Under the pieces are notes generated by a model. It had not been told where the DNA came from. It saw only the letters and a program-made list of their open reading frames with translations, and did not search any database. From assembly GCA_001595915.1 (NCBI GenBank), contig LSSG01000059.1, forward strand, positions 1 through 44,787: a DNA stretch of 44,787 nucleotides. The letters run 5' to 3'. Positions 1-44,787 of this stretch are shown in pieces (the first letter of the stretch is position 1; each line of letters starts with the position of its first letter). The position numbers and the translations under genes are program-made. This DNA is from Thermoplasmatales archaeon SG8-52-3. GTDB lineage: Archaea; Thermoplasmatota; E2; DHVEG-1.

Positions 1-1225
1 CTTCGTCGTAGTCGTTGTCTAGTGCGTCTATTTGGTTGTCTGTAGAGTCTTCGTCTACAGTTTGATAATCATCTTCTGCGATTGGGTCATCGTTTTCAGA
101 ATTAATTGTTATATAAACAGTTGCATGATTATAAGCACCATAGGGATCTGAGACATTGTAAACAAAACTATCAGTAGTTGTCTCACCACCATCATGAGTG
201 TAACTAAAAGTCCCATCACTGTTAAGTGTTAATGAACCATGGCTAGGTCCACTTATTAGATCTGCATTTAATGGATCGCCATCTGCATCTGTATCATTAT
301 CTAAAACACTATCATTTCCAGAATCAAGTAGTGTGGCTGTACTACCTTCTAAAACTGTTATATAATCATCATTTCCAATAGGCGCATAATTACAAATTAC
401 GACATTATAATTATCACTTTTATTTTCAACATTTACTTTATATCCTTTACAATCATCAATATTAATTGTATAAGCATTAAAACAAAAAGAACCACTATCA
501 CCAGAGTTAATTGTTCCACTTGCTACTACTGTATTTGGATCACAAGAACCCGGTTGACCAGTTATTGCCCAATTCAATTCAGTATTAGGTTGAAAATTAT
601 CTCCATTTATATATACGACATCTCCAGCACAATACTCATTTGCATTCTGTTCTTGAGTTCCACAATCATCTCTTGTTGTCCAAATTGCTCCTCCGCCAAT
701 AGGTTTATCACCTTTTGTATTTATATCCTGATTTATATCAATTTTATTTGGATTCTTTGGTTTAGTTTTATCGATTGTACTTCCATTTTTATCTTTAGGA
801 TCACTTGAATTTTCAGAAATTGAATTTATTGCTCCTTCTTCAATCAAATCTGAATATTGATTTTCTGTGATTACAAGAATTTCGTTTGTTAAACTAGAGT
901 TAACTCTTGGATTGTAAGAATCAGTTGTATCATTTGTATTTTCAATTATTAAATCAATAGGTCTGTCTGTAGTTTCATTGTTATCAGATGTTGTATAATT
1001 TTTTGTTGTTTCACTATTTGAATCATTTAATTCAGAATTTTCTGAAGAATTATTAGTTATTTCAAAATTATCATTTTCTATTAAAGATTGATTTAAATTA
1101 TCTATAATTTCAGATGGTTCAAATATATCACCTGAAACTTGGTTAATAGTTATTGAGGGTGTGATTAAAAGATTAATTATTAAAAATATAGTCAGCATAC
1201 TTTTTATATGCAAATTCGTTTTCAT
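1..1225 (-). CDS. Secreted protein with cadherin-like tandem repeats (partial, C-terminus outside window)
   Basis: The frame is open from an ATG at 1225 to the window edge, giving about 408 residues of a longer protein. The ATG follows a strong ribosome binding site (GGGGAGGAA, about 8 nt upstream). Residues 1-30 form a signal peptide (basic start, hydrophobic core). A long Asn/Ser/Thr/Asp/Glu-rich low-complexity linker follows, then a cysteine-containing Ig-like module, then a module of about 100 residues with the cadherin/VCBS (Big_9-like) pattern, including DPIAEDDYQTVDEDS, which marks the start of the next repeat. Such proteins are usually surface or secreted adhesins with Ca-binding beta-sandwich repeats. 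The module type is clear from the sequence; the adhesive role is inferred. The total repeat number and any C-terminal anchor lie beyond the window. Confidence 0.8.
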   Translation of the reverse strand, partial: MKTNLHIKSMLTIFLIINLLITPSITINQVSGDIFEPSEIIDNLNQSLIENDNFEITNNSSENSELNDSNSETTKNYTTSDNNETTDRPIDLIIENTNDTTDSYNPRVNSSLTNEILVITENQYSDLIEEGAINSISENSSDPKDKNGSTIDKTKPKNPNKIDINQDINTKGDKPIGGGAIWTTRDDCGTQEQNANEYCAGDVVYINGDNFQPNTELNWAITGQPGSCDPNTVVASGTINSGDSGSFCFNAYTINIDDCKGYKVNVENKSDNYNVVICNYAPIGNDDYITVLEGSTATLLDSGNDSVLDNDTDADGDPLNADLISGPSHGSLTLNSDGTFSYTHDGGETTTDSFVYNVSDPYGAYNHATVYITINSENDDPIAEDDYQTVDEDSTDNQIDALDNDYDE

Positions 1226-1443
1226 TTTAATGTTCCTCCCCTATTTTTATTAATATAGTATAAAGATGTATTTTATATAGATTTTCTATAAAATTAAAAT
1301 AGGGTTATAAAAATTATAATTTTTTATTAAATTGTTTATTTATTTTTGTTATAGCTAATCTCTGTGTTAATTAAATAGAAATAACTATAAAGCACTAATT
1401 AATTTTAAACTAAAAATTGAAATATAGATATTGGTGAGGAAAA

Positions 1444-1794
1444 ATGATAGAATGGCTAAATATAATTGCTGGACTAATTCTATGTGTAGGATTACTTGAA
1501 GCAATACCAGCAATGGGAAAACATCTTGCAAAACTAGCTAAATGGTTAGGTAGCTTTGACACAATAATTGGAATAATTCTAATAATTTATGTCTTCTGGC
1601 AAGGTTATTGGGATAGCTTATTTGGAATAGTTGCAATTTTTGCAGGATTAATTATGATAGTTGGAATTCTACCTGCTATTCCTGCTGTTGGAAAACATCT
1701 TGCAAAACTAGCTAAATGGCTCGGTGGTTTTCAAACAATTATCGGTCTAATTGTCTTAATTGTTGGTATACTTGGAGTATTAAATATTCTATAA
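1444..1794 (+). CDS. Small internally duplicated membrane protein
   Basis: This 116-residue protein is almost entirely hydrophobic, with about four membrane segments. It consists of two tandem copies of one unit: residues about 9-50 and 66-107 share the core AIPAxGKHLAKLAKWLG followed by FxTIIG. A GGTGAGGA ribosome binding site precedes the ATG. The two halves share a 30-nt identical DNA stretch (1516-1545 and 1690-1719), which implies recent duplication or gene conversion. The conserved amphipathic GKHLAKLAKWLG segment between the membrane spans may lie on the membrane surface. I do not recognise the family and no function is assigned. It is divergent from the secreted protein at 1-1225, with about 220 bp of AT-rich promoter region between them. 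Confidence 0.7.
   Translation: MIEWLNIIAGLILCVGLLEAIPAMGKHLAKLAKWLGSFDTIIGIILIIYVFWQGYWDSLFGIVAIFAGLIMIVGILPAIPAVGKHLAKLAKWLGGFQTIIGLIVLIVGILGVLNIL
1516..1719 (+). repeat. Intragenic direct repeat (two 30-nt identical copies)
   Basis: The stretch starting GGAAAACATCTTGCAAAACT occurs at 1516-1545 and again, identical over 30 nt, at 1690-1719. The copies are 174 nt (58 codons) apart and in frame. Flanking codons have diverged synonymously (for example TTAGGT against CTCGGT), so the identical block is best explained by a recent duplication or conversion event, or by selection on the nucleotide sequence. Confidence 0.9.
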
Positions 1795-1798
1795 AATT

Positions 1799-1829
1799 AC
1801 CCTTTTCTTTTTCTCTTTTTGTCTTTGTT
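1799..1829 (+). terminator. T-rich terminator
   Basis: Several T tracts separated by C or G (TTTTCTTTTTCTCTTTTTG) begin directly after the stop codon of the small membrane protein. This is the usual form of an archaeal factor-independent terminator. No stem-loop is visible. Confidence 0.5.
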
Positions 1830-1922
1830 CTAAAATTATTACTATTTTGAAATAACTTTAGAAAAAATAAAAGATTTAGATAAAGATAAACTAATGTATT
1901 TTAGATAAAAAGGAGAGATAAG

Positions 1923-2665
1923 GTAAAAGAAAACAAAATATTAGTTATGATAGTAACAATAGCGTTTCTTAGTTCAGCAATTTTGCTATCAGGATGTACA
2001 GAAGAAGAAAAGGAAAATAAAATTATTGTTGGAACCTCAGCAGATTTTCCACCATTTGAATATTCTGAAGGTGGAAAAATAATTGGTTTTGACATAGATA
2101 TTATTACAACTATTCTTGAAAAATATGTATAGAATATTTTGAAATTATCATAGGTACTCCTTTACTAGTACAGCTTTTTATAATCTATTTTGACTTACCC
2201 TCTGCAGGTATTATTTTATCACCTATTGATACAGCACTATTAGGATTGTCACTAAATTCTGGTGCTTATCAAGCTGAATACCTTAGAGGGTCCATTCAAT
2301 CAATTTCCTCAGGACAAATGATTGCTGCAAGAACTATTGGTATGACAAAATTGCAATCAATTAAAAATATTGCACTTCCTCAGGCATTAAAAATATCTAT
2401 TCCTGCATGGTCAAATGAACTGATTTATCTCCTTAAGTATACCTCAATTGTTTATATTATTCAAGTACGAGAACTTACTGCAGAAGGTAAATTTATTGCA
2501 GCTGAGACCTTTAAATTCATTGAGATATTTGCAATTATTGCAATAATTTATTTGGTACTTACTATCTTATTTACGACAATAATTGATAAATTTGAAGAAA
2601 GACTTAGAATTCCAGGAATTGGTTCAAAAGAAACAGTTGGAATTAGAAATGCAAAGATATTTTAA
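1923..2665 (+). pseudogene. Decayed amino-acid ABC transporter: binding-protein N-terminus joined to permease C-terminus
   Basis: Two incomplete pieces of one transporter locus lie in different frames. Codons from 1923 to 2131 encode a lipoprotein signal (lipobox LLSGC) and the first about 40 residues of a family 3 solute-binding protein (VGTSADFPPFEYSEGGK, then GFDIDII), ending in a stop at 2130-2132. From about 2126, in another frame, a HisM/GlnP-type permease continues from its GTPLLVQLF motif through the cytoplasmic loop (near SGAYQAEYLRGSIQSI) to a normal C-terminus at 2665. Roughly 200 residues of the binding protein and the first permease helices are missing, so a deletion fused the two genes. 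A good ribosome binding site (GGAGAG, about 1911) stands before GTA at 1923, where ATG or GTG would be expected, so the start codon also looks lost. No ATPase gene lies nearby. Confidence 0.8.
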
Positions 2666-2671
2666 TTCTTT

Positions 2672-4147
2672 TTAACCCCATTCTCTTTCGAAATAGGATA
2701 AATCCATTCTAGTCCAATCGTTATAATCTCTAATTGGACGTGAACCGTCTGAATAATCCACTGTATAATACATGTAACCATAGTTCATACAACTCTTGTA
2801 AGGTCTGTTAAGCCACCAGCCAAGTCTAAATGGTGAACTACCAAATGAGCTATGTCCTGGAATTGGCCAGAAATCCAGAGTATGTCCTGTTTCATGCATA
2901 TAGCAACTAGCATAAACTTCGTCTCTTTCAAAAAATCTGTTATCTGCTTTTGCTTCTAGACCTTGACTTGCTACCATGAAACTATTTGCTCTGAAAGTGA
3001 TTCCCGGAGGACCATCAAAGTGATATATTAAAATACCATAATGAAACACGCCTCTTCTCCAGTTGTTTGGATTTCCATGTAGGAAGTATTGTTGGTATAT
3101 ACCATTTGTATCCCACCAGGTAGTATCATCATCAAATGGTAACATTTCTGAACCGGTATCTTCCCATTTTCCATCATCAAGGTGATAAACTATGTTTTGC
3201 CTATCATATGCTGTATATAGTAGCTCCTTTGCTCCCTCAGGAAATATGCTTTTTTCCCCTTGAGGGCTTTCTTCCATTTGGTCAAGTTCAATGAAAATAT
3301 CTTTTCTATACGGGTCAGAATACCATTGAGAGGTTAGATATTCTTCATAGTTATTGATGCTATCTCCTTCTGGGTCAATATTTTTATGATTATCTGCAAC
3401 AAGGGGATCATAATCCCATTTCCACTCCCATTCAATAGGTATTGAGTCGTTATCAGTATCCTCACCTGTGTTATCTATCTCTGGATCGGTTCCATAAACA
3501 TTTACCTCTGTCCAATAAGGAATTTTATCATTATCAAAATCATTTTGAAATATATCAAACCAAAGCTCACAATCTTTATCTCTAATGTAAATAGATCCAT
3601 CATCACAACCATTAAGTCGTCCATAACCACTTGGATCATTTATTTGATCTTCACCAGTCCAATGACCTGTTATTATACTATATATGACATCAACATCTTC
3701 CTCTTCGTTTCCAATATCACATAAAACATCACCATCATCATTTGAATCCCAAAGTTGAATTGTGATATCAACAAATTCTTGATCATCAGGGACATTTAAT
3801 GTTGCGGAAAAATCAGGTGAATAGATGTATTTTGTTTCCCCCCAAGTTTCACTTGTGAACTCTTCATTGTTGATAAAAATCTTTAAATAAAAGTCAGGAT
3901 CACTATCTTCATCAATATATTCTCTCTTTGGAAATGGTGCAAGATTATAAGGTAGTATGTTTAGTTGTTTATCAAGTTTATCAAAACATCTTATTTTTTT
4001 TATTTCAACTGTAACTTCAATATCAACTAATGGATCGAAATCCTCTCTATCTATTGTTTGTACTTGTTCTTCTGCTACTGCAGAAATCGATAATATAAAC
4101 ATTGAGCTAAAAATAGCACATAGTATTGTTTTTGTAGATTTGGTCAT
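2672..4147 (-). CDS. Secreted calcium-binding zinc metalloprotease
   Basis: This 491-residue protein starts at the ATG at 4147, chosen because GGAGG lies about 10 nt upstream; an in-frame codon at 4186 lacks one. Residues 1-25 are a signal peptide. The middle carries acidic repeats of thrombospondin type 3 style (DxDNDxIP, then DPEGDSINNYEEY), known to bind calcium. The C-terminal domain has a zinc-protease motif HETGH (H418, E419, H422) with a further GH at 431-432, and a later CMNYG that resembles a metzincin Met-turn. The third zinc ligand, if H432, is ten residues after H422, not six as in classical metzincins, so the exact family is uncertain. It is probably an extracellular protease. 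The gene ends 6 bp from the end of the convergent ABC remnant. Confidence 0.78.
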   Translation of the reverse strand: MTKSTKTILCAIFSSMFILSISAVAEEQVQTIDREDFDPLVDIEVTVEIKKIRCFDKLDKQLNILPYNLAPFPKREYIDEDSDPDFYLKIFINNEEFTSETWGETKYIYSPDFSATLNVPDDQEFVDITIQLWDSNDDGDVLCDIGNEEEDVDVIYSIITGHWTGEDQINDPSGYGRLNGCDDGSIYIRDKDCELWFDIFQNDFDNDKIPYWTEVNVYGTDPEIDNTGEDTDNDSIPIEWEWKWDYDPLVADNHKNIDPEGDSINNYEEYLTSQWYSDPYRKDIFIELDQMEESPQGEKSIFPEGAKELLYTAYDRQNIVYHLDDGKWEDTGSEMLPFDDDTTWWDTNGIYQQYFLHGNPNNWRRGVFHYGILIYHFDGPPGITFRANSFMVASQGLEAKADNRFFERDEVYASCYMHETGHTLDFWPIPGHSSFGSSPFRLGWWLNRPYKSCMNYGYMYYTVDYSDGSRPIRDYNDWTRMDLSYFEREWG

Positions 4148-4234
4148 TAATTTATGCCTCCAGATATTAAGATAGTATAAATACAATATTTATTATTTTT
4201 GCTTAGATATTAAATAATATATTTGATTAAAAAA

Positions 4235-4609
4235 TTAAAAGGTTAATTTTGGAATGAATAATATTGGTATATCTATTATAGTAAGAATTATAATTGCTAA
4301 AATGAATCCTAAAATAACTGTTGTTAACCAGGCAAGAAAAGCTTTTTTCCAGCTCTCTTTATAGAACCATTTAATCAAATAAAGAAATACAAATAGACTT
4401 AATACCCTGCCAATAAATGGAATTGATGATATGAAGAATGCAACTATTGCTCCAATAAATAATGCTTCTAGACCTGTTCTATAACTTAAGTTTTTAAATT
4501 TAAAAATTTTTGTTGAATAATTTAAAAGAAGAGCACCAATCAGTAAAATACATGAAAAATAAATCATTTGTCTGATGGTAAAATTTACTATATCAAAAGC
4601 AATATTCAT
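4235..4609 (-). CDS. Small membrane protein, unknown
   Basis: This 124-residue protein has about four hydrophobic segments separated by short basic loops (STKIFKFK, YKESWKKA). I recognise no catalytic motif or family. A TATA-like TTTATATAATC lies roughly 35 nt upstream of the ATG and no ribosome binding site is visible, so the message probably has a very short leader. It is the last of a minus-strand run of membrane protein genes, but the 61-bp gap with its own promoter suggests independent transcription. Confidence 0.6.
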   Translation of the reverse strand: MNIAFDIVNFTIRQMIYFSCILLIGALLLNYSTKIFKFKNLSYRTGLEALFIGAIVAFFISSIPFIGRVLSLFVFLYLIKWFYKESWKKAFLAWLTTVILGFILAIIILTIIDIPILFIPKLTF

Positions 4610-4670
4610 AATTAATCTTTGATGAATGTGAAACTGATTATATAAATTTACTTTTTTGACTAAAGATTAT

Positions 4671-5339
4671 TTATTTTCTCTTTAAACTTCTTTTTTCAAA
4701 CCTATCGATAACCATTTTATCAATTTGATCTCCGAAATCATCAGTAATCTCCTCTAGTTTACCTGATTTTATTAAACTTACTCCAATAATTGCAATAATT
4801 ATTCCTGCAATAGTATCAGCTGTTAAATTTAACATTAAAACATGATTTGTTTTAGTATAATAGGTTCCTGTAACATTTAACCATTTGACTAGTTCTAAAA
4901 TAACTCCAACAAACATTGTGAAAATTATTGTTACAAATGCCATTGCATATTTATCCATTTTAAGGCCATCCCAATGCTCATCTAAAATATATATCATAGA
5001 AAGACCAATAAATGCCACAAGAACTGAGATGAAAAATCTAGTAATAAGTTGATAATTTTCAATAGTATAATAGTAATCTAAGAGTCTTCCACCCATATGT
5101 AAAATTGTAACAATTGCAATTAAAAAATCAAGTATCCATGGAAGTGTAAACTTTACGTCTCTTTTTAAAATACTAGGTAATAAACTAATAAATAAACCAA
5201 TAAAAGTTCCAACTACCCATACCCAATCCCTTCTCCATAATGCAAGTATAATAGAAATTATCATTACAATTCTTAGAAAGAATGTAAAAGAAAAGCACTG
5301 TTTTTTGCAGATTTTTTGAATTTTACCCATTTTTTTCAA
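4671..5339 (-). CDS. DUF2238/YjdF-like membrane protein, paralog 1
   Basis: This 222-residue protein has about seven membrane spans and is the first of three tandem paralogs. Shared signature elements are W-x-W near residue 40, an SxLPSIxKR loop, LHMGGRLLDYY, the loop DGLKMDKYAMAF with a following E in a helix, and near the C-terminus DTIAGIIIAIIGVSLIKSG. These resemble the DUF2238 (YjdF) family, whose function is unknown. This copy has V-x-LELVKW where the others have VxWEFxEW, and lacks the acidic DTxxDL before DTIAG, so it is the most divergent copy. Its start overlaps the stop of paralog 2 by 4 nt (ATGA), implying translational coupling. Confidence 0.65.
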   Translation of the reverse strand: MKKMGKIQKICKKQCFSFTFFLRIVMIISIILALWRRDWVWVVGTFIGLFISLLPSILKRDVKFTLPWILDFLIAIVTILHMGGRLLDYYYTIENYQLITRFFISVLVAFIGLSMIYILDEHWDGLKMDKYAMAFVTIIFTMFVGVILELVKWLNVTGTYYTKTNHVLMLNLTADTIAGIIIAIIGVSLIKSGKLEEITDDFGDQIDKMVIDRFEKRSLKRK

Positions 5340-5998
5340 CCATTTTTACTTTTAATTATCCTTTTATCAATTTGTTCACCAAATTCCTCAGTCATTTTTT
5401 CAAAACTTCCTCTTTTTATCATAGTTACACCTATACTTGCCATTAAAACACCAGCAATTGTATCTATAAATAGATCTTTTATTGTATCATTGTAACCCCA
5501 TTGTTCATGTGTCCCAAAAATGATATCTGTGATCCATTCATTAAATTCCCAAATAACACCCATAGCAACAGTTGTAATTATTACAACAAAAGCCATTGCA
5601 TATTTATCCATAATTAAACCATCCCAATACACATGTAGGATGTAAATTATTACAAAAGCAAGAAAAGCGATGAGAAATGATGATATAAAATGAGTAAAGG
5701 TATCATAATTGGGAATATTATAAGCACCTAATAACCCTCCTCCAACATGTAATAATAAAGCAAATGTAACAAGAATTTCTAAAACAAGAGGTAGTGTAAT
5801 CTGATAATTTCTTTTTAAAATAGTGGGAACAAAACTTACAATTAACGCAAGGATACAGCCAAAAATCCAAATCCAGTGTAGTTTCCAGATAGAGATAAAT
5901 AAAAAGATGATCATAATAATCTTAAGAATATAAGATAAAATAATTCCCCCAAATCTTAAACTCAATTTATTCATATTTAAACATACCAAAATAAACAT
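5336..5998 (-). CDS. DUF2238/YjdF-like membrane protein, paralog 2
   Basis: This 220-residue polytopic membrane protein has the most complete family signature of the three: LHVGGGLLGAY, DGLIMDKYAMAF, then VIWEFNEWITD and DTIKDLFIDTIAGVLMASIGV with IKRG at the end. The conserved Glu, Trp and Asp residues inside otherwise hydrophobic helices suggest a binding or transport site, but this is inference. An internal ATG at 5974 is an alternative start; neither has a strong ribosome binding site. It overlaps paralog 1 by 4 nt and lies 33 nt after paralog 3, so all three are probably co-transcribed. Confidence 0.7.
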   Translation of the reverse strand: MFILVCLNMNKLSLRFGGIILSYILKIIMIIFLFISIWKLHWIWIFGCILALIVSFVPTILKRNYQITLPLVLEILVTFALLLHVGGGLLGAYNIPNYDTFTHFISSFLIAFLAFVIIYILHVYWDGLIMDKYAMAFVVIITTVAMGVIWEFNEWITDIIFGTHEQWGYNDTIKDLFIDTIAGVLMASIGVTMIKRGSFEKMTEEFGEQIDKRIIKSKNG

Positions 5999-6031
5999 TC
6001 TTTTGTAAAAACCTTTTGAAATAATCTTTTT

Positions 6032-6658
6032 TTAATCATTATCTATAATATTTTCAAAGTGTTTTTTAAAATCTTTTGAAAACCTCCTTAAAATACCTCT
6101 CTTTATTAGAAAATAGGCAAAAAAGGCTATAAGAAGACCTCCAAGAGTATCTGCAAAAAGATCACCCATTGTATCATCAAGACTAGGTTGAGTATTTAAA
6201 TTAAAGAAGAAATCAGTAGTCCATTCCAAGAACTCCCATACAACTCCAAAAGCCATTGTTATTACAACAACATCAAACATGATTTTTAAGGTATTTGTTG
6301 CAATACCACGGTGATATTCGTTAAATACAAAAATTAAAATCAAAAAAATAAAAGCAATCACACTTGCTGAAAAAAAATGAGTAAATTTATTGTAAATAGG
6401 ATAATTATTAGATATATCTAATAAACCATTTCCCATATGAAAAATCAAAGCAAGACAAATAAAAACGTCAAATAAAAAAGGTAAATTAATCTTTAAATAA
6501 CGCCTAAAAATAGATGGAACAAAGGAGACAAAAATCATAATTATAGCAAAAAAACTCCACAACCAATCATTTTTAAAAATCGCATAAAAAAATAAAAATA
6601 TTAAAACTAAAATCAGAAAAGAAATTAATAATTTCATATACAAATATCTATTTTTCAT
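6032..6658 (-). CDS. DUF2238/YjdF-like membrane protein, paralog 3
   Basis: This 208-residue protein has the same order of motifs as its two downstream paralogs: W-x-W, SFVPSIFRR, FHMGNGLLD, VWEFLEWTTDFFF, then DDTMGDLFADTLGGLLIAFF and IKRG. It is a membrane protein of the DUF2238-like type with unknown function. It lies 33 nt downstream of corA on the same strand, so the paralog trio may belong to the same transcript as the magnesium transporter. The short C-terminal tail is charged and cytoplasmic if the usual positive-inside rule applies. Confidence 0.7.
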   Translation of the reverse strand: MKNRYLYMKLLISFLILVLIFLFFYAIFKNDWLWSFFAIIMIFVSFVPSIFRRYLKINLPFLFDVFICLALIFHMGNGLLDISNNYPIYNKFTHFFSASVIAFIFLILIFVFNEYHRGIATNTLKIMFDVVVITMAFGVVWEFLEWTTDFFFNLNTQPSLDDTMGDLFADTLGGLLIAFFAYFLIKRGILRRFSKDFKKHFENIIDND

Positions 6659-6691
6659 AAAAAAAAGATAAAAGAATGGTTTTAATAAATC

Positions 6692-7756
6692 TTACAACCA
6701 TCTTTTATGTTTAAAAAAACCAAGTAATGAAATTGTAACAATTATTATTACAATCCAAACTGCAGGATAAGCCCATTGTATCGATAGTTCAGGCATATAT
6801 TGAAAATTCATTCCATAAATTCCTGCAATAAAAGTAAGAGGGATAAATATTGCAGCAAAAATGGTTAAAACCTTCATTACTTCATTCATCTTGTTACTTA
6901 AACTGCTCATATAGATATCAAGCATTCCTGATATCATATCACGAAATGTCTCAATTGTATCAATTGTCTGAATTGTGTGATCGTATAGATCTTTAAGATA
7001 AATATGGGTCGATTTTTTGATAAGTTTTGATTCCTCTCGCAATAGATTGTTAATAACTTCTCTTAAGGGCCATACTGATTTACGTAGATAAATCATTTCA
7101 CGTTTTAGATTATATATCCTTTGTAAAAGTTCAGGTTCTGGATTTGATACAACATCTTGTTCCATACTTTCTACTCTTTCACCGATTTTTTCAAGAATTG
7201 TAAAATAATTATCTACTATTGCATCGATTAAAGTATAGGCTAGATAATCAGAACCCATTTTTCTAATCCGACCTTTTATCTTGCGGATACGCTCACGAAC
7301 TGCATCAAAAACATCACCTATACTTTCTTGAAAAGATATCACAAAATTCTTTCCAAGAATAAGACTTACTTGTTCACTATGGATTTCTTGTGATTTTTCA
7401 TCAATATAAAGCATTTTTAAAATAAAAAAGATATATTTTTCAAAATCTTCCATAATTGGCCGTTGATCAGTATTTAAAATATCCTCTAAAACAAGAGGAT
7501 GAATTTCAAAACATTTACCAAGTTTTTCAATAACATCAATTTCATGAAGTCCATCGATATTTATCCAAGTAATAGAGGGTTTAGGTTTAAAAGAAAAACA
7601 TTCTTCAACATTTTTAACTTCTTTTTCTTCATAATTTCTAATACTATAGTCAATAACAGTAATTCTTACCTTTTCTGTTTTTTTCTCACCAACATGAACC
7701 AAAGAACCAGGTGGAAGCCCTCTACTTTTTGAACTTCTTTTAATTAATCTAGCCAT
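6692..7756 (-). CDS. corA: CorA-type magnesium/divalent cation channel
   Basis: This 354-residue protein has the full CorA layout: an N-terminal alpha/beta cytoplasmic domain, a long helical stalk (residues about 170-290, with MEQDVV and YNLKREMIYLRK), and two C-terminal transmembrane helices joined by the diagnostic YGMN motif (GMN at 315-317) and a following MPEL loop. The C-terminus is basic (KHKRW), as is typical of the family. CorA forms a homopentameric Mg2+ (or Co2+/Ni2+) channel in the cytoplasmic membrane. Its neighbours are the three DUF2238-like genes downstream and a CNNM/CBS gene upstream, which is also linked with Mg2+ handling, so an ion-homeostasis operon is likely. Confidence 0.95.
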   Translation of the reverse strand: MARLIKRSSKSRGLPPGSLVHVGEKKTEKVRITVIDYSIRNYEEKEVKNVEECFSFKPKPSITWINIDGLHEIDVIEKLGKCFEIHPLVLEDILNTDQRPIMEDFEKYIFFILKMLYIDEKSQEIHSEQVSLILGKNFVISFQESIGDVFDAVRERIRKIKGRIRKMGSDYLAYTLIDAIVDNYFTILEKIGERVESMEQDVVSNPEPELLQRIYNLKREMIYLRKSVWPLREVINNLLREESKLIKKSTHIYLKDLYDHTIQTIDTIETFRDMISGMLDIYMSSLSNKMNEVMKVLTIFAAIFIPLTFIAGIYGMNFQYMPELSIQWAYPAVWIVIIIVTISLLGFFKHKRWL

Positions 7757-7824
7757 TAAACTTTCCCTCTCTTAATTAAAATAAAATCATTGTTAAAATA
7801 TGTTACCAATTAATTAAAAAGCTT

Positions 7825-8805
7825 CTATGTTGCATCATGCTCATCAACAATTTCACCAAAAATTTCTTCTATTAAATCTTCAAGTGTCACAATTCCAAGA
7901 ATTTTATGATTTTTAGATTTAACAACTGCCATATGAAATTTTTTACTTTGCATTTTTCTTAAGACATCATCAGCTTTCATATTTTGTTGGACAAATAAAA
8001 CACTTTTCATGATTTCTTTTACTAGAATTTTCTCATCTTTTAACAGAGCATCCTTAACATGTGCAATTCCCACAATATTCTTTTTATTTTTTTTATAGAC
8101 AGGAAATCTTGAATGCCCAGTTTCTATAGCTCTTTTTTTTATTTGATTTAAGTTATCATTTTCATTTAAGATAAAAACATTTTTTATTGGAATAAGAACA
8201 TCTTTTGTTTCAGTTTCATCAAAATCAAAAATCTCATTAACTAAATGTTTTTCATCCTTTTTTATTGTACCGTCCTGAACACCAAGCTCAAGCATTATTT
8301 TTATTTCTTCTTCTGATATCAATGCTTTTTTACCTACTTCTTTACCCAAAAACCTTAAAAAGATATTTGAAAGAGTAGATAAACCTCTGGATATTGGTGA
8401 AAAAATAATAGTAATAAAATTTAGATATTTTGCTACATTCAAAGCAAATTTATTATTATGTATTCCATATGCTTTTGGTATTGTTTCTCCAAAAACTATT
8501 ACTAAAAATGTCATTACTAAAGTTGCAATACCAACTCCAATATTACCAAATATAAAAGTTGCAGCAACACCTGCTAGAATTGAAGCAGTAATATTAACTA
8601 AATTATTACAGATAACTATAGCACTTATAACTTCACCTGGCTTTTTTAATAATTTTTCAATTAGAATTGCTTTTTTTTCTCCTTTATTTGATTTTTTTCT
8701 AACCATTATTCTGTTTAATGAAACAAATGCCATTTCAGCAGCAGAAAAAAATGAAGAAAGAAAAATTAAAAAAACAACAATAAAAATTATTAAAATTTCA
8801 ATCAT
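7825..8805 (-). CDS. CNNM (DUF21) and CBS-pair membrane protein, HlyC/CorC family
   Basis: This 326-residue protein has an N-terminal DUF21/CNNM membrane domain (three to four helices; FSAAEMAFVSLNR at residues 20-33 and the conserved VFGETIPKAYG). An acidic helix bundle follows, then two CBS motifs (DVLIPIKNVFIL and HSRFPVYKKNKKNIVGIAHVKD; EIMKSVLFVQQN and KMAVVK-like, ending GIVTLEDLIEEIFGEIVDE). The C-terminal CorC/HlyC transporter-associated domain is absent, so this is the short form. CNNM-type proteins are associated with Mg2+ or Na+ transport and bind adenine nucleotides at the CBS pair. It lies 14 nt after an MscS gene and about 70 nt before corA. Confidence 0.9.
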   Translation of the reverse strand: MIEILIIFIVVFLIFLSSFFSAAEMAFVSLNRIMVRKKSNKGEKKAILIEKLLKKPGEVISAIVICNNLVNITASILAGVAATFIFGNIGVGIATLVMTFLVIVFGETIPKAYGIHNNKFALNVAKYLNFITIIFSPISRGLSTLSNIFLRFLGKEVGKKALISEEEIKIMLELGVQDGTIKKDEKHLVNEIFDFDETETKDVLIPIKNVFILNENDNLNQIKKRAIETGHSRFPVYKKNKKNIVGIAHVKDALLKDEKILVKEIMKSVLFVQQNMKADDVLRKMQSKKFHMAVVKSKNHKILGIVTLEDLIEEIFGEIVDEHDAT

Positions 8806-8819
8806 GTCAATCTCATAGT

Positions 8820-9851
8820 TTATTTAATCTGATATATCTTTCGAATTGGCCAGGAGATTTCAATTCCTTCTTTATCAAAACGCTCTTTTAATTGCTTAAT
8901 AAACTCGTTTCTAACTATAAAACGTTTGAATGGTTCTTCAATTCTTAAGACGGCTATAAAATTAATATTTGAATCACCAAATTCTTTATATCTAAAAGCA
9001 GGTTCAAAGTCTTTAACAGCACCATCAACAGTTTTTTGAATATGCCTTGCAACCTCAAGAGTCACTTTCTCTACCTTTTTAAGGTCAGATTCATATGCAA
9101 CCCCACATGGTACCCATATTGAGAAATCTTTTACAGGCATTGAATAATTTACAATATTGCTTTCAGCAAGTTTACCATTAGGTATTATTAAAAGATTATC
9201 AGTTAAAGTTTTAATCCGAGTAGATCTCCAACCAATATCTTCTATTACACCACTTGTGTTTTCATCAAGTTCAATATAATCTCCAACATTTATCGGTTTA
9301 TCTGAAATTAAATGCACTCCTGCAAAGAAATTTGATAGAGTACTTTGAAGTGCAAGACCAATTGCAAGTGCACCTAATCCAACTCCAGCAATTAGGGGGG
9401 TAATATCAAAATCAAAATAACCAAGAATTAATGCTATTGCAACAACATATATTATAACATTTACTGCTTTGTTTAAAAGACCTGGTGTTCTTTCAAAACC
9501 TCTACGAACTTTGAGCCATCCACTCATTAAAACAGTTATAATACGAGATATAAGAAAAGCAGTAATAAAAACAGTAATAATAAAAAAAACTCCATCCACC
9601 CATAAATAATATTTCTCTAAAACTGTAAGTGATTTCAAAGATGTATATAGACCAATAAAAAATACAAAAATTAGAACAGGTAATGAAATTTGTTTTAGAA
9701 TAAATTCTCCATATTTCTTTTTTTTATCAACAATTCTTTTTACAATTAGTCTTAAAATTAAATAAGAAAGAGAAATAAAGATAATTGTCAAAATAAGAAT
9801 TATTAGGAATCTAAGATATTCATTACTAATTTGTTCTTCTAATATAGCCAA
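8820..9851 (-). CDS. MscS-family mechanosensitive channel
   Basis: This 343-residue protein starts at a TTG at 9851, supported by GGAGGAAAAAA directly upstream. It has about four hydrophobic helices, then the pore-lining Gly/Ala-rich helix (AGVGLGALAIGLALQSTLSNFFAG, residues about 154-177) that defines MscS, then the beta domain (INVGDYIELDENTSGVIEDIGWRSTRIKT and IIPNGKLAESNIVNYS) and a C-terminal alpha/beta domain ending in PIRKIY. MscS channels open on membrane tension to release solutes after hypo-osmotic shock. It heads the minus-strand ion-homeostasis run and a second MscS protein is encoded at 10734-11606. Confidence 0.93.
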   Translation of the reverse strand: MAILEEQISNEYLRFLIILILTIIFISLSYLILRLIVKRIVDKKKKYGEFILKQISLPVLIFVFFIGLYTSLKSLTVLEKYYLWVDGVFFIITVFITAFLISRIITVLMSGWLKVRRGFERTPGLLNKAVNVIIYVVAIALILGYFDFDITPLIAGVGLGALAIGLALQSTLSNFFAGVHLISDKPINVGDYIELDENTSGVIEDIGWRSTRIKTLTDNLLIIPNGKLAESNIVNYSMPVKDFSIWVPCGVAYESDLKKVEKVTLEVARHIQKTVDGAVKDFEPAFRYKEFGDSNINFIAVLRIEEPFKRFIVRNEFIKQLKERFDKEGIEISWPIRKIYQIK

Positions 9852-10004
9852 TTTTTTCCTCCATGGTCTGCATTTTTAGATTAATATTCAAAATAAATAG
9901 TTTCTGTATTTATATAGACTTATCAAATATTTACTTTAACAAGAATATAGTTTAAAAACCTAATCAATATAACAGGTTATATTAACTTAAAAAGAGGAAT
10001 TATT

Positions 10005-10145
10005 ATGACTGAATTCTGTGAGATATGTGGTGAAGAATTAGATCTAGATGAAGAAAATGAGGGTATTTGTGAAAACTGTAAGAAATCACAAAAAGAAGAA
10101 AAATATAAATCTGACGAGGATTTTGTTGATCCTGGAATAACTTAA
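10005..10145 (+). CDS. Small zinc-ribbon protein, 46 residues
   Basis: An ATG at 10005 follows AAGAGG about 6 nt upstream and opens a 46-residue frame. It begins MTEFCEICGEELDLDEENEG and then has ICENC, giving two CxxC pairs (C5/C8, C22/C25) that would bind one zinc ion. The rest is highly acidic and lysine-rich. It lies on the plus strand between two minus-strand MscS genes. Similar tiny zinc ribbons are common in archaea, usually of unknown role and possibly binding protein or nucleic acid. The coding frame and binding site are visible; function is unknown. Confidence 0.75.
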   Translation: MTEFCEICGEELDLDEENEGICENCKKSQKEEKYKSDEDFVDPGIT

Positions 10146-10169
10146 CAACAATTCTCTTCAATTTTTTTT

Positions 10170-10727
10170 TTATCTTTTGTGTTCTTGAGGAGGATTTACA
10201 TGTGGAGAAATTAGATCCATAAGATACTCTCTTAAAATATATCTAATAATAGCAAGCCAAAGCATTGCTAAAATGATGAAAATTATTGTTATATAATCCC
10301 AAGGATTTATCACCAAACCAAGAGCAATACCAGCAGCAGGAGCATGCTCAGTATTGGTAACAGCCATTATAAAAATTGCAAAGCCTATTGCTATTGCTCC
10401 AAATATTACTAAAGCTGTTGTTTCTGAAAAACCAAATGTACTTTTAATTTGTGATTGGGAAATAAAAAAGAATATAAAGCCAACAATCAAACCAACAATA
10501 TATCCACCAATAAGTCGTCTGGGATCAGACGAATATTGAGTTGGCATAGTAAATATAATAAATGCACTTGCCCCAAGAGCGGTAATTATTGCTGTTTTAT
10601 TTAAAACATCTAAAAAAATTAAAACTGCAAGAATTGTAATTGTTGCAAGAAAACATTGAAAAATGTATTTTAATGTATTTTTTCTAAACTTTTTGTCAAT
10701 CCAGATTATTTTTGTCATTTTTCGCAT
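10170..10727 (-). CDS. HPP-family integral membrane protein
   Basis: This 185-residue protein has four to five transmembrane helices with the HPP-family pattern: LGASAFIIFTMP, then SSDPRRLIGGYIVG, and EHAPAAGIALGLVIN. Here EHAPA stands where the family name-giving HPP motif usually lies. Some HPP proteins are nitrite transporters (NrtS) but most are uncharacterised; transport is an inference. Either ATG at 10727 or ATG at 10718 could be the start, with neither showing a clear ribosome binding site. It begins 6 nt after the stop of the upstream MscS gene, so the two are probably one transcript. Confidence 0.82.
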   Translation of the reverse strand: MRKMTKIIWIDKKFRKNTLKYIFQCFLATITILAVLIFLDVLNKTAIITALGASAFIIFTMPTQYSSDPRRLIGGYIVGLIVGFIFFFISQSQIKSTFGFSETTALVIFGAIAIGFAIFIMAVTNTEHAPAAGIALGLVINPWDYITIIFIILAMLWLAIIRYILREYLMDLISPHVNPPQEHKR

Positions 10728-10733
10728 TCGATT

Positions 10734-11606
10734 TTATTTAACAAGTTTATTTTCAGGAAGTATAATCTGTGTATGAGGATATGCAACTTCAACATCATCT
10801 GTTTTTCTAATTTCTTTTAAAATTTCCCTAATAATATCTGTTGCTAGAGCATTTCTTTTCATTGCCATAGTGTGATATCTAACTGTTATATCTATACCTG
10901 AATCTTTTGTTTTAAGTCTTATGTGAGAACCAATCAGCTTTTTTTTTGTAAAAAAATTCCAATGAGGTGTCATAATTTTTTTAACAGCATCATTCATAAT
11001 TTTTTCTGCTTTTTCAAGATTACTCTCATAAGTAATAGTAACAGTTACCTCATCAAGTATAATATCGTCTTTTTCATTGTAGTTTATTATTTCTTTTTCA
11101 AAAATAATTGATGTAGGAAGTATCACAGTTCTATTTGATTTTTCCTCACCTTCTATTGTTCCGCCAACTTCTTCTAAATGAATATGAGTGAGTGAAATAT
11201 TTGTGATATCTCCTTTTATATTTGAAATAATTACTCTATCACCAATACTAAATTGTTTTCGAGATATAATTATCAACCAAGCAAATACCCCAGTAATAGG
11301 CTTTTGCAATGCCATTCCAAGAGCTACAGTTAATAAACCTGCTATAAAACCAATATCTCCTAAACTACCATAATAAGCAATTACAATTACTATAAACAAA
11401 AAAAATGCAAATATGAATTTAAGCAAACTAAGAAAAGTTACAACATTAGAAATTTGTTTTTTCCTAGTAACTTTTTTTAACAATATATTTTTAATTACTT
11501 TTATAACAATGCTAAAAACAATAAATACAAGAATGACTGCTACCAAAAAATAAATTGTTTCAAGATAGGGATTAATATTAATAAGGATTTCATCAATAAA
11601 ACTCAT
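10734..11606 (-). CDS. MscS-family mechanosensitive channel, second copy
   Basis: This protein of about 290 residues has three hydrophobic helices, the third being the MscS pore helix in a Gly/Ala-rich form (FIAGLLTVALGMALQKPITG). The beta domain follows (FSIGDRVIISNIKGDITNISLTHIHL) and then a C-terminal alpha/beta region. It is unusual in having an insertion with EEVGGTIEGEEKSNRT before the TVILPTS strand. The ATG at 11606 is preferred over the GTG at 11612. A TATA-like TTATATAG about 20 nt upstream suggests a leaderless message. It probably protects against osmotic downshock, and is followed at once by the HPP-family gene. Confidence 0.87.
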   Translation of the reverse strand: MSFIDEILININPYLETIYFLVAVILVFIVFSIVIKVIKNILLKKVTRKKQISNVVTFLSLLKFIFAFFLFIVIVIAYYGSLGDIGFIAGLLTVALGMALQKPITGVFAWLIIISRKQFSIGDRVIISNIKGDITNISLTHIHLEEVGGTIEGEEKSNRTVILPTSIIFEKEIINYNEKDDIILDEVTVTITYESNLEKAEKIMNDAVKKIMTPHWNFFTKKKLIGSHIRLKTKDSGIDITVRYHTMAMKRNALATDIIREILKEIRKTDDVEVAYPHTQIILPENKLVK

Positions 11607-11655
11607 GTACACCCATTATACTATATAATTATTTTCTATAAAAGGTTTTATTTTA

Positions 11656-11886
11656 CTAATCTCTTAGTCGGTATCTGATTGCATCAATATTGTGCCATGG
11701 GAAAAAATCATTTACACAAATTTCTGCTTTGTCACCTATTTGTCTCTCAAGAACTATACCCAATTTATCGATGCTAATTAATTTACCCTCATAGCTTTGT
11801 GTTTCCTCGGTCTTTTTCTTGAAACCAAATCTAACTAATACTGTTACATCCTTTCCCTTGAATTTTATTAGTTCAATTTTTTCCAA
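11656..11886 (-). CDS. Small Sm-like beta-barrel protein, unknown
   Basis: I place the start at the TTG at 11886 (76 residues). GGTGAT lies 3 nt upstream, and the best TATA element (TTATTATAAAAG, about 11930-11940) would start the RNA downstream of the alternative TTG at 11922. The protein alternates beta strands: GKDVTVLVRFGF, SYEGKLISIDKLGIVLER, AEICVNDFFPWHNIDAIRY. The pattern of a modified surface-binding barrel with a final strand reading PWHNIDAI is typical of Sm/LSm-like folds. A role in RNA binding is possible but not shown. It lies just upstream of the second MscS gene on the same strand. Confidence 0.6.
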   Translation of the reverse strand: MEKIELIKFKGKDVTVLVRFGFKKKTEETQSYEGKLISIDKLGIVLERQIGDKAEICVNDFFPWHNIDAIRYRLRD

Positions 11887-12099
11887 ATTATCACCTAATA
11901 TTATCCTATTTTTTGGATCCAAATATCTTTTATAATAATCCTGCTTTATATCTCAAAATAAAATCTATTAATAAGTATTGAGTGTAAATATCAAGGAAAA
12001 TATCTATTTAAATCGTTTAAAACACGGAATATTCTTAAAAATAGGTTTTATTTTGCAATAACTACCTTATATTTAAATATAAAAAATTGGGATGATTAA

Positions 12100-12705
12100 A
12101 TGATTGAATTAACAAATATTACTAGTACCGAAATTTATGCATGGGTTATTCTTCCATTTTTGATATTTTTTGCTCGAGTCTGTGATGTTAGTCTTGGGAC
12201 AATAAGAATAATATTTGTGTCAAAGGGATTAAAATATCTTGCTCCTCTTATTGGTTTTTTTGAAATTATAATTTGGCTTTTAGCTATTGGGCAAATAATT
12301 CAGAATCTAACAAATGTATATTATTATATTTTTTATGCTGCTGGTTTTGCTATTGGTAATTTTGTTGGTATTTTAATTGATGAAAAATTAAAAATAGGAA
12401 CTGTTGGGGTAAGAATAATTACTAGAAAAGATGCCCAAGGATTGGTTAGTGCATTGAAAAAAGCTAATTATGGACTAACAGTTTTAGATGCAGAGGGTTC
12501 AAATGGTATGGTAAAAATTATTTTTACAGTTGTAAATCGTCAAAATATTCAGGATGTAATTAAAATTGTTAAAAAGTATAATTCTAAGGCATTTTACTCT
12601 ATTGAAGATATTAGATATGTTAGTGAGGTATTACCAACTCACACTAAGACATGGTATAGTAAAGATATATCAATATTTTTCAGATGGTTGCGTAAAGCAA
12701 AATAG
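12100..12705 (+). CDS. UPF0316 / DUF2179 membrane protein
   Basis: This 201-residue protein has three N-terminal transmembrane helices with the family signature FFARVCDVSLGTIRIIFV and FAIGNFVGILIDEKLKIG, followed by a soluble DUF2179 domain (VRIITRKDAQGL through KAFYSIEDIRYVSE) with a ferredoxin-like alternation. UPF0316 proteins are membrane-anchored and uncharacterised; related DUF2179 domains occur in YitT-type proteins. A TATA-like CTTATATTTAAATA lies about 25 nt upstream and GGGATGAT serves as ribosome binding site. It is convergent with the DUF202-like gene, with 4 bp between the two stop codons. Confidence 0.9.
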   Translation: MIELTNITSTEIYAWVILPFLIFFARVCDVSLGTIRIIFVSKGLKYLAPLIGFFEIIIWLLAIGQIIQNLTNVYYYIFYAAGFAIGNFVGILIDEKLKIGTVGVRIITRKDAQGLVSALKKANYGLTVLDAEGSNGMVKIIFTVVNRQNIQDVIKIVKKYNSKAFYSIEDIRYVSEVLPTHTKTWYSKDISIFFRWLRKAK

Positions 12706-12709
12706 ATTA

Positions 12710-13039
12710 TTAACAGGAATCTATTATATCTTTCATGTTATACTGTTTTTTAATTTCTTGTATCTTATGATCAACATCTTTTATCCTTTTAAATGATCTT
12801 AAAATAAGATATGCTCCAAAAATTATTAATAAAATACAAATTGTAAGTAATGGTATTATAAAATGAAGAGATGCCATAACATCATAGTATCTAGATGTAG
12901 CTATTAGTACAGTAAAAACAGATATTGGTAGTGTAAAAATTGCTATTGCTGTTCTTAGAATTGCTAGTGATGTTCTTTTTTCAGCAAGTAACAATGATAT
13001 TGCGTTATATACATCTGAAGAAAATTCTTTTTTTATCAT
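12710..13039 (-). CDS. DUF202-like small membrane protein
   Basis: This 109-residue protein contains LAEKRTSLAILRTAIAIF (residues about 19-36), matching the DUF202 motif (LAxERTxLAWLRTxLA), then two further membrane helices and a basic C-terminal tail. DUF202 proteins are small membrane proteins of unknown function; the domain also occurs in VTC polyphosphate polymerases. Its ATG overlaps the stop of the proteasome alpha gene by 4 nt (ATGA), so the two are translated together from one message. Such coupling to a proteasome subunit is odd. Confidence 0.72.
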   Translation of the reverse strand: MIKKEFSSDVYNAISLLLAEKRTSLAILRTAIAIFTLPISVFTVLIATSRYYDVMASLHFIIPLLTICILLIIFGAYLILRSFKRIKDVDHKIQEIKKQYNMKDIIDSC

Positions 13040-13740
13040 TTTATCATTTTTTTTATTTTTGATTTTTCAAGTTTATAAAATCCTTTATTTTTATCTATTA
13101 TTCCAACTTCAACACAATCTATGTTTATTTTTCTTTTAAAAACCTTTTTAATACAATTAACAGAAAGTTCTATTGATTTTTCAAGTGATAGGTTATCATT
13201 ATACTGTTTATTTAGATATTTTATAATCTCTTTGTTTTTTATCCCTTCACAGATTGCTTTATATTCTAAAAAGGAACCCGAGGGATCTGTTGCAAAAATA
13301 TGGATACCTGATGAGTCAATTCCTGCAATAAATAATACTAATCCAAAAGGTCTAACTCCACCAAAAGTTGTAAACAAATGCATATAACTACATAATTCCT
13401 TAACTAAACTTTTTAAATCAATTTGTTCATCATACCAAATTTTATAATTAGCAGCTATCTCCTGAGAATATTCTATTAAATGTCTAGCATCAGCAGATAA
13501 ACCAATATATGCGCATAAATAATTCTTATCAATAAGATTTATTTTATCAATTGAAGAAACTTCTATTAAATTTGAAGAAATATCTTTATAAGCAAGGATT
13601 ATAACTCCTTCTTTATATTTCAATGCAATAGTAGTTGATCCTTTTTTAATTGCTTCTCTTGCATATTCTACCTGAAATAGCCTACCTTCTGGAGAAAAAA
13701 TAGTACTGTCAAAATCGTATTGAGAATTTAATGATTCCAT
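13036..13740 (-). CDS. psmA: Archaeal 20S proteasome alpha subunit
   Basis: This 234-residue protein carries the alpha-type N-terminal helix signature STIFSPEGRLFQVEYAREAIKKG, which forms the gate of the 20S core. It lacks the propeptide and N-terminal threonine of beta subunits. Other conserved elements are SSIDKINLID (with the lysine that docks the regulatory ATPase), GLSADARHLIEYS, FGGVRPFGL and DPSGSFLEYKA. The region usually reading DKRITSKL reads YKDISSNL here, so this is a somewhat divergent alpha subunit. A clear ribosome binding site (CTGGAGT) lies about 6 nt before the ATG at 13740. No beta subunit or ATPase gene lies in the window. The alpha heptamer caps the beta rings and controls substrate entry. 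Confidence 0.93.
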   Translation of the reverse strand: MESLNSQYDFDSTIFSPEGRLFQVEYAREAIKKGSTTIALKYKEGVIILAYKDISSNLIEVSSIDKINLIDKNYLCAYIGLSADARHLIEYSQEIAANYKIWYDEQIDLKSLVKELCSYMHLFTTFGGVRPFGLVLFIAGIDSSGIHIFATDPSGSFLEYKAICEGIKNKEIIKYLNKQYNDNLSLEKSIELSVNCIKKVFKRKINIDCVEVGIIDKNKGFYKLEKSKIKKMIK

Positions 13741-13897
13741 TTTTTACTCCAGATATAATTTTTGAAAAATTTATTTTTTTTCGTTTCGAATTTTTACCAG
13801 AATGTAATATCATATCTATATAGCTTATCTTTTAACATCTATCGACATTTTTAAATAAGACCTTTATGGTTATCTTTTTTTGTTTAGTGGCAAAATC

Positions 13898-15037
13898 ATG
13901 CCTTCAGAACAAGAAATTAAAAAAAATAATTCATCCAATAATGGGAAGTCTAATGATATAAAATCAGAAATAATTTTGAATCTTTTAGATGGAGCAAAAT
14001 CTCAATTTCCTCCAATTGCTCCTGAGCTTGATACTCAAAGAAAAATAGCATCAGATTTAAATCGCTCTATGGAAGAAAGACTTGAAGCTTTTGAGGACAT
14101 TATTGATTCTGAAATTGGTGATACAAACCTTACTCGTGCAAGAAATATTGAAAGAGAATTTGGATTACGTCAAATTTTTTTAAAATTTGAAGGAACAACT
14201 CCTACCGGTACTCAAAAAGATCGTATAGCTTTTGCACAAGTTATGGACGCTTTAAGAAGAGGATATGATACAGTAACTGTTGCTACTTGTGGAAATTATG
14301 GAGCAGCGATTTCACTTGCATCTTCTATTGCAGGAATTAATTGTGAAATAGTTATTCCTGAAAAATATCATACGAGCAGAATTAAAGAAATTGAAGAATC
14401 TGGTGCAAAAATAATCCGTGTTCCTGGTGATTATGAAAATGCGGTAAAGATTTCTCAAGAGATGGCTGATAAAAAGGAGTATTACGATGCTAATGCTGGG
14501 GGTAATAATACAATGATACAGCTTCGTGCATATGGTGAAATTGCATATGAAATTTATGATGAGCTTCGTGATGCACCAGCAGTAGTTGCAATGCCTGTTT
14601 CTAATGGTACAACTCTTGCAGGAATTTATAAAGGTTTTTTAAGCATTTATAGACGTGGTAAAACTTCTAAGATTCCAAGAATTGTTGCTGGCTCCTCTTA
14701 TGGGAAAAACCCTATTATACAAGCTTTTTTAAAAAATCTTACAAATTGTGAGGATTTATCTCCTGAAAAGATTCATGAAACCGCAATAAATGAACCATTG
14801 ATAAATTGGCGATCTATTGATGGTGATTATGCTCTTGAGGCTATTAGAGAGACCGGTGGTTGGGGTGCTTATGCTACTGATAAAAACATGATATATTTTT
14901 CAAAACTTCTTCGTGAAAAAGAGGGCCTTAGTGTTCTTCCTGCATCAACTGCTGGTCTTATTGCACTTTTAGATAAACATAAAAAAGATATTTTACCAAA
15001 TGATAGATACGTTATAATCTTAACAGGTAGAAAGTAA
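13898..15037 (+). CDS. Threonine-synthase-like PLP-dependent enzyme (fold type II)
   Basis: The ATG at 13898 gives 379 residues. An extension of about 70 mostly hydrophilic residues precedes a fold type II PLP domain. The lysine of PTGTQKDR (K107) should form the Schiff base. The phosphate-binding loop and substrate loops follow (TVATCGNYGAAIS; PVSNGTTLAGIYKG). Threonine synthases normally read PTGSFKDR, so Q replaces F. The enzyme is followed by DUF1611 and MurL-like genes on the same strand (gap 38 nt, then overlap), which suggests a role in that pathway and not simply threonine synthesis. It may act on a beta- or gamma-substituted amino acid. TTTAAATA at about 13850 is a likely TATA box. 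The fold assignment is sure; the reaction is not. Confidence 0.8.
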   Translation: MPSEQEIKKNNSSNNGKSNDIKSEIILNLLDGAKSQFPPIAPELDTQRKIASDLNRSMEERLEAFEDIIDSEIGDTNLTRARNIEREFGLRQIFLKFEGTTPTGTQKDRIAFAQVMDALRRGYDTVTVATCGNYGAAISLASSIAGINCEIVIPEKYHTSRIKEIEESGAKIIRVPGDYENAVKISQEMADKKEYYDANAGGNNTMIQLRAYGEIAYEIYDELRDAPAVVAMPVSNGTTLAGIYKGFLSIYRRGKTSKIPRIVAGSSYGKNPIIQAFLKNLTNCEDLSPEKIHETAINEPLINWRSIDGDYALEAIRETGGWGAYATDKNMIYFSKLLREKEGLSVLPASTAGLIALLDKHKKDILPNDRYVIILTGRK

Positions 15038-15075
15038 AATATTACTATTTTCTATATTTGGTTTGTGGCTGAGTT

Positions 15076-16125
15076 ATGAATAAAAAAAAAGCTATTGTTT
15101 ATGCAGATAGGTTCTTTAACTGTGCTGATGGTAAAACTGCTCATGGTCTTGTAAGATATAGTAAAAGGTTTGATATAGAATGTGTTGTGGATAGTACTAT
15201 TTCTGAGGGAGATGCAGGGGAAATTTTAGATGGAGTAAAAAGAAATATTCCTTTATTTAATGATCTTAAAAAAGCATATAATAAGGTTAAAGTAAATACT
15301 TTTATTATTGGAGCCGTATCAGAAGGAGGCGTTTTACCAAAAGATTATGATAAGGCAGTTATCTGGGCACTTGAAAATAATCTTGATATTGTGTCTGGTC
15401 TGCATCAATTTATATCTGATGATCCTGTTTTTTCAAAATTAGCTATAAAGTATGGATGTAATATTATTGATGTAAGAAAGATTTTTCGTGATCATAAACG
15501 TTTTTATACAGGAGAAATAAAAAATGTTAAATCCAAACGAATAGCAATTATTGGAACAGATTCTGCGGTTGGTAAAAGAACTATTGCTGTTATGATAAAT
15601 GAAGAATTGAAGAAGAGAGGTAGAAAAACTGATATGATTTATACCGGCCAAACTGGCTGGATGCAGGGTTGGCCACATGGAATTGTTCTTGATGCTATGA
15701 TTAATGATTTTATATCTGGTGGAATTGAGGGTGCTATTCTCGACTCATGGAAGGATATTAAACCTGAATTTATGTTTATAGAAGGCCAAGGAAGCCTTGT
15801 TCATCCTTTTTTTCCAGGTGGTTATGAGATACTTGCCGCAGGAAAAATTGATGGATTTATTTTAGTTGATGCACCAAATAGGCCTCATATGGATGGCTTC
15901 CCAGATTATCCAATGCCAGATCCTAAAAGAGTAGTAAGAATCGCTGAATTACTTACTGAAAAACCATTAGTTGGTATTGGTATGAACAGAGAAAATATGG
16001 ATAAAGAAAAAATTAAAAATGTTAAATTAAATCTAAAGAATATTTTCAATGTACCTGTTATTGAACCTTTGAGTGAAGGTGTTTCTGAAATTGTTGAATC
16101 TTTGGAGGAAATAAATGCCAGGTAG
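15076..16125 (+). CDS. DUF1611 family protein (DgcN-like)
   Basis: This 349-residue protein has a Rossmann-like N-terminal domain (residues 1-150) and a P-loop domain beginning GTDSAVGKRT (160-169), followed by TGQTGWMQG (190-198) and EGQGSLVHP (236-244). These are all DUF1611 signatures. One bacterial DUF1611 member, DgcN, N-acetylates D-glutamate in a catabolic pathway together with DgcA, a dipeptide-epimerase-family racemase. A homolog of that partner is encoded here at 19698-20768. Whether this protein acetylates, or uses ATP in another acylation, cannot be read from sequence. Its stop codon overlaps the start of the MurL-like gene, so the two are coupled. Confidence 0.87.
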   Translation: MNKKKAIVYADRFFNCADGKTAHGLVRYSKRFDIECVVDSTISEGDAGEILDGVKRNIPLFNDLKKAYNKVKVNTFIIGAVSEGGVLPKDYDKAVIWALENNLDIVSGLHQFISDDPVFSKLAIKYGCNIIDVRKIFRDHKRFYTGEIKNVKSKRIAIIGTDSAVGKRTIAVMINEELKKRGRKTDMIYTGQTGWMQGWPHGIVLDAMINDFISGGIEGAILDSWKDIKPEFMFIEGQGSLVHPFFPGGYEILAAGKIDGFILVDAPNRPHMDGFPDYPMPDPKRVVRIAELLTEKPLVGIGMNRENMDKEKIKNVKLNLKNIFNVPVIEPLSEGVSEIVESLEEINAR

Positions 16126-17551
16126 AATACCTGATATGATTTGTTTTTCTTCAATTGAATTAGAAGATCCCAAAATTATTGGTAAAAGTGTCAAATCAAA
16201 TGTAATTCTAAATAAATTAAATGGTGATATATCTTCCTTTGATATTTTTTTAAAATATGATATGAAAGTAAAGGAAGATTTTCTTCCTATTTTACGTCTT
16301 GCATTTACTATGCCACTATTAAATTATGGTCTGTTTTCAAAAAAATTCATATTAAAATTTCCAATAAGTAAAGCAGATTATGATATTTTAAAAAAATTAA
16401 ATGAAATTTTTAGTAGAGATATTTTTGTAAATAAGATTCTTAGAAGAAGAGCTAATTATATTCTTCCTAAATTTCTTCCAAAAGAAGAAAATGTTAAACC
16501 TGAGGATGCTAATTCTAAAGCCACTATTGAATCAAATAAAATTTACACTGATATTGCAATTTCTTCTGATATTGATAAAAATTGCTGTGGTGTTTTATCA
16601 AGTGGTGGTAAAGAAAGTCTATTAACTTATAGTTTGCTAAATGAGATTGGATGTAAGACTTATCCATTATATGTAAATGAAAGTGGAGGACATTGGAGGA
16701 CTGCTGTTCCTGCTTATAGATATCATAAGAAAAATGATTCTAAAACCCAGCGAGTTTGGACTAATATTGATAGATATTATGTATTTATGCTTGATAATTT
16801 GAAATTTATCAGACCTGATCATAGAAAAGTATGGGCTGATACCTATCCTATTCGGCTTTGTATTTTTCCATATTATGTATTCTTACTTTTACCAATTTTT
16901 GCAGACAAAAAAATCGGCAATCTTCTTATTGGCAGTGAATTTGATGATTTGAGATCTAGACCTAAATATCTTGGGATTAATCACTATTATGGTATTTACG
17001 ATCAACATCAGGACTTTGATATCATTATGAATAATTGGTTTGCCAAAAGAATCCCTGGATTATTACAATGGTCAGTTGTAAGAAATATATCAGGTTTAAT
17101 TGTAGAAAGAATTCTTGTAAATCGATACCCAGAACTTGCTAAATATCAACGATCATGTCATTCATGTCATTTTGAAAAAGATGAAATAATACCTTGTGGT
17201 GTTTGCTCAAAATGCATGGGTGTTTTACTATTTTTACTTGCAAATAAAGCAGATCCTAAAATTATGAATTTTAAAAATGTACATATTGATAATTTTTCTA
17301 AAAATGTCAAACCATCAAATCTAAGGCTAGATGAAGATGAGAAAAATCAATCATTTTATCTTATTTATAATAAAGATAAAATTTCTAATTTTAAACCAAT
17401 AGATCATGTTGAAAAAATCCATATTAATAAAGATACATGCAATCCAGATATAATCCCTGAACATCTAAGAGAGAAACTTATGGGGATAATACAAAATTAC
17501 ACTAAAGGCAAATGTGAATTAAAAAATGAAGAATGGATTTCATTAAACTAA
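16115..17551 (+). CDS. MurL-like PP-loop ATP-dependent epimerase
   Basis: This 478-residue protein starts at an ATG overlapping the DUF1611 stop by 11 nt, with GGAGG 6 nt upstream. A variable N-terminal domain (1-150) is followed by an N-type ATP-pyrophosphatase domain with PP-loop SSGGKES (162-168) and YVNESGGHW. The later elements YPIRLCIFPYYVFLLL, LLIGSEFDD, WSVVRNISGLIVE and a cysteine cluster (C348, C351, C361, C364, C367; CGVCSKC) match the order seen in bacterial MurL. MurL adenylates and epimerises the terminal L-Glu of UDP-MurNAc-L-Ala-L-Glu. Archaea lack that substrate, so a different Glu-ending peptide or amino acid is likely. The resemblance is recalled from family motifs and has not been searched. 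Confidence 0.7.
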   Translation: MPGRIPDMICFSSIELEDPKIIGKSVKSNVILNKLNGDISSFDIFLKYDMKVKEDFLPILRLAFTMPLLNYGLFSKKFILKFPISKADYDILKKLNEIFSRDIFVNKILRRRANYILPKFLPKEENVKPEDANSKATIESNKIYTDIAISSDIDKNCCGVLSSGGKESLLTYSLLNEIGCKTYPLYVNESGGHWRTAVPAYRYHKKNDSKTQRVWTNIDRYYVFMLDNLKFIRPDHRKVWADTYPIRLCIFPYYVFLLLPIFADKKIGNLLIGSEFDDLRSRPKYLGINHYYGIYDQHQDFDIIMNNWFAKRIPGLLQWSVVRNISGLIVERILVNRYPELAKYQRSCHSCHFEKDEIIPCGVCSKCMGVLLFLLANKADPKIMNFKNVHIDNFSKNVKPSNLRLDEDEKNQSFYLIYNKDKISNFKPIDHVEKIHINKDTCNPDIIPEHLREKLMGIIQNYTKGKCELKNEEWISLN

Positions 17552-17562
17552 TTTTATTTATT

Positions 17563-18033
17563 TTACGTTTCAATTTCTTTTACCATTCTAAAGGCATCGT
17601 ATGAGCTATACTGTTTATAGGTATAGTACTCTTTTAATAATGCAATTTTTATAAAACCCAATCTTTCATAAAGTTTTATCGCAGAAATATTTCCAACTGA
17701 AACCTCTAATCTAATTTTCTTTATATACATAGTATACATGTCTTCTTCGGCTGCTTTTATAAGCTTTTTTCCAATTCCATTACCTTGAAACAAAGGATCG
17801 ACATTCAAAGTTTCTATACCTGCAACTTTTGATCTTCTATTATATAAGACAATTATAAAACCACGTAGTTTCTCATTTATTATTTCTGCTAAACAATTAC
17901 TATTTGCTATTGTTATTAGATATTTTAATTGTTTTGGGGTATATGCTATAAACCTGTTAAAGCATTTTCTTTCCAGTTCAACGATACTGTCAAGATCATT
18001 TATTGTAATTTTGCGAATACTCCCCGGCTGCAT
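17563..18033 (-). CDS. GNAT-family N-acetyltransferase, RimI-like
   Basis: Read from the ATG at 18033, this is 156 residues; a TTG at 18042 would add three. It begins IRKITINDLDSIVELERKCF, a typical RimI/GNAT start, and has the acetyl-CoA loop VDPLFQGNGIGKKLI (motif A, R/Q-x-x-G-x-G/A) and VSVGNISAIKLYERLGF. Archaeal RimI/Ard1-type enzymes acetylate protein N-termini; small-molecule acetylation is equally possible given the neighbouring DUF1611 and M14 genes. It is convergent with the MurL-like gene, 11 nt apart. The GNAT fold is clear; the substrate is unknown. Confidence 0.88.
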   Translation of the reverse strand: MQPGSIRKITINDLDSIVELERKCFNRFIAYTPKQLKYLITIANSNCLAEIINEKLRGFIIVLYNRRSKVAGIETLNVDPLFQGNGIGKKLIKAAEEDMYTMYIKKIRLEVSVGNISAIKLYERLGFIKIALLKEYYTYKQYSSYDAFRMVKEIET

Positions 18034-18177
18034 AAAAATCAATCAGGTAATGTAAACCTATTCAATTACTTTTCTATGAAAAAGTTATTTGTTTTTAAGT
18101 CAATACAGAAAGTATTATAAATAGGATATTGGGGATTTATTATGAAGAAATATTTATGTTAAATATTTGGAGGAAAT

Positions 18178-18336
18178 ATGAACAATACAATTGATGTTAC
18201 AGAAAAATTACTAAAAATTGTTAGGAATAGAAAAACACCAATACTTGTTAATAAACAAGAAAATGCTTATAAAAAGAGCAGAAGTTCAAGTAAAAATCTA
18301 TCATATGATAGTTATTCATCTGATTCAGGAGAGTAA
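18178..18336 (+). CDS. Small protein with Ser-rich acidic tail, 52 residues
   Basis: An ATG at 18178 follows an ideal ribosome binding site (TTTGGAGGAAAT) and opens a 52-residue frame ending at a TAA at 18334-18336. The first part is basic (TEKLLKIVRNRKTP, then YKKSRSSSK) and the tail reads LSYDSYSSDSGE. The tail resembles that of the zinc-ribbon protein at 20825-21025 (Ser, Asp, Glu and Tyr rich). It stands alone on the plus strand inside the cluster of minus-strand enzyme genes, converging on the M14-like gene. I recognise no family; the tail may be a disordered interaction or modification segment. Confidence 0.65.
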   Translation: MNNTIDVTEKLLKIVRNRKTPILVNKQENAYKKSRSSSKNLSYDSYSSDSGE

Positions 18337-18343
18337 TATTCTT

Positions 18344-19696
18344 TTATTTATTTTTTAGAGCATCTGCAATAATTAATATACTTCCAAGTTGCATTTTTAC
18401 AGAGTTACGAATTGGAATTTGATAGAAAGCTCCACGTTCTTGAACACTTTTTGCAAGTGATTTTATTTCTAAATCGTATGCCTCCATTAATTGACATATT
18501 TTTGGAGCCCCACCTTTAACACAAATGCTTTCAGCAACTCTCCATATCTGACCAAGAAAGAATAAATCAAATATGTCTTCGACAACACTATTTTCAAATT
18601 TTTCAGCTTTTGTAATAGTCCTATCCTGTGATTTCTCAAGAATTCTTTTTTCATGTTGAAGGGATAATTTTGCATTTACAATATGTTTTTTTGCTAAATT
18701 TAATAGTAAAGGATCTGCCATATTTTCATATTCTTTGAGTCTGTCAAGTATTTTTCTAGAATATTCAACTCTTGATTTCTTCCTATTATATCGCTCCTCC
18801 ACCATTTTTTTATAGGATTTTTTCGATAGTTTTTTATCTTCTAGTTTATGACTTAGATACATTGGGACTTCGCAATTGAAACTATAGCCACCAATATTTT
18901 TCTGGTACCATTCATCACTACAGGCACCACGTCTTAAATCTGGTAGTACTAATGGGTCTTTTTTTTTGTAATATTCAAGATAATCTTTTAATCCATACAT
19001 TTGATAAAATCCTGGATAAAGCATCTGCCCAAATGGAACATCGGGTGATTTATCTGAAAGGGGTATATTCAAACTAGCGGCAAATTTTGTTAATTTTGGA
19101 TAAACTTCAGGGAAATCCTTGCTAAGATAGTAATATCCATTTGTAAAGCCACTATGATGTAGGTTACATAATAATTCTGGATGTTCTTTTTCCATAATTT
19201 CTTTTATTACAAGTGATTCAGGTCTTGATTGTGTCCATTGGTAATCCTCATATTCAATTGGAAAAGTCCATTCATATTGGTCTTCTGTTGGTTCTCTAAA
19301 TGAAGATTTTGCCATTGCTGCTAAAGACTCAGGCATATTGAACCAACCTTCATTTAATTGCATACCTCTTCGTTCAAGAATCGGTATTAATAGCCATCTC
19401 CATCCGAAACCATTTACTTCGGGATGAGTTGCCAACCATCTGGCAAAAAATGTTACCACGAGGCTTCCCAAAGGTTCATCACTATGAGGAACACCAATAA
19501 TAAGTGCTGTTTTGTCACTTTCTCCTATATCTAACATAATCAGAGGTTTTTTATCAACTGTATCAACAATTCTTTTATGTTTTACATTGGGCATTTCTAT
19601 AATAAGATTAATTAAATTGTCAATTTCATTTACAGTTAAAAAACGAGTATAGCTGGGAATTTCATTTAAAATTTTTTGAAGTTCTGTTGTTTCCAT
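18344..19696 (-). CDS. M14-like zinc carboxypeptidase/acylase
   Basis: This 450-residue protein starts at the ATG at 19696, 1 nt after the stop of the epimerase gene (GAGGTTGA lies upstream). The N-terminal two-thirds has the M14 metal and catalytic signature: HSDE (H71, E74) as the HxxE zinc pair, LCNLHHSG (H180 or H181) as third ligand, and NCEVPMY (E276) as catalytic glutamate. The last about 150 residues are helical and of unknown role. M14 includes muropeptide gamma-D-Glu-DAP amidase MpaA and the acylases AstE and aspartoacylase. Coupling to a dipeptide epimerase parallels the E. coli mpaA-ycjG pair. It could release an amino acid from a glutamyl peptide or deacylate N-acyl-glutamate. 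Confidence 0.75.
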   Translation of the reverse strand: METTELQKILNEIPSYTRFLTVNEIDNLINLIIEMPNVKHKRIVDTVDKKPLIMLDIGESDKTALIIGVPHSDEPLGSLVVTFFARWLATHPEVNGFGWRWLLIPILERRGMQLNEGWFNMPESLAAMAKSSFREPTEDQYEWTFPIEYEDYQWTQSRPESLVIKEIMEKEHPELLCNLHHSGFTNGYYYLSKDFPEVYPKLTKFAASLNIPLSDKSPDVPFGQMLYPGFYQMYGLKDYLEYYKKKDPLVLPDLRRGACSDEWYQKNIGGYSFNCEVPMYLSHKLEDKKLSKKSYKKMVEERYNRKKSRVEYSRKILDRLKEYENMADPLLLNLAKKHIVNAKLSLQHEKRILEKSQDRTITKAEKFENSVVEDIFDLFFLGQIWRVAESICVKGGAPKICQLMEAYDLEIKSLAKSVQERGAFYQIPIRNSVKMQLGSILIIADALKNK

Positions 19697-19697
19697 T

Positions 19698-20768
19698 CTA
19701 TAAATCAACCTCTATACCAAGTCCAGGTTTATTAGATGGAATAACATAGCCGTCTTTATAGGTTGCACCACCTTTTACAATATCTTCTTCAAAATCTAAA
19801 GCAGAGTCTAAATCTGCATATTGAACATTTTTAAATGCACAAGCAAAATGTACACCTGCAGCCATTGCTGCCATAGATTCATTCATACATCCTATCATTA
19901 CTGGAATTTCTGCAATTTCTGCATAGGTATTTGCTTTGATTGCATTTGTAATTCCTCCGATTTTCATAAGTTTGATATTAATCATATCTGCTATTTCCAT
20001 TTTAACAGCTTTAAGACTATCTCTGAGTGTTAATGCAGTTTCATCAGCCATTATTGGGACTGTACACTGTGCTGTTACTTCTTTGAGTGCATAAAGATAT
20101 TTTGCAGAAGTTGGTTGCTCTAAAATTTCAATATCTGCTCCTAGTTTTTCTAGAGTTTCAATCACACGTAATGCTTTTTCAAGAGAGTAACCTTCATTTG
20201 CATCCAAACGAATCTTTATTTTTGAACCGACTACATTTCTAATTGCAAGAACTACTTCAATATCTTGGTCGGGATCCATTCCACATTTAATTTTAAGACA
20301 AGTAAAACCCTGTTTTACGAATTCCTTTGCTTTTTCTACCATGACATCAGTTGGATTCAAACCAATTGTTACTGATGTCTCGATTTTATCTCTATATCCT
20401 CCAAGAAGTTTGTAAATTGGCATATTTGCCTTTTTACCAATTATATCATAAAGCCCCATGTTAATGCCTGCTCTTAATGAAGGATTTCCCTTTATTTTCT
20501 CTTCAATAATATCATTTATAAAATTGATTCTGATTGGATCTTCACCTATAAGAATATCTTTTAAAATACTATTAAAACAATTTATAACAGATTCTTTTGT
20601 TTCAGATGTGACACTATCGGGTGTTGCACATCCCCATCCAATAATATCTTCATCTGTTTCAATTTTCAAAAAAACATTTTCACCAACGTACATTGTTTCA
20701 TTTGCTATTGCAAAAGGTTCTTTTAAATTAAGATCTAAGGGATATGCTGAAACTGATTTAATTTTCAT
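19698..20768 (-). CDS. Dipeptide epimerase, enolase superfamily (AEE/DgcA-like)
   Basis: This 356-residue protein has the capping domain and (beta/alpha)7-beta barrel of the muconate-lactonising subgroup. Catalytic residues are in place: LKIK (K159, K161), metal ligands D189 (RLDANEG), E217 (ILEQPT) and D242 (MADETA), and K266 (INIKLMK). A DxD pair at D319/D321 (YADLDS) matches the motif that binds the alpha-ammonium of dipeptides in L-Ala-D/L-Glu epimerases. The same subgroup includes DgcA, an N-acetyl-D-Glu racemase. The M14-like gene follows after 1 nt, so the two form an operon. An inverted repeat at 20798-20814 lies over the probable TATA box. Confidence 0.9.
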   Translation of the reverse strand: MKIKSVSAYPLDLNLKEPFAIANETMYVGENVFLKIETDEDIIGWGCATPDSVTSETKESVINCFNSILKDILIGEDPIRINFINDIIEEKIKGNPSLRAGINMGLYDIIGKKANMPIYKLLGGYRDKIETSVTIGLNPTDVMVEKAKEFVKQGFTCLKIKCGMDPDQDIEVVLAIRNVVGSKIKIRLDANEGYSLEKALRVIETLEKLGADIEILEQPTSAKYLYALKEVTAQCTVPIMADETALTLRDSLKAVKMEIADMINIKLMKIGGITNAIKANTYAEIAEIPVMIGCMNESMAAMAAGVHFACAFKNVQYADLDSALDFEEDIVKGGATYKDGYVIPSNKPGLGIEVDL

Positions 20769-20797
20769 ATGAGCCAGATATCAAAAATCTTTTAATA

Positions 20798-20814
20798 ATG
20801 ATTGTTATAATCAT
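20798..20814 (-). promoter_or_regulatory. Inverted repeat at epimerase-M14 promoter
   Basis: ATGATT and AATCAT form perfect 6-bp arms around GTTAT. The minus-strand sequence between the arms contains a TATA-like element (GATTATAACA) located about 35 nt upstream of the epimerase ATG. A repressor bound here would block TBP. The symmetry is visible; the operator role is inferred. Confidence 0.4.
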
Positions 20815-20824
20815 AATTTATTTT

Positions 20825-21025
20825 TTATTCATAACTATCAGTATCTTCACCTGACTCTTCAAAAGATACAGAATCTGATTCATGACTGCTATAACCATCT
20901 TTATCCGATTTTTTATTTTCACTATGAATTATATGTTTACAAATTTTACATCTGCCTTCTGAATCGTATTCTCTCCACTCCATACAATGAAGACAGAATT
21001 CATCATTTCCTGTTTTTAACTTCAT
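20825..21025 (-). CDS. Small zinc-ribbon protein with acidic Ser-rich tail
   Basis: This 66-residue protein has two CxxC pairs (FCLHC and RCKIC) forming a probable one-zinc ribbon in its first 37 residues. A tail follows that is rich in Ser, Asp, Glu and Lys (SSHESDSVSFEESGEDTDSYE-like). Its ATG overlaps the stop of the upstream YkgJ-like gene by 4 nt (ATGA), so both come from one message. The tail resembles that of the small protein at 18178-18336. Function is unknown; an adaptor or chaperone role for the neighbouring cysteine-cluster protein is a guess. Confidence 0.72.
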   Translation of the reverse strand: MKLKTGNDEFCLHCMEWREYDSEGRCKICKHIIHSENKKSDKDGYSSHESDSVSFEESGEDTDSYE

Positions 21026-21450
21026 GGTACACTCTCATATTCTGGTTTATATGTACTGTAGAGAATATTAATACCATTTGTTTGCTTAATAAGTTTAATA
21101 AATTCTTCTCTTATAAAATTTAACTCATTTTGAGACATTAGTTTACAATTTGTTGATAATTTACATTTTAAATCAGAAATATTTCCCTGAAGTCTACATA
21201 CAATAGGTCGAACAGGATATATTATACATTTATCATTTATAATATAAGGACATCTCATTTTATTATGTTTAAATTCTTCTTTTGTCCATATAATTCTATT
21301 TATTTTCTTTTTAATTAAATAATCCTTTATCAAAATTTCTTCAGGTTCAAACCAAATAATTGGTCCACAACATTGATGACAGTTTTGACAATTAAAACTT
21401 GGAATTGAAATATAAATTTTTTTTAAAGATTTTATAATCTTTACATTCAA
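21022..21450 (-). CDS. YkgJ-family cysteine cluster protein
   Basis: This 142-residue protein has the family pattern CQNCHQCCGP near residues 20-29, then RCPYIINDKCIIYPVRPIVCR and later CKLSTNC. YkgJ proteins are thought to bind Zn or Fe through about eight conserved cysteines and are related to protein methylation or metal-chelation systems in some organisms, but their role is generally unknown. The PVRPxVCR segment is diagnostic. It precedes and overlaps the small zinc-ribbon gene. A second YkgJ-like protein is encoded at 22781-23173. Confidence 0.85.
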   Translation of the reverse strand: MNVKIIKSLKKIYISIPSFNCQNCHQCCGPIIWFEPEEILIKDYLIKKKINRIIWTKEEFKHNKMRCPYIINDKCIIYPVRPIVCRLQGNISDLKCKLSTNCKLMSQNELNFIREEFIKLIKQTNGINILYSTYKPEYESVP

Positions 21451-21473
21451 TTCAATTTTTCCCCTAAAAATTT

Positions 21474-21902
21474 TTATATTAAACTTTTTTGCCTTAATGC
21501 AGCTGATTTAATCCTTATACCCATTGATTCTAAACCAGAAAAACCTTTTTCAGTAAGCATAAAAATTTTTTCATTCTTCTTTTTTATCCAACCTAATTCA
21601 ATTATCCTTTGCATTAATAAACTGCCTAAATATGAACCAAGATGCTCATAAAGAATACCATGATTACTCTCAAAACAAATACTGATTTTATTTCTTTTTT
21701 CTGAACGAAGTTTATCTACATCAATTCCAATAATTTCTAATTCGTCCCATCCCTTTTGAGTTATAAAATAATCATTACCAATCAATTGAATTAGATTCTC
21801 TTTTAAAAAAAATCTTAGAAGTGATTCTCCTAGAAGACCTCCTAAATGATCATTACAAGATGTAATATTCATTGTTTTTTCATTATTTTCATAATTCATC
21901 AT
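21474..21902 (-). CDS. Stand-alone ArsR-type effector domain without HTH
   Basis: This 142-residue protein has two copies of a small winged-helix-like unit: [14 protein letters not shown] with [16 protein letters not shown], then [21 protein letters not shown] with GWI and [14 protein letters not shown]. The spacing matches the C-terminal half of a group of ArsR regulators (CxDHLAGxLG ... LTxxG ... CLDWxxxxxHLxGxLG). The N-terminal winged HTH that binds DNA in those regulators is missing, so this may be a sensor subunit, antirepressor or divergent DNA-binding protein. Its start overlaps the end of the eS17 gene by 14 nt, so it is the third gene of a ribosomal protein operon. The family match is from remembered motifs. 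Confidence 0.6.
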
Positions 21903-22116
21903 AAATCACATCCATACTACTATCTTTTTTACGTGGCGATAAACGCCTAGTTATGTATCCAGCTATACGATTTCTTAAAAGTTTACTATTGACATCAGTT
22001 AATTCTGTAACTTTTAATTTGTTATGTTGAAAATCACCAACAATGAACTCATTTGGAAATTGTTTTATAAGTTCTATTGCCATATTTTTTATACTAGTCT
22101 GTCTGATATTTCCCAA
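21889..22116 (-). CDS. rps17e: Ribosomal protein eS17
   Basis: This 75-residue protein matches archaeal and eukaryotic S17e: it begins [20 protein letters not shown], has [13 protein letters not shown] and then [16 protein letters not shown], the most conserved part. It is a component of the small ribosomal subunit. The C-terminal tail is slightly longer than the minimal archaeal form. It starts 5 nt after the uL16 stop and its end overlaps the ArsR-type sensor gene. Confidence 0.95.
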
Positions 22117-22121
22117 TATAA

Positions 22122-22622
22122 TCAGCTCGCATATTTTATTTTACAAGGTGGGGGCAATTTTGATGATGCCTTAATTAAGGCATTTCTTGAATATTCTATA
22201 TTTCTTTCAAAGGTTTCAACCTTCATTATAGTTTGACCTCTTTTAACACGAGCAGCAGTTCCTACTGTTTTTCCAAAAGAAGCACGCATTCCTTGAGAAA
22301 CACGATCTGCACCTGCACCTGTTGCTTGTTTATTTTCTCTTAAAACATGATGAGGATAAACACTAATTGTTAATCTGTAATCATTTACACCTATCTTTTT
22401 CTCCAAAAATCTATTTGCTGCAATACGAGCAGATTCAAGAGATGTATGTCGAATTTGACAAGCTTCATCTGAATAAAGCATTAATTGAATTGGAAATTTA
22501 TCTCTTTTATTACCCAAAACAAACTGAGTTATTCGGGATAGTGGAACACCACCCATATACTCCCTTCTTGTATAGGGTTGTTGTTTTATGTTATGATACA
22601 TACTTCCTGGTTTTCGTGCCAT
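22122..22622 (-). CDS. rpl10e: Ribosomal protein uL16 (L10e)
   Basis: This 166-residue protein is archaeal L10e/uL16: it has the characteristic [20 protein letters not shown]-type start, [35 protein letters not shown], and [23 protein letters not shown]. These residues contact the A-site and P-site region of the large subunit. It leads the operon uL16, eS17 and the ArsR-type sensor domain. The TATA element of its promoter (minus strand, about 22681-22692) is flanked by a perfect GCACTCA inverted repeat. Confidence 0.97.
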
Positions 22623-22672
22623 ATACTGAACCTCAATTATTCACTTTTTTTTAATTTTATAGATTAATAGAT

Positions 22673-22714
22673 GCACTCAGGATTATAAAATTTGAGTGCG
22701 TTTTCCACGGAAAA
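22673..22714 (-). promoter_or_regulatory. Ribosomal operon promoter with two inverted repeats
   Basis: GCACTCA (22673-22679) and TGAGTGC (22693-22699) flank an AT-rich core, ATTATAAAATTT, which reads as a TATA box toward uL16. Immediately upstream, TTTTCC-AC-GGAAAA (22701-22714) is a second near-perfect palindrome at the usual BRE or activator position. Two adjoining dyads at one ribosomal protein promoter suggest regulation, possibly by the operon's own ArsR-type protein. Confidence 0.45.
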
Positions 22715-22780
22715 AACAAAAAAAATAAAAGAAAACAGAAGTTAAATTTGAATAATATAACCCTTTTTAGATGATATAAT

Positions 22781-23173
22781 TTGAAAAGTAATATTTGTCT
22801 CAGAAACAAATGCATAAATTGTTGTTTGAAAACATCTATGCTACTTTCAAATAGTGATATTCAAAAAATTGAAAGTATTGGATATGATAGAAATTTTTTT
22901 TCAAGAAGTAAAAAAAAGTGGTTGAAATTGAAAAATAAAAATGGAAGATGTGTTTTTCATAATGGAAAAATCTGTTTAATCTATGAAAATAGACCTGAAG
23001 GTTGTAAGCTTTATCCTCTTATTTTTGATAATATACACAAAAGAGCAATTGTTGATGAAGAATGTCCATTTCAGGATTATTTTAGATTTAGTAAAAAAAA
23101 TGTTAATCAATTATACATGTTAGTTACACAAATTATTGAGGAAAGAAAAAATCGAAAAAAACCAAAAACATAA
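22781..23173 (+). CDS. YkgJ-like cysteine cluster protein, second copy
   Basis: This 130-residue protein starts at a TTG at 22781; an in-frame stop precedes it and the next ATG is at residue 20, so TTG is the only start that keeps the first cysteines. It contains CLRNKCINCC at the N-terminus, RCVFHNGKICLIYENRPEGCKLYP in the middle and EECPF, the usual order of YkgJ-type metal-binding clusters. The C-terminus is basic (ERKNRKKPK). Function is unknown; binding of Zn or Fe is inferred. It is divergent from the uL16 operon. Confidence 0.75.
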   Translation: MKSNICLRNKCINCCLKTSMLLSNSDIQKIESIGYDRNFFSRSKKKWLKLKNKNGRCVFHNGKICLIYENRPEGCKLYPLIFDNIHKRAIVDEECPFQDYFRFSKKNVNQLYMLVTQIIEERKNRKKPKT

Positions 23174-23200
23174 TCCTTTTTACTTTTTTTTTAAAATTTA
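23174..23200 (+). terminator. T-rich terminator
   Basis: CCTTTTTACTTTTTTTTAAA directly follows the YkgJ-like stop codon. Runs of five and eight T are the usual archaeal termination signal. No stem-loop is present. Confidence 0.5.
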
Positions 23201-23230
23201 TGCTTGAAATTTTTAATCATATTTATCTAA

Positions 23231-23485
23231 ATGATTTTTAATAACTTATTTGGTGATATTTTGGAAACATATATTGATGTATTTTTAAATGTGGATGGTG
23301 AAAAAGCATCTATAATATTTAATAAACTAAGTGAAATGGGATTAAAATATCATATTGGAAAATATGATTTTATATTTGATTGGAAACGTATCGTTTCAAT
23401 TAAAGAAGAACTAACTTTTATAGATAAAATTCAAGAAAAACTGAAGGGAACTGGAGTTATTTTAAAATTTACAACTATCAGATAA
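23231..23485 (+). CDS. Small alpha/beta protein, unknown
   Basis: This 84-residue protein is predicted by eye to alternate helices and strands (TYIDVFLNVDGEKASIIFNKL, then a GKYDFIFDW strand, then a long helix and VILKFTTI). This beta-alpha-beta-beta-alpha-beta order resembles a ferredoxin-like fold such as small ligand-binding domains. I do not recognise the family. It has no cysteine cluster or other catalytic motif and is convergent with the fasciclin gene. Confidence 0.6.
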   Translation: MIFNNLFGDILETYIDVFLNVDGEKASIIFNKLSEMGLKYHIGKYDFIFDWKRIVSIKEELTFIDKIQEKLKGTGVILKFTTIR

Positions 23486-23504
23486 TATTTTTACTTAAAA
23501 ATAA

Positions 23505-23915
23505 TCATTTAAGGGAAAAAACGTTATCAATTGCATGAATTACACCATTTGTACACTCAATATCAGTTTTCAATATATTTGCATCATTGATTTGTAGACC
23601 TTTTTTTGTTGAGATATTTAGCTCTTTTCCATTAATTGTTTTTATTTTTTTCATACTTAGTAAGGAGTTTGACAAAACTTTTTTTGCAAGAATGTGTGAT
23701 TTAATAACAGTTAGTAATCTATCTTTATCATTCAATAAATTTTCAATTTTTTCAGGTGAAAATTTTGCAAAAGCAGCATCATTTGGTGCAAATAACGTTA
23801 ATTGATTACCATTTGTAAGATTTTGAATTAAACCTGCCTTTTGTATAACTCTAATAAACGTTTTAAAGTTACCCATTTCTATTACTGTTTTCATTATATT
23901 TTGCATATAAATCAC
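23505..23915 (-). CDS. Fasciclin (FAS1) domain protein
   Basis: This 136-residue protein is a single FAS1 domain. The H1 motif reads LTLFAPNDAAFAKF (residues about 40-53), the YH-region reads IKSHILAKKVL, and the H2 motif reads NGVIHAIDNVFSLK at the C-terminus. FAS1 domains mediate adhesion, and some related small proteins are secreted, but this one has no clear signal peptide: the N-terminus reads MIYMQNIMKTVIEMG. It is therefore perhaps cytoplasmic. An alternative start is the Met at residue 4 or 8. Confidence 0.9.
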   Translation of the reverse strand: MIYMQNIMKTVIEMGNFKTFIRVIQKAGLIQNLTNGNQLTLFAPNDAAFAKFSPEKIENLLNDKDRLLTVIKSHILAKKVLSNSLLSMKKIKTINGKELNISTKKGLQINDANILKTDIECTNGVIHAIDNVFSLK

Positions 23916-24075
23916 CTAATATTATGTTTAAAAATTAAAATGGATTTATCAAACTAAGCCTTGTTTTTTTGCCTTTTTAGTATTTTTTTCCTTGTTAAAA
24001 GACCTAAATCATTATATTACCATTATTTGTAACATTTTTAAAATTAGATTTTGGAAATTAGGAGATGATAGTTAA

Positions 24076-24174
24076 TTGCCACCTAAAAAAAGAAGGAAAA
24101 AACAAGAGAAAAGGGATGACGAAGAAGATTTAGGATTTGATGATGAAGAGCCTATAAATCTTTTTGGGCCATGA
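24076..24174 (+). CDS. Small charged protein, 32 residues
   Basis: TTG at 24076 follows GGAGATGA at a good distance and opens a 32-residue frame with a Lys/Arg-rich start (PPKKRRKKQEKR) and an acidic second half ending PINLFGP. Codon use is like its neighbours. The basic half could bind nucleic acid, but no family is recognised. The next small frame begins 37 nt downstream, so both may share a transcript. Confidence 0.5.
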   Translation: MPPKKRRKKQEKRDDEEDLGFDDEEPINLFGP

Positions 24175-24210
24175 TTTTTAATATTGTTTAGATGGGATGT
24201 GTGATGAAAA

Positions 24211-24357
24211 ATGAATGAAACAAAGGTATTAGAAAAATGGTTAAGGCAAATAAAATCTGGTGAATTAAACCCTGAAGCTGTAGGATTAGGATCGGACAGA
24301 GATAAAGCAATCGAAAAAATAAGGGGTGAGCTTAATAAATTAGCATATAATAAATGA
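24211..24357 (+). CDS. Small protein, 48 residues
   Basis: ATG at 24211 follows GTGATG (anti-Shine-Dalgarno complement) 4 nt upstream and opens a 48-residue frame. It reads as two amphipathic helices (VLEKWLRQIKSGELNPEAV, then DKAIEKIRGELNKLAYNK) without cysteines. It looks like a genuine short helical protein, possibly a protein-binding hairpin. The family is not recognised. It lies between the 32-residue gene and the aminotransferase. Confidence 0.55.
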   Translation: MNETKVLEKWLRQIKSGELNPEAVGLGSDRDKAIEKIRGELNKLAYNK

Positions 24358-24490
24358 TTTATAACTAAAAAAAAGCAATTTTTTCGATTTTTTTAATAAT
24401 ATGAATTTTTAAATTTTGTTTATTTTTTTAAAATTAAGACTTGTACTAACCTTTATAAAAACTTATTTGTTGCCTAAATAAGGGTCTATT

Positions 24491-25741
24491 ATGGTTGTAA
24501 ATATTGAGAGGTTATTTTCAAAAAAAGCAAAAATGCTTAGAGCATCTGAAATTAGAGAGCTACTGAAGGTTACTCAGATTCCAGATATGATATCATTTGG
24601 AGGAGGACTTCCAAATCCATCAGCATTTCCAGTTGATATTATACATCAATGTATTGATAAGATATTTATTGATGATATTAACAATGCTCTTCAGTATGGT
24701 TCTACAGAGGGTCTAATACCGCTAAGAGCCGCTCTTGCTGAAAGAATGAAAAAAAACAATAAAATTAGTTGTACGCTCCATGATATATTGGTTACAACTG
24801 GCGCTCAACAAGCCTTGTTTTTATCAGCACTTTGTTTTTTAGACCCTGGAGATACTTATTTGTCTAGTGTTCCGACATATCTTGGAGCTATTCAAGCATT
24901 TGGTGCTTTTGAAGCAAACTGTGAATCAATTCCAATGACTGATGTAGATATTGATATTGATTCACTTAGAAGGAATTTAGAAAGATTGCACAGAACTGGG
25001 ATAAATCCTAAATTTCTCTATACTGTCTCTAATTTTCAAAATCCATCAGGTGAAACTGTTTCTCTTAGTAATAGAAAAGAGCTTCTTGATATTGCTTCTG
25101 AATATGATTTTCTTATTATTGAGGATGATCCTTATGGAGAGCTAATATTTGAAGGTGAATTTATTCCTCCTATAAAATCATTTGATAAGAAAGGAAGGGT
25201 AATTTATGTTAGTACCTTTTCAAAGATACTTGCTCCTGGTTTTAGACTAGGATGGGTTATTGCCTCAAAGGAAATAATAGATAAATTTGTTCTTGCGAAG
25301 CAGGCAGCTGATCTATGTACAAATGTCTTTAGTCAATATGTAGCCTGTGAATATATTAATGGTGGTTATTTAGATAAACAGGTTTTAGAAATAAAAAAGT
25401 TGTATAAGAGAAAGCGTGATATAATGTTAGATTCTTTAAAAAAATATTTTCCTAAGGATGCAAAATGGACGATTCCAAATGGGGGTATGTTTATTTGGAT
25501 AACTCTTCCTGAGGGTATTAATACAAATTTAATGTTACAAAAAGCAATAGCAAGAAAAGTTGCATATGTGTCAGGATCTGCTTTTTTTCCAGATGGAGGA
25601 AATTATAATTCAATAAGGTTGAATTTTTCTTTCTCTGATGACAATATAATAAAAAAAGGAATTCAACGACTTGCAGAAGTTATAAAAGATGAATTGACAA
25701 CAAACTATAAGAAAGGTGCAATTTTTCAAGAGGGTGTTTAA
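24491..25741 (+). CDS. PLP-dependent aminotransferase, class I/II (2-aminoadipate type)
   Basis: This 416-residue protein is a fold type I aminotransferase of the LysN/2-aminoadipate and aromatic group. It shows ISFGGGLPNPSAFP at the N-terminus, LQYGSTEGLIPLR, the phenylalanine-stacking region VTTGAQQALFL, NFQNPSGETVS, EDDPYGELIF and the Schiff-base lysine in VSTFSKILAPGFRLGW. Such enzymes exchange amino groups between 2-oxoglutarate and aromatic, branched or aminoadipate substrates. The TATA element TTTATAAAA lies about 30 nt before the ATG, so the RNA is probably nearly leaderless. It stands alone and its substrate is not deducible. Confidence 0.92.
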   Translation: MVVNIERLFSKKAKMLRASEIRELLKVTQIPDMISFGGGLPNPSAFPVDIIHQCIDKIFIDDINNALQYGSTEGLIPLRAALAERMKKNNKISCTLHDILVTTGAQQALFLSALCFLDPGDTYLSSVPTYLGAIQAFGAFEANCESIPMTDVDIDIDSLRRNLERLHRTGINPKFLYTVSNFQNPSGETVSLSNRKELLDIASEYDFLIIEDDPYGELIFEGEFIPPIKSFDKKGRVIYVSTFSKILAPGFRLGWVIASKEIIDKFVLAKQAADLCTNVFSQYVACEYINGGYLDKQVLEIKKLYKRKRDIMLDSLKKYFPKDAKWTIPNGGMFIWITLPEGINTNLMLQKAIARKVAYVSGSAFFPDGGNYNSIRLNFSFSDDNIIKKGIQRLAEVIKDELTTNYKKGAIFQEGV

Positions 25742-25831
25742 AAATATATTTTATATTTATTGGAAGCAATATATAAAACTATCTAAAAGTTCTCTATTGT
25801 ATTTTATTTAGTTTTAAGCTTATTTTTTAAC

Positions 25832-26341
25832 TTATAATCTACCTTCTCTATTTGTTATATAATATTTTTCTAAATGTTTTGGGAAATCCTTCTTTGGAAT
25901 ATAACCCATATCACACCAGTTTTGAACTTTTTCAATCTGTTTTTTTAATTCCTGTTTCTTCTCGCCCTCTGGTAAAAGATCATGAAGTGCTTTCATTATA
26001 ACAAGATCCATATAGCGATATTTCATCTCTTCAAAAGGTCCGATTGCATAAACCGCATATGGATTATAAACTTTCTCAGCAACAGATTCTGTTCTATACA
26101 TTTCAAAATTTTTTACATAAATGTGAGATGCAAACCAAACTAGGAGAAATACACCTAGAAAAATTAAAGGTATTGCAAAATATGGATGTATTCCCCTATG
26201 AGAAATAAAAGGATATATTGTAAATGATAGATTAAGAATTAACATTATAAGACTACCAACAGCAGCAGTTCTTTTTATTTTTACATATTGAAGGTTTATA
26301 AACCTTCTAAATTTCTCATCTTTTGCATTTCTTTTTTTCAT
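25832..26341 (-). CDS. Membrane protein with charged C-terminal domain, unknown
   Basis: This 169-residue protein has a basic N-terminus, two transmembrane helices (AVGSLIMLILNLSFTIYPF; FAIPLIFLGVFLLVWFASH) and a cytoplasmic helical domain with KVYNPYAVYAIGPFEEMKYR and a KKQELKKQIEKVQNW coiled segment. I recognise no family. It lies between an aminotransferase and the thermosome gene, with the thermosome upstream on the same strand and about 105 nt of spacing. Confidence 0.7.
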   Translation of the reverse strand: MKKRNAKDEKFRRFINLQYVKIKRTAAVGSLIMLILNLSFTIYPFISHRGIHPYFAIPLIFLGVFLLVWFASHIYVKNFEMYRTESVAEKVYNPYAVYAIGPFEEMKYRYMDLVIMKALHDLLPEGEKKQELKKQIEKVQNWCDMGYIPKKDFPKHLEKYYITNREGRL

Positions 26342-26447
26342 ATTAAAAACCCATTTTTTTAAAAAAGGTTAACATATTTTTCCGATTCCATAGATTATTT
26401 AATTTATCTCATTGTTTGGTATTTTTTTAAAATTGATAGGATATCAT

Positions 26448-28076
26448 TTAATAATCATCTAAATCTCCACCACTTGAAGGACCAGGTGGAGTCATGCTTG
26501 TCCCTTTAGCTGCGATAACATCATCTATTCTTAGAATCATAGTTGCTGCTTCATATGCTGATTGAATTTCCTGAATGCCTAATCTCAATGGTTCAATTAT
26601 GTTGTTTTTCAGCATATCCTCAATTTTACCATTGTTTAGATTTATTCCAGAATATTTATTTCCCTTCTTATGTGCTCTACGTAGTTCAAGCATTATATCA
26701 ATAGGATCAAGACCAGCATTTTCAGATAATACTCTTGGTATTATTTCTAAGGCATTTGCAAAAGCTTCAATCGCCATTTGCTCTCTACCACCAATACTTG
26801 GTGCATAATTACGAAGAGACATTGCTATCTCTGTTGCAGTAGCACCTCCTCCAACAGTTATCTTTCCATCTTCAATTGCAATCTTTACAACAGAAAGTGC
26901 ATCATGAAGTCCTCTTTCAAGTTCATCGACAACATGTTCAGTCCCTCCTCTAATTAGAATGGAAACTGCTTTAGGGTTTTTACAATCATAAATAAATGTC
27001 ATTTTATCTTCGCCAATTTTTTTCTCTTCAACTGAACCTGCAAAACCAAGATCCTTGGATGTAAGATCTGCTAGGTTTGCAACAATTTTTGCACCAGTTG
27101 CTTTACTTAGCTTTTCAATATCGCTTTCACTTACACTTTTTAATGCATATATTCCTTCCTTTGAAAGGAAATGTTCAGCCAAATCGTCAATTCCCTTTTG
27201 ACAGATTAGGACATTTGCTCCACTATTTTTAACATAGTTAATCATTTTTTTCAACATGTCCTCTTCTTCATCAAGGAAGTGCTGTAACTGTGATGGATCA
27301 CTTATTTCAATACGTGCGTCAAATTCGGTTTTCTTTATTTCAAAAGCAGAGTTTATCAATGCAACCTTAGCGTTTTTAACCCTCTTTGGCATTTCTTCAT
27401 GGATTCTTTCTTTATCTAAAATTATTCCTTTAAAAATTTCAGTATTTTCAATACTTCCTCCTTCCTTTTTTTGAATTTGGATGTTATCAAGATCAACAAA
27501 GCTTTTATCATTAATTATTTCTACGATACTAGTAACAGATTCAACTATTATTTTTGCAAGAAGTTCTTTTGAGCCTGCTGCACCTTTACTTGCCATGGAG
27601 GTTAAAGCAATATTTTTAAGAGTTGTTTTATCTTCTGGTTTAATTGGAAGAGCTATATTTTTTAAAATTTCCATTGCTTTTTCAGCAGCAATTTTATAGC
27701 CATGTACAATAATTGTTGGATGAACATTTTGGTCTAAAAGATCCCCTGCATATTTTAACAATTCACCTGTTAAAACAACTGCTGTTGTAGTACCATCGCC
27801 GCATTCTTCATCTTGAGATTTGGCAACTTCAACTATCATTTTTGCAGCAGGATGCTCCACATCAATTTCTTTTAAAATTGTTGCCCCATCATTTGTAATT
27901 ACAACATCACCCATTGAATTAACTAGCATTTTGTCCATTCCTTTTGGACCTAATGTTGATTTTACTGCATCAGATATTGCATGTGCAGCCATAATGTTAT
28001 TTTTATGAGCAGTTTTTCCTTTTTCTCTCGTGGTTCCTTCTTTTAAAATTATTATAGGTTGTTGTCCAGCTATCAT
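26448..28076 (-). CDS. Thermosome subunit (group II chaperonin)
   Basis: This 542-residue protein is a complete group II chaperonin subunit: [18 protein letters not shown], the ATP loop [19 protein letters not shown], the catalytic [13 protein letters not shown], the middle-domain [18 protein letters not shown] and [14 protein letters not shown]. It forms a double-ring folding chamber that closes by its own helical protrusions. The C-terminus reads [12 protein letters not shown], not the common GGM-rich tail. TTTGGAG is the likely ribosome binding site. The promoter region contains an imperfect palindrome around the TATA element (28112-28167). Confidence 0.97.
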
Positions 28077-28111
28077 ATTTATCTAAACTCCAAATATTGT
28101 TTAATCAAGAA

Positions 28112-28167
28112 ATGAGAGTTTAAGAGGGAGGAGAATATTTTTATAATAAACCTCTATTCGCTCTCAT
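28112..28167 (-). promoter_or_regulatory. Inverted repeat around the thermosome promoter
   Basis: ATGAGAG (28112-28118) pairs with CTCTCAT (28161-28167), and inside them AGAGG (28123-28127) pairs with CCTCT (28151-28155). The centre, read on the minus strand, is TTTATTATAAAAATA, a good TATA box about 70-80 nt upstream of the thermosome ATG. The symmetry is visible; control of heat-shock expression is inferred. Confidence 0.5.
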
Positions 28168-28301
28168 CCCTATGATCTTTTTTATAACTTTTTTTCCTGA
28201 TTAAAGTTATTTTTTAGTTAAATACAATAAATTCATAAAAATATCCAGAGAAAAACCTCAAAAATCAACAAAAAAACACAATTAAACACGGATATTATAT
28301 T

Positions 28302-28757
28302 TTAAGGTATTTCTAAAGGTGAAATAAATTCCCGATCAGCTTCTAAAACACTTACAATTTCTTCATCTTTTAAACCTAAAGGAAGTAATTGTAATCTAAT
28401 TATCTCTTTTAATTCCTTATATGATTGAGCAACCATAAAAATTGCAAGTCGCTTATTTCCAGAAATCTGATATACGCGTAATACATTTTTTACTTTTTTT
28501 AACTTTTCTGTTATTGAATCAAGGTCTAAGGATGATATTGGATTTGCAAAAATCATGGCAAAAAAATTCAATCCAAGAGCAGTCTTATCAATTAGTGCAG
28601 TATACCCCTGAATAATTCCGACTCTTTCCATTGCTTTTATTCGATCTCTTATTGTTGTTTCAGAGCGTTTAAGTTCAGAAGCAATTTCTTTATAAGTAAC
28701 TCTTGCATCTTTTTGAAGTAGAAATAGAATTTGTTTATTTATATTATCAATTTTCAT
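28302..28757 (-). CDS. Lrp/AsnC-family transcriptional regulator
   Basis: This 151-residue protein has an N-terminal helix-turn-helix (DNINKQILFLLQKDARVTYK; SELKRSETTIRDRIKAMERVGIIQGYT) and a C-terminal RAM-like alpha/beta domain (FFAMIFANPIS, VYQISGNKRLAIFMVAQ). The order and length match archaeal Lrp/AsnC regulators, which bind small molecules such as amino acids and act as dimers or octamers. Its target is unknown. It reads away from the intergenic region at 28758-29560. Confidence 0.93.
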   Translation of the reverse strand: MKIDNINKQILFLLQKDARVTYKEIASELKRSETTIRDRIKAMERVGIIQGYTALIDKTALGLNFFAMIFANPISSLDLDSITEKLKKVKNVLRVYQISGNKRLAIFMVAQSYKELKEIIRLQLLPLGLKDEEIVSVLEADREFISPLEIP

Positions 28758-28822
28758 CTTCTATAATATTTAAGAATGAAAATTGTTTTGAAAAACTTTT
28801 TTATTTAAAAAATTTAAAAAAT

Positions 28823-28896
28823 AGACGTAGACATAAGCAAAATTTTGAGAGGATGGGATTGCAGACATAAACTTTATTGCTCTATGTCTTACGTCT
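28823..28896. other. Candidate stem-loop or small RNA
   Basis: AGACGTAGACATAAGCAA (28823-28840) pairs imperfectly with TTGCTCTATGTCTTACGTCT (28877-28896) over about 17 bp, with two single-base bulges and a 36-nt loop. It lies in a gene-free region upstream of the Lrp gene. The loop repeats the element GCAGACATAA. It could be a structured RNA or an operator; no known RNA family was recognised. The strand is undetermined. Confidence 0.35.
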
Positions 28897-28953
28897 TTAT
28901 GGGGGATATTTAACTATATTTTTTAAATACTTGTAAACTTAATTTTTCATTTT

Positions 28954-29043
28954 CTACCGGAGATCATTTAATGTTTTTCCCCAAGAGTTTTCAATTTTCT
29001 TTTTTCTAACATTTTTATTTTTTTTTGTTTTTTTCTTGGGCAT
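28954..29043 (-). CDS. Basic microprotein, 29 residues
   Basis: ATG at 29043 follows GGAG with seven adenines between them and opens a 29-residue frame beginning MPKKKTKKNKNVRKKKIENS and ending at a TAG at 28954-28956. The first half is almost wholly basic and the second reads WGKTLNDLR, so an RNA- or DNA-binding tail is possible. It is 27 nt downstream of the stop of a second microprotein gene on the same strand. No family is recognised, but the start signal and reading frame are convincing. Confidence 0.5.
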   Translation of the reverse strand: MPKKKTKKNKNVRKKKIENSWGKTLNDLR

Positions 29044-29070
29044 TTTTTTCTCCATATTTATTTGTGATAA

Positions 29071-29178
29071 TTATGTAATAATAGTAAAAACTAATAGTAA
29101 TATTAAATAAATGATAATTAATGAACCGATGAAGAATCGATAGTTTGATACAAATGGTTTTCTTCTGATATAAATCAT
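29071..29178 (-). CDS. Single-span membrane microprotein, 35 residues
   Basis: ATG at 29178 follows TATGGAGAAAATT and opens a 35-residue frame: MIYIRRKPFVSNYRFF, then one hydrophobic helix to the C-terminus (residues about 17-35). A TATA-like TTTATAAC lies about 40 nt upstream. The positively charged start and hydrophobic end suggest an N-in membrane anchor. The basic microprotein follows 27 nt downstream, so they may be a two-gene unit. No known family is recognised. Confidence 0.5.
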   Translation of the reverse strand: MIYIRRKPFVSNYRFFIGSLIIIYLILLLVFTIIT

Positions 29179-29560
29179 AATTTTCTCCATATTAAATTAT
29201 AATTAATTTATTTGTTATAAATTCATAAATATTGAGCTTATTAAACAAGGAAATTCTCTAAAAATTTGGATAAAACAAGAATATTTAATCAAAATGTCTA
29301 TTTTATTTTCTTAATTTGTAAATTTATTATTTTTTTATGTTAATTATCATATAATAAAGTATATTTTGTTCCCTTTAAAATAATAAAATCTCAGAATCGA
29401 TAAATAAATATACTTCAATATTTTTTATACAATGCCTCTATTTTTGGAGAATCGGTGAAAAAATATGATCTGTATTTGACGACATAGAGGAACAAATGGG
29501 CTCCTGGAATGACCCTAAGGGAGCCCAAAATTAATTTGTTAATTATACATTATTTAATGA
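29179..29560. other. AT-rich region, no large gene; hairpins only
   Basis: This stretch has no convincing protein gene. It holds the promoter for the 35-residue gene at one end and, at 29434-29527, two nested inverted repeats described separately. The remainder is AT-rich. Confidence 0.6.
29434..29527 (+). other. Nested inverted repeats, candidate structured RNA
   Basis: CCTCTAT (29435-29441) pairs with ATAGAGG (29484-29490) around 42 nt. A GC-rich hairpin follows directly: TGGGCTCC (29497-29504), a 14-nt loop, then GGGAGCCCA (29519-29527). A TATA-like TTTTTATA lies at about 29421-29428. In such an AT-rich region, a GC-rich hairpin implies selection. It could be a small RNA or the 3' end of the convergent ParB-like transcript. 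Confidence 0.4.
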
Positions 29561-29749
29561 TTAATTTATTATATTGTCATCAATATCTGATATCTTTAAA
29601 ATTTCTTTATTAAATTTGTTATCATTATAGTTGTCCATTTCAGGTTTTAATTCATTAATTCCCATTAGTCTTAATATTTTAAACCTTTTATGACCATTTA
29701 AAATTCCTAATTTTCCACTGTTTTTTCTATAAATTACAATTGGTTCCAT
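29561..29749 (-). CDS. ParB-like small protein
   Basis: This 62-residue protein begins MEPIVIYRKNSGKLGILNGHKRFKILRLMGINEL, which resembles the first half of a ParB/Srx N-terminal domain (PIxVxxxx-LxNGHxRxxxxxxxG). The later catalytic or partner-binding parts of ParB are absent. The C-terminus is an acidic tail with IDDNIIN. It may be a free-standing ParB-like nucleotidase fold or a truncated relic. No parA-like gene lies near it. Confidence 0.55.
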   Translation of the reverse strand: MEPIVIYRKNSGKLGILNGHKRFKILRLMGINELKPEMDNYNDNKFNKEILKISDIDDNIIN

Positions 29750-29824
29750 TTTTATTTTTATTAAAATGTATCATTGTATCCCTCCTAGCTTTTCTCGTTT
29801 GATGAAATTAAGTATATAAAATTA

Positions 29825-29930
29825 TTGGATGTAAAATCCAAATTATTCTTTTATACATTGATTTTTACCAATAATTAATGGATTATTTTGGTAAAATTCC
29901 ATTTAATATAGGAAATTTACCAATAATTAT
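29825..29930 (+). promoter_or_regulatory. Operator-like repeat cluster before AhpD-like operon
   Basis: TTGGAT (29825-29830) and ATCCAA (29836-29841) form a palindrome. It is followed by three copies of a TTTACCAA-AT motif: TTTTTACCAATAATTA (29862-29877) and TTTACCAATAATTAT (29916-29930) in direct orientation, and ATTATTTTGGTAAA (29883-29896) inverted. A TATA-like TTTAATATA (29902-29910) lies between the last two. Such an arrangement is typical of a repressor or activator site. Confidence 0.5.
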
Positions 29931-29934
29931 AAAT

Positions 29935-30072
29935 ATGATGAACTACATATATATAATCATGGAAAGAAAAAAAGAAACACAAATGATTGAAAAAAGAGGT
30001 ATTGAACGAAATAGAAGATATATAAAGTATATTGAAAATAAATATAAAATAAAAAAGGGAGGTGAAAAATGA
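29935..30072 (+). CDS. Short basic protein ahead of the AhpD-like gene
   Basis: The ATG at 29935 lies about 29 nt after the TATA centre and so would be leaderless. It opens a 45-residue frame with a hydrophobic start (MMNYIYIIM) and then a strongly charged tail (ERKKETQMIEKRG; NKYKIKKGGEK). The stop overlaps the next ATG as ATGA (30069-30072), a common sign of translational coupling. No family is recognised. Confidence 0.4.
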   Translation: MMNYIYIIMERKKETQMIEKRGIERNRRYIKYIENKYKIKKGGEK

Positions 30073-30635
30073 TAAATAAATATAGCTCTAGAGAAATTTT
30101 GAAAAATAATGAAATTAAAAACAGACTGACAGAATGCTTTAAAAAATGTGCTGCAGGTAGACACCAACTTAGAAGATGTGTTGTAAATGCAATGAATGCA
30201 GGTTTGACAAAGGAAAATATCTTAAGTATTGTTAACAAAATGGCTACAGGAGTAATGTATGATGAAGCTTCGTTATGTGCAATAGTTGCAATTGGACAAG
30301 CTTTAAGATATGAAGAAAAGCATGGTAAAACAAAATCTTTGTTAATAACTGAGAGAAATAGAGATACTATTGAAAATAAACTTAAAGATTGTTTTAAAAA
30401 GTGTGGTTTAGCTAGAAGACAACTTAGAAAATGCATAGTAAATACTTTAGATCTAGGTTTAACTAAGGAAGAAGTTTTAGCTCTATCAGATGACATTGTT
30501 GGTGGTTTTGGAAAAGATGGAGTATCTTTATGTGCAATAGTTGCAGTAAATCAAGTATTAGAATACGAAGATAGTCTAAGAACAAAACCGTTAGATATTC
30601 TAAAAGAACGAGATATTGAAAGAGACGATACTTAA
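30069..30635 (+). CDS. Duplicated AhpD/CMD-like protein with CxxxC
   Basis: This 188-residue protein follows GGGAGGTGA and has two tandem helical repeats of about 65 residues. Repeat 1 has CFKKCAAGRHQLRRCVVNAM with NAGLTKENIL and LCAIVAIGQALRYEE; repeat 2 has CFKKCGLARRQLRKCIVN with DLGLTKEEVL and LCAIVAVNQVLEYED. The GLTKEEI element and following helices resemble the AhpD/carboxymuconolactone decarboxylase fold, but the usual CxxC is replaced by CxxxC with a third and fourth cysteine. A redox or thiol role is possible, not shown. The sulfite-exporter-like gene follows 44 nt later, so a sulfur-linked function is plausible. Confidence 0.65.
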   Translation: MINKYSSREILKNNEIKNRLTECFKKCAAGRHQLRRCVVNAMNAGLTKENILSIVNKMATGVMYDEASLCAIVAIGQALRYEEKHGKTKSLLITERNRDTIENKLKDCFKKCGLARRQLRKCIVNTLDLGLTKEEVLALSDDIVGGFGKDGVSLCAIVAVNQVLEYEDSLRTKPLDILKERDIERDDT

Positions 30636-30679
30636 TTTTTAAATTCAGTATAAAAACAAAACTAAAAATAGGGAAAAAA

Positions 30680-31468
30680 ATGAACGAGCTAATGAGCATA
30701 GAACTATTTGGCTTAGAAATTTTTATATTTGTAATATTATTAGCTTTTTTCAGTGAACTCTTAGACTCAACTCTTGGTATGGGGTATGGAACAACTTTAA
30801 CACCTATATTGATGTTATTTGGTTTTGGTGCACTTGCAATTGTACCATGTGTACTTTTATCCGAATTAATAACTGGTATAAGTGCTGGTATGGTACATCA
30901 TAAGATTGGTAATGTCAGTTTCAAACGTGGTTCAGTTCATTTAAAAATTGCTATTGTACTAGCAACTTGTAGTATTATTGGTGCAACTCTTGCAGTTTTT
31001 ATTGCAATAAGTTTACCAAAATTTTGGTTAAATCTATATATTGGTCTAATGGTTCTAATGATGGGAATAATCATTCTTTTAGCATTGAATAAAAATTTTA
31101 GATTCTCATGGAAAAAAATTGTTGGATTGGGTTCAATTGCTGCTTTTAATAAGGGAATGAGTGGTGGAGGTTATGGACCAGTTGTAACTGGTGGTCAGAT
31201 TCTATCAGGTGTTAATGGTAATAATGCAGTAGGTATCACTTCTCTTGCCGAAGGTTTAACCTGTATAGTTGGTGTTATTGTATATATTATATCTCCAGAA
31301 ATAATTAACTGGAGTCTTGCACCTTCTCTAATAATCGGAGCCTTATTATCTGTTCCATTTTCTGCATTTATAGTTAAAAATATTCCAACAAAAGCCTTAA
31401 AAGTTGCAATAGGAACTCTTACTATAATTCTTGGTGTTATTACTTTAATTAAGGTGATTAATTTCTAA
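30680..31468 (+). CDS. TauE/SafE-family sulfite or sulfonate exporter
   Basis: This 262-residue protein has about eight transmembrane segments with the TauE/SafE signature: AFFSELLDSTLGMGYGTTLTP in the first helix, LLSELITGISAGMVHHKIGN, then GMSGGGYGPVVTGGQILSG at the start of the second half, and VPFSAFIVKNIP near the end. The family exports sulfite or other organosulfur anions, or imports related compounds. It is the middle gene of a run: AhpD-like, exporter, DUF2061. The family is clear; the substrate is inferred. Confidence 0.92.
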   Translation: MNELMSIELFGLEIFIFVILLAFFSELLDSTLGMGYGTTLTPILMLFGFGALAIVPCVLLSELITGISAGMVHHKIGNVSFKRGSVHLKIAIVLATCSIIGATLAVFIAISLPKFWLNLYIGLMVLMMGIIILLALNKNFRFSWKKIVGLGSIAAFNKGMSGGGYGPVVTGGQILSGVNGNNAVGITSLAEGLTCIVGVIVYIISPEIINWSLAPSLIIGALLSVPFSAFIVKNIPTKALKVAIGTLTIILGVITLIKVINF

Positions 31469-31483
31469 ATAAACCGATTTAAA

Positions 31484-31687
31484 ATGAAATAAACAAGAAA
31501 ACGATCCATAGCAAAAACAATAAGTTATCGAATTATTTGTATACTCATATTATGTATTGTAACATATTCAATTACAAAAGATCTTATTCAAATGACCTTT
31601 ATTGCTATAATTTTTCAGTTTATCCAGATAATAGTTTATTATTTTCATGAAAGATTGTGGGATATAATTAAATGGGGATATTTGTAA
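31484..31687 (+). pseudogene. DUF2061 membrane protein gene with an early stop codon
   Basis: Reading from ATG at 31484, codon 3 is TAA (31490-31492), followed by an intact frame of 64 codons: TRKRSIAKTISYRIICILIL, then two membrane segments and YYFHERLWDIIKWGYL. That is the whole DUF2061 family profile, which normally begins MKETRKRS, so a single base change GAA to TAA is enough to explain it. No alternative start codon exists before residue 30 or so. It may be a recent pseudogene or a sequencing error. DUF2061 genes often accompany sulfur metabolism genes, matching the exporter just upstream. Confidence 0.75.
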
Positions 31688-31786
31688 TTGTTTAATTATT
31701 AATAATTATTGAATTTTTAACAAAATATTTTGTAAATATAACAAATTATTTATGTTAATTATTGTTTTTATTTTTTAGGAGTTTTT

Positions 31787-31969
31787 ATGAAGATAGAACT
31801 GGATGAAATATCATGTATAACAGATACCTCGATAACGATAAGAGGATCTCGTAGACGAATTACTGTTCCTTCAGAAATTGTTGAAATTCTTGATCTAAAA
31901 GATGGTGACAAATTACGTTGGATTGTTTTTAAAAATAAAGATATTCATATCCAAAAAGTGAAAAAATAA
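31787..31969 (+). CDS. AbrB/SpoVT-like DNA-binding protein
   Basis: This 60-residue protein is a single swapped-hairpin AbrB domain: ITIRGSRRRITVPSEIVEILDLKDGDKLRWIV. Such proteins form dimers and bind DNA as transition-state regulators or antitoxins. No toxin gene is next to it. A ribosome binding site, TTAGGAG, lies about 7 nt upstream of the ATG. The long AT-rich gap upstream suggests its own promoter. Confidence 0.87.
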   Translation: MKIELDEISCITDTSITIRGSRRRITVPSEIVEILDLKDGDKLRWIVFKNKDIHIQKVKK

Positions 31970-32025
31970 ATTTATTTAATCTATTATTTATTTTTACCTA
32001 ATCCAGTCTTGATATGTACAGATAG

Positions 32026-32142
32026 TTAAGGTTTTCTTATTTTTCTTTTTAATTTCTTTTTTGTTTCATCTTTGTAATCTTCATCTGTTAATAAACCTTT
32101 ACGCAAATATTTTATTGGAAAATCTCCTTTTTTCTTGGTCAT
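32026..32142 (-). CDS. Small basic protein, 38 residues
   Basis: ATG at 32142 opens a 38-residue frame: MTKKKGDFPIKYLRKGLLTD, then EDYKDETKKKLKRKIRKP. The sequence is strongly basic at both ends and could bind nucleic acid. A weak TATA is present upstream. I recognise no family; it is smaller than common archaeal chromatin proteins. Confidence 0.45.
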   Translation of the reverse strand: MTKKKGDFPIKYLRKGLLTDEDYKDETKKKLKRKIRKP

Positions 32143-32573
32143 AATAACTCAGCTTATAATTTTTTTTTTTTAAATTGTAAATTGATATTTTTTCCTTTTT
32201 TTAAGTATTTATTTTATTAATATCTTTCCTCTTGAATCATTAGATATACACATGATACATATTTATGTGTATGATTTGATTTTAATTTTTTTTGCACTTT
32301 GCTCAGTAATTATGCTATCGCTGTCAATACTATAGTCATATATATTTTAAAATAATGTAAAGTTTAATTCTTCAATAAAATGTTTTGTCCCACAATGAGG
32401 ACGATATTCAGTTTTCATTTTAACCCCCTAATTAAAGATAAAGATTAAAATTATATTTAAATAACATTATTGATAAATTTATTTTTTTAAAAAAATGTCA
32501 AAATGGTTAATATGAAGAATCTATTATATTGTTATTTATGTTCTATAAAATCCAATAATGGATTTTTTATATT
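32143..32573. other. AT-rich gap with one palindrome and a doubtful tiny frame
   Basis: No convincing gene is present here. ATACACAT (32246-32253) and ATGTGTAT (32265-32272) form a perfect 8-bp inverted repeat around 11 nt. A 23-residue minus-strand frame at 32347-32418 (MKTEYRPHCGTKHFIEELNF...) has a strong GGGGG ribosome binding site but is very short; it looks like a fragment of a larger protein. The remainder is AT-rich. Confidence 0.5.
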
Positions 32574-33098
32574 TTATTTAATTTTTATTTTCTTGGGTTT
32601 ATCTTCAGATTTGGGTTTGGCTTTTGGTAATTTAAGTATAAGTATTCCCTCTTTTAATTCTGCGTCTATATTATCTGTTTTTAGTTCCTCTGGAAGTTCA
32701 AGAGTTCTGTAGAATTGAGTGCTACTTCTTTCTCTGCGTAACCAATTTTTATCTTTTTCTTCTTTACTTTCTTCATATTGTGCAGATATTTCAACTGTGT
32801 TTTGTGTTACCTCTATATTTATATTATCTTTTGGTATCCCTGGCATTTCTAGATGCATTTCATAGCGATCTCCTAAATCTGCAACATCCATTGGCGGTGT
32901 TCGTCTTTGTGTCAGTGCTGTAGATGGATAGTTTCTTTGACCCCATGGCCAGAATAATTCATCGAAATCTGTTCTGAAATTATCAAACATTCTGTCCATT
33001 TCTGACCAAAGATCAAAAGGTCTCATACTTGTTATTTCTCCTTTATTTTCTGAAGGCTTTACAGCTAATTTATTTTCTTTTTTCTTTCTTATTGCCAT
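32574..33098 (-). CDS. Hsp20 small heat shock protein
   Basis: This 174-residue protein has a basic N-terminal arm, then an alpha-crystallin domain with PPMDVADLGDRYEMHLEMPGI, INIEVTQNTVEISAQY, RRERSSTQFYRTLELPE and the C-terminal GILILKLPK (the G-x-L motif). Small Hsps form large oligomers that hold unfolding proteins. The start has AAAGGAGGT at 8-9 nt. It is divergent from an HTH regulator at 33267, and a TTTGTCAACTT repeat stands at its own promoter and again near the regulator's. Confidence 0.95.
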   Translation of the reverse strand: MAIRKKKENKLAVKPSENKGEITSMRPFDLWSEMDRMFDNFRTDFDELFWPWGQRNYPSTALTQRRTPPMDVADLGDRYEMHLEMPGIPKDNINIEVTQNTVEISAQYEESKEEKDKNWLRRERSSTQFYRTLELPEELKTDNIDAELKEGILILKLPKAKPKSEDKPKKIKIK

Positions 33099-33132
33099 AA
33101 TTATTACCTCCTTTAGTTAATAAAATCTTTAG

Positions 33133-33244
33133 TTTGTCAACTTTTGATTTTTATAATATGTATATAAGAACTTCTATATAAAATTTATTGTTTTGTCAAC
33201 TTAAAATTAACAAAATAAACAATTTTTAGAAAAAATTTATATAA
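33133..33244. promoter_or_regulatory. Divergent hsp20/regulator promoter with repeated operator
   Basis: TTTGTCAACTT occurs at 33133-33143 and, within TTTTGTCAACTT, at 33191-33202. The second copy continues into an inverted repeat, arms TTTTGTCAA (33191-33199) and TTAACAAAA (33207-33215). The probable TATA of hsp20 (minus strand, CTTATATAC near 33157-33165) lies between the two copies, and the regulator's TATA (TTTATATA, 33237-33244) is 22 nt before its ATG, so that message is probably leaderless. A single HTH protein could control both genes. Confidence 0.55.
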
Positions 33245-33266
33245 TCTTATTAATATATCTTTTACT

Positions 33267-33677
33267 ATGCCTCAGCAAATAATAATTAAAAAGATTAGGT
33301 CACCTGCTCCAGGAAATCTTAATGATGATATTGATTACCTTTGTAAATCTTTAGGATATTTCTCAAAAAGAGACAAACAAGATACTGCTGGAAAAATTTT
33401 TCAACTACTAGTAAAAGAGACATGTAACCCAGAAAAATCTTTGACAAGTGATGAAATCGCAAAGAAATTGAAACTCACAAGAGGAGCAATAGTTCATCAT
33501 CTTAACAGTTTTATATCTGCTGGAATAGTTGCAAAAGAAACCGGAAGATATAGATTACGATCAGCAAGTTTACAAAAGAGCATTGAAGAAATCAGATTTG
33601 ATATCGATAGGATAATGGAACAGATGATAAAAATCGCAATAGAAATAGATGAAAAATTAGGACACTACTATAGATAA
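33267..33677 (+). CDS. Winged-helix regulator, probable heat-shock regulator
   Basis: This 136-residue protein has an N-terminal arm beginning with RSPAPGNLNDDIDYL, then a winged-helix domain of the ArsR/HSR1 type (LTSDEIAKKLKLTRGAIVHHLNSFISAGIVAKETGRYRLR), and a C-terminal helix that is probably for dimerisation (SIEEIRFDIDRIMEQMIKI). It is divergent from hsp20 with a shared operator-like repeat between them. By position and domain it is a good candidate for the repressor of hsp20 and perhaps of the thermosome. The DNA-binding domain is clear; the target is inferred. Confidence 0.82.
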   Translation: MPQQIIIKKIRSPAPGNLNDDIDYLCKSLGYFSKRDKQDTAGKIFQLLVKETCNPEKSLTSDEIAKKLKLTRGAIVHHLNSFISAGIVAKETGRYRLRSASLQKSIEEIRFDIDRIMEQMIKIAIEIDEKLGHYYR

Positions 33678-33701
33678 TTTTATCCATTTAATCAATAAGA
33701 T

Positions 33702-34055
33702 TCATTTTTTCTTAAGTGTAATATTTGCAATTGAAGCAACAAATTCCAATGATTTCTCAAATATTTCTTTATCTTTTAAATAATCCTCTGAATTAGTCCT
33801 ATTTATCTGTACCCATTCTCTCATTTTTCTACCCATTGGTTCAAATGGTATTATTCCATCCTTCTTTAGTAATTCTTTTTTTAAAGATTCAGGTACCTTT
33901 ACACAAACTCCTTCCATGTAAAGAGATGCAAATAGCTTTCCACCAACATAATAAGCTGGATGACCATACATTTTTCCTGGTTTTACAAACGGCATATCAA
34001 GTAAAAAAGTGTCTAGAACTTCCTTATGTTTTAAATTAAATTTTGCTTTTACCAT
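33702..34055 (-). CDS. TfoX/Sxy N-terminal-domain-like protein
   Basis: I read this from ATG at 34055, which has GGTGAT three nt upstream; that gives 117 residues. It carries KPGKMYGHPAYYVGGKLFASLY and then VCVKVPESLKKELLKKDGIIPFEPMGRKMREWVQI, the general pattern of the TfoX/MmcQ-YjbR-like fold. Those domains are found in small proteins of mostly unknown function. The preceding DUF3795 gene ends 4 nt before this start, so the two are one transcript. Confidence 0.75.
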   Translation of the reverse strand: MVKAKFNLKHKEVLDTFLLDMPFVKPGKMYGHPAYYVGGKLFASLYMEGVCVKVPESLKKELLKKDGIIPFEPMGRKMREWVQINRTNSEDYLKDKEIFEKSLEFVASIANITLKKK

Positions 34056-34059
34056 TTTA

Positions 34060-34476
34060 TCACCAAATCTTTTTTCCACAGTTATAACAAAGACCTCTAT
34101 GAACACAAATAGGTCCACCACACTGAGGACAAGCCCACCTTATTTTTTCATTTTTTATAAAATCTCTTATGCCACTATTTTTAATATTGTTGAGATTTTC
34201 AATTATACTCATATGATATTTTGTTTGATATCTTTTATCCATATGTTTAATTTTACCACATGGGAAATCTCTACATTCAAAACAATATTTTAATTTTTTA
34301 ATTTTAAGAAATTCACAATTTTTAATTTTACATCTTGCAATGCTAATCGGTTCATCTTTATTAAAATCTCTACATCCAGGACATTTATTTTTTTCTTTAA
34401 GATATGCCATGCAAATAGCACAATTCATACCACAAGGTGCAATAAGATAATATTTTATAGGAAATTTAGGATTCAT
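34060..34476 (-). CDS. DUF3795 zinc-binding protein
   Basis: This 138-residue protein has the DUF3795 motif: IAPCGMNCAICMAYLKEKNKCPGCR near the N-terminus, CKIKNCEFL and CFECRDFPC, plus a C-terminal zinc ribbon (CPQCGG; CYNCGKKIW). At least ten cysteines are placed to bind two or more zinc ions. The role is unknown. The TfoX-like gene follows immediately. Confidence 0.9.
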   Translation of the reverse strand: MNPKFPIKYYLIAPCGMNCAICMAYLKEKNKCPGCRDFNKDEPISIARCKIKNCEFLKIKKLKYCFECRDFPCGKIKHMDKRYQTKYHMSIIENLNNIKNSGIRDFIKNEKIRWACPQCGGPICVHRGLCYNCGKKIW

Positions 34477-34543
34477 ATTTTATCTTTCCAATGTATAATA
34501 ATTTTTTTATTACATATTAATTTTTAATTTTTTTCTAATCAGA

Positions 34544-35194
34544 TTAGTATCCTGTCAATATGTTTGAAACCAGACGAACTTCTGCTTTTCGTAGATGCTG
34601 AACAACAGTAGGTTTACTAAGACCTATTTTTTCTGATAGTTCTTTGCTGTTTATTTTTCTTGGATAACTATAATACCCATTCTTTTTTGCAGCAATTAAA
34701 ATTTCTTTTTGTTTCTCAGTTAAACAGGATAGTATTGTTTGTTCGTTAAATATTGCTTTAGTAAAACTTACACTTTTAACTTCTCCAAGATTCTTAATTA
34801 AATCTAAAAATTTCTTTAGATTTTCTTCATTTGCTGTTACACTCAAAGTCATTTTATCTTTTGAAAATATAGACGGTGTATCCCATATTATATCTAGATC
34901 AAATTTTTTTGCTAGACTAGTAAATTTCTTAAAAAATGTTACTTTTGCAAATATTATATACCTATTTCCTTCTTTTTTTAAAACAGTCAATGTATCCATA
35001 AATTCTGGAAAATCTACATCATCTATTGTGTAACCTGCCTTCATATTGAGAGCAGCAATTCCCATTTTCACTCCTTTTTTAAAATCTAATTTTATAAGTT
35101 CAATAAGTTCAATTGATTCTGTTTTATCAAGTAAAAAGTTTAACATTTCTAATAATTCATCTCTTATTTTAAGATCAATTGTTAATTTTCTCAT
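34544..35194 (-). CDS. Bat-like HTH_10 transcriptional regulator
   Basis: This 216-residue protein has an N-terminal alpha/beta sensor-like region and a C-terminal HTH_10 domain (LTEKQKEILIAAKKNGYYS YPRKINSKELSEKIGLSKPTVVQHLRKAEVRLV) that matches bacterio-opsin activator-type regulators of haloarchaea and relatives. The promoter TATA (TTTATATATG) lies about 25 nt upstream of its ATG, so the message is leaderless. It is divergent from the ABC exporter operon at 35295, and the palindrome ATACATGTAT (35230-35239) lies between them, so it probably controls that operon. Confidence 0.87.
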   Translation of the reverse strand: MRKLTIDLKIRDELLEMLNFLLDKTESIELIELIKLDFKKGVKMGIAALNMKAGYTIDDVDFPEFMDTLTVLKKEGNRYIIFAKVTFFKKFTSLAKKFDLDIIWDTPSIFSKDKMTLSVTANEENLKKFLDLIKNLGEVKSVSFTKAIFNEQTILSCLTEKQKEILIAAKKNGYYSYPRKINSKELSEKIGLSKPTVVQHLRKAEVRLVSNILTGY

Positions 35195-35229
35195 AATTTT
35201 GAAATATAGAAAGGCATATATAAACTATC

Positions 35230-35239
35230 ATACATGTAT
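35230..35239. promoter_or_regulatory. Palindrome between Bat-like regulator and ABC operon
   Basis: ATACATGTAT is a perfect 10-bp palindrome upstream of the regulator's TATA box and about 25 nt before the exporter's TATA (AGTATATATAG, 35263-35273). Its position suits an operator for the divergent HTH_10 protein. Confidence 0.4.
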
Positions 35240-35294
35240 TGCACAACTCAAATATATCAACGAGTAGTATATATAGTGTTATGAAAGGTGAAAA

Positions 35295-36329
35295 ATGATG
35301 GGAGATACTAATATAATTACTAAAAAAGTAGCTTGTCCCCACTGTAAAAACGAAATTACTGTAGAAGGTCTTCCAGGAGAAACAATAGAAATTAAATGTC
35401 CAAATTGTAATACAAAAGGTATTTTTGCGTTCCCAGTAGAAAAACCTATTGCAGAATCAGCACCTGGTCAATATGCTATAGAAGTAAATAATATAGATTT
35501 CACTTATCAAAAATCAGATAAAAAAGCAGTAAATGGTGTTTCATTTGGAATAAAAAAAGGTGAAATATTTGGTTTTCTTGGACCCAATGGAGCAGGAAAA
35601 ACCACAACTCAGAAGGTAATTATTGGACTATTGAAAGGATATAATGGAAATGTAAAAATTCTTGGTAAAGACCTTGAAAGCTGGAAGACAGACCTCTATA
35701 ATAGGATAGGAGTAGGTTTTGAACTTCCAAATCATTATCAAAAGCTTACCGCCCTTGAAAATCTTGAACTTTTTGCATCATTTTATCGCGGAAAAATAAC
35801 ACCACCAATGGATCTTTTAAAAATGGTTGACCTTGAAAAAGATGCAAATGATCGTGTTGGAACTTATTCAAAAGGGATGAAATCAAAATTAAATTTTGCA
35901 AGATCACTATTAAATAACCCTGAAGTTTGGTTTCTAGATGAACCAACAACAGGACTTGACCCTGTAGGCAGACGTTTGATAAAAGATATTATACTACAGA
36001 AAAGAAAGGAAGGTAAGGCAATCTTTCTTACAACTCATAACATGAATGATGCAGATGAACTGTGTGATAGAGTAGGTTTTATTGTTGATGGAAAACTAAC
36101 ACTAATTGAAAGCCCAAGAGAACTTAAAATTAGACATGGCAAAAAAATTGTCAAAGTTGAATATCTTGAGGGTAATGAACTTGTTAAAAAAGATTTTGAT
36201 TTAAAAAGCCTTGCTGATAATAAAGTCTTTTTAGATCTTCTAAGGTCTGGTAGTATCCAGACTATTCATACTGCTGAAGCAACTCTTGATGAGATATTTA
36301 TTAAGGCAACAGGTAGGCAGTTGAAATGA
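35295..36329 (+). CDS. ABC transporter ATP-binding protein with N-terminal zinc ribbon
   Basis: This 344-residue protein begins with a zinc ribbon (CPHC at 14-17; CPNC at 35-38), then an ABC ATPase: GPNGAGKTTTQK (Walker A), Q-like helix region, TYSKGMKSKLN (signature, with SKGM in place of SGGQ), VWFLDEPTTGLDP (Walker B) and the H-loop LTTHNM. A C-terminal domain typical of CcmA/DrrA-like exporters follows. The two downstream genes are the permeases. The ribbon is an unusual addition, perhaps sensing metal or redox state. It is divergent from the Bat-like regulator. Confidence 0.93.
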   Translation: MMGDTNIITKKVACPHCKNEITVEGLPGETIEIKCPNCNTKGIFAFPVEKPIAESAPGQYAIEVNNIDFTYQKSDKKAVNGVSFGIKKGEIFGFLGPNGAGKTTTQKVIIGLLKGYNGNVKILGKDLESWKTDLYNRIGVGFELPNHYQKLTALENLELFASFYRGKITPPMDLLKMVDLEKDANDRVGTYSKGMKSKLNFARSLLNNPEVWFLDEPTTGLDPVGRRLIKDIILQKRKEGKAIFLTTHNMNDADELCDRVGFIVDGKLTLIESPRELKIRHGKKIVKVEYLEGNELVKKDFDLKSLADNKVFLDLLRSGSIQTIHTAEATLDEIFIKATGRQLK

Positions 36330-37042
36330 GCAATCTTAAAAATATGCTTAAATGGGAATTTACCTTGCTTTATAGATACAAAATAATTCATATATCTATT
36401 CTTAGTGTAATTCTATATTTTCTTACAACTCAAGCAATTGAGGATATGAATCGACCGATTTTTCATTCACTACTTTTATTTTTTGACCCGGCAATAATTG
36501 GTATTATGTTTGTTGGTGCTCTTGTTTTATTTGAAAAATCAGAAAATGTTCTTCAAGCTCTCATAATTACTCCAATGAAAACCGATGATTATCTCTTATC
36601 AAAAATAATATCACTTACAATTCTTTCATGCATTTCAGCTGCAATATTTATTACATTGATGAATATTTTTGGTGGTATAGATTTTAATATATTTTTTCTT
36701 GCATTTGGAATAATACTTACTTCAATACTACTAATTTTACTTGGTTTTATTTTAGTATCTAGATTAAAAAGTATAAATGAGTACTTACTTGCAATGGCTC
36801 TCTTTTTTCTTGTACTTACTTTTCCACCTATGCTACATTTATCTGGGCTTTATGAAAATGTAATATTTTATCTCTGGCCTACACAGGCAGCATTATTGAT
36901 TTTCAGAGGGGTTTTTAATCCTTCAATTTTAGAGACCTGGGAAATTGCATATGGAATTGTTTATCAGATAGTGTGGATTGGAATACTGTTTTTCCTTGCT
37001 AGAAGAGCGTTTTATAAGCATATTATATCAAAAGGAGGATAG
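36326..37042 (+). CDS. ABC exporter permease, subunit 1
   Basis: This 238-residue protein has about six transmembrane helices and is of the ABC-2 type: an N-terminal amphipathic helix (LKNMLKWEFTLLYRYKII), then membrane segments with a central LFEKSENVLQALIITPMKTDDYLLSK loop, which is the usual coupling element. It overlaps the ATPase gene by 4 nt (ATGA). The substrate is unknown; drug or lipid-linked export is common in the family. Confidence 0.88.
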   Translation: MSNLKNMLKWEFTLLYRYKIIHISILSVILYFLTTQAIEDMNRPIFHSLLLFFDPAIIGIMFVGALVLFEKSENVLQALIITPMKTDDYLLSKIISLTILSCISAAIFITLMNIFGGIDFNIFFLAFGIILTSILLILLGFILVSRLKSINEYLLAMALFFLVLTFPPMLHLSGLYENVIFYLWPTQAALLIFRGVFNPSILETWEIAYGIVYQIVWIGILFFLARRAFYKHIISKGG

Positions 37043-37046
37043 AAAA

Positions 37047-37778
37047 ATGGTATTTATTCTAAAACTTGCAGTAAACGACTTTAGAAATATCATTCGAGAT
37101 CGTTTCTTTCTATTTGCATTTTTTGCTTATCCAGTAATGCTTATTACTTTTTCAAGAATAATGATACATTTGATTGCACCAAGAATTGAAAGTATGTTTC
37201 CTCTTGCAGCAAACTTTTATTTACTTTTTATGTTTTTTATTATACTTATACCTTTTATTTTCAGTTTCATTTCTGCGTTTCTGATACTTGATGAAAGAGA
37301 CGAGCATTTACTTACTGTTCTAAGAGTTATGCCAATTTCAAGGAATAATTATCTTATATATAGAATGTTTTTCATGTCTTTATTTTCGTTTATTGTTCTT
37401 ATGATTTTTCCACCACTTTCAGGACTTATTGATGGAACTGAATTTTCATATGCAGCTTATTTACCAACTGCAATACTCTTTGCACTTTTTACACCACTAT
37501 CTGCATTACTTGTTGCTTCTTTTGCGACAAACAAAGTGCAAGCATTTGCTATTTTCAAAATAGGGGGAACAGTTTTTATTATTCCAATACTTGCTTTCTT
37601 CTTGGGCCTTGGCGATATTAAATATTTATTTGGTCCAATCCCAAATTTTTGGTCACTTTTAGCACTTGATTCAGTAATAATTTCTGGTTCAATTGAAATT
37701 GTTCCATTGGTTATAGGTTATATTTATCATATAGTATTAATTGGATTTTTATTCTACATATTTAATAAAAAAAATTAA
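37047..37778 (+). CDS. ABC exporter permease, subunit 2
   Basis: Read from the ATG at 37047 (AAAGGAGGAT lies 7 nt upstream), this 243-residue protein has six helices and an amphipathic start (FILKLAVNDFRNIIRDRFFLF). The coupling loop reads LDERDEHLLTVLRVMPISRNNYL, parallel to that of subunit 1. The two permeases and the ATPase thus form a complete heterodimeric ABC-2 exporter. A longer frame starting in the preceding gene has no ribosome binding site. Confidence 0.88.
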   Translation: MVFILKLAVNDFRNIIRDRFFLFAFFAYPVMLITFSRIMIHLIAPRIESMFPLAANFYLLFMFFIILIPFIFSFISAFLILDERDEHLLTVLRVMPISRNNYLIYRMFFMSLFSFIVLMIFPPLSGLIDGTEFSYAAYLPTAILFALFTPLSALLVASFATNKVQAFAIFKIGGTVFIIPILAFFLGLGDIKYLFGPIPNFWSLLALDSVIISGSIEIVPLVIGYIYHIVLIGFLFYIFNKKN

Positions 37779-37807
37779 TTTGTTTAAATAAATGTTAGAT
37801 GGGATAA

Positions 37808-38242
37808 ATGGTTGAAGTTGGTCCAAAAAATTTACCAAAAGAGCTATATTATACTTTAGATCATACTTGAGCAAGAGTTGAAAAAGATGGAACAATAACG
37901 GTGGGAATACATTATTATTCAGTAAGTGTTGGTGAAACAATCTATGTAGATCTTCCTTTTGAAGGTGACGAAGGTGTCTCATGTTGAAACTTGTGGAAAA
38001 ATTCAGTCCGCAAAATGGGTTGGAAAATTTGTTTCTTCTGGTTCTGGTGAAATAATTAAGGTAAATGAAGAACTAGAAGATGAACCAAAATTGATAAACA
38101 CAAACCCTTATGACAAAGACTGGGGTGTGATTATAAAACCAACAAATCTTGATGAAGAATTAAAAAAATTCGACATTGTGACGAGGTTATTGTCCGGATA
38201 AAAAAAGAGCTTGATGAAGCAGAAAAAAAGAAATCCAAATAA
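37808..38242 (+). pseudogene. gcvH: Decayed gcvH (glycine cleavage H protein)
   Basis: The ATG at 37808 opens PKNLPKELYYTLDHT, then TGA at 37868-37870 stands where H proteins have tryptophan (HTW-like). After it the frame reads ARVEKDGTITVGIHYYSVSVGE and DLPFEGDE, then shifts near 37972 into VSHVETCGKIQSAKWVG, with the lipoyl lysine region and SGEIIKVNEELEDEP intact. A second shift near 38165-38185, at a run of seven A, leads to EVIVRIKKELDEAEKK. So there are one nonsense change and two frameshifts; the three parts together give a full-length H protein. No other gcv gene is near. Recent decay or sequencing error both fit. Confidence 0.8.
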
Positions 38243-38258
38243 ATATCTATATTAAACC

Positions 38259-39923
38259 TTAATTCTTCTTTTGATTTTTTAGATAATAAAAGTACTTTAA
38301 ATCTTCAATTTCTTCATCATCAATAGTATAATTTGTATCAATTTTTTCCTTAAGCTCTAATGCAATTTTTTCTGCTTGCTCAAGATAGTATTTACGTAAC
38401 CTTGGAAGTCTTGATAAATCTATTTTTTTTGTTTTAAAAGTTTCATCGGTTGATAAACTTGGGAAATTAGGTTTATAGCCAATATAACTCCATTCAGCAG
38501 TTATCATGTTGATTTCATATTTCTCTAAAAAAAGATAACCATATTTAGCAATAAATTCAATTGTTTTTAAAATATAATCAACATCATCTTTACGTAAGGT
38601 GTAATGCAAATTTAGACGTACCCATCCTGGTTTTATACCTTCGCAACCCTGTATAATTATTTTTCTATATTTTGAGGAAGTTTCTTCATCGATATCAAGA
38701 AGATGATGGCCATAAGGACCAGCACACATACAACCTGCTCGCGATTGTATACCAAATAAATCGTTTAACAATTTTGAAACAAATCTAGGATGAAGATATC
38801 TATCTTTATGAATTATATTAAAAGATATAATTGGTATCTTTTTATCAGAAGATATCTCACCAATTATTTCCACATTTTCAAGCTTTCTTAATTTTTCAAT
38901 AAAATATTCCTTATATTCTTCCTCAATTTTATAAATTGTTTCTATTCCAATTTTTTCTTTTAAATCAAGAACTAATGCAGCTTTTATTGCTTGTAAAATT
39001 GGAGGAGTTCCTGCTTTTTCCCGCATTTCAATATCGTCATAGTAATCTTGTTTAGAAAGTCCTACATATTTAACGGTTCCACCACCAGCAGTTGTCGGTG
39101 GTAGATCTCTTCTATAGATTTTTTCATTTATTACAAGCACCCCACATGAACCCGGCCCTCCAAGAAACTTATGAGGTGAAAAAATTATTCCATCAAAATA
39201 TGACTTTTCATCCTTGTTCATATTAATTTTTCTATATGGTGCAATAGCTGCAAAATCGTAAAATACTAATGTATTATTTTCATGACAAATTTTTGCAATT
39301 TCATAAGTTTCTGTTAATATCCCTGTGACATTTGAACATGCAGAAAATGAGGCAATTTTGGTCCTATTCTTATAAGCTGGGTTTTTAAGTTTATTTTCAA
39401 GATCTCTTTTATCAATCATACCATTTTTATCAAATTTTATGATGATGAGTTCGACAATTGCTTCACGCCACATAAGTTCATTTGAATGATGCTCATATGG
39501 ACCGATAAAAACAACTGGACAATCCTTTTCAAGAATTTGTTTTTCAAATGATTTTTTAAATTTATCTAGTGTTGCCGGAGGAATGTATATACCAAGAATT
39601 TCTTGTAATCTTTTTAATGCACCAGTCGTTCCAGCACCCGTAAAAATAATTTTTCCATTTTTACCTGCATTTACTATTTCTTTTATTCTTAATTCAGCTT
39701 GATGTAAAAGGTGTGTTAGATATTTTCCTGAAAAATCATCTTCGGTATGAGTATTTGCATATGTTTTTAGTATATTTTGAATTTTATCTTCAATTATTTT
39801 GATACCACGACCAGATGCTGTATAATCAATATATAACATATGGCGATCACCAAAAGGAGTATTAAAAATTAAATCATTTCCAATAATCTGTTTTCTAATA
39901 TTTTCAATTTGATATTGATTCAT
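38259..39923 (-). CDS. Class V aminotransferase / cysteine desulfurase-like enzyme
   Basis: The ATG at 39923 follows GGGGAG 6 nt upstream and gives 554 residues. The class V PLP fold shows: MLYIDYTASGRG, FTGAGTTGALKRL, FSACSNVTGIL, VFYDFAAIAPYRKI, the Schiff-base SPHKFLGGPGSCG, and a small domain with RAGCMCAGPYGHHLL, a cysteine region near where SufS and CsdA have catalytic cysteines. The additional C-terminal 130 residues are helical. Reaction with cysteine or a related beta-substituted amino acid is plausible. The enzyme is longer than typical SufS (about 400). Confidence 0.88.
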   Translation of the reverse strand: MNQYQIENIRKQIIGNDLIFNTPFGDRHMLYIDYTASGRGIKIIEDKIQNILKTYANTHTEDDFSGKYLTHLLHQAELRIKEIVNAGKNGKIIFTGAGTTGALKRLQEILGIYIPPATLDKFKKSFEKQILEKDCPVVFIGPYEHHSNELMWREAIVELIIIKFDKNGMIDKRDLENKLKNPAYKNRTKIASFSACSNVTGILTETYEIAKICHENNTLVFYDFAAIAPYRKINMNKDEKSYFDGIIFSPHKFLGGPGSCGVLVINEKIYRRDLPPTTAGGGTVKYVGLSKQDYYDDIEMREKAGTPPILQAIKAALVLDLKEKIGIETIYKIEEEYKEYFIEKLRKLENVEIIGEISSDKKIPIISFNIIHKDRYLHPRFVSKLLNDLFGIQSRAGCMCAGPYGHHLLDIDEETSSKYRKIIIQGCEGIKPGWVRLNLHYTLRKDDVDYILKTIEFIAKYGYLFLEKYEINMITAEWSYIGYKPNFPSLSTDETFKTKKIDLSRLPRLRKYYLEQAEKIALELKEKIDTNYTIDDEEIEDLKYFYYLKNQKKN

Positions 39924-40075
39924 TAAACTCCCCAAATCTTATAACAATTTAGAATATTGTTATAACATTTCAATATTTTATCTTAATTGAATTTTTTTAA
40001 ATTAACATAATTCTTATTGATTTTGCATTAAATATTTAACCATTAAAAGAATTTTCCTTTGCGGGAGATGATTAT

Positions 40076-40786
40076 TTGTCAGAAGCACTATATATGAATG
40101 ATTCGTATCTTAAAGAATGGGATGCAGAGATCAAATCTGTTTCTCAAGATAAATTTATTATTTTAGATAAAACAGCTTTCTTTCCAAAAGGTGGTGGAGT
40201 TGAGTGGGATACCGGTAAAATTATAAAAGTAGATGGAGAAGAATTTAATGTTGTTTATACTGGAAAATTTTCTGGAGAAATAAGTCATGAGGTTGACAAA
40301 AAGGGTTTAAAAGTTGGAGACAAAGTGCATTGTAAGCTTGACTGGGATAGGCGATATCTTTTAATGAGATATCATACAGGAACGCATGTTTTAAGTGGTG
40401 TATTTTTTAAAGAATACAATCTAAAAATTACAGGTAATCAACTAACAACTGAAAAAGGAAGAGTTGATCTGAATATGGAGGAAATGGATATTGATTCTTT
40501 TAAAAATGCAATTGTTAAATCCAATGAGATAATTAACAAAAATCTAGCTGTTGAGATTTATTATCTTTCACGTCATGAAGCTGAAAAAGATTCTGATTTA
40601 TTCAAACTTGCTAAAGGATTTTCACATGATATTGATACTATACGAATTGTAGATATCAAAGGTTTTGATAGACAAGCTGATGGAGGATGTCATGTGAAAA
40701 ACTTAAATGAAGTTGGTATGCTTAAGTTTAAAGAGGCTGTAAATAAAGGTAAAAATTTTAAAAGAGTGTATTTTACCATTGAATAA
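40076..40786 (+). CDS. alaX: Alanyl-tRNA editing protein AlaX
   Basis: This 236-residue protein starts at TTG at 40076 with GGGAGATGAT upstream. It has the AlaX layout: an AlaRS-like N-terminal beta-barrel (KTAFFPKGGGVEWDTGKI), then the editing core with RYHTGTHVLSG (H100, H104) and ADGGCHVKN (C205, H206). In most AlaX proteins the second metal motif is CGGTH or DGGTH, so the T to C change here is odd. The enzyme removes serine or glycine from mischarged tRNA-Ala. It lies alone, with no ribosomal partners. Confidence 0.92.
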   Translation: MSEALYMNDSYLKEWDAEIKSVSQDKFIILDKTAFFPKGGGVEWDTGKIIKVDGEEFNVVYTGKFSGEISHEVDKKGLKVGDKVHCKLDWDRRYLLMRYHTGTHVLSGVFFKEYNLKITGNQLTTEKGRVDLNMEEMDIDSFKNAIVKSNEIINKNLAVEIYYLSRHEAEKDSDLFKLAKGFSHDIDTIRIVDIKGFDRQADGGCHVKNLNEVGMLKFKEAVNKGKNFKRVYFTIE

Positions 40787-40863
40787 TATTTTTTTATTAA
40801 TTTTGAACATAATCATTACTTATTATCAAATAATGCAAAATAAAATAATTTTAGAAAGAATAA

Positions 40864-40917
40864 ATTGTTCAAAAACTAAAATAGATTATTATTTTTATTT
40901 AGATTGTTCAAAAAACT
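40864..40917 (+). repeat. Direct repeat ATTGTTCAAAAA-CT
   Basis: ATTGTTCAAAAACT (40864-40877) and ATTGTTCAAAAAACT (40903-40917) lie 39 nt apart in the gap before the small secreted protein. A weaker match (TTTGTTCAAAAATG) occurs near 43606. It could be a regulator site for secreted protein genes, but the AT bias makes chance matches likely. Confidence 0.35.
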
Positions 40918-40969
40918 GAAAGAATGTTTCAAGTAAAATAATTTAATAATATTTTTTGAGGTATTAAAA

Positions 40970-41260
40970 ATGAATAAAAAAGTATTTGGGATTGTGGCAA
41001 TAACAATATTAATTCTTGGGATTTCACTTGCCCAACCAGTAATGGCACAAAGAGAAGAGGAAAAGGTTAATGCAAAACTTATTGGTTTTATACGCATTGA
41101 TTCTTCAAAATATGAAATAAAAGGATTTGTTTTCTTTGGAAACAATGCAGGTGAATTAATTTTACTAAAACCAATAAATATCAAATATGTTGGAGATCCA
41201 ATATTTATTAGTCATCCTTTGCCATTCATCTATAATATAAAATATACTCCTGCAAAATAA
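40970..41260 (+). CDS. Small secreted protein, unknown
   Basis: This 96-residue protein begins with a clear signal peptide (KKVFGIVAITILILGISLAQPVMAQ; cleavage probably after MA). The mature part, about 72 residues, has a beta-rich pattern: AKLIGFIRI, YEIKGFVFF, LILLKPINIKYV. No cysteines are present. The family is not recognised. A T-rich terminator (41271-41298) follows. Confidence 0.7.
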   Translation: MNKKVFGIVAITILILGISLAQPVMAQREEEKVNAKLIGFIRIDSSKYEIKGFVFFGNNAGELILLKPINIKYVGDPIFISHPLPFIYNIKYTPAK

Positions 41261-41270
41261 TAAAATTAAA

Positions 41271-41298
41271 TATCTCTCCTCCCCTCTTTTTTTTATTT
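41271..41298 (+). terminator. T-rich terminator
   Basis: CTCTCCTCCCCTCTTTTTTT begins shortly after the stop codon of the small secreted protein gene and continues as a T run with one A. It lies between that gene and the convergent solute-binding protein gene. Confidence 0.55.
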
Positions 41299-41302
41299 TT
41301 TA

Positions 41303-42877
41303 TTATTTGAAAGAAATTTCTTCAACCCATATAAATAAACTAGGTCTTGGAGTCCATTCAATATTTTCTATAGTTCCATAAAAAGCCTTATTTGAAAAAA
41401 GAGGAATACAAGCTACATCTTCTGCTGCTATTGCAAATATTTCCTGAATGTAATCTTTTCTATTATCTGTAATCATTGTATCACATAGTATCTCACAAAG
41501 CGTGTCTAATTCACTATTTGAATAATTTCCATAGTTCCAAAGTCCTACACCTTCCTCAATATCAGGTGTATGGAGTAATAATTTTATAGTTGATTCAGCA
41601 TCGATTGGATTCCATCCTGTGATATATAGAGAGGTATTTCGATAATAAAGATTTGAATAATAATCAAATTGAGGTAGGGGTTTTAGTATAATACTAATAT
41701 TGATCTTTGAAAGCTGATTTGCGATTTCATTTGATATGTTTATCCATTTAGATGAGTCAGGAATATCTAAACCGATAGTAAATCCGTTTTCATAACCTGC
41801 TTCCTTCAAAAGATCTCTTGCTGTATCAATATCATATGCTAATCTAGTTATGTTAGGATTGTATCCAAATGTATGTGAAGTTATGAATTGGGATGCTGGA
41901 GTTGCAGAACCATTTAAAAATTTATCAATTAATGTTTCAATATTGATAGCATGGTACATTGCTTTTCTTACTTTCAAATCAGAAACAGGATTTTTTAAGT
42001 CTGGAAATCCATAGCTATTGTTAACTTTGAAATCAAAACTCATATATATTACTGCTGGAGTTTGTATGGCTTTTACTTCCAAACCTGCAGTACTTTTTAT
42101 TTCATCAACATAATCATTTGAAAGTTGAACAATATCTAATTCTCCAGATATAAGTGCATTTTTTAATTCTTCTGAATTGTTCATATTTTTAAAAGTCACT
42201 TTGTTAACGTCAGATTTACCCTTCCAGTAATCATCAAATCTTTCCAGAATAATATATTTTCCAGGTATATATTCAGATAATTTGTAGGCTCCAGTACCAA
42301 TCGGCCAAGTTTCGTTAGTATCTTCTGTTTTTATTATATAATCTTTTGAAAGAATAAAAAGAGTTCCTAATTTGTAAAGTAACATAGGATATGGTTTTTT
42401 AGTTATGATATCTATTGTATAATTATCCAATATTATAATTTTTGATATTGAATCGAGTTCTTCTTTATGGTAAGATGAATTTCTCATATATTCTATTGTA
42501 AATTTCACATCCTCTGCACTAAAATTATTACCATTATGAAATTTTACTCCTTCTCTTAAAAAAAATCTCCATGTAGTATTATCTGGATTATTCCAACTTT
42601 CTGCAAGGGCTGGTACATATTTAAAGGTTTTAGGATCCATTTCAGCCAAATAATTAAATAGATTAACATTTACGGAAAGAGAAGTAGTATCTCTAGTATG
42701 CATCCAAGGGTAAAATCCAGATATATTATATGTCATACCTATTATTATATCATAATCAGTTTTTTTATCTCCATTTTCAGTTTCATTTAAACATCCGGAT
42801 ATTAAAAAAATATTAAAAAACAGAATAAATAAAATCAAAAAATTAACAATTTTTTTTAACTTTATTTTTCTAAACAT
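41303..42877 (-). CDS. Family 5 solute-binding lipoprotein (peptide/nickel type)
   Basis: This 524-residue protein has a signal with lipobox (FLISGC), then the family 5 SBP fold: AESWNNPDNTTWRFFLREGVKFHNGNNFSAEDVKFT, SGELDIVQLS, VRKAMYHAINIETLID and LLKEAGYENGFTIGL. The protein binds oligopeptides or chelated metals outside the cell and delivers them to an ABC importer. No permease or ATPase for it is in the window, so it may pair with a system elsewhere. The mature part is anchored through the lipid-modified cysteine. Confidence 0.93.
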   Translation of the reverse strand: MFRKIKLKKIVNFLILFILFFNIFLISGCLNETENGDKKTDYDIIIGMTYNISGFYPWMHTRDTTSLSVNVNLFNYLAEMDPKTFKYVPALAESWNNPDNTTWRFFLREGVKFHNGNNFSAEDVKFTIEYMRNSSYHKEELDSISKIIILDNYTIDIITKKPYPMLLYKLGTLFILSKDYIIKTEDTNETWPIGTGAYKLSEYIPGKYIILERFDDYWKGKSDVNKVTFKNMNNSEELKNALISGELDIVQLSNDYVDEIKSTAGLEVKAIQTPAVIYMSFDFKVNNSYGFPDLKNPVSDLKVRKAMYHAINIETLIDKFLNGSATPASQFITSHTFGYNPNITRLAYDIDTARDLLKEAGYENGFTIGLDIPDSSKWINISNEIANQLSKINISIILKPLPQFDYYSNLYYRNTSLYITGWNPIDAESTIKLLLHTPDIEEGVGLWNYGNYSNSELDTLCEILCDTMITDNRKDYIQEIFAIAAEDVACIPLFSNKAFYGTIENIEWTPRPSLFIWVEEISFK

Positions 42878-43059
42878 TTTGATATAAACCTATTGTTTTA
42901 TAAAATATTAGATTACATTCCTATTTAAGTTTTTTTTCAAATCTTTTAACTTTTCAATATAAAATTTTTAAAAAATTATCATGTTTTACAAAAATTTACG
43001 CTTTTTTAGAAAAATATTCCTTGATTATAAAAAATAAAAAAAAAATTAGAAGAATTTTT

Positions 43060-43503
43060 TTATTCTTCAGTATATACAATTACTGCTTTTGCATTCCCTT
43101 GTAAATTAACTATTAATTGATCTTCAGTTGAACCATCGTTTGTATAAATTCCATAGTACCAAAATTGTCTCATGCCCCACACACCTGTAAGACCCGTATC
43201 TTGCCAAAGAATATCACCATCTTTTTCAGAGTATATGGTAACAGTGACATCTGGTTCCCTCCATTCTATTAACCAAAGGAAAACAAAAGCACGATCATCA
43301 CCATGTGGACGTATATAGAAGTGTTTGAACATGAGATATTGAAACAAGTTACCGGAGACTTTTTCAATGGTTCCTGTTGCTTCTATATAGCAGTCTTTAA
43401 AGACATCTTTTTTATTTCCATAAGTTGGAACTGCTGATATAGACGGAAGAAGTAGAGAAATCATTAGCATCACAATAAAAAATCCAATTATTTTTTTTCT
43501 CAT
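43060..43503 (-). CDS. Secreted beta-rich protein, unknown
   Basis: This 147-residue protein has a signal peptide (KKIIGFFIVMLMISLLLPSISA) and a beta-rich body of about 120 residues with many aromatic residues (KHFYIRPHGDDRAFVFLWLIEW; MRQFWYYGIYTNDG). GGAGG lies about 8 nt before its ATG. No family is recognised. The position between two other exported or membrane protein genes suggests a surface or cell-envelope role. Confidence 0.7.
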   Translation of the reverse strand: MRKKIIGFFIVMLMISLLLPSISAVPTYGNKKDVFKDCYIEATGTIEKVSGNLFQYLMFKHFYIRPHGDDRAFVFLWLIEWREPDVTVTIYSEKDGDILWQDTGLTGVWGMRQFWYYGIYTNDGSTEDQLIVNLQGNAKAVIVYTEE

Positions 43504-43631
43504 CTTTTTTCCTCCATTTCAATAATTTAAAAATTTTAAAAGATAATATAATTCTTACTATTAATTTCTTGAATAAAATAAAATAATTTACCTATTCAAT
43601 GAAGATTTGTTCAAAAATGGATTTTTTTTTT

Positions 43632-44787
43632 TTATTTAATCCTTTTTTTACATGATATTTTACATATTTTACAATCTTTCTTACAAGGTTCAAAATGAAT
43701 ATCTACATTGCATGAACCATATTCTTCTTCTAAACTTTTTTTAAGCCTATGACATAATTCGTGTGAGTCTTTAACTGACATATCTTTATTTACAATAAGA
43801 TGCATTTTTATGTCATCATTTTCTATTCCACGAAAAATCTGAATTTTATGAAATGAAATAATTTCTTTTTGATTATTTAAGATAGTTTCAATTACACGTT
43901 TTTTTATTTTTAAATCTAATTTTAACTCTTTTGGATCTAGATGAATAATTATTGAATAATTTGTTTCATTTTGAATATTATTTTCTAAATCATCTGCAAT
44001 TTTATGTGCTTCATTAAGTGTTAGATTACTATCAACCTCTGCATGAAGTGTTAGAATTTTTGTTGTACCATAATCATGGATTGAAATATCATGTATGCCA
44101 ATTACATGATCTGTATTTTTCGCAATTAATCTTATATTTTTTATCAAGTCTTGATCTGGACTTTGACCAATTAAAAAATTTGATGCAGTTTTTATTAGAT
44201 TAAAACCTACATAGATTATTATTACAGAAACAATTATTGCAAAAATAGGGTCAAGAATTGGAAAACCATATCTGGCTCCTAAAATACCAATTGCAACTCC
44301 AATTGATGAGATTGAATCACTTCTATGATGCCATGCATCTGCCTTTAGGACATCACTATTAATTTTTTTTGCTAAAAGATAAGAATATCTTGCCATTAAT
44401 TCTTTTAGTAATGCTGAAATTATCACAATTATACTAATAATTATTGCATATTCTGAATGTTCAATATTTTTTAAATTTATAATCCGCTCTATTGATTGTT
44501 CAATGAAGCCAAAACCTACAATAATAAGTAATACTGCAATTATCAAGGTTGCAATATATTCTGCTCTCCCATGGCCATAGGGATGTTCTTTATCTGGTTT
44601 TTTCTTTGCAGCCCTAAATCCAAATATTACGACACCTGATGTAGATATATCTGATAAAGAGTGTACACTGTCTGCAATTAATGCAATACTATTGATAAAC
44701 AAACCTAAAAATAGTTTTACTAAAAATATTATAATATTTCCAATAATACTTACAGTTGCTTCTAAATACCCATATTTTGCTCTAATA
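43632..44787 (-). CDS. Cation diffusion facilitator (CDF) metal transporter (N-terminus outside window)
   Basis: The frame is open to the window edge; a TTG at 44702 is only internal, since codons upstream of it encode YGYLEATVSIIGNIIIFLVK, a true first helix. Within the window the CDF features are ALIADSVHSLSD (helix 2), ADAWHHRSDSISS (helix 5, metal site HxxxD), a dimer-type cytoplasmic domain (GIHDISIHDYGTTKILTLHAEVD) and a cysteine-rich tail (EPCKKDCKICKISCKK). CDF proteins export Zn2+, Fe2+, Mn2+ or Co2+. The cysteine tail could sense or bind metal. Confidence 0.93.
   Translation of the reverse strand, partial: IRAKYGYLEATVSIIGNIIIFLVKLFLGLFINSIALIADSVHSLSDISTSGVVIFGFRAAKKKPDKEHPYGHGRAEYIATLIIAVLLIIVGFGFIEQSIERIINLKNIEHSEYAIIISIIVIISALLKELMARYSYLLAKKINSDVLKADAWHHRSDSISSIGVAIGILGARYGFPILDPIFAIIVSVIIIYVGFNLIKTASNFLIGQSPDQDLIKNIRLIAKNTDHVIGIHDISIHDYGTTKILTLHAEVDSNLTLNEAHKIADDLENNIQNETNYSIIIHLDPKELKLDLKIKKRVIETILNNQKEIISFHKIQIFRGIENDDIKMHLIVNKDMSVKDSHELCHRLKKSLEEEYGSCNVDIHFEPCKKDCKICKISCKKRIK

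Follow-up and report, generated by a model that had tools for sequence, protein, structure and literature searches.

The window analysed here, a 44,787-nt stretch of a Thermoplasmatota metagenome-assembled genome (Thermoplasmatales archaeon SG8-52-3), contains a cluster of six open reading frames, all confirmed at the positions, on the strands and with the spacing described in a first-pass annotation. The named relatives of the genome are MAGs of Thermoplasmatota, which identifies the organism as an archaeon. Three genes on the plus strand constitute the core. The first (13898..15037) encodes a fold-type-II PLP enzyme, P0001, with a PALP domain; the second (15076..16125) encodes a DgcN-like DUF1611 protein, P0002, with a Rossmann-like N domain and a P-loop C domain; and the third (16115..17551) encodes a MurL/QueC/QatC-like PP-loop ATPase, P0003, with an SGGKES loop and cysteines C348, C351, C361, C364 and C367. 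The DUF1611 and PP-loop genes overlap by 11 nt, and a GGAGG sequence is located just 5′ of the PP-loop ATG. The minus strand carries a RimI-like GNAT N-acetyltransferase (17563..18042), convergent to the PP-loop gene, an M14-like zinc hydrolase (18344..19696) with the motifs HSDE, LHH and CEVP, and a dipeptide epimerase of the enolase superfamily, P0006 (19698..20768). The ATG of the hydrolase is 1 nt past the epimerase stop, and an alternative TTG start at 19708 would make these two genes overlap. Pfam and NCBIfam matches identify the PALP, DUF1611 N and C, GNAT and MR_MLE enolase domains; neither the PP-loop protein nor the M14-like one is matched in Pfam. Scans for bacterial-type promoters and terminators were uninformative, with fewer promoter-like sites than in shuffled sequences.

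The PLP–DUF1611–PP-loop trio is adjacent and co-oriented in loci across the Thermoplasmatota, including Ferroplasma and Acidiplasma, and in the Bathyarchaeia. Chance adjacency is rejected, the core being contiguous in dozens of loci spread over different families. In a survey of 295 Thermoplasmatota genomes, PP-loop orthologues are present in 55 and proteins above the NF004996 cut-off, the family of P0001, likewise in 55; both occur together in 53 (Fisher p 2e-53, uncorrected for relatedness), bearing out the expectation that these genes co-occur and remain linked. The convergent GNAT gene adjoins the core in the family to which the window belongs and in the Bathyarchaeia. The M14-like hydrolase was found in eight genomes, all of them (8/8) PP-loop-positive and all (8/8) with an epimerase of the close subfamily; the pair sits on contigs other than that of the core in genomes G067 and G305, and is inverted, with the GNAT gene still adjoining, in a locus of the Bathyarchaeia (L052). 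Most carriers of the core are without the hydrolase and the dipeptide epimerase. The genes represent a conserved linked module of up to six members in many wall-less and sediment archaea. The gene for DTD2, a D-aminoacyl-tRNA deacylase, is found upstream on the same strand in 22 of the 22 Thermoplasmatales loci in which DTD2 and the PLP gene are both clustered, an adjacency limited to this one order and spanning 49-331 nt. A Tsr3-like gene also flanks the core in the Thermoplasmatales; beyond that order, these translation-related neighbours are not conserved. In another archaeon (L155), a DUF1611 gene adjoins a dipeptide epimerase gene.

P0001 belongs to NF004996 (PRK06381; 432.6 bits, cut-off 266), a family labelled threonine synthase, and its closest solved relatives are threonine synthases, with which it shares the fold type and the catalytic lysine region. 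The first-pass annotation had named ordinary threonine synthase as an identity that would count against its reading, and three findings exclude it. The score of P0001 against canonical threonine synthase (ThrC, TIGR00260) is 112 bits, below the cut-off of 167.1; residues of ThrC are replaced, with Cys131 in place of Thr/Ser, Ser266 in place of Gln, Leu347 in place of Glu, and Tyr134 also differing; and 8 of the 9 genomes tested for it also encode a canonical ThrC. The P0001 family is therefore not an ordinary threonine synthase, and the functional name attached to NF004996 is suggested to be wrong for an archaeal family. Lys107 and Cys131 are invariant in 56 of 56 operon-type PLP proteins, Cys131 being a putative second base by analogy with Ser84 of serine racemase.

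The assignment of P0003 to the PP-loop ATP pyrophosphatases of QueC/QatC type rests on motifs, fold comparison and weak matches to the MurL profile. The protein has the SGGK(D/E)S loop, the fold and the C-terminal Cys motif of this class, and S163, G165, K166 and the five cysteines are invariant. Its predicted model is confident (pLDDT 92) and QatC/QueC-like. Foldseek matches include QatC, QueC, Cap9, TtuA and NcsA, the best being QatC (E 4.7e-4), QueC (TM-score 0.63-0.64 by target length) and Cap9, PP-loop enzymes whose likely chemistry is adenylation of a carboxylate and which have a comparable Cys-rich C-terminal motif. Nevertheless, P0003 differs from these three in its low identity (11-16%), partial overlap and TM-score of at most 0.37 by query length, in its additional parts and in its gene neighbourhood, and the lack of a Pfam match extends to QueC proper (PF06508). 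The fold matches, the threonine synthase relatives of P0001 and the occurrence of the core mostly without the epimerase pair are all compatible with a core whose product is a specialised small molecule built through amide-type chemistry. Stereochemistry would then be left unchanged by QueC-like adenylation and by a replacement, akin to that of threonine synthase, on a phosphorylated amino acid, and the epimerase pair would be a loose accessory. We regard this reading as unlikely, given that the MurL profile is matched, weakly, by 15 of 37 P0003 relatives (best 5e-6) and that of QueC by 4 of 37, that the M14-like protein and the epimerase paired with it were found in PP-loop-positive genomes only, and that the ThrC residues are not conserved. 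The matches to TtuA, NcsA and Cap9, along with DTD2 and the Tsr3-like gene beside the core in the Thermoplasmatales, would also suit an enzyme acting on tRNA or a protein terminus (cf. TtuA, Cap9) with a group supplied by its neighbours. However, no tRNA-binding domain is annotated in P0003, a peptidase and a dipeptide epimerase do not fit such a role, and the flanking translation genes are conserved in one order only, making macromolecule modification very improbable.

The MurL-like label given to P0003 in the first-pass annotation stands in part. By profile comparison MurL is the nearest named NCBIfam family, and the two proteins are similar in length, but the score of P0003 against NF041275 (11.5 bits, E 0.077) is far below the cut-off of 700 bits. 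This profile had no matches in control genomes and only weak ones in relatives, and a plasmid tblastn search for a true MurL found nothing. In contrast to MurL, P0003 occurs in organisms not known to make peptidoglycan, and its partners are PLP, DUF1611 and GNAT proteins in a cluster from which MurD2 is absent. MurL requires ATP and yields AMP (PMC8788868), in line with an enzyme of PP-loop type. The P0003 family provides a first group of proteins outside cell-wall synthesis that are distantly related to MurL-type ATP-dependent enzymes.

The best solved relative of P0006 is YkfB (1jpm/1tkk, 248 bits). P0006 retains the catalytic lysines (K159/K161, K266) and the DxD motif (D319, D321) of dipeptide epimerases, K161, K266, D319 and D321 being invariant; the roles of the lysines in these enolase-superfamily enzymes have been described (PMC5808125). 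Its scores fall below the equivalog cut-offs both for L-Ala-D/L-Glu epimerase (NF041118, YkfB; 237.9 bits, cut-off 500) and for DgcA (NF042940; 149.4 bits, cut-off 400). Glu24 is present in 11 of 11 module epimerases examined (the window protein and 10 relatives), whereas B. subtilis YkfB has Arg24, a residue that binds the Glu side chain of its substrate; at this position, Gly or Ser is found in six further dipeptide epimerases from archaea. This replacement makes glutamate specificity doubtful, and for the second residue of the dipeptide the prediction is a basic or polar side chain, not Glu. The DxD motif, the site for the dipeptide ammonium, indicates that the substrates are probably free dipeptides, not N-acetyl-Glu.

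P0002 exceeds the gathering scores of both DUF1611 domains (PF07755, 188.7 bits; PF17396, 77.5 bits) and scores 175.4 bits against the DgcN equivalog (NF041892), for which the cut-off is 480. In the DgcN–DgcA pathway of marine Proteobacteria and halophilic archaea, too, a DUF1611 protein belongs to the same gene set as an enolase-superfamily epimerase, and the two are cited as acting jointly on D-Glu in bacteria and, since 2023, in haloarchaea (Yu et al., ISME J; reference 27 of PMC12363236). The module differs from that pathway in that P0002 and P0006 are both well under the equivalog cut-offs, its epimerase has the DxD dipeptide motif, and its DUF1611 gene is tied to PLP and PP-loop genes; a haloarchaeal-type DgcN/DgcA identity is rejected. 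The combination of genes seen here was not found described in archaea, as first proposed, but the publication of DgcN/DgcA in haloarchaea narrows that claim.

The initial proposal had glutamate as the residue, in salvage of bacterial muropeptides or catabolism of D-Glu through DgcN/DgcA-like and L-Ala-D-Glu epimerase activities. The published DgcN–DgcA pathways, the gene pair in L155 and the description of peptidoglycan hydrolases in archaea (PMC12352652) agree with such a module, which we nonetheless consider distinctly unlikely: the DgcN, DgcA, L-Ala-D/L-Glu epimerase and MurL cut-offs are all missed, and Glu24 and the DxD motif point away from Glu and N-acetyl-Glu. Muropeptide salvage in particular is not favoured for the core, the hydrolase and epimerase being missing from most of its carriers. 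One finding in line with the original interpretation is that no glutamate racemase MurI scored above cut-off in 45 family genomes.

The GNAT scores 75.8 bits against RimI (TIGR01575, cut-off 86.4) and another RimI, at 93 bits, is encoded elsewhere in the same genome, by which a housekeeping RimI identity is rejected. The tentative M14-like assignment is based on motifs, with HSDE (75-78), H184/H185 and E280, the putative zinc ligands and catalytic Glu, invariant in 9 sequences, and on a profile alignment of the zinc motif with carboxypeptidase M that is non-significant (E 0.18). The predicted structure of this hydrolase is poor (pLDDT 54, shallow alignment) and was left out of the fold searches.

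Three of the proteins come from families able to invert amino-acid stereocentres, as originally noted. The interpretation we favour, at slightly less than an even chance, is that the six genes form one functional module, a pathway making, and in its six-gene form also recycling, a small peptide or acyl-amino acid with an inverted (D) residue. The PLP enzyme would provide the amino acid either by racemisation, in which Lys107 and Cys131 would act from opposite faces, or through a replacement reaction, and the DUF1611 protein would acylate it or activate it otherwise. The PP-loop enzyme could adenylate a carboxylate with ATP and then either epimerise the terminal residue, as MurL does with the terminal Glu of a peptide, or join it to an amine. 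The GNAT may cap an amino group and the M14-like enzyme may trim the product, leaving a dipeptide whose C-terminal residue the enolase-type epimerase would invert, making the dipeptide cleavable by ordinary peptidases. This interpretation is supported by the linkage of the core, the 53 shared genomes and the restriction of the M14-like protein to PP-loop-positive genomes, by the distinctness of the PLP enzyme from ThrC, the PP-loop fold with MurL as nearest family and the retained DxD and catalytic Lys, and by DTD2 upstream in the Thermoplasmatales. It is weakened in that the PLP, PP-loop and DUF1611 families also include enzymes with no effect on stereochemistry, DTD2 has a housekeeping function and adjoins the core at some distance and in one order, P0003 is far from MurL in sequence with solved neighbours (QatC, QueC, Cap9, TtuA) that are not epimerases, and the proposed role of Cys131 is an analogy with serine racemase.

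D-amino-acid chemistry is, to our knowledge, poorly known in archaea without peptidoglycan. The retention of the module across the Thermoplasmatota, cultured Ferroplasma and Acidiplasma included, and the Bathyarchaeia points to a real candidate pathway, and the linked enzyme set suggests an unstudied route making or recycling a small D-amino-acid peptide; glutamate is not implied by the data here. A bolder and rather unlikely extension is that wall-less and sediment archaea have here a core pathway not previously recognised. Its product would be a peptide or conjugate with a D-amino acid (a cofactor, a protectant of small-molecule type or a component of the cell surface), and its three epimerase-type enzymes would be unrelated in mechanism; among them, the PP-loop protein would represent a new ATP-dependent epimerase family outside peptidoglycan. 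In GC-rich relatives (L128), DUF1611 seems to be fused to long frames upstream of it; these cases were put aside as probable frame artefacts.

The evidence supports a functional module acting in amino-acid or peptide chemistry, likely with stereo-inversion. It consists of a core of three adjacent genes (PLP enzyme, DUF1611 and PP-loop protein) plus a GNAT, with or without an M14-like hydrolase/epimerase pair. The six open reading frames lie where the first-pass annotation placed them, on a contig of a 1.9 Mb MAG (∼79% complete) that has MAGs of Thermoplasmata and ‘Candidatus Thermoplasmatota’ as its named relatives. Pfam and NCBIfam indicate a fold-type-II PLP enzyme, a two-domain DUF1611 protein, a GNAT and an enolase-superfamily epimerase; no Pfam family is over cut-off for the PP-loop and M14-like proteins. 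Besides the module GNAT, a RimI is encoded elsewhere in the genome.

The expected co-occurrence of these genes is borne out across 295 genomes of the phylum, where PP-loop orthologues are found in 55 (a manual count leaving out the distant paralogue of genome G036 and weak fragments), NF004996 is over cut-off in 55, and both are present in 53 (Fisher p 2e-53, uncorrected for relatedness). DUF1611 is more widespread (78 genomes). The M14-like protein occurs in 8 of the 295 genomes, all eight of which also hold the PP-loop protein (chance of this overlap 9e-7 by counting alone) and the close epimerase subfamily; six other genomes hold more distant dipeptide epimerases. In genomes G067 and G305 the core and the pair are on separate contigs, indicating that co-occurrence is more than linkage alone, and at locus L052 the pair is inverted with the GNAT still adjoining.

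Within the family of the window genome, the PP-loop protein is matched in 22 of 45 genomes, a count that includes distant paralogues at loci L022 and L025. The order PLP–DUF1611–PP-loop is kept in nearly all family loci long enough to show it, most of them with a convergent GNAT. Scanning 84,980 species genomes gave 78 loci. They come from Thermoplasmatales (Ferroplasma L091, Acidiplasma L082, Thermogymnomonas L100, Cuniculiplasma L090), from other Thermoplasmatota, from records with Bathyarchaeota or MCG-6 in their titles (e.g., L043, L051, L052, L055), and from a single Myxococcales MAG (L048). Clustering the window together with the loci numbered L026 and above gives 78 PP-loop, 74 DUF1611 and 58 PLP members, and many of the shortfalls relative to PP-loop are loci truncated by contig ends. 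In the group L056 and L058–L070, DUF1611 and PP-loop are present and an adjacent PLP gene is absent; it can sit elsewhere in the genome (L061, genome G314). The DUF1611 frame of relative G142 (L130 3683–5263) has ∼180 additional N-terminal residues, either a fusion or an upstream open frame. The Myxococcales MAG (G313) encodes PP-loop and GNAT at L048 9932–12062 and PLP and DUF1611 on another contig (L132 6252–8981), which adjoins dnaA-dnaN-recF-like genes, named by reading the sequences. It is possibly a bacterial carrier of the whole core, and possibly its core genes reflect a binning mix.

In Thermoplasmatales a D-aminoacyl-tRNA deacylase gene (PF04414, 199 bits) sits 49–331 nt upstream, on the same strand, at each of the 22 loci for which the clustering covered this gene and the PLP gene alike. 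This adjacency fits a D-amino-acid-making cell, although the deacylase is a housekeeping gene and its adjacency to the core is order-specific. No MurI is over cut-off in the 45 genomes of the window family.

The PLP enzyme (window 13898–15037) scores 432.6 bits against NF004996 (PRK06381), over the cut-off, and 112 bits against TIGR00260, the canonical threonine synthase (ThrC), short of the cut-off of 167. In 56 operon-type proteins the Thr/Ser and Gln of ThrC are invariably replaced by Cys131 and Ser266, and 55 of the 56 have Leu347 instead of a Glu. Of nine genomes tested with the operon or its PP-loop gene, eight have an additional ThrC that exceeds the cut-off, and at L125 the canonical gene lies beside a homoserine dehydrogenase-like gene; none was found in the incomplete assembly of the window genome. 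The PLP enzyme is therefore not a housekeeping threonine synthase; had it been an ordinary one, this would have counted against the reading of the first-pass annotation. The ‘threonine synthase’ label of NF004996 is probably wrong for this family: most of the genomes tested hold a canonical ThrC alongside it. Cys131 lies within a T-C-G-N motif at what we take to be the position of serine racemase Ser84, which makes a two-base racemase plausible by analogy.

MurL uses ATP, forms AMP and epimerises peptidyl-Glu (PMC8788868). The proposed ‘MurL-like’ character of the PP-loop protein holds at the superfamily level and not beyond. By sequence, MurL NF041275 is the nearest named family: of 37 relatives, 15 match it with E-values no higher than 0.1, and 4 match QueC; the best MurL match (5e-6) comes from the divergent paralogue in L022, and the window protein itself reaches 11.5 bits. 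The AlphaFold2 model (pLDDT 92) matches QatC (E 4.7e-4), NcsA, Cap9, TtuA and QueC in Foldseek, and a MurL entry is absent among the matches listed. QueC-type enzymes too perform carboxylate adenylation, and the safest reading is that the PP-loop protein would adenylate a carboxylate. Two relatives (L022 1204–2439, minus strand; L025 437–1855, plus strand) hold a second, divergent PP-loop family (411–472 aa), whose distance to MurL (E 5e-6) and to QueC (E 5e-4) is smaller than that of the window protein.

The main evidence against glutamate as the residue of the module, as first proposed, comes from the epimerase. Among solved proteins YkfB is the best match to this enzyme, in which the catalytic lysines are retained, as is the DxD motif, a mark of dipeptide substrates. 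Position 24 is Glu in 11 of 11 module epimerases examined, Arg in YkfB, and Gly or Ser in six other archaeal dipeptide epimerases. If YkfB Arg24 binds the Glu side chain of the substrate, as we presume, Glu would not be preferred by the module epimerase, which may favour a basic or polar residue. Glutamate, the direction (synthesis or breakdown) and the product each go beyond what the data establish. The HSDE, LHH and CEVP motifs of the M14-like protein do not vary across nine sequences, and the zinc motif of the profile built from these sequences lines up with carboxypeptidase M (E 0.18); the structure model is poor. An M14-type zinc enzyme is plausible, not proven.

Since most carriers have the core, accompanied by the GNAT or not, and so few have the hydrolase and its partner epimerase, the core probably makes something that the additional pair processes. 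Thermoplasmatales are described in PMC12448462 as being without an S-layer, so a cell-surface role is conceivable. No published description of this gene combination was found in the literature searched; the nearest published archaeal system is DgcN/DgcA in haloarchaea (cited as reference 27 in PMC12363236). In archaeal genome G109, DUF1611 and dipeptide epimerase genes are convergent and 23 nt apart (L155 1549–3731), a DgcN-DgcA-like pairing.

Window 21022–21902 encodes two proteins of 142 aa, one of them Cys-rich (CQNCHQCC), both also kept beside the epimerase in a related genome (L027 14790–15646; L163 6133–6995). Another Cys-rich protein is encoded at 22781–23173, and an unusually long class-V aminotransferase-like protein (558 aa) at 38259–39935. 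A family 5 (peptide/oligopeptide type) extracellular solute-binding protein at 41303–42877, ∼20 kb from the module, is a possible peptide importer.
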